35,908 nucleotides of DNA from Pseudomonadota bacterium. Its GTDB lineage: Bacteria; Pseudomonadota; Gammaproteobacteria; Pseudomonadales; Halieaceae. Position 1 is the stretch's first letter; each line of letters starts with the position of its first letter. Under the pieces are notes generated by a model that was not told where the DNA came from, did no database searches, and saw only the letters and a list, made by a program, of their open reading frames with translations. Location: assembly GCA_015222725.1 (NCBI GenBank), contig JADFVW010000052.1:1-35908 (forward strand), in the 5' to 3' direction. The translations under genes and the position numbers were made by a program. Shown here one piece after another: positions 1-35,908 of the stretch.

Positions 1-24
1 ACGGCAATCATTGATCATCACAAG

Positions 25-282
25 ATGGGCTACATGCTGCGAGCTTACGTCCTGATTTCTGTTACCAGCCATGTCACCGGAGCTCGGGGTAAGGTCATGG
101 ACTTCCTGATGGGCAAGGAGGACATACTTTCCATTCATGGTGTGGCGGGCAATGTCGACATGATTATCGAATTGCAGGCCAGGGATATGGAGCACTTCAC
201 CGACCTGGTTATCGGCCAGATCTACGGCCACAAATATGTGGTGAACTCCACGTCCTATATTTTCCTGGATAGCAGAAGGTGA
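25..282 (+). CDS. Lrp/AsnC ligand-binding (RAM) domain protein, stand-alone or 5'-truncated by the window edge
   Basis: 85 aa ORF with RAM-domain pattern (AYVLISV..., G.VD.I.E..., Y.FLD); the open frame continues upstream to base 1, so the true start may lie outside. Confidence 0.8.
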   Translation: MGYMLRAYVLISVTSHVTGARGKVMDFLMGKEDILSIHGVAGNVDMIIELQARDMEHFTDLVIGQIYGHKYVVNSTSYIFLDSRR

Positions 283-314
283 ATTACTTTTTCACAATGG
301 GTGTCAAGCTGGTT

Positions 315-1862
315 TCAAGGGTGCAGAACGCTGCCGAATAAACCATCGGCAAGCTGGTTATTCTCGCGTGCTACTTTGCCGTTGATAATCACAACATCAA
401 AACCCGTGGCGAGTTGCAGCGGGTCCGGGTAGGTCGCAGTTGCGTGCACACGGGCAGGGTCAAAAATAAGCAGGTCCGCGATCATGCCTTCTCGTACAAC
501 ACCCCGGTCCGTGATACCAAGTATCCCGGCTGCGAATGAGGTCATCTTGTGTACCGCCTCAGGCAATGTGAATACTTTGTCGCGCATCACGTACCGTTCG
601 ATGATTTTTGCAAACGTCCCGTGCCCGCGAGGATGAAATCCTGTAGGGTCGCCGTCGGAGCAAATGCCGACCAAGGGGTCCGCCATAAGCCGGGTCTGTA
701 ATTCATCGTTCATGACAAAGTATGCCCCTTTCGCGCCAGCGGGTCCGATCACGTCAATCAGCACATCTTCAAAAGGTGTCTCGAGTTTGTCAGCAAGTTC
801 GGCCAGCGTCATTCCGGTGTAAGGCTCCGTACCCAGCAAGGTCGCTTCGGGGCCATTGCGTCGATTGACACGGTTGCGTAAATACTCCGCGAGTTCATCC
901 CGCCGCTGCACTTTCGCAACTTCGAACTGCTCAACGGTCTTCGCCCAAACCGGAAAAACGATATCGATAGCGGTGTAGCTGGCATTGTAGGGATACACCC
1001 CGGCCGTGACCTCGATGCCGGATTTACGGGCACTGGCAAGTATGCCAAGTATCTCTTGTGCACGCTGCGCCCCCTTGCCAAATACGGACTTCAGGTGCGA
1101 CACGTGCACTCGTGCATGGCGTCCCTGATCGAGCAACTCAGCAATCGAGTTTTCGAGTTGATCGTCATCTTCATTGCGCATATGGCTCATAATCATGCGG
1201 TCGTTTCGACCGACGACCTTGGCCAGCGCCAGCAACTCTTGCCGCTGTGCGTTGAGCCCGGGGTTATATTCAAGCCCCGTACTCATTCCAAATGCAAGCT
1301 TGAGTGAGGTGTCGAGTATCTCAAGCATGCGCTCGAGATCGTCGGGCCCGGGAACTTGTACCCGCCCAATACCGGAGAGTGCTCGCAGCGTTCCGTGGCC
1401 GACAAACATGACAAGGTTTGGACCAATGCCGTTGCTGGCCACCTGATCCATCCAGGCTGCCAGGTCGGTAACTTCCGGGCTTGAGCCATCCTGGCCCAGG
1501 GCGATGGTGGTGACCCCCATGGCCAGGAAATTCTCAAATTCCGGTGTCGCTAGCGGGTTACCGTGTGCGTGGAGATCGATGAAACCGGGAGTGATGGTTC
1601 GACCATTTGCATCAATACGTTTATTAACCCGGGTATCGAAATTGCTATCGGTGAACTGTGCATCACCGACAAACACGATCTTGTCACCGACCACAACAAT
1701 ATCGGCAGCTTGCGCAGCACCACCCAATCCATCGAGTACCAGCCCATTTTCTATAAGCAGATCAATCGATGCATACTCTGCCAGGAAAGGTGATGGTGTC
1801 TTTGCACATCCACCGAGCAGTAATAGCCCCAACAAACAGATAACTATCGGTCTTATTGTCAT
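315..1862 (-). CDS. N-acyl-D-amino-acid deacylase / D-aminoacylase-type amidohydrolase, predicted lipoprotein
   Basis: Protein has NGLVLDGLGG...TPGFIDLHAHGNP and the C-terminal amidohydrolase ADLLIFDP motif. Restarting at M27 (MTIRPIVICLLGLLLLGGCAK) gives a signal peptide with lipobox and removes overlap with argE. Confidence 0.85.
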   Translation of the reverse strand: MTIRPIVICLLGLLLLGGCAKTPSPFLAEYASIDLLIENGLVLDGLGGAAQAADIVVVGDKIVFVGDAQFTDSNFDTRVNKRIDANGRTITPGFIDLHAHGNPLATPEFENFLAMGVTTIALGQDGSSPEVTDLAAWMDQVASNGIGPNLVMFVGHGTLRALSGIGRVQVPGPDDLERMLEILDTSLKLAFGMSTGLEYNPGLNAQRQELLALAKVVGRNDRMIMSHMRNEDDDQLENSIAELLDQGRHARVHVSHLKSVFGKGAQRAQEILGILASARKSGIEVTAGVYPYNASYTAIDIVFPVWAKTVEQFEVAKVQRRDELAEYLRNRVNRRNGPEATLLGTEPYTGMTLAELADKLETPFEDVLIDVIGPAGAKGAYFVMNDELQTRLMADPLVGICSDGDPTGFHPRGHGTFAKIIERYVMRDKVFTLPEAVHKMTSFAAGILGITDRGVVREGMIADLLIFDPARVHATATYPDPLQLATGFDVVIINGKVARENNQLADGLFGSVLHP

Positions 1863-1899
1863 GTGAATATACCTCGGCACGATACGGTGAAAACTGAAC

Positions 1900-3051
1900 T
1901 TACAGGCAGTAATGGCGTATACACTGCTGCAGGAGGGCAACGCAGGGCTGGATCTGGCTCAGCTCCAGGTATTCATCGGGCTGGTGGGCGAGGTCGATTG
2001 AGCCCGGGCCCATCACGATGGTTTCCATACCCAGTTGCTGCAGAAATGGCGCCTCTGTGGCAAAGGCGACAGACTCGGCGCTGTGCCCGGTCAGCTTCTC
2101 AGCCATTTTTACCAACTCGCAGTCTGCATCCTGAACGAAGGGGGAAATATTCTTGACCAGGGAGTGCAGCGAAATATCCAGGGAGTGTTGCTCGGCGATA
2201 CGGTTCATGCGCTGCTCAATTTCGCCACGCACGGTTTCATTATCTCCGTTGGGTGTCATGCGCAGGTCGAAGTGTAACTCTGTTTTGCCGCAAATGCGGT
2301 TGGGGCTGTCACCCCCGTGTATACAGCCCAGGTTGAGTGTGGGAAAGGCTACCTCAAAGAGGTCGTTGCTGTAGCGCTGGCGCAACTCGGCGCGGTAGGC
2401 GATAAGGTCTCCCATCACGGCGTGCATGGCCTCCAGGGCGCTATTGCCCAGATCCGGGTTGGATGAGTGCCCGGCTTGCCCAGTCACCCGCACAGACTCC
2501 ATCATGATGCCCTTGTGCATGCGCACTGGCACCAGGCCGGTGGGCTCGCCAATGATAGCGGCCCGCGCTTTGGGGTAGCCTGCTGCGGCCAGCGCTCTCG
2601 CGCCATTCATGGAGCTCTCTTCGTCAGCGGTGGCAAGAATGATCAGCGGTTGTTTGAGGTCTTTGCCCTGAAAGGCGGATGCCGCAGCCATGGCAACGGG
2701 GAAAAACCCCTTCATGTCGGTGCTGCCCAGGCCGTATAGCCGGTTGTCTCGCTCCGTTAATTTGAGTGGGTCGGACTGCCACAGGCCATCATCGTAGGGT
2801 ACGGTATCGGTGTGTCCTGACAACACCAGTCCACCCGGCCCACTACCCAGTGTGGCGATCAGATTTGCCTTGCTGCCATCTGTATTGACGTCCTGGATTT
2901 CTACTGAGAAACCCAGTGCAGATAGCCACGTGGCGAGGGTATCAATCACGGCTCGATTACCCTGGTCCCAGCCCGGGTCAGTGGAGCTGACGGATGAGGT
3001 TCCCACCAGTTGTGCTAGCTGTTGCAGAATAATTTTGCTGTTCAGGGACAT
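1900..3051 (-). CDS. argE: acetylornithine deacetylase (M20 family)
   Basis: 383 aa with M20 motifs SGHTDTVPYDD, YGLGSTDMKGF, ADEESSMNGA, GEPTGLVPVRMHKG. Confidence 0.92.
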   Translation of the reverse strand: MSLNSKIILQQLAQLVGTSSVSSTDPGWDQGNRAVIDTLATWLSALGFSVEIQDVNTDGSKANLIATLGSGPGGLVLSGHTDTVPYDDGLWQSDPLKLTERDNRLYGLGSTDMKGFFPVAMAAASAFQGKDLKQPLIILATADEESSMNGARALAAAGYPKARAAIIGEPTGLVPVRMHKGIMMESVRVTGQAGHSSNPDLGNSALEAMHAVMGDLIAYRAELRQRYSNDLFEVAFPTLNLGCIHGGDSPNRICGKTELHFDLRMTPNGDNETVRGEIEQRMNRIAEQHSLDISLHSLVKNISPFVQDADCELVKMAEKLTGHSAESVAFATEAPFLQQLGMETIVMGPGSIDLAHQPDEYLELSQIQPCVALLQQCIRHYCL

Positions 3052-3060
3052 AGCACTCCC

Positions 3061-3078
3061 CTGGGGCTAAGTCCCCAG
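3061..3078. other. small perfect hairpin CTGGGG-CTAAGT-CCCCAG between PiT and argE
   Basis: 6-bp perfect stem with 6-nt loop in the intergenic gap between a stop at 3106 and a start at 3051; no T-tract follows, so function is uncertain. Confidence 0.4.
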
Positions 3079-3105
3079 CCGCCAGAGCTGCTTGAAACTG
3101 AAGGC

Positions 3106-4383
3106 CTAACCGAAAATGCCTTTGAATAAAAAGAAGAAGATAATTGCCAGGCAGGCGCCGGCGGGCAGGGTGATAATCCAGGACATAAATATCACGCCAA
3201 TGGTGCGCAGATTGATGGCCCCTATGCCCCTGGCGAAGCCTACTCCCAGTACCGCGCCAACCAGTGTGTGGGTGGTGGAGATAGGCAGGCCGGTTGCGCT
3301 TGCGATGACCACGGTAGAGGCGGCCCCCAATTCGGCGGCAAAACCGCGGCTGGGGGTGAGCTCAGTAATCTTGCGGCCCACGGTGGCAATCACTTTCCAG
3401 CCATAGGTTGCCAGGCCCACCACAATACCCAGGCCGCCCACCATCAGTATCCACCAGGGCATGGCTGATTTAGCGGCAATGACACCCCCGGATTGCACGG
3501 TGCTGGCAATTGCCGCCAGGGGGCCTACAGCGTTGGCCACATCGTTGGAGCCGTGGGCAAACGCCATGGCGCAGGCGGTGAATACCATCAGGATGGCAAA
3601 TATTTTTTCCACGTTATCGAAACGGTCATCGAGATCGGGGGTCTCGGTTATTCTGGACAGAAACATATATCCCACGCCGGCTACGGCTAGGCCAATAACG
3701 GTGGCGATAGGCAGGGCATTGGCAAAGGTACTTCCCAGCCCCAGGTCCAAATCCAGGCCCACGTGCTTCAGGCCTTTCAACAGGGTGACCATGGCGATCA
3801 TGAAGCCCACCATCCACATGTAAATGGGAATGTATTTTTTGGCCCGGTGGAAGGGGTCCTCGGTATCAAGGATGAGTATTTTGACACTCATGAACAAGCT
3901 GAAAGACAGGACGCCCGCCATCACTGGTGATATCACCCAACTCATAACAATTTTGCCCACCGCGCCCCAGTGAATGGCATCCACCGAGATGCCCACAGAG
4001 GCGAAGCCCACGATGGCGCCAACAATGGTGTGGGTGGTGGAAACCGGCCAACCCTTGACACTGGCTATCATCAACCAGGTGCCGGCAGCCAGCAGCGCCG
4101 ACATCATGCCGTAGACCATGAGTTCGGGCGAGTCTGCCATTACATCGGCATCGATAATGCCCTTGCGTATGGTTGATGTGACCTCGCCACCGGCCAGGTA
4201 GGCTCCCAGAAACTCAAACACCATGGCGATAAGAATGGCCTGTTTGATGGTTAATGCACGGGATCCCACGGAGGTTCCCATGGCATTTGCCACGTCGTTG
4301 GCACCGATGCCCCAGGCCATAAAAAAGCCAAAAATACAGGCCAGTACCAGGAACAGGGTGGCGTGTTCTGCAATGATTTCCAT
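3106..4383 (-). CDS. inorganic phosphate transporter, PiT family
   Basis: 425 aa multi-TM protein with duplicated PiT signatures GANDVANAMGTSVGS and GSNDVANAVGPLAAI, and STTHTIVGA / STTHTLVGA. Confidence 0.95.
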   Translation of the reverse strand: MEIIAEHATLFLVLACIFGFFMAWGIGANDVANAMGTSVGSRALTIKQAILIAMVFEFLGAYLAGGEVTSTIRKGIIDADVMADSPELMVYGMMSALLAAGTWLMIASVKGWPVSTTHTIVGAIVGFASVGISVDAIHWGAVGKIVMSWVISPVMAGVLSFSLFMSVKILILDTEDPFHRAKKYIPIYMWMVGFMIAMVTLLKGLKHVGLDLDLGLGSTFANALPIATVIGLAVAGVGYMFLSRITETPDLDDRFDNVEKIFAILMVFTACAMAFAHGSNDVANAVGPLAAIASTVQSGGVIAAKSAMPWWILMVGGLGIVVGLATYGWKVIATVGRKITELTPSRGFAAELGAASTVVIASATGLPISTTHTLVGAVLGVGFARGIGAINLRTIGVIFMSWIITLPAGACLAIIFFFLFKGIFG

Positions 4384-4390
4384 ATTGAGC

Positions 4391-5071
4391 TTACCTGGCT
4401 ATCAGAATTTGGAGGCGGTCACCGACATTTTCGGCGGCGTCAGCAACGCCACCAATCAAGCCAATGATTTCGTAATAGAACATGACATCAACTGCCGGCA
4501 GCTTTGCCTCCTGCTTGAATAACTTTTGCCGCAATGCAATGGCCTGTTTGTCGGTTTTCCCTTCCAGTTTATTCAATTCTTTGAGCATGGTTTCGACCAG
4601 CCTGACTTCGCGCCCGGAAAACCCCACTTCCAGCAGTTCGTCCAGCCGTTGTATGGAGGCGAGAGCCTGGGAGGATGCAGCGGCGCAGGTATTGACAAAC
4701 TCGATGATGCCCTTGTGCATTTTTTCAGGGAAATGCATGTGACGCCCGGTCATGATTCCAGCGACGTCTTTTGCCTTGTTGGCGACCTGATCCTGAATGG
4801 TGACCAGCTCGAGCAGGTCGGTTCTTGGAACCGGCAGAAACAGGCTCTTGGGCAGGTTTTGCCTGATGGTACGCTTTAACTGATCTGCTTCACGCTCTGC
4901 TTCCAGAATTTTCTTGTATATCTTTCCAGCCTTTTCCCAATCCTCATCGATAGAGATCTGGACAAAGGTAGCGAGTAGCTGCGCGGCTCTGTCGGCAACA
5001 GTCATATGATCCTGAATGGGACCGATGGGTGATCGGCCAAATAAATTGCCCAGTGGGTTTCTACTAGCCAT
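4391..5071 (-). CDS. TIGR00153/DUF47 family PhoU-like phosphate transport accessory protein
   Basis: Adjacent to the PiT gene; MASRNPLGNLFGRSPIGPIQDHM N-terminus and helical DUF47-type sequence. Start moved from 5167 to the internal ATG at 5071. Confidence 0.88.
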   Translation of the reverse strand: MASRNPLGNLFGRSPIGPIQDHMTVADRAAQLLATFVQISIDEDWEKAGKIYKKILEAEREADQLKRTIRQNLPKSLFLPVPRTDLLELVTIQDQVANKAKDVAGIMTGRHMHFPEKMHKGIIEFVNTCAAASSQALASIQRLDELLEVGFSGREVRLVETMLKELNKLEGKTDKQAIALRQKLFKQEAKLPAVDVMFYYEIIGLIGGVADAAENVGDRLQILIAR

Positions 5072-5275
5072 TGGCTTAACTCCTGATCTCAATGCGCGAA
5101 GTATAGGGGCAATATTCTGTTCTGTCACAGAAAAACGCGGGGCAGCCATAGCCGGTGCCTGCGACAAAATTACCCGCGTTAATGCTCGAGTGACTGGGGG
5201 CCAGTTTACTAGGTCTGTGTGTTAGGATTAGCGGTGCAGGGGTTATTTTCTAATTCGCTTAATCTGGATCAAAAT

Positions 5276-7051
5276 ATGCCGACAAATTTTGGTGAGCAAT
5301 TGCTGGAACAGCCACTGACGCTGGCCTCCCTGGCTCTGGATTTAAAGGCGGATGGCAGGTTGTCGGGTCGAGATCTGGAGCGGGTGCGCAATGCGTCAGT
5401 AGGCAGCATTCATCCACTGGTGTATCTGGCCGAGCAGAAGTTGGATGATCTTTCGCGATCCGGTGAAGTACTCAATATGGACGCGCTGCTGGCTTGGCTT
5501 GGGGACAAGTCGGGGCAGGGCGTCTACGAAATAGACCCGCTGAAAATAAACCTCGGGGCTATCACTGATGTGATGTCGAAGGCCTTTGCCCTGCGCCATC
5601 GCATACTGGCGGTTGAAGTGGCGGAAGACACCGTGGTGATTGCCAGTTGCGACCCCTTTATCCGTGCCTGGGAGAGCAACCTGGAGCACGTATTGCGCAA
5701 ATCAATTCGCCGGGTGCTGGCCGACCCCCGGGAGATCGCACGCCATACAGCGGAGTTCTATACCATGGCGGGCTCGGTGCGCGGAGCCCGCGGTGCCGGG
5801 CGCTCCGAGGGTGTTGCCACAACCAACAATCTCGAGGCAATGTTAGAGCTGGGATCGATGAAGGAGCCCGATGCCAATGACCAGCACATCGTCAATATCG
5901 TGGATTGGCTTTTGCAGTACGCCTTCGAGCAGCGTGCCAGTGATATTCATATAGAGCCCCGGCGGGAAGTCGCCAATGTGCGCTTTCGCATCGATGGTGT
6001 GTTGTACAGTGTTTACGAGTTGCCGCAACAGGTGGGCGCCGCCGTGACCAGCCGCATAAAAATATTGGGCCGAATGGATGTGGCGGAAAAACGCCGGCCT
6101 CAGGACGGCCGTTTGAAGACCCGTACACCGGAAGGCAACGAAGTGGAGCTGCGCCTTGCCACCCTGCCCACGGCTTTCGGTGAGAAGTTGGTCATGCGTA
6201 TCTTTGACCCGGATGTTCTGCAAAAAAGCTTTGGCGAGCTGGGCCTGGCAGACCGCGACCTGGAGAACTGGCAGGGCATGACAAATGCGGGTAACGGCAT
6301 TGTGCTGGTAACGGGCCCAACGGGCTCAGGCAAGACCACTACCCTGTACTCTACCCTGCGCAAGCTGGCGACTTCCGAGGTCAACGTTTGCACCATCGAA
6401 GACCCTATTGAAATGATAGAGGGGGCCTTCAACCAGATGCAGGTGAACCACAATATCGACCTGGACTTCTCCAGCGGTGTGCGCGCCCTGATGCGGCAGG
6501 ACCCGGATATCATTATGGTGGGCGAGATCCGCGACCTTGAGACGGCAAACATGGCAGTACAGGCGGCGCTGACCGGGCACCTGGTGATCTCCACCCTGCA
6601 TACCAATGACTCCCCCAGCTCAATTTCACGCTTGCTGGAATTGGGAGTCCCTTCGTACCTGATTAAAGCGACGGTGCGGGGCATTATGTCCCAGCGCCTG
6701 GTCAGGATTCTGTGCGACCAATGCAAGGAGTTAATTCCCCTGGACCAGGCTGCCTGGAAGGAGCTTACACAACCCTGGAAGGCGGAACCGCCGGCAAAAA
6801 TGGCGAAACCCGTGGGCTGCAAGGCCTGCCGCGCCACAGGTTACCTGGGGCGGCAGGGTATCTACGAGGTGCTGGTAAATAGTCGGGCGGTGCAGGAGCA
6901 AATTACCGCTCACATCGACACCGCCGCCATTCGTGACATAGCCATGAAGGAGGGCATGCGAACCCTGCGATTGAGCGGTGCCAGCCGTGTTGCCCGGGGA
7001 GAGACCACCATCGAGGAGGTGATGCGGGTCGCTCCCACGCTCGACCTCTAG
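5276..7051 (+). CDS. GspE/PilB-type type II/IV secretion ATPase
   Basis: Walker A GPTGSGKTTTLYSTL, Walker B region DPDIIMVGEIRD, HLVISTLHTNDS, and tetracysteine CDQC...CKAC. Start 5276 (MPTNFGEQ) preferred over 5219. Confidence 0.9.
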   Translation: MPTNFGEQLLEQPLTLASLALDLKADGRLSGRDLERVRNASVGSIHPLVYLAEQKLDDLSRSGEVLNMDALLAWLGDKSGQGVYEIDPLKINLGAITDVMSKAFALRHRILAVEVAEDTVVIASCDPFIRAWESNLEHVLRKSIRRVLADPREIARHTAEFYTMAGSVRGARGAGRSEGVATTNNLEAMLELGSMKEPDANDQHIVNIVDWLLQYAFEQRASDIHIEPRREVANVRFRIDGVLYSVYELPQQVGAAVTSRIKILGRMDVAEKRRPQDGRLKTRTPEGNEVELRLATLPTAFGEKLVMRIFDPDVLQKSFGELGLADRDLENWQGMTNAGNGIVLVTGPTGSGKTTTLYSTLRKLATSEVNVCTIEDPIEMIEGAFNQMQVNHNIDLDFSSGVRALMRQDPDIIMVGEIRDLETANMAVQAALTGHLVISTLHTNDSPSSISRLLELGVPSYLIKATVRGIMSQRLVRILCDQCKELIPLDQAAWKELTQPWKAEPPAKMAKPVGCKACRATGYLGRQGIYEVLVNSRAVQEQITAHIDTAAIRDIAMKEGMRTLRLSGASRVARGETTIEEVMRVAPTLDL

Positions 7052-7057
7052 ATCTGC

Positions 7058-9955
7058 ATGACGCTACTTGCGACAGACCTTAACGAAACCATGGCTACCC
7101 AGGCACAATCTGCCTGGCAGAATATTCTGGAGCGCGCTGAACCGGAGCTAGCTTCCCAGCTGTTGGCCCAGCTTGCCCAGCCGACGATACAACTACAGCT
7201 TTCACGCGTACTGGCCTGTAGCCCTTTTGTTGCCCAGGCGGCGCGCAGCCGGCCTGCGATGCTGTTGCACTTATTGCAATCGGGGAGCCTGCAGCGCTCC
7301 CTGCTGGCGACTGGAGAGGGAGAGATACTAGAGGGCTTACAGCTGTTACTGGCGGAGCCGGATGTTGAACTTGAGCAGGTGCTGCGCCGCTACCGGCAAT
7401 CCCATATGGTGCGAATCGTGTGGCGCGACTTTTGTCGCCTGGCGGACACCACTGAGACCATAGTCGATACCTCTCTATTGGCTGAGGCCTGTATTGGGGA
7501 GGCGCTGGAGTTCTCCCGCCGGCAGCTAGAGACACGCTTTGGGCAACCTCGCGGGGGGAGTAGCGGCTCTGCGCAACAACTGATTGTACTGGCTATGGGA
7601 AAGCTGGGTGCCCGGGAGTTAAATGTCTCCTCGGATATCGATTTGATTTTTGCCTTTCCCGAGGCGGGCAGCACAGACAGCCCGGACGCGTCCATCAGCA
7701 ACCAGGAATTCTTTACCAAGTTGGGGCAGGTCCTGGTAAATGCGCTGGACAAGGTTACCGTGGACGGCTTTGTATTTCGTGTGGATATGCGTTTGCGTCC
7801 CTACGGGGACAGCGGTGCGCTGGTTTCCAGTTTCGCTGCGCTGGAGCAGTACTACCAGGATCAGGGCCGCGACTGGGAGCGCTACGCCCTGATCAAGGCC
7901 AGGCCGATCAGCGGCGACCCGGATTCTGGTGCAGACCTGATGGCAACACTGCGCCCCTTTATTTACCGCCGCTATGTAGACTTTGGTGTTATCGAAAGCC
8001 TGCGCAGTATGAAGGCGATGATTAACGCCGAAGTGCGTCGCCGCAATCTGCGCGATGATGTAAAGCTGGGGCACGGCGGCATCCGGGAAGTTGAGTTTAT
8101 CGCCCAGTGTTTCCAGTTGATCCGGGGCGGCAGGGACCTCGGCCTGCAGCGCAGGGAGTTGCTCCTCGTGTTGCGCGAATGTGCCCAGTTGGGTTGTTTA
8201 CCCGCCGTCGCCGTGGATGAACTGTCCGCCGCCTATTTGTTTCTTCGCGATAGCGAACATGCGATACAGGGTTATCTCGATAAACAGACCCAGGCACTGC
8301 CCACCGACGAATTTGCCCGCCTGGCTATGGCTACCGTAATGGGCTTTAACAACTGGCAGGCGTATTTGGCCCAACTGGAAAGCCACCGCGCGACAGTTGC
8401 CCAGCACTTTCAGAACTTGATCGCGGCGCCGGACGAAAGCGGTACAGCTGGCGGTGGTGGCGGGGAGCATCAACTGCACTGGAGTGATACTTTTTCTGTG
8501 CACTCACTGGAGGAACTGGGCTTTCGAGCACCCGGGGAGGCTCAGGAATTTTTGGCAGGCCTTGCTCAAAGTCCCCGTGTCGTGACATTGCAGGCAGAGG
8601 GCAAATCGCGGCTGGAACAGTTTATGCCGCAGTTACTGCAGACCTGCGCTGATACCGAAGACCCCGACCTGGCACTGCAGCGTGTTATACCCCTGGTGGT
8701 CGCGGTGCTGCGGCGCAGTGCCTATTTGGCTTTGCTTCTGGAAAACCCGCCGGCCCTGCACGAGTTGGTGGTTCTGTGTGGGGCCAGCCCGTGGATAGCG
8801 CGGCAAATGTCGCAAAACCCCGTATTGCTGGATGAACTGCTTAACAGGGAGAGCCTCTACACCCCGCCCGACAAGGCCATGTTGCGGGACGAGTTGCGCC
8901 AGCAGGTGGCGCGACTGGCAGTGGATGACCTGGAAGCGCAGATGGATGCTCTGCGCTATTTCAAGGCCTCACATGTGCTGCGGGTAGCCGCCAGCGAGTT
9001 GACCGGCCGGCTACCGCTGATGCAGGTCAGCGACAATTTAACCGCGATAGCGGAAGTTATTCTGGAGCAGGTAATAGCAGTCGCCTGGGCCGATCTGGCG
9101 GCCAAGTACGGTGAGCCATCGCGCCCGGGCAGTGGCAGCGGTTTTTCCATCTTCGGCTATGGCAAACTGGGCGGCATAGAGCTGGGCTATGGCTCGGACC
9201 TGGATCTGGTTTTTGTCTACGATGCAAACAAGCAGGGGGTCACGGACGGTAACCGGAGTATTGATAATACGGTGTTTTATACCCGCCTGGGGCAGCGTAT
9301 TATCCACATTCTGGATACGCGAATGGCCATGGGGCAGCTCTACGAAGTGGACATGCGCCTGCGCCCTTCCGGTGAGTCCGGCATGTTGGTCATAACCAGT
9401 ACCGGCTTTCGCAGCTATCAGGAGCAAAATGCCTGGACCTGGGAGCATCAGGCACTGGTGAGGGCACGATTTGTAGCCGGCGACGACCGAGTGGCACAGC
9501 AGGTTGAAGCTATCCGTATCGAAACGCTCTGTAAGCCCAGGGATTCCCAGGTGCTTATGGAGGACGTGAGAAAGATGCGCGTTAAAATGCGCAATCACTT
9601 GCTACCAGAGGGGAATGCAGACAGTGGAGACTTTGACTTGAAGCAGGGTCGGGGTGGAATCGTCGACATTGAGTTCATGGTGCAATACGCGGTGTTGGCC
9701 TGGTCCAACAAAGTGCCTGCCCTGGCCCAGTGGTCCGACAATGTGCGGATTCTGGAAGCACTGGATCGGGAGAGTCTGTTTGAGCCCGGTGAGTGTGAAG
9801 CGCTTACCAAAGCCTATATTGCCTACCGCTCTGCGGCGCACCAATTTGCGCTGCAACAGCAGTCGGTCGTAGCCCCGGCGGGTAATTTTTCAACGGCCAG
9901 AAAAGCCGTGATGGACAAATGGCAGCAGCTGTTTGGCCCGGACCCTCTAGCATGA
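7058..9955 (+). CDS. glnE: bifunctional [glutamine synthetase] adenylyltransferase/adenylyl-removing enzyme
   Basis: 965 aa with two GlnE nucleotidyltransferase halves: GKLGARELNVSSDIDLIF and GKLGGIELGYGSDLDLVF. Confidence 0.97.
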   Translation: MTLLATDLNETMATQAQSAWQNILERAEPELASQLLAQLAQPTIQLQLSRVLACSPFVAQAARSRPAMLLHLLQSGSLQRSLLATGEGEILEGLQLLLAEPDVELEQVLRRYRQSHMVRIVWRDFCRLADTTETIVDTSLLAEACIGEALEFSRRQLETRFGQPRGGSSGSAQQLIVLAMGKLGARELNVSSDIDLIFAFPEAGSTDSPDASISNQEFFTKLGQVLVNALDKVTVDGFVFRVDMRLRPYGDSGALVSSFAALEQYYQDQGRDWERYALIKARPISGDPDSGADLMATLRPFIYRRYVDFGVIESLRSMKAMINAEVRRRNLRDDVKLGHGGIREVEFIAQCFQLIRGGRDLGLQRRELLLVLRECAQLGCLPAVAVDELSAAYLFLRDSEHAIQGYLDKQTQALPTDEFARLAMATVMGFNNWQAYLAQLESHRATVAQHFQNLIAAPDESGTAGGGGGEHQLHWSDTFSVHSLEELGFRAPGEAQEFLAGLAQSPRVVTLQAEGKSRLEQFMPQLLQTCADTEDPDLALQRVIPLVVAVLRRSAYLALLLENPPALHELVVLCGASPWIARQMSQNPVLLDELLNRESLYTPPDKAMLRDELRQQVARLAVDDLEAQMDALRYFKASHVLRVAASELTGRLPLMQVSDNLTAIAEVILEQVIAVAWADLAAKYGEPSRPGSGSGFSIFGYGKLGGIELGYGSDLDLVFVYDANKQGVTDGNRSIDNTVFYTRLGQRIIHILDTRMAMGQLYEVDMRLRPSGESGMLVITSTGFRSYQEQNAWTWEHQALVRARFVAGDDRVAQQVEAIRIETLCKPRDSQVLMEDVRKMRVKMRNHLLPEGNADSGDFDLKQGRGGIVDIEFMVQYAVLAWSNKVPALAQWSDNVRILEALDRESLFEPGECEALTKAYIAYRSAAHQFALQQQSVVAPAGNFSTARKAVMDKWQQLFGPDPLA

Positions 9956-11004
9956 CTACCGCTGCGACAAAAATACTGGTGGTGGGCCCCTCCTGGGTTG
10001 GCGACATGGTGATGTCACAATCCCTGTATATCTATCTTCAGCAAAGTCGTCCCGGGGTGGAAATTGACGTGCTCGCACCTGCCTGGAGCGAGCCTATTCT
10101 GGCCAGAATGCCCGAGGTGAGGCGGGCTATCGCGACGCCGCTAATGCATGGGGAGTTGGGCATTGGCAAGCGTCGCAAGCTGGGCCGGGAATTGCGAGGG
10201 CAACAGTATCAACAGGCAATATTACTGCCCAACTCACTGAAATCAGCGCTTATCCCCTTTTTTAGCGGTGTTCCTCAGCGCACGGGCTGGCGCGGCGAAA
10301 TGCGTTATGGTCTGCTCAATGACATACGCAAACTGGATGAGGAGGCACTGCCGTTGATGGTGCAGCGATTCGTGGCACTGGGGCAGGCCCCCGGTGAGGC
10401 GCTGCCCACTGAAATACCGCCCCCGGCGTTGGTGGTTGATTCGGTTCAGGCAGAAGCCTGTCGCACCCGTTTTGGTCTTGCCCCGGACAAACCCATACTG
10501 GCGCTTTGTCCCGGCGCTGAGTTTGGCCCGGCAAAATGTTGGCCCACAAGCTACTATGCGGATATTGCCCAGCGCTACCTGGACCGGGGCTGGCAGATAG
10601 CGCTATACGGCTCCGCCAATGACAAGCCTGTCACCGGGCAGATTTTGGCGCAGTGCAAGGGAAACCCCCTGTGTTTTGATTTAGCGGGCCGCACCGAGTT
10701 GGCCGAAGCCGTAGACTTGCTGTCTCTCTCAACTGCAGTTTTAAGTAATGACTCGGGTTTGATGCATATCGCCTCCGCCCTGGGCTGCGCCCTGCTGGTG
10801 ATATACGGCGCGACCTCGGCCGGCTTTACACCGCCACTCAGTCAAAATGCGCAGGTGATTGAACCCGATATAGACTGTGCTCCCTGTTTTCAAAGAGAGT
10901 GCCCGCTGGGGCACCACCGCTGCATGAAGGACAGCTTGCCCGAGCAGGTAGCTGCTAAACTGGACGCCTTGTTGGCGCGCATCGACAGTGGAGTAAGAGA
11001 TTAG
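9952..11004 (+). CDS. waaF: ADP-heptose:LPS heptosyltransferase II
   Basis: GT9 protein: ILVVGPSWVGDMVMSQSLY, LCPGAEFGPAKCWP, SNDSGLMHIASALG. ATG at 9952 overlaps the glnE stop. Confidence 0.95.
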   Translation: MTTAATKILVVGPSWVGDMVMSQSLYIYLQQSRPGVEIDVLAPAWSEPILARMPEVRRAIATPLMHGELGIGKRRKLGRELRGQQYQQAILLPNSLKSALIPFFSGVPQRTGWRGEMRYGLLNDIRKLDEEALPLMVQRFVALGQAPGEALPTEIPPPALVVDSVQAEACRTRFGLAPDKPILALCPGAEFGPAKCWPTSYYADIAQRYLDRGWQIALYGSANDKPVTGQILAQCKGNPLCFDLAGRTELAEAVDLLSLSTAVLSNDSGLMHIASALGCALLVIYGATSAGFTPPLSQNAQVIEPDIDCAPCFQRECPLGHHRCMKDSLPEQVAAKLDALLARIDSGVRD

Positions 11005-11006
11005 CC

Positions 11007-12002
11007 GTGAGAGTCCTACTGGTAAAAATGTCATCCCTGGGCGATGTTATTCACACCTTGCCGGCTCTCACTGATGCCGCCGCTGCGGTGCCGGGAATCC
11101 GCTTTGACTGGGTAGTTGAAGAGGCCTTCCGGGAAATTCCCGCCTGGCATCCCGCGGTGGACAGAGTAATTCCCGTAGCACTGCGTCGCTGGCGTAAGAG
11201 CCCGCTTAAGAGTTTTTCCGGCCCAGAGTGGAAGCGCTTTAAGTCCACCCTGCGCGCTCAGCATTACGATGTGGTTATCGACGCCCAGGGTTTGCTGAAG
11301 AGTGCCATGGTCGCTCGCCTGGTCAAGGCGCCGCGTTATGGTATGGATAAGGTCTCGGTGCGGGAGCGACTGGCGGCCAGCTTTTACCACCACCCCATTC
11401 ATGTTCCCCGGGAAATGCATGCGGTGGAGCGCATCCGCACCTTGTTCGCCCGTGCATTCAAGTACCCGCAGCCGGGTGAACGCGGTGATTACGGTGTGCG
11501 GGAAAAATTAAAGGGCGGCAGCGGCAAGAATCGTTCCGGCCTGTTGTTTTTTCATGGTACCGCCAGGGCGGAAAAACTGTGGCCGGAGTCTCACTGGGAA
11601 GAGCTATCCGCATTGGCTGCTGCGGGGGGGCACCAGGTGTGGTTGCCCTGGGGTAGCGAGGAGGAGCGCGAGCGCGCACAGCGCATTGCCGCCAGCGACG
11701 GTAAGGCCCAGGTTCTGCCCCGCCTGGACCTACTGGGCCTGGCCAGCATGTTGATGGATGTAAAGGGCGCCGTGGCGGTGGACACGGGCCTGGCTCACTT
11801 AAGTGCTGCTCTGGATGTGCCCACCGTTTCACTCTACGGCCCCACAGACACCGCTATCATAGGCGCCTATGGTGGTAATCAGGTCCATATTCAGTCCCCG
11901 GTGGGGGTGAGTGATACCACTGACCCCACACAGATGATGCGCTCTATAACTCCGGACAGTGTGTGGCGGGAATTGACCCGAATACTGGCGAAACCAGCTT
12001 AG
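11007..12002 (+). CDS. waaC: ADP-heptose:LPS heptosyltransferase I
   Basis: GT9 protein: RVLLVKMSSLGDVIHTLPAL, FFHGTARAEKLWPESHW, AVDTGLAHLSAAL. Confidence 0.95.
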   Translation: MRVLLVKMSSLGDVIHTLPALTDAAAAVPGIRFDWVVEEAFREIPAWHPAVDRVIPVALRRWRKSPLKSFSGPEWKRFKSTLRAQHYDVVIDAQGLLKSAMVARLVKAPRYGMDKVSVRERLAASFYHHPIHVPREMHAVERIRTLFARAFKYPQPGERGDYGVREKLKGGSGKNRSGLLFFHGTARAEKLWPESHWEELSALAAAGGHQVWLPWGSEEERERAQRIAASDGKAQVLPRLDLLGLASMLMDVKGAVAVDTGLAHLSAALDVPTVSLYGPTDTAIIGAYGGNQVHIQSPVGVSDTTDPTQMMRSITPDSVWRELTRILAKPA

Positions 12003-12021
12003 CCATGGAGTGTCTCTAGCC

Positions 12022-13173
12022 ATGCGACTGGCATTTTTACTGTATAAATATTTTCCCTATGGCGGAATGCAACGGGATTTCAAGCGTTTCGTCGAAGAGG
12101 TTCAGCTGCGCGGACACCATTGCCGTGTCTATTATATTTCCTGGCAGGGGGAGCATTTGGCGGCGGTGGACCAACGCCAGGTGCCGGTCAAGGCGCTGAG
12201 TAACTCGCGCCGCAATGCGCGGTACTACGACTGGGTGAAGGCAGATCTCGTCGCGGACCCGGTAGATGGGGTCATCGGTTTTAATAAAATGCCGGGCCTG
12301 GATGTCTACTACGCAGCGGACTCCTGCTATATGGACAAGGCGATGGAAGAGCGAAACGGGCTCTACCGACTGGGCGCGCGATATCGACACTTTGCCGCCT
12401 ATGAGCGCGCGGTGTTTGGCTCGGACAGTAAAACCGAAATTTTGCTGATTTCTGAAACAGAAAAAGCGAAATTTCAAAAGTACTACGACACGCCGCAACA
12501 ACGCCTGCATATGCTGCCCCCGGGTATCTCTGTGGACCGCAGGGCTACAGCGGACGCAGAGTCGCGCAGAGCTGCGAAGCGCAAGTCGCTGGGACTGTCG
12601 GAGGGCGATCACGTCCTGCTGTTTGTCGGCTCCGGTTTTATCAAAAAGGGTTTGGACCGCGCCATTCGGGCACTGGCTGCACTGCGCCAGAGCAGCCCCG
12701 GGCAGGCTGTTCAGCTATACGTTGTAGGGCAGGATAAGGAGCGGCGGTTCCGCCGCTTGGCAGAGAAACTGTCGGTATTGCCCTTTGTCAGTTTCCTGGG
12801 CGGGCGGGACGATATTCCCGATTTACTATTGGCAGCCGATGTCCTGATTCACCCCGCCCTGGACGAAGCGGCAGGCATTGTTTTACTGGAAGCACTGGTG
12901 GCGGGCCTGCCTGTGCTGGTGACCGATGTCTGTGGCTATGCGCACCATATAGCGGCGGCGGGGGCAGGCCTGGTGCTGGACTCCTCCTTCAGCCAGCCGG
13001 CGCTGGACCAGGCCGTGTTGAACACCCTGGATCCGGGCTTTCTCGATGTGTGTAAAAAGAATGCGCTCAGCTACGCCGAGCGCGAGGACCTGTATTCAAT
13101 GCATAAAACCGGGGCTGCCTTGATAGAGCGCTTTATAGCCAGTGGCGATGAGCCATCCCAGGTGCATTCATGA
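12022..13173 (+). CDS. waaG: LPS core glucosyltransferase I, GT4 family
   Basis: RLAFLLYKYFPYGGMQRDFKRF N-terminus typical of WaaG, plus the GT4 motif HPALDEAAGIVLLEAL; located after waaF-waaC. Confidence 0.93.
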   Translation: MRLAFLLYKYFPYGGMQRDFKRFVEEVQLRGHHCRVYYISWQGEHLAAVDQRQVPVKALSNSRRNARYYDWVKADLVADPVDGVIGFNKMPGLDVYYAADSCYMDKAMEERNGLYRLGARYRHFAAYERAVFGSDSKTEILLISETEKAKFQKYYDTPQQRLHMLPPGISVDRRATADAESRRAAKRKSLGLSEGDHVLLFVGSGFIKKGLDRAIRALAALRQSSPGQAVQLYVVGQDKERRFRRLAEKLSVLPFVSFLGGRDDIPDLLLAADVLIHPALDEAAGIVLLEALVAGLPVLVTDVCGYAHHIAAAGAGLVLDSSFSQPALDQAVLNTLDPGFLDVCKKNALSYAEREDLYSMHKTGAALIERFIASGDEPSQVHS

Positions 13174-14030
13174 AAGAGCACTATTTGCGCGAGGACCTGG
13201 CTACAGAAGCGCGGCCAGAAGAGCTGTTCCAGTGGGCCACCAGAGTGGCGGAGCAAGCCCGCGATGAAGATGTGTATAGAAATAAGGAAGGTCGGAAAAC
13301 CCTGCGCTTTATATGCCGTGGCAAACCCTATTTTTTGAAGCTACACACGGGTATAGGCTGGGCGGAAATCTTCAAGAACCTGCTGCAGCTTCGACTGCCG
13401 GTGTTGGGCGCTCGCAATGAATATGAAGCTGTTAACAAACTGCGTAATCTGGGCGTGGATACCATGTCGGTAGCCGCCTATGCCAGCGAGGGCCTGAATC
13501 CGTCGGCCATAAAATCCCTGATAGTGACCGATGACCTGGTGGGCACAATAAGCCTGGAGGATTACTGTGCAGATTGGGCAACGCAGCCCCCAGACACAGC
13601 CGCCCGCTTGGCACTGATTAAAAAATTGGCCGATAGTGCCAGCCGGATGCACGACGCGGGTATCAACCACCGGGACTTTTACCTCTGTCATTTTCATCTC
13701 GACCCCGACACGCTGGTTTCCGGTGATGCCGGGCCCTGCACCGTTCGCTGCTATCTGATTGACCTGCATCGGGCGCAGTTGCGAAAAGTGACGCCCAGAC
13801 GCTGGCGGGTGAAAGATCTTGCGGGTTTATATTTCTCGGCGATGGATATCGGACTCAGCCAACGCGACGTATTCAGGTTCATGCACCACTACTGCGAGGG
13901 AGGCCTGCGCGAGGCCCTGGGCCCCCAGGCAGACATCTGGTGTGACGTGGCGCGGCGCGCGACGAAACTGTACCAGAAAGATCACGGCAAAATGCCACCG
14001 CCACTGGCTGGTGGAATGTCCATCCGATGA
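13170..14030 (+). CDS. waaP: LPS core heptose(I) kinase
   Basis: WaaP-family HDAGINHRDFYLCHFHL catalytic loop and YLIDLHRAQ; ATGA overlap with waaG. Confidence 0.93.
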   Translation: MKEHYLREDLATEARPEELFQWATRVAEQARDEDVYRNKEGRKTLRFICRGKPYFLKLHTGIGWAEIFKNLLQLRLPVLGARNEYEAVNKLRNLGVDTMSVAAYASEGLNPSAIKSLIVTDDLVGTISLEDYCADWATQPPDTAARLALIKKLADSASRMHDAGINHRDFYLCHFHLDPDTLVSGDAGPCTVRCYLIDLHRAQLRKVTPRRWRVKDLAGLYFSAMDIGLSQRDVFRFMHHYCEGGLREALGPQADIWCDVARRATKLYQKDHGKMPPPLAGGMSIR

Positions 14031-14809
14031 AACAGCCTCCGGCTCGTATTTTGCGCGGAGACCGCTGGGGTGAGCGGCTGAAAAAGGTGGTAGCCGACGC
14101 TTCAGCGGGTGAAATGGCGTGGATGCAAGCTCATACCGAACTACTCAAGAGTGATGATTACAGTCGCGTGGGCCTATTACGGCTGCATGACAGCTCCTGT
14201 TACCTCAAGTTTTACCAGTCCAAGTCTGCCGGCCAGAACATGTTGTTTCGCTTTGGCTACGCAAGGGGCCTGCGGAGTTTTGATGCGGCCACAAGATTAA
14301 TGGAAGCCGATGTTCTTGTTCCAGCTCCGCTGTGTTGCCTTGCACTACCCGGTGGCATGATGCTTCTGACGGAAGGTATCCTCGATGGCAGAGACTTGAA
14401 AGCGCTTTGGCAACAGGGCATCGGCGATCGGCAGCGGGCTCTGTTAATGGCTGGAGCCGGGCGCGCTCTGGCAAAACTCCACTCCGCCGGCTATAGCCAC
14501 GGTGACTGCAAGTGGAGCAATTTTCTCTGGTCTGCCGACAATTTTTATCTGGTGGACCTGGAGGCGGTGAAGGAAACAAGCCGCGGCGGGAAAAGGCAGG
14601 CCAGGGACCTGGCGCGCTTCACAGTAAACGCCGAGGATCTGGGTGTGGCGCCGCAAGTCTATGAGCTGTTTCTGGAGCGCTATCTGCACGGCAGCAATAA
14701 TTCACGAGCCGTTATAGTACGCGCTATGATGCCCTTTCTGCGTCAGCTACGCCGGCGCCATGAAAAAAAGTATGGCAAGCGCGGGCACGAAATTGTAAGA
14801 GAGCACTGA
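14027..14809 (+). CDS. LPS kinase InaA/WaaP-like family protein
   Basis: Kinase-like catalytic loop LHSAGYSHGDCKWSNFLW and YLVDLEAV; ATGA overlap with waaP. Confidence 0.85.
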   Translation: MKQPPARILRGDRWGERLKKVVADASAGEMAWMQAHTELLKSDDYSRVGLLRLHDSSCYLKFYQSKSAGQNMLFRFGYARGLRSFDAATRLMEADVLVPAPLCCLALPGGMMLLTEGILDGRDLKALWQQGIGDRQRALLMAGAGRALAKLHSAGYSHGDCKWSNFLWSADNFYLVDLEAVKETSRGGKRQARDLARFTVNAEDLGVAPQVYELFLERYLHGSNNSRAVIVRAMMPFLRQLRRRHEKKYGKRGHEIVREH

Positions 14810-14810
14810 G

Positions 14811-15647
14811 ATGAGTACGACGGCCGAACACTGCACAGAAGCACACATGGATAATGGCACCTACTATAGGCACTGGCGCGCTGCAAAGCCGGTAAGAGCG
14901 GTAATTTTATTGGCACACGGACTGGGGGAGCACAGCGGGCGCTATCAGGGTTTCGCGGACTTTTTCCTTGCCAGGGGCATATCAGTTGTAGCACTTGACC
15001 ACGCGGGGCACGGTGCCTCGCCCGGAGAGCGCGCACATATCACGGGCTTTGATGATTTCCTGCGCCCCCTGGATGGCTTGCGCGAGATGATTAGCGAGTG
15101 GTACCCGGATTTACCCTGTTTCCTGATAGGGCATAGTATGGGGGGGGTGATTGCTGCCCGTTACCTGCTGGATCATCAGGATAAGTTTGCCGGCGCCGCT
15201 TTGTCTGGCGCCGCCTTGCAAGCGGTGGAACCGCCCTCTGTCTTCGCCATGTTCCTCGCACGTTTGTTTTCACGGTTCCTGCCCAAAATGGGCATGCTAC
15301 AACTGGACGCCACCCAGATTAGCCGGGACGTGGACGTTGTGCAGGACTATATTGAGGATCCTCTGGTTCACCATGGAAAAGCCACTGCCAGGCTAGTTGT
15401 TGAGCTTCTCCAGAACATGGAACTGGTAGAGAGAGACCGAGGAAAGATCACCCTACCGATACTTGTAATGCACGGTGAGGCGGACGCAATGACAAGCAGC
15501 GAGGGGTCTAAAGCCTTCCATAATGCAGTGGGGTCCGCGGACAAGACGCTGAAAATCTATCCCGAATTATTTCATGAAATATTTAATGAGCCCGAGCGCC
15601 TGGAGGTTCTGGGAGACCTGGCGAGCTGGTTGGACGCCAGAGTTTAG
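14811..15647 (+). CDS. alpha/beta hydrolase (monoacylglycerol lipase / lysophospholipase-like)
   Basis: LLAHGLGEHSGRYQGFADFFLARG, DHAGHGAS, nucleophile elbow GHSMGG, late HGEADAMT and catalytic-type H region. Confidence 0.9.
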   Translation: MSTTAEHCTEAHMDNGTYYRHWRAAKPVRAVILLAHGLGEHSGRYQGFADFFLARGISVVALDHAGHGASPGERAHITGFDDFLRPLDGLREMISEWYPDLPCFLIGHSMGGVIAARYLLDHQDKFAGAALSGAALQAVEPPSVFAMFLARLFSRFLPKMGMLQLDATQISRDVDVVQDYIEDPLVHHGKATARLVVELLQNMELVERDRGKITLPILVMHGEADAMTSSEGSKAFHNAVGSADKTLKIYPELFHEIFNEPERLEVLGDLASWLDARV

Positions 15648-16366
15648 TTAAATACGTAGCTAAATTCGGCGATATCATCAGCGTACAATCTCTCGATAAT
15701 AGCCTGGGACTCAGCACTGTAAAAGCTCTGGTAGCTTTCAACGCGACTCTGGTTAAGGTGCGGCAGTTGTGCGCTTATACCCAATTTTTCCGCGATGCTA
15801 TTGAAGTCCTGCTCCAGACTTTCAAAACGACCGATATAATCCATTGTTACCTGGCCGAAGATGTCTTTTAAAAAAGTCCGCTGTGGTGTGAACAGTGCGT
15901 TTCGATTGATATTTTCATCGCTCATCCAGCGACATACGAAGTCGTCGAAGGACTTGAAGCTGTTAACAAACTTGGCCCAATGCTGGTCCTCATTGCTGGC
16001 TGGGGAGCCGCCCTTACGTAGATAGGTGTAGGCCGAAACAGCTCTGTCCCAGGGGTTTCGCACAAAAGTAAATTTGAAGTAGTTATCAAACTTGTCCGGG
16101 TCCAGTTGCTGGTACCAGTCCGCGGGGGCGTGCTCAACGGACTTTACATCGAACAGGCCGCGTACAACGCTGCGACCTGCAGATTTTGGTATATGGATGA
16201 ACAGAGCGCGGTGCGTATCGAAACAGCTTTGATAGCCAGCCCTGCCCTTTAGAATTCGGTCGATGTGCCGCCGCTGATACTGTGGGGCATAGGACAGCAG
16301 CATTTGCCGCTCTGATTCCGGCATCATCCGCCACAAAATTCTGCTCAGTAAATTCATATTCTTCAT
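15644..16366 (-). CDS. sulfotransferase family 2 protein
   Basis: PAPS-binding-like LFIHIPKSAGRSVVRGLF and FVRNPWDRAVSAYTYLR motifs. Confidence 0.85.
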   Translation of the reverse strand: MKNMNLLSRILWRMMPESERQMLLSYAPQYQRRHIDRILKGRAGYQSCFDTHRALFIHIPKSAGRSVVRGLFDVKSVEHAPADWYQQLDPDKFDNYFKFTFVRNPWDRAVSAYTYLRKGGSPASNEDQHWAKFVNSFKSFDDFVCRWMSDENINRNALFTPQRTFLKDIFGQVTMDYIGRFESLEQDFNSIAEKLGISAQLPHLNQSRVESYQSFYSAESQAIIERLYADDIAEFSYVFN

Positions 16367-17187
16367 AACTTACCCTTGGCGTGAAGCCGCCTCATTGCCC
16401 ACTGATAGGACTCTATAGCAATGAGTTTAGCCTCTAGAGGGGAGAGTTCTCTTATCTGGGAGTGCCACGAGTGAAAAAAGCGCAATCTATCGGAGCGGCC
16501 CAGCTCAGCTGGTGTGTGCATATTGAGTTGCATGAGGTTTTTCAGCATAAGCTTGCCCGGCGGCGGCCGGTACTGGACGTTTCGCTCGTTGTCTATCAGC
16601 GAAAATTCAAAATGCTCTATACCCCTGTGGGCCAATATATTGCTGGTTCGCAGGTCGCCGTGAATAAAACCGGTGCCGTGCAGTCGGCCGATAAAAACAC
16701 CCAGCTCCCGCAAGAATTTCCTCCGCTCTTGTAGTTCTACCGCCTCTTGGCGTGGAAGTTTTGACTTAATCCATGTACTGACACCGGCACCGGCTACGGC
16801 CCGGGTAAACAAGTATTCCCGCGCTCCCGGTAATTGTCCCCAGGCCAGATTTTGCGGAGCGTTAAACCCCGCCTTTAGCAGTGCTTCACTGTGTTTTCTG
16901 GCGCGGGTGGCACGGCTTCCCTTAATCAGGGCCTTTATCTTCTCCACTGGGCTGCGGGGGAGAAATTCCTTGTAGAAAACCTGTAGCTCACTGTTGTGCG
17001 CAACGTGGGCAAAGCCGGAGCTGGCGACCACCTGCCAGCCGGCGGGGAGTTGCTGGTCGGCGAGCAGCTGGGCACAATTGTGCAGCTCTTCCTCGGATAT
17101 CTGCTGGCTGTTAATACCGGCGTCCTCTACCGGGTTTAGCTCGAGGTGGAACCTCAACGATGCTAACTGTACCGTGACGCTCTCCAT
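16363..17187 (-). CDS. LPS kinase-like (InaA/RIO-like) protein
   Basis: LHGTGFIHGDLRTSNILAHRG...SLIDNERNVQY kinase catalytic and metal-binding loops. Confidence 0.82.
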   Translation of the reverse strand: MESVTVQLASLRFHLELNPVEDAGINSQQISEEELHNCAQLLADQQLPAGWQVVASSGFAHVAHNSELQVFYKEFLPRSPVEKIKALIKGSRATRARKHSEALLKAGFNAPQNLAWGQLPGAREYLFTRAVAGAGVSTWIKSKLPRQEAVELQERRKFLRELGVFIGRLHGTGFIHGDLRTSNILAHRGIEHFEFSLIDNERNVQYRPPPGKLMLKNLMQLNMHTPAELGRSDRLRFFHSWHSQIRELSPLEAKLIAIESYQWAMRRLHAKGKL

Positions 17188-18661
17188 CGAAGACTTTCAA
17201 CTCGGACAGTGAGTTTGTCTGCAGGAAGCTGGCCCACTGCTCGGACTCGCCGCGCTTTACCCTGACAACGATGTAGTCGACCTTGCGCCACAGGTCGGGC
17301 CTGCTGTTGAGGTCAGAGGCCTTAAAAGTGATAGCACCTAAGTTACTCCAGTCTGTTTCCCTGCCGCTGAAATAGGCAATATATTTGCTATTTGAGAGGA
17401 TGGTAGCATCCGTAGGCGTGTTGGAAGTGAGCCATTGGGAGGCCTCTTTTTTGTATATTTTTCGGTTTCCAAGGCTGCCCGAGACATCGATGCACATGCC
17501 CACCAGAACCAGAAGAGCCAGTATTTTTGTAACAGGCCGTCTGCCGGGCGCCAAGGCGGCATTTAGCAGGAAGGGCAGATACAGCGCCACAAATATAGTA
17601 AAAATATGGCAGTAGCGCTCCAACATAAAGCGATTGGTGAGGGTAAAGAGGGCCAGGTAAATCAGGGCAATAATTAAATGGGCGTTCAGCAGAATACGGG
17701 CTTGGCGGGGTATAAGCGGAAACAGGTTTTGCGCCCTGCCCCAGATTAAAACGATGACATAGGGCCACATGATGGCGCGACAGATATTGACCACCAGAAT
17801 GGCCGCCAGCCCGGCTATTACTGCTATGTTGGCGTCTGATTTTGCGGTGAAAAACAGCAGGGCCTCTCCAGTGGCAGATGAAACATCGTTAAATACCTGG
17901 GGCAGGGAGGTCAGCTTGTCTATGTAGCCTGTAATGGCGGGGAACAGTTGTGATCCGGGCATTATCACCGTTTGAATCAGGATAATGACCAGCGTCACAG
18001 CGACAATTGCCGTCAGGGGCAAGGCGACCAGACGTAAACTGATTCGCAGCCTGTTGCTTTGGTCCGAAGCGAGGAACACCGCCAGGGGTGCCAGCACGGC
18101 AAAAAATACACTCTCAAAGCGAAACAGCGAGGCAATAGCGACGAAGCAAAACCATTGTATCTGATGCGTCACAGTATGTTGGCGCTGGTAGATTAGCAGA
18201 GCGCGAAATGCCAACAGCGAAAAGGCCCAGAAAGGCGCGTCTCGCATGATTGAATCTCGCCCGTGAGCCAGCAGAGGATGGCTGATGATTACGATGGCGG
18301 CAATAAGCTGGACTCTGTGATCCCCGCCCAGCAGGCGCACAACGGAGACGAAGCTTGTAGATAGAATGGCAAAGAACACTGCGCTGAAAACCAGGCCGGC
18401 ATGGAGTAAAGACAGACCGGTGAGCTGGTGTAGCCAGGCCATTATAATAGACAGGAACGGCCTGTCGAAGAGACCGAGACTCGCCATCAGCCCATCGCGC
18501 AGGTAGGCATCGGCTGTGCGCAGGTATATGATAGCGTCCCGGTTGATAACGGGTTCTATGAGGATCAGCCAGAGTGACAGCAAGAGGCTGGCGGCGGCAA
18601 CGAATCGAAGGTCTACCGGCGGTCGCATGGCACGAGATTGTGGGGTGGTACCTGAAAGCAC
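17111..18661 (-). CDS. GT39/ArnT-like multi-TM glycosyltransferase family protein
   Basis: Hydrophobic protein with an N-terminal DAIIYLRTADAYLRDGLMASLGLFDRPFLSIIMAWLHQLTGL region typical of GT-C enzymes. Start may be 18628. Confidence 0.75.
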   Translation of the reverse strand: MLSGTTPQSRAMRPPVDLRFVAAASLLLSLWLILIEPVINRDAIIYLRTADAYLRDGLMASLGLFDRPFLSIIMAWLHQLTGLSLLHAGLVFSAVFFAILSTSFVSVVRLLGGDHRVQLIAAIVIISHPLLAHGRDSIMRDAPFWAFSLLAFRALLIYQRQHTVTHQIQWFCFVAIASLFRFESVFFAVLAPLAVFLASDQSNRLRISLRLVALPLTAIVAVTLVIILIQTVIMPGSQLFPAITGYIDKLTSLPQVFNDVSSATGEALLFFTAKSDANIAVIAGLAAILVVNICRAIMWPYVIVLIWGRAQNLFPLIPRQARILLNAHLIIALIYLALFTLTNRFMLERYCHIFTIFVALYLPFLLNAALAPGRRPVTKILALLVLVGMCIDVSGSLGNRKIYKKEASQWLTSNTPTDATILSNSKYIAYFSGRETDWSNLGAITFKASDLNSRPDLWRKVDYIVVRVKRGESEQWASFLQTNSLSELKVFDGERHGTVSIVEVPPRAKPGRGRRY

Positions 18662-18735
18662 GTTGTAACTCTGTCTATTTTATTGAATTGAGCTGCTGAA
18701 CTAGAGCATGGCGTCACCTTGCCAGAGGAAATGTT

Positions 18736-19626
18736 TTGAAGCAAACAGTACTTGTCACAGGAGCGGGCGGACAATTGGGCCGCGAACTGGTTTTAGGGGC
18801 CAGTTCAGAGATAGATTGCATAGCCGTTGACCGCGAGGCGCTCAATATTTGCAATCCGGTGGCTATTCGAGAGTTTCTGCGAAAGGTGCAGCCGCAACTG
18901 CTGATTAACGCCGCTGCCTACACTGCCGTTGATAAAGCCGAGTCGGAGTCCGGTGCCGCCTGGAAGGCCAATGCACTGGCGCCAGGCTATCTGGCCGAGG
19001 CCTGTGCCGACCTGGGTGTACGCTTGATCCATGTCTCTACAGATTTCGTCTTCGATGGTGAGGCTTCCCAGCCCTATTTGCCCAATGCGGCAACATCGCC
19101 GGTCAGCGAGTACGGACGTGGCAAGTTGGCGGGGGAGCTGGCAGTACAAAAGGCTTTGCCCGAGGCGCTCATTGTGCGCACCTCCTGGGTGTACTCACGC
19201 TTCGGGGCAAACTTTGTAAAAACCATGTTGCGCCTGATGTCCGAGCGGCAGGAATTGGGGGTGGTAAGCGATCAACTGGGTACACCGACCTGGGCCAGAG
19301 GGCTGGCACAGGCCCTGTGGGCAGCGGGGCAGCGCCCGCATCTGCATGGAATTTACCACTGGTCTGATGATGGAGTTTGCAGCTGGCATGATTTTGCTGT
19401 GGCGATCTATGAAGAGTGCAGATCCGCCGGGTTGTTGGACTCAGACGTAGAGATAAAGCCGATTCCGGGCAGCAGCTACCCAACGCCGGCGCATCGACCG
19501 GCCTATAGTGTGCTGGACAAGACCAGCAGCTGGCGCGATTTTGAAGTACGCGGTGTGGCGTGGCGCGAGCAGCTGCGCACCATGTTGCTGGATATGCAGG
19601 ACAGCAAGAATGAAGGGACAGATTGA
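18736..19626 (+). CDS. rfbD: dTDP-4-dehydrorhamnose reductase (TTG start)
   Basis: VLVTGAGGQLGREL, TAVDKAE, STDFVFDG, SEYGRGKLAGE, RTSWVYSRFGANFVKTM. Confidence 0.96.
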   Translation: MKQTVLVTGAGGQLGRELVLGASSEIDCIAVDREALNICNPVAIREFLRKVQPQLLINAAAYTAVDKAESESGAAWKANALAPGYLAEACADLGVRLIHVSTDFVFDGEASQPYLPNAATSPVSEYGRGKLAGELAVQKALPEALIVRTSWVYSRFGANFVKTMLRLMSERQELGVVSDQLGTPTWARGLAQALWAAGQRPHLHGIYHWSDDGVCSWHDFAVAIYEECRSAGLLDSDVEIKPIPGSSYPTPAHRPAYSVLDKTSSWRDFEVRGVAWREQLRTMLLDMQDSKNEGTD

Positions 19627-20693
19627 TGAGTAAGCATTTACTGGTAACAGGCGCAGCCGGTTTTATAGGGGCCAATTTCGTCCACTACTGGGCGCAGGCA
19701 CATCCTGCAGACAAAATTGTGGGCTATGATGCCCTGACCTACGCGGGCAATATGACGAATCTCGACAGCTTGCGTGATAACGCAAATTTTACCTTCGTCC
19801 ATGCCAACATCTGCGACAGTGATCGGGTGACGGCTGTTATGCGTGAGCACAGCATTGATACGCTTGTGCATTTTGCCGCTGAAAGCCATGTGGACAGGTC
19901 CATCACTGGACCGGATGAGTTTATTGAGACCAATATCGTGGGCACGCACAGCCTGCTGAAGGCGGCCCGGGCGGTTTGGCTGGGTGGCGACAGCGTTATA
20001 CCCCATCGCTTTCACCACGTGTCCACAGACGAGGTCTATGGCTCTCTGTCACCGGATGCCCCCGGTTTTTTCGAGGACCAGAAGTACGAACCCAACTCCC
20101 CCTACTCGGCGAGCAAGGCGGCCTCGGATCATTTAGTCAGGTCCTACCATCACACCTTTGGCTTGCAGGTGAGCACCAGTAACTGTTCGAATAACTACGG
20201 GCCTTTCCATTTCCCGGAAAAGCTTATCCCGCTATGCCTGACCAATATTCTGGGTGGCCTGCCGCTACCGGTATACGGCGACGGCAGCAATATTCGTGAC
20301 TGGCTGTATGTGGAAGACCACTGTCGTGGCATAGAGTTGGTGCTGCAAAAAGGGAAAGTAGGCGAGGTGTATAACATAGGCGGCAATAATGAGTGGTCTA
20401 ACCTGGCCATTGTCGAATTGCTGTGTGAGCAGTTGGACCAGCGCTTTGCTGCAGACCCCGAATTAACGCAGCGATTCCCCCTGGCCCCCGGGGCTAACGG
20501 CGGCAGTGCCGGAGATTTAATTACGTTCGTCGAAGACCGGGCCGGACATGACTGGCGCTATGCCATAGACGCCAGCAAAATCATGAATGAACTGGGATAT
20601 ACGCCACGTGAAAGTTTTGAGACAGGGTTAAAGCGTACCCTGGATTGGTATTTGTCCCGGGAAGACTGGTGGCGATCATTGTTAAAAGCCTGA
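19626..20693 (+). CDS. rfbB: dTDP-glucose 4,6-dehydratase
   Basis: LLVTGAAGFIGANFVHYW, HFAAESHVDRSI, STDEVYGSL, YSASKAASDHLVRSYHHT. ATG 19626 overlaps the rfbD stop. Confidence 0.97.
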   Translation: MSKHLLVTGAAGFIGANFVHYWAQAHPADKIVGYDALTYAGNMTNLDSLRDNANFTFVHANICDSDRVTAVMREHSIDTLVHFAAESHVDRSITGPDEFIETNIVGTHSLLKAARAVWLGGDSVIPHRFHHVSTDEVYGSLSPDAPGFFEDQKYEPNSPYSASKAASDHLVRSYHHTFGLQVSTSNCSNNYGPFHFPEKLIPLCLTNILGGLPLPVYGDGSNIRDWLYVEDHCRGIELVLQKGKVGEVYNIGGNNEWSNLAIVELLCEQLDQRFAADPELTQRFPLAPGANGGSAGDLITFVEDRAGHDWRYAIDASKIMNELGYTPRESFETGLKRTLDWYLSREDWWRSLLKA

Positions 20694-20752
20694 AAAGATA
20701 GCTCTCTCTAAGGTAATAGCGGTTTCTAACGAGAAGTATTTATTTGGGCCTC

Positions 20753-21601
20753 TTATCGAGAAAGTTTCTTGCGAAGGCAGCGTGCGAAATCCATCGCTGG
20801 GAAAATAGCATGTCGCCTCCTTAACTTTTCCTTAAAAAGGGCTAGCTCTTCTTCAAACTCTTCCCCATATCCCCGGATCTTTTTGTCAAATAAAATTAGA
20901 GCTCGTTCATACACTAAAAGGTCAATTTTATTCAGCTCTTTAATTTTTTCGATATGCCTAGCTTCGAACTCTATCAAAGAGTCAGAGTTTTTTTTGTTTC
21001 GGTAGCGGTAAATAGGTGGTTTTTCCCAGCTCAGGACGTGACTAAACATGAGTAACGAACGATCAAAGTCTTCTGTAATTCCGAAGCAACTCAATTTGTG
21101 TTCAAGCGCATAAAGGGCTTGAGTTACAAGGTCCTCCATACTTTCCTTGGGTAGGTTATAGCTTTCTCGACCTAATATAATTTTACTTTGAAAGTTGCTT
21201 AATTGTGTGCGGCCACTGGATAGAAATTGATCGATATCCATGTTTTTGCAATCAATGCCCCCGGATATGTTAAGGCTTTTCCCTTCGCTAACATGTTGGC
21301 AATAGGAAATTACGCGATCGACGGGGTTTCTGAGAAATGTAAGAGTGGGTATGTGATCAAGCTCTTTGACTCCCGTTGTGAGGGGGGCGTGGCCGGTATA
21401 AAGTACAATTTTTTTGCGTTCTGCAGTCGGGATTTGTCGATAACGTTGTTGATCAGCTGCAAAATTGCCTGTAAAAGTGAATCGTTGCCGTAGAATATAA
21501 GCTTTGAAATACTGAATAAACAGGCATTCATCAAAAGATGAGCCCGCAGTCTTGGGAATATGAAGAAAGCGAATTTTACGGGTTACTTGTGCTGTGGTCA
21601 T
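20753..21601 (-). CDS. sulfotransferase family protein
   Basis: FLHIPKTAGSSFDECLF and FLRNPVDRVISYCQHV PAPS-site-like motifs; noticeably AT-rich gene. Confidence 0.82.
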   Translation of the reverse strand: MTTAQVTRKIRFLHIPKTAGSSFDECLFIQYFKAYILRQRFTFTGNFAADQQRYRQIPTAERKKIVLYTGHAPLTTGVKELDHIPTLTFLRNPVDRVISYCQHVSEGKSLNISGGIDCKNMDIDQFLSSGRTQLSNFQSKIILGRESYNLPKESMEDLVTQALYALEHKLSCFGITEDFDRSLLMFSHVLSWEKPPIYRYRNKKNSDSLIEFEARHIEKIKELNKIDLLVYERALILFDKKIRGYGEEFEEELALFKEKLRRRHAIFPAMDFARCLRKKLSR

Positions 21602-21652
21602 AACGTTCAGCCCTTTGAACCTATCCTGATTCTTTGTTACCGCCCTAGAGTG

Positions 21653-21826
21653 TCAATACTCAGGGGTATTAAGACCCAAATACCAGTCAACGGATAAGCG
21701 ACGGGCATATTGTCCCCTATTCATATGAGCTTCAACAGTATTCCAGAGAATATATTGTGAACTACGAATGATATACTTATCACATCGACCATTTTTACCA
21801 TAGTGTGAGGTATCGATGACGGATCG
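21653..21826 (-). pseudogene. start-less C-terminal remnant reading RSVIDTSHYGKNGRCDKYIIRSSQYILWNTVEAHMNRGQYARRLSVDWYLGLNTPEY*
   Basis: Hand translation of the minus strand upstream of the 20753-21601 sulfotransferase gives 57 open codons with no plausible start, ending in TGA; the 5' side runs into the start of the opposite-strand ORF at 21816. Confidence 0.35.
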
Positions 21827-23402
21827 TTATCGCCTTATTATTTTGCATGCCGGGCTCGGAAAAACTGGAACAACCAGTATCCAGGGTAACTGCTATCGGT
21901 ATCGAGAACTGCTATTACAGCACGGTATCATGTATCCTTCATTCAGTTTCCGGCGTAAAACTATTGTTAATCACTCCGACTGTATAACCGCCAGTGTTTG
22001 TGAAAACCCGGGAAAATACGGCACCGCTTTTCGGCAGCAAGTTGAAGAGGATCCCACGATTTTTCAACGGGCTATCAGCCCGCAAATGGATGAGCTGTTG
22101 GAAAACCCTCAGGCGGATACACTGGTCCTGTCAGGGGAGGCAGTGGCGGAGTACAGCGATGCGGATATGCAAGCTCTGCTGGAGAAATTACAAGCTCATT
22201 CCGAGCGACTGCGGGTCGTCGCATATATTCGCAGCCCTCAAAGCTCGCTCGAAAGTATCCTCCAGCAGCGGGTAAAGTCCGGGCAAACTGTCGATCCGGA
22301 AGCGCTGGTGTCGGTAGTGCGTATGCGTTATGAGCGCTTACAACGCAACTTTGCCGGCTTGCTAGAAACCGTTAACTTTCATGACGCAATTAGGTACCCC
22401 TTCGGTCTTGTCGCGCATTTCATGACTTTTATTGGCGTGCCGAAAAACGAATTAAAAGCGCTTGATTTCAAGACAAATAACGAGCGGGTCACACTTGAAG
22501 CCTACAGAATAATGCTGGCTATCAATAGGCGATACTCGCGCAGGGAAGAGAGAATTCACGGTGTGATTCGAAGGCCGCACGATATGCACTCCCTGATGAA
22601 GTTTCCCGGCCAGTCATTTCAATTGGAAGAATTTGCCGGCTCAAACCTGCTGCAGTCGACGATTGAAGAAGGTGCATGGCTGGAATCGGAGCTTGGGTTT
22701 CAGTTCCCCGCGATGGAAAGAAGGGATGTAAAACCACTGTGGCAGAACGAAAGCCTGGTTGCTCTGGAGCGTGCGATTCGTGGCCTGGGCGACAAAAATC
22801 TGGTCGCTGCAGTAGCCGATTTTTTGGTCGAGGAAGCCAGTGGGCTCAAGGGTTCGCGACCGGAAGCCGCCGGTATTCTTCGCCACATCGCCTGGAGTTT
22901 GCAGAACATAGAAACTGATCCTACCCGGGCGCAACTGGAGAGACTGGGTGCGGATTACTTCAAGTTCTCGGCCCTACAGGTAGAGAAGGCCAGTCCGGAG
23001 CTTGCTTTGAGCCTGATGTCCCTGGCCGGGGAGCTCCGCCCTGGCAGGGATTTTATTGAGGCGCACCTTGCCAAATATACGGCCGCTATCGATTTGCTGT
23101 CCGTAGAAACCCGTGGGCTGGAGGTGTCGCGACAGGAAGCCACCGGAGTTCTGCGCCGCTCTGCGAGGCACCGGCAGAAAACTAAAACCGAAACTATCCA
23201 AGTAGTGCTGGAGAGCCTGGGTGCAGATTACTTCAAGTTCGCCGCCTTGCAGGTAGAGGACGCCAGCCCGAAACTTGCCTTGAAATTAATGTCTTTGGCC
23301 AGAGAGTTGCGCACCGGGGCCAAGTTTATCGAGTCCCGTCTGGCCAGATACGAGAACGAGTTGGGCATCTTGGAGCAATCGAGGGCGAATGGTGAAGGAT
23401 AA
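21816..23402 (+). CDS. sulfotransferase-like protein with duplicated C-terminal domain
   Basis: N-terminal LILHAGLGKTGTTSIQGNCYRYRELL (5'-PSB-like) and VVAYIRSPQSSLESILQQRV; C-terminal tandem repeat (see repeat features). Confidence 0.78.
   Translation: MTDRYRLIILHAGLGKTGTTSIQGNCYRYRELLLQHGIMYPSFSFRRKTIVNHSDCITASVCENPGKYGTAFRQQVEEDPTIFQRAISPQMDELLENPQADTLVLSGEAVAEYSDADMQALLEKLQAHSERLRVVAYIRSPQSSLESILQQRVKSGQTVDPEALVSVVRMRYERLQRNFAGLLETVNFHDAIRYPFGLVAHFMTFIGVPKNELKALDFKTNNERVTLEAYRIMLAINRRYSRREERIHGVIRRPHDMHSLMKFPGQSFQLEEFAGSNLLQSTIEEGAWLESELGFQFPAMERRDVKPLWQNESLVALERAIRGLGDKNLVAAVADFLVEEASGLKGSRPEAAGILRHIAWSLQNIETDPTRAQLERLGADYFKFSALQVEKASPELALSLMSLAGELRPGRDFIEAHLAKYTAAIDLLSVETRGLEVSRQEATGVLRRSARHRQKTKTETIQVVLESLGADYFKFAALQVEDASPKLALKLMSLARELRTGAKFIESRLARYENELGILEQSRANGEG
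22842..23078 (+). repeat. intragenic tandem repeat unit 1 (79 aa)
   Basis: GLKGSRPEAAGILRHIAWSLQ...LERLGADYFKFSALQVEKASPELALSLMSLAGELRPGRDFIEAHLAKY. Confidence 0.85.
23115..23351 (+). repeat. intragenic tandem repeat unit 2 (79 aa)
   Basis: GLEVSRQEATGVLRRSARHRQ...LESLGADYFKFAALQVEDASPKLALKLMSLARELRTGAKFIESRLARY; offset 273 nt from unit 1 in frame. Confidence 0.85.
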
Positions 23403-23422
23403 GTAAGCTTGCCGCCCCGATA

Positions 23423-23971
23423 TCAATCAAACAATGGGATATCATCCCAGGCCAGTCCCGCTACATCCTTGCCCGACAGCTGGGGTGTTCCACCGCTTTC
23501 GGTTGGCCAGTCTATTCCCACGGTAGGATCATCCCAGGCCAGTGACACTTCCGCCGCGGCGTTGTAGAAGTCGGTGCATTTATACTGAAAGTCGGCCACC
23601 TCAGATGTGACGTAGAAGCCGTGGGCAAACCCCGGTGGCACCCACAGCATTTTGTGGTTATCTTCACTGAGAGTAACGCCAAACCACTTTCCCAGTGTGG
23701 GGGAGGAGCGTCGCAGGTCCACGGCAACATCAAATACTTCGCCGCGGCTCACTCTTATCAGCTTTCCCTGGGTTTGCTTGCTCTGGTAGTGCATACCCCG
23801 CAAAATACCGCGGGCCGAACGGCTGTGGTTGTCCTGCACGAATTTCAAATCCAGGCCCGCATCGGTAAAGCTGTTGGCATTCCACGTTTCCATAAAAAAC
23901 CCGCGCTCATCGCCAAAGACACGAGGCTCCAGTACCAACAGGTCCTTCAACGGAGTTGTTTCAATTTTCAT
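23423..23971 (-). CDS. rfbC: dTDP-4-dehydrorhamnose 3,5-epimerase
   Basis: [49 protein letters not shown]. Start 23971 (MKIETTPL). Confidence 0.97.
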
Positions 23972-24866
23972 GAAATACAACTCCCTTCTCGTCCAGCAGC
24001 ATTTTCAGGTAGGTGCCGTAGCCACTTTTTTCCAGCGGGGCGGCCAGTGCCAGCAGTTGTTCTGCGGAGATATAGCCCATGCGGTAGGCCACTTCTTCCG
24101 GGCAGGCGATTTTCAGGCCCTGGCGTTCTTCCACCACGCGGATAAATACAGCGGCATCCAGTAATGAATTATGGGTGCCGGTGTCCAGCCAGGCAGTGCC
24201 CCGGCTCATTATTTCAACGTTGAGGTCACCGCGCTCGAGGTAGACCTTGTTTACGTCGGTGATCTCCAGCTCGCCGCGATGGGAGGGCTGGATATTTTTG
24301 GCGATTTCGACAACATCATTGTCGTAGAAGTAGAGACCGGTTACCGCGTAATGCGATTTGGGGTCGGTGGGTTTTTCTTCTATGTTCTGGGCAATACCGC
24401 TGCTGTCAAAGTTCACTACGCCGTAGCGTTCCGGGTCCTGTACATAATAGGCAAAGACAGAGGCTCCACTATCGCGGCGAGCCGCGCTGTTTAGCTTCTC
24501 GGTGAAACCACCACCGTAAAAGATATTATCACCCAGCACCAGGCTGACGGCTGAATCGCCGATAAAATCTTCGCCCAATATAAATGCCTGCGCCAGGCCG
24601 TCCGGGCTGGGTTGGGGCACGTAGCTGATATTGATACCCCAGCGAGAGCCGTCTCCCAGAAGGTCGCTGAACGCCTGTTGGTCGCGCGGTGTGGTGATGA
24701 TCAGAATGTCGCGTATTCCCGCCAGCATCAGGGTAGCCAGGGGGTAGTAAATCATGGGCTTGTCGTAGATGGGCATCAGCTGCTTGCTGACCGTGCTGGT
24801 CAGGGGGTGTAGACGGGTGCCAGAGCCCCCGGCGAGAATGATTCCCTTGTAGTTGGTGGTGGTCAT
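23961..24866 (-). CDS. rfbA: glucose-1-phosphate thymidylyltransferase
   Basis: [54 protein letters not shown]. Confidence 0.98.
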
Positions 24867-25065
24867 GCAGGTCAGCCCTTGCTTAAAAGTGGGTGATTAT
24901 ACGCGAAATCAACAGTACAGGACGATATACCACGATCAAGGCGCTGGCCCCCGATCTATAAAGAGGGTGGCTTTTCAACCGCAAGCTGATTAAAATCTAG
25001 CCACTTTTTCCCCACAGGCCAGTATTATCAGGCATCCCGAAACAATTCCCAGCAATTCACCATCG

Positions 25066-26349
25066 ATGGCGGCAACCGCGCACCAGCCGGACGAACAGCC
25101 AAATGCTGCGGCAGCAAGGCCTCTGCGCATTGCCCTGCTGGGCTATCGCAGCCAGCCCTTCAGCGGCGGGCAGGGTGTCTACCTGAAGTATCTCAGTAAG
25201 GCTTTGGTGGAGGCGGGGCACACCGTGGACGTTATTTCCGGCCCACCTTACCCCCATCTGGACCCGCGAGTGCGACTGATAGAGTTGCCCAGCCTGGACC
25301 TGTTTGCCAATGGCCTGGGTTCGCTGCGGCCACATCACCTTAAGTCGATGACCAATATTATTGAGTGGCTGAGTAAGCTGAGCGGCGGCTTTGCTGAGCC
25401 CTACACCTTCGGCCGTCGCGCGGTTAAGTACCTGAAGGAGAATGGCCACAACTACGATTTGATTCACGACAATCAAAGCTTGAGTTATGGCATGCTAGAA
25501 ATTCAGCGTATGGGCTTGCCCCTGGTCACGACAGTACACCATCCCATCACCAGCGATTTGCGTATAGCCCTGAGTGCCGCCAGGAACTGGTACGAGCGTC
25601 TGCTGATCAAGCGTTGGCACTCATTCCTGATCATGCAGAAACGGGTTGTTAAGCAGTTGCACAATATTATCACGGTATCCGACTGCTCGCGGCAGGACAT
25701 CGCCAAAGATTTTGGTATTCAGCCAGCCGGAATTGGCATCGTCTATAACGGTATCGATACGGACGAATTTGCGCCTATACCCGGGGTGCAGCGCTTGCCT
25801 ATGCGGTTAATGGCCACCGCATCTGCCGATGCACCCCTCAAGGGGTTGAGGTATTTGTTGCGAGCGTATGCAAGGTTGCTGGAAACATACCCCCAGCTCG
25901 AATTGTTGATCGTCAGTAAGCCCAAGCCTGGTGGCAAAACCGAGCGCCTGATCCGCTATTTGGGTATTGCGGACAAGGTGCAGTTTGTCAGTGGCATCAG
26001 CAACAGGGAGATGGTGAGCTATTACGCCGAGGCTACCATTGCGGTGGTGCCTTCTGTCTACGAAGGCTTTGGATTACCGGCGGGGGAAGCGATGGCCTGT
26101 GGTGTGCCGGTAGTTTCCACCGATGGCGGCGCATTGCCGGAAGTTGTAGGCGATGCCGGGCTGCTCGTGCCTGCCAAGAGCGTTGACGCACTGGCGCAGG
26201 CCATCGACGAGCTACTGCAGAACCCGGACAAGCGTGATGCTCTGGGTTCCCGGGGGCGCGAGCGGATTCTGAACGAGTTTTGCTGGGACGTGTGTGCTGG
26301 CCAGATGATAAATTTCTATGAGCAGGTACTGTCCCATGCAGACAGTTGA
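25066..26349 (+). CDS. glycosyltransferase family 4 protein
   Basis: GT4/GT-B motifs: VYLKYLSKALVEAGHTVDVISGPPYP, IGIVYNGIDTDEFAP, VVPSVYEGFGLPAGEAMACGVPVVSTDGGALPEV. Confidence 0.92.
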   Translation: MAATAHQPDEQPNAAAARPLRIALLGYRSQPFSGGQGVYLKYLSKALVEAGHTVDVISGPPYPHLDPRVRLIELPSLDLFANGLGSLRPHHLKSMTNIIEWLSKLSGGFAEPYTFGRRAVKYLKENGHNYDLIHDNQSLSYGMLEIQRMGLPLVTTVHHPITSDLRIALSAARNWYERLLIKRWHSFLIMQKRVVKQLHNIITVSDCSRQDIAKDFGIQPAGIGIVYNGIDTDEFAPIPGVQRLPMRLMATASADAPLKGLRYLLRAYARLLETYPQLELLIVSKPKPGGKTERLIRYLGIADKVQFVSGISNREMVSYYAEATIAVVPSVYEGFGLPAGEAMACGVPVVSTDGGALPEVVGDAGLLVPAKSVDALAQAIDELLQNPDKRDALGSRGRERILNEFCWDVCAGQMINFYEQVLSHADS

Positions 26350-27052
26350 CTTTAGTTACCTGCCCCTGGAGTCTGGGGATGTTGTGCTCGACCTGGGGTG
26401 TGGTGAAGGCCGTCATGTCATCTCCGCCTATGTAGAAGCGGATATCCAGGCGGTAGGTGTAGACCTGTCCCTGTCCGACCTGAAAGCGGCCAGGGAAAAA
26501 TTCGGTGATTTTTACCAGCCCGATAACCAGGCGAAGTCCTTTGGTTTGTCCACTGCCGATGCCCTGCAACTACCTTTCGCAGATAATACTTTTGACAAAG
26601 TGATCTGTAGCGAAGTGCTGGAGCATATCCCGGATTACCGAGGTGCCCTGGAAGAAATATCCCGGGTACTCAAGCCCGGGGGCCTGTTTTGTGCGAGTGT
26701 GCCACGGCGCTGGCCGGAAAAAATATGCTGGGCATTCAGCGATGCCTACCACCAGGTTCTAGGTGGCCACCTGCGCATTTTCCGCAGCAGTGAACTGCGC
26801 GGTGAGATAGAGCAAGTGGGTTTCAACCACTACTATCGCCACTGGGCACATGCATTACACGCCCCTTTCTGGTGGTTAAAATGCATATTCTGGAAGACAC
26901 AGGACAGCAACTGGCTGATCGCCCAGTATCACCGTTTTCTGGTGTGGGACCTGATGGATAAACCTGCATTTACCCGGGTACTGGAGAAAATAATGAACCC
27001 CATAGTGGGCAAAAGTGTGGTGATGTATTTCCGTAAGGACGTAAGCGCATGA
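26336..27052 (+). CDS. class I SAM-dependent methyltransferase
   Basis: Motif I VVLDLGCGEGRHVISA, VGVDLSLSDLKAAREKF, FDKVICSEVLEHIPDY. Start 26336 inside the upstream gene's 3' end. Confidence 0.92.
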   Translation: MQTVDFSYLPLESGDVVLDLGCGEGRHVISAYVEADIQAVGVDLSLSDLKAAREKFGDFYQPDNQAKSFGLSTADALQLPFADNTFDKVICSEVLEHIPDYRGALEEISRVLKPGGLFCASVPRRWPEKICWAFSDAYHQVLGGHLRIFRSSELRGEIEQVGFNHYYRHWAHALHAPFWWLKCIFWKTQDSNWLIAQYHRFLVWDLMDKPAFTRVLEKIMNPIVGKSVVMYFRKDVSA

Positions 27053-28119
27053 GCGGTCTTTATCTCAGTCGCGGTTTATTCCCGGAAGAGTTTTTGCGCC
27101 CGACGGTGGAGTTTATTCTGGGTGTGCAGCAACCCAGCGGCGAGATCCCCTGGTTTGAAAGCGGCTACACCGATCCCTGGGATCATATTGAAGCGGCAAT
27201 GGGCCTGAGCATTGGCGGTGAACATACGGCGGCAAAGCTCGCCTATGCATGGCTGGCCAGTGTGCAGCTTGCCGACGGGAGTTGGTGGGCCTCCTATCGA
27301 GGAGATGAGATAGACAATAGCAAGCGGCGTGAAACCAACTTCGTCGCCTATATCGCGACGGGCGTGTGGCATCATTTCCTGATTACTGAAGACCGCGAAT
27401 TTTTGCAATCGCTGTGGCCGGCAGTGGAAAAGGCGATTGGCTTTGTGCTGTCACTACAAACCGAACACGGTGAAATTCACTGGGCGGTAGATGGCGATGG
27501 CAAGCCCAAGTGCGATGCACTGGTGACCGGTTGCAGTTCCATCTACAAGAGCCTGGAGTGCGCGTGCAATATCGCTGTCACCCTGGGGCAGGATAGTTCG
27601 GCCTGGCAACAGGCCCGGATTGAACTGGGCCTGGCATTGCGGCATAAACCCGAGCGCTTTGATCGCACCTGGGAGAGTAAAGCCCGCTATTCCATGGACT
27701 GGTTTTACCCGGTGTTGACCGGCGTTCTTCCTGCGGCGGAAGGTCGCGCGCGACTGGTGTCCCGTTGGGATGAGTTTGTCGAGCCCAATCTGGGGTGTCG
27801 CTGTGTCTCCGATGAACCCTGGGCGACGGTAGCCGAATCCTGTGAGTTGGTAATGGCTCTTCTGGCCGCCGGCGATCACGCCCGGGCAGTGGAAGTCTAC
27901 AGTTGGTTACACCAGTGGCGGGCTGCAGATGGTTCCTATTGGACAGGTTATCAGTGGGTAGAAGACTTGCTGTGGCCCGATGAAAAGCCAACCTGGACTG
28001 CAGGTGCAATTTTGCTGGCGGCGGACGCGTTAACCGAGCACACGGCGGCTTCGGGCTTGTTTACCGGTGTGCAGCTGCTGCCTGCGGATGCCCGGGAATC
28101 AAAAGAGCGGGCTAACTAG
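27049..28119 (+). CDS. prenyltransferase/squalene-cyclase-like or (alpha/alpha)-barrel family protein of unknown activity
   Basis: Repeated helical/aromatic motifs: [74 protein letters not shown] overlap with the methyltransferase gene. Confidence 0.72.
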
Positions 28120-28390
28120 GCGTTTTTTTCCACGGATTGCGTTTTGCGAACGTCTTGATATACAGCTGCTCAACCTTTTCCCTGGCCCAGGGCGTTTTTC
28201 GCAGGAACTTCAAACTGGACTTTACCGAGGGGTCTTTTTTGAAACAGTTGATATTTATTTTTTCAGCCAGGCCTTCCCAGCCGTAATAGTTCTCCAGCTG
28301 CACCACTATTTTTTCCAGGGTAAGTCCGTGCAGCGGATTGTTGGTCTGTACCTCGCTCACTTGTCTGCCTGCCACATACTTATATCCCAT
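28112..28390 (-). CDS. VF530-family (DUF2132) small protein
   Basis: [58 protein letters not shown] pattern of the VF530 family. Confidence 0.85.
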
Positions 28391-28973
28391 TTCGCTCTGT
28401 GATTATCGACGCTATAGTCTGCCTGAGTGGCGGCAGTAATTCTGCCTCAAACCAGGGATTTTTGCTCAGCCAAATATTGTTCCTGGGACTGGGGTGCGGC
28501 AATGGCACCTTGTCGGGCCAATACGTTTGCCAGGATTTCACCAATTCTGTCAGCGAGGCGTGGGTCTTCTCGAAGTGATAGCCCTGGGCGTATTTTCCCA
28601 GCACCAGGGTTAATTTCAGATTGGGGAGATAGGCCAGCAGCTGTTTGCGCCAGGCGGGCTCACACTCGGGGCGGGGTGGCAGGTCGCCGCTTTTTCCTGT
28701 GCCGGGGTAGCAGAAGCCCATAGGCAATATGGCAACCAGTTCGGGATTGTAGAACTCATCCCGGCTGAGGCCCATCCACTCTCGTAGGCGGTTGCCGCTG
28801 GCATCGTCGAAGGGTACGCCCGTTTCATGCACGACCCGCCCCGGCGCCTGGCCGGCGATTAATATTCGGGCCTCGGGGTGTATCTGTAATACAGGCCGCA
28901 CGCCGTGAGGCAACTTGTCGCTACAGAGCGTGCAAGATTTAACCTCATCTAGCAGTGATTCAAATGTGGTCAC
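28380..28973 (-). CDS. uracil-DNA glycosylase family protein
   Basis: [33 protein letters not shown] and [19 protein letters not shown] motifs. Confidence 0.87.
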
Positions 28974-29364
28974 AATCCAGAGTTATTTCATAGTTTGCCT
29001 GGCCGTTTTCAGTGGAGACAAACGATCCGGAGCCCGAAATACCTTTTAGGCCCTCTCGCCCGAAGTTTGGGACAATTGTGAAATCACTGCTTGCAACGCC
29101 GTTCTCAAACTTCCCATTATGTTGGATTACAAAGCTACCGGACTTGCCGTTTATGGCGGCTGACAGAGTCTCGAAGCCAACGAATACTGCGAAGCCCTGT
29201 GACTGATAGGACATCAAATATTGAATCTCACTTGAGCCCTCGATGGCACCCGTATAATTTTGAGTGATCTTGGCATGGGTCAGTTTACTGCCATCATCAC
29301 CTTCTACAGTGGGTGTCTCGTCCCACTTGGTGATTTGGAAGACCCCCTCCAGTTTTGTTGTCAT
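28960..29364 (-). CDS. DUF3224 family protein
   Basis: 134 aa; GAIEGSSEIQYLMSY...GFETLSAAINGKSGSFVIQHNGKFENG...GTGSF-like beta pattern of DUF3224. Confidence 0.8.
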   Translation of the reverse strand: MTTKLEGVFQITKWDETPTVEGDDGSKLTHAKITQNYTGAIEGSSEIQYLMSYQSQGFAVFVGFETLSAAINGKSGSFVIQHNGKFENGVASSDFTIVPNFGREGLKGISGSGSFVSTENGQANYEITLDCDHI

Positions 29365-29376
29365 TTCCTGCCTCGC

Positions 29377-29994
29377 TTATAATCTGCGCAATAGTCCCAG
29401 GCTGTTCACTTGCCCGATTTTCTCGAATAAGCCCGATTGTAAGGCCATATTAAAGATAGCATATGGCGCTTGACCGCCCTCGTGGGGGTCGGCGAACAAA
29501 TCGTGAATAGCCAGAATACCGCCGCGCATTAAATGTGGTGTCCAGCAACGATAATCTGTCAGAGCAGCATCGAGGCTGTGCCCGCCGTCTATAAACACCA
29601 TGGCCAGCGTTGTTTGCCAGTCGCGGGAAGCCAGTTCCGACCCTGCCACTATGGGTATCACGATATCATCAAGACCAGCGGCGCGAATATTTTTTCGAAA
29701 TTCCCGAAAGGTATCCATTAATCCTACACCTTCATCATACAAGTCCGGGTCGTGAAAAAATTCGCCTAATTGATGTTCCTCTGAGCCGCGGTGGTGATCC
29801 AGGGCATAGACAGTGCGATTGTTGCGCTTGCAGGCCAGGCCCAGATAAATAGTGGACTTGCCGCAGTAACTACCAATTTCCAGAACGGGGCCAGAGGTGC
29901 TGGCGAGCAGGGCGTGCTCGTAGAGTGCGGCGGCCTCGTCATCGGCCAAAAAACCTTTTATCTCATTTATGTCGTCGGGCAGGTCTGGAATCAC
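29377..29994 (-). CDS. class I SAM-dependent methyltransferase
   Basis: GPVLEIGSYCGKSTIYLGLAC, VYALDHHRGS, MVFIDGGHSLDAALTDYRCW. Confidence 0.85.
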   Translation of the reverse strand: MIPDLPDDINEIKGFLADDEAAALYEHALLASTSGPVLEIGSYCGKSTIYLGLACKRNNRTVYALDHHRGSEEHQLGEFFHDPDLYDEGVGLMDTFREFRKNIRAAGLDDIVIPIVAGSELASRDWQTTLAMVFIDGGHSLDAALTDYRCWTPHLMRGGILAIHDLFADPHEGGQAPYAIFNMALQSGLFEKIGQVNSLGLLRRL

Positions 29995-30128
29995 GCTGTA
30001 GTCTCATTGTCTGGTTAAGGATCGCGAAAGTAGCGGCTTTTGCCGTTGCTGACAAGAGTAACAGGCGCGCCGGGTAGTCCATTGTTACCGTGCTATGATG
30101 CTGCCATGTGCAATAGTGGAGAGGCACA

Positions 30129-30134
30129 TATAAT
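30129..30134 (+). promoter_or_regulatory. candidate -10 element (TATAAT) upstream of hldE
   Basis: Exact TATAAT about 36 nt before the hldE ATG in a divergent intergenic gap; no convincing -35 box seen. Confidence 0.3.
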
Positions 30135-30169
30135 ACCTCACCCGCATTTTTTATGAGGCAATTTCGATA

Positions 30170-31594
30170 ATGAAACTCAGTATGCCGCGCTTTGATAAAG
30201 CCAGGGTCCTGGTGCTTGGCGATATTATGCTCGATCGCTATTGGCAGGGCCCGACCTCCCGCATCTCGCCAGAGGCACCGGTTCCCGTGGTGAAAGTGGA
30301 CGAGATTGTGGACAGACCCGGAGGCGCGGGTAACGTTGCCCTGAATATTTCCGCCCTGGGGGCAACCGCCAGTCTGCGCGGCTACACCGGTGATGATGAA
30401 ATGGCGGACTCCCTTGAGGACATGTTGCAGGGGGCGGGGGTGCAGTGCCTGTTCGAGCGCGAACCGGACCGTCCTACCATTACCAAGTTGCGGGTTATCT
30501 CCCGCCACCAGCAATTAATTCGCCTGGACTTTGAGGAGACCAATGCTTCCCAAAGGGACACAAATCTGGGAAGTGAACTACAAGCACACCTGGAAAACTG
30601 CGGTGCCCTGATTCTTTCGGATTATGCCAAGGGCGCCCTGGAGGATCCGGGACCCATTATCGCCACAGCTCGTGCTGCCGGGGTCCCCATACTGGTAGAC
30701 CCCAAGGGAACCGACTTTGCCCGATATCGGGGGGCAACTTTACTGACGCCCAATCTGCATGAGTTCGAAGCAGTGGTGGGTAGCTGCCCCTCGGAGCAGG
30801 AGTTGGTCGCAAGGGGTGAGGCCCTAATGGCCGAGTTGGATCTGGGAGCTCTGCTGGTAACCCGCGGAGAGCACGGTATGACCCTGTTGCGCCCCGGGGA
30901 GGAAGAGATGCATTTGCCCGCCCGGGCCCGGGAAGTTTTTGACGTAACCGGCGCGGGCGATACGGTAATCGCCGTGTTGGCCGCCGCCGTCGCCGCCGGT
31001 GAGAGTTTGCCCCACGCCGTGGCGCTGGCCAATACCGCCGCCAGTATCGTGGTCGCCAAATTGGGTACCGCCACCGTCAGCGCACCGGAGTTGCGCAGGG
31101 CTGTGCAAAGCGACCAGGGCTCCGAGCGTGGCGCGGTAAGCCTGGAGCAGCTACAGATCGCTATTGCCGACGCCCGCAGCCACGGCGAGAAAGTGGTTTT
31201 TACCAACGGCTGCTTTGATATTATCCACGCCGGACACGTGGGCTACCTGGAACAGGCCCGGGAACTGGGCGATCGCCTGATCGTGGCGGTAAACAGTGAT
31301 GCCTCGGTGCGCCGCCTGAAAGGCAAGGGTCGCCCGATTAATCCACAAGACAGACGCATGGCTGTTCTCGCCGGCCTGGAGGCTGTCGATTGGGTAGTGT
31401 GCTTTAAAGAAGATACGCCCGAAGCCCTGTTGCACGCGCTACACCCGGATGTCGTGGTAAAGGGCGGTGACTACGACAAAAAAGGCGTAGTGGGCTGGGA
31501 GATCGTCGAGGAATACGGTGGCGAGATAGCAGTGCTGGGTTTTCTGGATAATGTTTCCACTACTGCGATTGTGGAGAAGATTCGAGATGAATGA
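30170..31594 (+). CDS. hldE: bifunctional D-glycero-beta-D-manno-heptose-7-phosphate kinase / heptose 1-phosphate adenylyltransferase
   Basis: N-terminal PfkB kinase ([37 protein letters not shown]) and C-terminal cytidylyltransferase-like domain ([20 protein letters not shown]). Confidence 0.97.
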
Positions 31595-31621
31595 GATAAA
31601 GCCGGCTTTACTTAAATTTTA

Positions 31622-31743
31622 GATACGCCGCGACAGTTGTAGTGCTTTGATGGACCGTCTGAGGCCATGGATGGCCGAGGCCGAGCGCACATGGATGTGC
31701 TTGTAGCGTGTCCAGCAAAGCACTACAACTGTCGCGGCGTATC
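31622..31743. repeat. nested palindromic intergenic element (28-bp perfect outer inverted repeat, two inner hairpins)
   Basis: Left arm GATACGCCGCGACAGTTGTAGTGCTTTG (31622-31649) and right arm CAAAGCACTACAACTGTCGCGGCGTATC (31716-31743) are exact reverse complements. TGGAC (31651-31655) pairs with GTCCA (31710-31714). Inner hairpins: GGCCATGGATGGCC (31663-31676) and GCACATGGATGTGC (31687-31700). Confidence 0.93.
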
Positions 31744-31753
31744 GCTACCCAAC

Positions 31754-32539
31754 TTAAAAAATAACCCGCTTCGCAGCCAACACATTCGCCTCCAGATGCT
31801 CCGGTGTAATCGTGCCAATAATCGCCGAGCTTGTACCGGGGTGGGCGAAAATCAAATCCATGCTGGCCTGTACCGGATCATCGTAGTCTTTGGCGAGATG
31901 ACCACTGGCCAGCGCTTTTTTGATCAGTGCTCCCTTGCCCAGGCGTGCACACTCATCCAGTACTTTTTCTTCATCACGATATGCGAGATTGTAAGTCAGC
32001 ATTACAATATCGCTGGCCGCCGCCGCGGCAATTCCGCCATCCACGGTTTTGGTGGACATGCCGAAGGCTCGGATCAGGCCTCTTTGTTTAATGGCTTCCA
32101 GCGCCTGCAAGGTGCCAAGGTGATTGATGATGTCCAGGTCATTGCCGTCGGAGTGCACCAGAACCATGTCGATATAATCGGTCTCCAGGTGCTGCAGGCT
32201 TCTCTCAATGGAAAACTCGACGTGCTCGGGAGAGAAGTCGAAATGTGATTCTCCGTCGCAAAACTCCTCGCCGACCTTGCTGCAAATCAGCCAGTCTTTT
32301 CGCTGGCCCCTTAGTAGCGGGCCCAGGCGTTGCTCACTTTTTCCATAGGCAGGCGCGGTGTCGATCAGGTTGATACCAAGACTTCTTGCCTGGGTGAGCA
32401 GGGCGGTAGCGGCCCGGTCGTCCGGGATGGTGAAGCCCTCGGGATATTTTACGCCCTGGTCGCGGCCCAGCTTTACGGTGCCAAGCCCCAGGGCGCTGAC
32501 GACCATTCCGGTGTTTCCCAGGGGCCTCATCCAGCTCAT
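31754..32539 (-). CDS. aldo/keto reductase
   Basis: VSALGLGTVKLGR, INLIDTAPAYGKSEQRLGPLL, YIDMVLVHSDG, LTYNLAYRDEE, FAHPGTSSAIIGT. Confidence 0.92.
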   Translation of the reverse strand: MSWMRPLGNTGMVVSALGLGTVKLGRDQGVKYPEGFTIPDDRAATALLTQARSLGINLIDTAPAYGKSEQRLGPLLRGQRKDWLICSKVGEEFCDGESHFDFSPEHVEFSIERSLQHLETDYIDMVLVHSDGNDLDIINHLGTLQALEAIKQRGLIRAFGMSTKTVDGGIAAAAASDIVMLTYNLAYRDEEKVLDECARLGKGALIKKALASGHLAKDYDDPVQASMDLIFAHPGTSSAIIGTITPEHLEANVLAAKRVIF

Positions 32540-33726
32540 GCGAACAAACTGTCCCAGGGAGCAGGTGCAAATCCGGGGCGCCCGAGATCGCTCAACAGCG
32601 ACAGCTCGGGTTGGTGCCGTGGTTGGATGTTCAGGGCCGCCAGCTTTGTTTCGATGGCGTCTGCCAGGTTGGGGCTCAGGGTCAGTTTTGTCGGCCAGGC
32701 GGCCAGCACATTATCCAGGCCCACGACGGGGGCAACGAAGGCCTGATCGGGTTTTAGCAAGTTGGACTGTTTTGGTTCTGCTCTATCGATTTTGAGTGTG
32801 CGCCACTGGCTTTCACCAAAATCCAGCCATGGGAATAGCTGGCTCAGCTCTCGTTTCGCCTTCGCAATCAAAACAGCCGGCTCATCGTTTACACCCTCTG
32901 TAGCCAGGTCGCCCCCCAGGTACCAGATGGCCTGCCCATCGCTACTGCGGTGGCTCGAAATGGTCAGTCGCGGAGAGGGGTTGCTACCCATGGCGTGGGC
33001 GTACAGCACCTCGGGATATTGATGCTTGACGATAACTTGTTGCAGGGGCCTGCGCTGCATGGCGGGCCCGGGGGCACCCAGTTGTTCAATCAACGTCTCG
33101 TTGCCCGTGCCTGCGGTAAGCAACAAACATTCGGGGCTGATACGACACCCTGGTAATAACAGGCTGGCCTTTCCATTGTCCCGCTCCAGCTTTGCTTGCT
33201 GCCAGTCTATTTTGAAAATAGCCTCGCGATGACGTTGCGCCAGGACTTCGACCAGGGAGGGGACATCCAGTACCAGGTCGACCAGGCGATAAACCTGCCC
33301 CCTGAACTGAGGGTCTCGCAGGGGCAGCGGATAGTTTTCGGCTTGCAGTTTCTCAACGCGCCCGCGCAGCATTTTACTGGCAAAAAAGGAGGTAAAACGG
33401 GATGTCAGGGAGGCGCCGGACCAGAGGAAAAAATCCTCACTCAGCACCCGCGTTCCCCGCAGGTCAACCTTCCCCTCGCCCTGCAAACAACGTCGCCAGA
33501 GGTCGGGCATGGCTGAAATAGCTTCGGAGCCACCGCTGAGAGACCCACCCAGGGCATATTTTACGCCGCCGTGGATCATGCCCTGGGAAGCAATGGTCTG
33601 GTAGCCACCCAGGCTCTCCTGCTCGAACAAAATCGCGCTGTAGCCACTATTTCGCAGCTGGTTGAGAGCCCAGAGCCCGGCGATGCCGCCACCGATAATA
33701 GCAATGTCTGTCTGCAGGTCCTGCAA
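32536..33726 (-). CDS. FAD-dependent oxidoreductase (DAO family)
   Basis: N-terminal DIAIIGGGIAGLWALNQLRNSGYSAILFEQ Rossmann motif; overlaps the downstream aldo/keto reductase start by 4 nt. Confidence 0.88.
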   Translation of the reverse strand: MQDLQTDIAIIGGGIAGLWALNQLRNSGYSAILFEQESLGGYQTIASQGMIHGGVKYALGGSLSGGSEAISAMPDLWRRCLQGEGKVDLRGTRVLSEDFFLWSGASLTSRFTSFFASKMLRGRVEKLQAENYPLPLRDPQFRGQVYRLVDLVLDVPSLVEVLAQRHREAIFKIDWQQAKLERDNGKASLLLPGCRISPECLLLTAGTGNETLIEQLGAPGPAMQRRPLQQVIVKHQYPEVLYAHAMGSNPSPRLTISSHRSSDGQAIWYLGGDLATEGVNDEPAVLIAKAKRELSQLFPWLDFGESQWRTLKIDRAEPKQSNLLKPDQAFVAPVVGLDNVLAAWPTKLTLSPNLADAIETKLAALNIQPRHQPELSLLSDLGRPGFAPAPWDSLFA

Positions 33727-33916
33727 GGTTACGGAATCCGGCTAGAAAGTATAAAAGCGATTATAGCCTGAATCGCGTATTTGGGTTTAAATGGGTTAAT
33801 TGACGAAAGACGAACTATCGGCATCCCCCTTGCAATTGGCGTGAGGAGCGCGGCACCGCCCGCTTTTCAATAAATGCACTGCCTCTAACGGTAGTCGTCG
33901 TTCACAGGAGCCCAAA

Positions 33917-35200
33917 ATGCGCTTGATCTACAGCGCCCTATTTTACTGCCTGATACCTATCATTGTGCTGCGTATGTTGCTTCGCTCGCGCATTGCACCG
34001 GCCTACCGACAGCGTATGGCCGAGCGCCTGGGTTTCTTCAAGGGCGGTAGGAGTGGCGATACCAGACCTGCTATCTGGGTACACGCTGTCTCCGTGGGGG
34101 AATCGCTGGCTGCGGCGCCTTTAATCGAGGACCTGTTGGCAAGTTACCCCGGGCATCGCCTGGTAGTGACCACCACCACCCCCACAGGTTCTGAGCGGGT
34201 GAAAGCACTCTTTGGCGACCGCGTTTTCCACGTCTATTCTCCCTGGGACACGCCCGGTGCGGTTAAGCGCTTTTTGAGGAAAACCAAACCCGAACTTCTG
34301 CTCATTATGGAAACAGAACTGTGGCCGAATATGCTGCACTACAGCCGCAAAGCGGGGTGTCATATTGTGCTGGCAAATGCGCGCTTGTCGCAACGCTCTG
34401 CGGAAGGTTATGCCCGTTTTGCGAGCCTCACGCGGGGCATGCTGGCCCAGTTAAACATAGTGGCCTGCCAGGCCCGGGCAGATGGTGATCGCTTCTTGTC
34501 CCTGGGCCTTCAGCCCAGCCAGTTGGATGTGACGGGAAGCATTAAGTTTGATCTGGAACTGGACGGAGAGTTGCGCGACGCTGCGGAGAAATTACGGCAG
34601 GCCTGGGGTATGTCCCAACGCAGTATTATTGTGGCAGCCAGCACCCATCCCGGAGAGGATGAGCAAATTCTCGCGGCCTTTACCCGGATTCGTCAGAGTG
34701 TAGACAATTGCCTGTTGGTTATCGTGCCGCGGCATCCCGAGCGCTTTGACGCGGTCTATCAGCTGTGTATCGACGCGGGTTGGAGTGTACAACGCAGATC
34801 CAGTGGCATTGCCCCGGGCCCTGGGGATGACATTGTACTAGGCGATACCATGGGCGAGTTATTGTTGCTTCTTAGCGCTGCAACAGTGGCTGTGATTGGG
34901 GGAAGCCTGGTAAATCATGGCGGTCATAATGTGTTGGAGGCATCCGCCTGGGGAGTTCCCGTCGTCACCGGCCCCTATATGTTTAACTTTTCTGAAATCA
35001 GTGATTTGCTGGTGTCAGCGGGGGCGATGACACGGTTGGCCGACCCAGAGGAACTGGCTGATTGCCTCACCGAGCTGCTGGCAAGTCCCAAGAGGCGGCG
35101 TGAAATGGGTGAGGCGGGGCAGCAGGTGGTTGCGGATAACCGAGGCGCAAAAAAACAACTGCTTGAGTTAATCGATACGCAAATCAGTTCAGCTACTTAG
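33917..35200 (+). CDS. waaA: 3-deoxy-D-manno-octulosonic acid transferase
   Basis: IWVHAVSVGESLAAAPLI, TTTTPTGSERVKALFGDRV, METELWPNML, ANARLSQRSAEGY, GGSLVNHGGHNVLEASAWGVPVVTGP. Confidence 0.97.
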   Translation: MRLIYSALFYCLIPIIVLRMLLRSRIAPAYRQRMAERLGFFKGGRSGDTRPAIWVHAVSVGESLAAAPLIEDLLASYPGHRLVVTTTTPTGSERVKALFGDRVFHVYSPWDTPGAVKRFLRKTKPELLLIMETELWPNMLHYSRKAGCHIVLANARLSQRSAEGYARFASLTRGMLAQLNIVACQARADGDRFLSLGLQPSQLDVTGSIKFDLELDGELRDAAEKLRQAWGMSQRSIIVAASTHPGEDEQILAAFTRIRQSVDNCLLVIVPRHPERFDAVYQLCIDAGWSVQRRSSGIAPGPGDDIVLGDTMGELLLLLSAATVAVIGGSLVNHGGHNVLEASAWGVPVVTGPYMFNFSEISDLLVSAGAMTRLADPEELADCLTELLASPKRRREMGEAGQQVVADNRGAKKQLLELIDTQISSAT

Positions 35201-35908
35201 TACTTGCCGCGGTGGGAGCCGGTGGTGTTTCCAAATAAGCGTCGAGGTTGTTGATGTCCTCCGGGCTTAACAGGCCCGCCTGTTCCTTCAGGCGCAGAAT
35301 ATCGAGAATATAGTCATAGCGCGTATTGGCATAGTCACGCTCGGCGGAAAACAGGGTGTTTTGCGCATTGAGCACGTCCACAACGTTCCGTGTACCCACT
35401 TCATAACCGGCCTGGGTGGCATCCAGCGCACTGCGGGAGGACACGATGCTCTGTTTGCGTGCCGCGACCCGGGATACGTCGCTGATCACGGTCATGTGCA
35501 GTGAGCGGGTATTGGTTACCACGTTGCGAGACAAGTTGATGCGGTTTTCCCGGCTGGCATTAAAATCCTGTGCAGCCCGGCGACGGTTGGAGCTGATGGC
35601 GCCGCCGCTGTACAGGGGAAGGTCGAGGCGAATTTGCCAGGTGTTGAGCTCTACATCGTTATCTGGTGGAATGTCAAAAGCTGTTTCTGGTAAGCGAGTA
35701 AGGTCACCTTCCGTGCTGTAGTCAGAATAAGCGTAGTTGCCGCTCACGGTGGGGGCGTGGACCATCTTGTTTGCCTTGGCATTCTGTCGAGCAGCTTCTT
35801 CGCCATAGCGTGCAGCGAGTAGGGAAAAGTTATTCTCCATGGCAAAGTCTACCCAGGCCGCTCTATCTAAAGGGTCTGGCATTTTTATGGCGAAATCTTC
35901 CTGCAGCA
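35193..35908 (-). CDS. TolC-family outer membrane efflux protein, C-terminal part (start lies beyond the window)
   Basis: TolC-like GYEVGTRNVVDVLNAQNTLFSAERDYANTRYDYILDILRLKEQAGLLSPEDI. The minus-strand frame stays open to the window end (LQEDFAIKMPDPLDRAAW). Confidence 0.9.
   Translation of the reverse strand, partial: LQEDFAIKMPDPLDRAAWVDFAMENNFSLLAARYGEEAARQNAKANKMVHAPTVSGNYAYSDYSTEGDLTRLPETAFDIPPDNDVELNTWQIRLDLPLYSGGAISSNRRRAAQDFNASRENRINLSRNVVTNTRSLHMTVISDVSRVAARKQSIVSSRSALDATQAGYEVGTRNVVDVLNAQNTLFSAERDYANTRYDYILDILRLKEQAGLLSPEDINNLDAYLETPPAPTAASTK

Follow-up and report, generated by a model that had tools for sequence, protein, structure and literature searches.

The convergent genes hldE and an aldo/keto reductase (AKR) gene are separated by a long palindrome at 31622-31743, and the question raised by this locus is whether the palindrome is a terminator, a mobile repeat or a structured RNA. 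It is the strongest and longest near-perfect inverted repeat in the window (the whole 35.9-kb stretch of DNA that was analyzed), and a search of the whole window identified only this one copy. Both flanking genes are supported by their Pfam domains (PfkB and cytidylyltransferase for hldE, Aldo_ket_red for the AKR). As described in the first-pass annotation, the palindrome lies between convergent stops: the hldE stop codon (TGA) ends at 31594, with the palindrome beginning 27 nt after the gene, and the AKR stop at 31754 follows after another 10 nt.

Structure of the palindrome

The palindrome consists of a long outer stem enclosing a core with two hairpins. The features are as follows.

31622-31649, + strand: left arm of the outer stem, 28 nt of copy-specific sequence, exact reverse complement of 31716-31743
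31651-31655, + strand: inner end of the outer stem, TGGAC (nGGAC in most copies)
31656-31709, + strand: conserved core, CGTC ... GCGT, with two hairpins; most core columns are invariant in the A1 alignment of 18 copies
31660-31680, + strand: hairpin 1, stem GGCC/GGCC, loop AUGGAU, with tandem G.A pairs of 31661-31662 with 31677-31678
31669-31671, + strand: GGA of hairpin 1, invariant in 18/18 copies
31687-31700, + strand: hairpin 2, GCAC-AUGGAU-GUGC, with GGA at 31693-31695; the stem varies with compensation between copies
31710-31714, + strand: inner end of the right arm, GTCCA
31716-31743, + strand: right arm of the outer stem, 28 nt

The two arms pair exactly, and after one mismatch (A at 31650, G at 31715) pairing resumes with TGGAC and GTCCA, just as first reported. 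The inner hairpins (GGCCATGGATGGCC at 31663-31676 and GCACATGGATGTGC at 31687-31700) do share the CATGGATG centre that had been noted. However, the earlier reading of each as a 6-bp stem with a 2-nt loop did not hold; they are better read as stems of 4-5 bp closing an AUGGAU loop. Tandem G.A pairs (TGAG/CGAG) extend hairpin 1 and are replaced by Watson-Crick pairs in copies L016 and L019.

The predicted RNA fold has an energy of -85.2 kcal/mol, compared with -43.1 +/- 3.9 for shuffled sequences (z = -10.9), and none of 200 shuffles equals it. Neither arm has a T run on its 3' side, in agreement with the first description, and the palindrome thereby lacks one part of an intrinsic terminator (a T run after a GC-rich hairpin). 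No clear -10/-35 promoter signal stands out upstream, and no T-tract downstream.

Dispersed copies with a fixed core and a free stem

A BLAST search with the element identified about 18 further places in its own genome, which match over the core only. A covariance model (R1) built from 18 own-genome copies matches 46 places in that genome (G000, an assembly that is 83% complete), 48 and 16 places in two congeneric genomes, and between 0 and 61 in further members of the family and order. Copy-rich genomes (G005, G010, G016, G019 and G023) contain 20-32 copies each. Three species of one genus (G017, G038 and G039) contain 52, 64 and 0 copies. The proposal that it is a dispersed intergenic repeat is supported by the 46 model matches and by three relatives (G001, G013 and G011) in which the orthologous hldE-AKR gap is short and contains no palindrome.

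A search of named genomes with the exact core pattern identified it in Haliea, Parahaliea, Pseudohaliea, Chromatocurvus, Kineobactrum and Mangrovimicrobium, and also in Marinobacter, Microbulbifer, Oceanimonas, Oceanisphaera, Zobellella, Marinospirillum and Pseudomonas. By kinship, this distribution puts the host in or near Halieaceae. No viral contig contained an exact match to the core, and carriage by phage was rejected on this basis.

Each copy has an outer stem of ~28 bp that is free in sequence and a fixed core of 56 nt that presents two ANGGAY loops. There is almost no variation in the core, none of the 18 founding copies has a change in either GGA triplet, and in 227 of the 278 copies from all sets both loops are hexaloops of the ANGGA type. 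The left arms, at nt 14-30 from the core, are only 34-41% identical across copies, where 30% is expected from composition. Within a copy, however, 91% of the 28 outer stem positions are Watson-Crick pairs, and the complementarity of 0.91 falls to 0.32 when the left arm of one copy is set against the right arm of another. There is very strong covariation, with 79 double-change cells compared with 18 in shuffles, and none of 500 shuffles reaches as high a value. Insertion into one fixed palindromic target was rejected, the arms being unrelated between copies.

In five copies of the host genome (L008, L011, L012, L015 and L019) another inverted repeat of ~18-30 bp, again nearly perfect, lies outside the inner stem, set off from it by a short asymmetric loop. 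In L012 each arm of this second repeat holds a TAA, and the two convergent genes can both be read as stopping there.

The departures from Watson-Crick pairing differ between the strands. Read on the strand that carries the GGA loops (+), the wobble departures in the own-genome arms are G.U in 30 cases and A.C in 2 (p 2.5e-7). In two Parahaliea genomes, stem positions 6-15, counted from the edge of the model, show 235 G.U and 9 A.C, and the G.U excess disappears beyond the stem. Other members of the family have a ratio of 30 to 4, and further Halieaceae and unassigned MAGs one of 85:6, with a weaker bias of 20:11 in Marinobacter. Relatedness between copies means that these counts are not fully independent, but the own-genome arms cannot be aligned from copy to copy. 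Since G.U lies far above A.C on the GGA strand, the + strand is selected as a folded single strand: it is the constrained strand, kept able to fold either as RNA or as single-stranded DNA. A plain DNA palindrome or cruciform was rejected because it would give equal numbers of G.U and A.C departures, not 30:2. RNA is the natural reading of the + strand fold. However, a G.T wobble is also mild as a DNA mismatch, and a strand-specific fold of single-stranded DNA is therefore possible as well.

About 20 sites are common to the two Parahaliea genomes G017 and G038. Their orthologous stems differ by 185 paired double changes compared with 117 single-side changes; at one such site (L105/L142) the core is nearly identical and the arms are largely rewritten. 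Nearly half of the double changes are transversions (85 transitions, 75 transversions), with the same transition to transversion ratio as the flanks. These observations fit a stem whose sequence is free to drift as long as its two sides still pair. The excess of double changes is explained as well by a strong requirement for pairing at high divergence, and one arm may in part have been copied onto the other. Some Parahaliea arms are closer to another copy in the same genome than to their orthologue, and conversion between copies may also occur. The stem is a clean natural example of a structure in which pairing is constrained and sequence is free.

Relationship to TwoAYGGAY RNA and a candidate role in CsrA binding

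None of the 4227 Rfam families reaches its gathering score anywhere in the window. The sole match at E <= 10 within 31560-31800 is to RF01731 (TwoAYGGAY), on the + strand with an E value of 2.8e-4. The alignment covers the full length of the model (1-168) and spans 31615-31750, with a score of 35.4 bits that lies below the gathering cut-off of 43 used as the threshold for membership. The best RF01731 score among the own-genome copies is 38.7 bits. Among 38 relatives, 10 have matches to the Rfam model above its own cut-off, and the RF01731 and R1 models agree at several places (for example G016:C28:36688, G005:C9:52580 and G009:C65:28476). The window copy has the two terminal AYGGAY loops of the family (AUGGAU in both cases) and its architecture, with an external stem round two hairpins, tandem G.A pairs, full-length alignment and covariation. 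The most fitting description of the palindrome is a divergent relative of RF01731, of a Halieaceae type and with a score formally below threshold. Both this RNA family and the CsrA-type loops were overlooked in the first-pass annotation.

TwoAYGGAY was listed as a probable RNA that is not cis-regulatory in the paper describing its discovery (Weinberg et al. 2010, PMC2864571). Independently, a computational motif study proposed RF01731 as a CsrA-binding RNA (PMC4333381), and the structure was revised in Rfam 15. Both the RNA family and the CsrA hypothesis are thus known from earlier publications. No account of dispersal, of outward pairing or of rewritten arms was found in the literature that could be searched.

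The host genome encodes CsrA with its VHREEIF segment intact, and CsrA was found in 34 of 38 relatives. An ANGGAY loop is the binding signature of CsrA/RsmA. The element contains two such hairpin loops, as expected of a decoy with at least two ANGGA loops per RNA, and its GGA sites are 24 nt apart, a spacing that could be bridged by one CsrA dimer. We consider it probable that the palindrome is a dispersed RNA-like copy of the TwoAYGGAY kind and not a lone terminator, with a folded + strand and copies that are candidate CsrA decoys. Judged from its sequence, titration of CsrA/RsmA is the most likely role. The + strand would be transcribed, the two hairpins would bind a CsrA/RsmA dimer, and the copies, acting jointly as decoys, would titrate CsrA. 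The long stem may serve to present and stabilize the two loops, in which case only its pairing, and not its sequence, would matter. The copies would be spread in MITE-like units. However, two relatives (G007 and G014) have CsrA but no copies, so a decoy role would not be general. A search for the RsmZ family gave no match in the relatives, in a search that was not validated by control genomes.

Dispersal, gene setting and alternative explanations

The dozens of copies often stand as outward-facing pairs and are present or absent at orthologous gaps. Among pairs of copies less than 400 bp apart, 111 of 112 are minus-plus, with both GGA strands facing outward, and none faces inward. In two Parahaliea genomes the outward pair forms an alignable unit of ~320-370 bp that occurs at many unrelated sites, and four units of Parahaliea maris are missing at the orthologous gaps in G039 and/or G017. 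The suggestion that the element is MITE-like is partly supported, by dispersed, alignable units and by empty orthologous sites; no transposase was found to accompany it.

Several further observations concern these units. At the site of the Parahaliea maris unit L141, G017 retains a remnant of ~45 nt with the hairpin CCACCCG-AGATAG-CGGGTGG (L171, 1790-1840), which suggests that the unit was lost by deletion inside the palindrome. A congeneric sister genome (G001) contains a TwoAYGGAY unit of ~230 bp, mostly 85-95% identical, at more than 10 sites (L314-L326, for example L316 2037-2282). The arms of its hairpin are conserved (GGCTGTAAAGGTTAGCTGTTTTGGACACC), with small palindromes that are themselves repeated, for example CCGGCCATCCGGA, on the flanks; several examples of the unit are located at contig ends. 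This expansion is young, and target duplications are best sought here. Members of the pairs in L011, L013, L003 and most Parahaliea units tend to differ after hairpin 2. In such mixed pairs one member continues with TTCACGGCG and the other with TTGTAGCG or the T-rich variant TCTTTTGCG.

The main rival to a CsrA decoy is a purely selfish, non-autonomous MITE-like element that would need its hairpins, in RNA or single-stranded DNA, in order to spread, through recognition by some transposase or reverse transcriptase, with CsrA playing no part. The Parahaliea units at unrelated sites, the highly similar G001 unit, the empty orthologous sites, the fixed outward pairing and the difference between 64 copies and 0 among species of a single genus are all consistent with this explanation. 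However, no transposase was found with the copies, and Y1 transposases are absent from several copy-rich genomes. No clear target duplications were seen; none was evident in four empty-site comparisons, whose flanks are too diverged for a clear reading. Additionally, both ANGGAY loops are kept across orders, which mobility alone would not obviously require. We regard a purely selfish element as possible but rather unlikely.

A bidirectional terminator, as first proposed, or a 3'-end mRNA stabilizer for hldE and the AKR gene is doubtful. The hairpin is very stable and close to both convergent stops, and among 120 units placed with a crude ORF call, 63 lie between convergent ORFs, 44 between tandem and 13 between divergent ORFs. 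However, the T-tract is absent, several units in relatives are located beyond a neighbouring gene's own intact intrinsic terminator, the three relatives with empty gaps have hldE without the element, and termination needs neither a conserved core nor conserved loops. In the tandem gaps, 28 of the 44 units are single copies, 11 in the sense and 17 in the antisense orientation. Given that they are oriented either way, these copies are not simply parts of a sense 3' UTR, and a sense 3' UTR element of the upstream gene is unsupported.

Least probable by far is a REP/BIME repeat, also suggested in the first-pass annotation, moved by a cognate RAYT (Y1) transposase. Like REP/BIME sequences and REPINs of the GTAG and CGTC families (PMC3733652), the copies are dispersed intergenic palindromes that often form opposed dimers near gene ends, and the window copy has CGTC before hairpin 1 and GTAG after hairpin 2. 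However, the unit is ~120 nt compared with 20-40 bp, its centre is conserved and its ends are variable, and GTAG is not conserved between copies. The Y1 transposase family PF01797 has no match in the host genome (83% complete) or in the five copy-rich genomes named above. As several copy-rich genomes are without Y1/RAYT, this explanation fails, and the family spreads by a route other than a Y1/RAYT transposase.

Since 2010 the sole pointer to a function for RF01731 has been a computational one, towards CsrA binding. Its relatives described here are dispersed, high-copy, strand-specific and outward-paired, and vary widely in number within a genus. From sequence considerations it is possible, and we suggest it tentatively, that a widespread dispersed element in marine Gammaproteobacteria carries CsrA/RsmA decoys and that its copy number could set the level of free CsrA. 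If so, outward-paired copies would have their stems rewritten at each site while the GGA hairpins stay fixed, and free CsrA could differ between sister species. The question raised is whether CsrA binds the copies and whether copy number tunes the Csr regulon. Culturable carriers are found in Parahaliea, Haliea, Marinobacter, Microbulbifer and Oceanimonas.

Several known systems share properties with the element. MITEs of Gammaproteobacteria are similarly short, non-coding and multi-copy, with empty orthologous sites. However, the element has no clear terminal inverted repeats in common with an insertion sequence and no visible target duplication, and it contains a constrained, RNA-like core. 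TwoAYGGAY RNA (PMC2864571) is closer, with two AYGGAY-type hairpins, tandem G.A pairs in one stem, a long external stem of poor sequence conservation, and a full-length match on the + strand. The window copy differs in its core sequence and in scoring under the gathering cut-off, and multi-copy dispersal, outward pairs, a convergent-gene setting and strand-specific wobble are undescribed for this RNA in the searchable literature. The ANGGA hairpin loops and proposed CsrA titration are shared with CsrB, CsrC and RsmX/Y/Z. A genome has between one and a few genes dedicated to those RNAs, each with several GGA sites, whereas the window element, which has no recognizable promoter or terminator, occurs in dozens of copies with two sites each.
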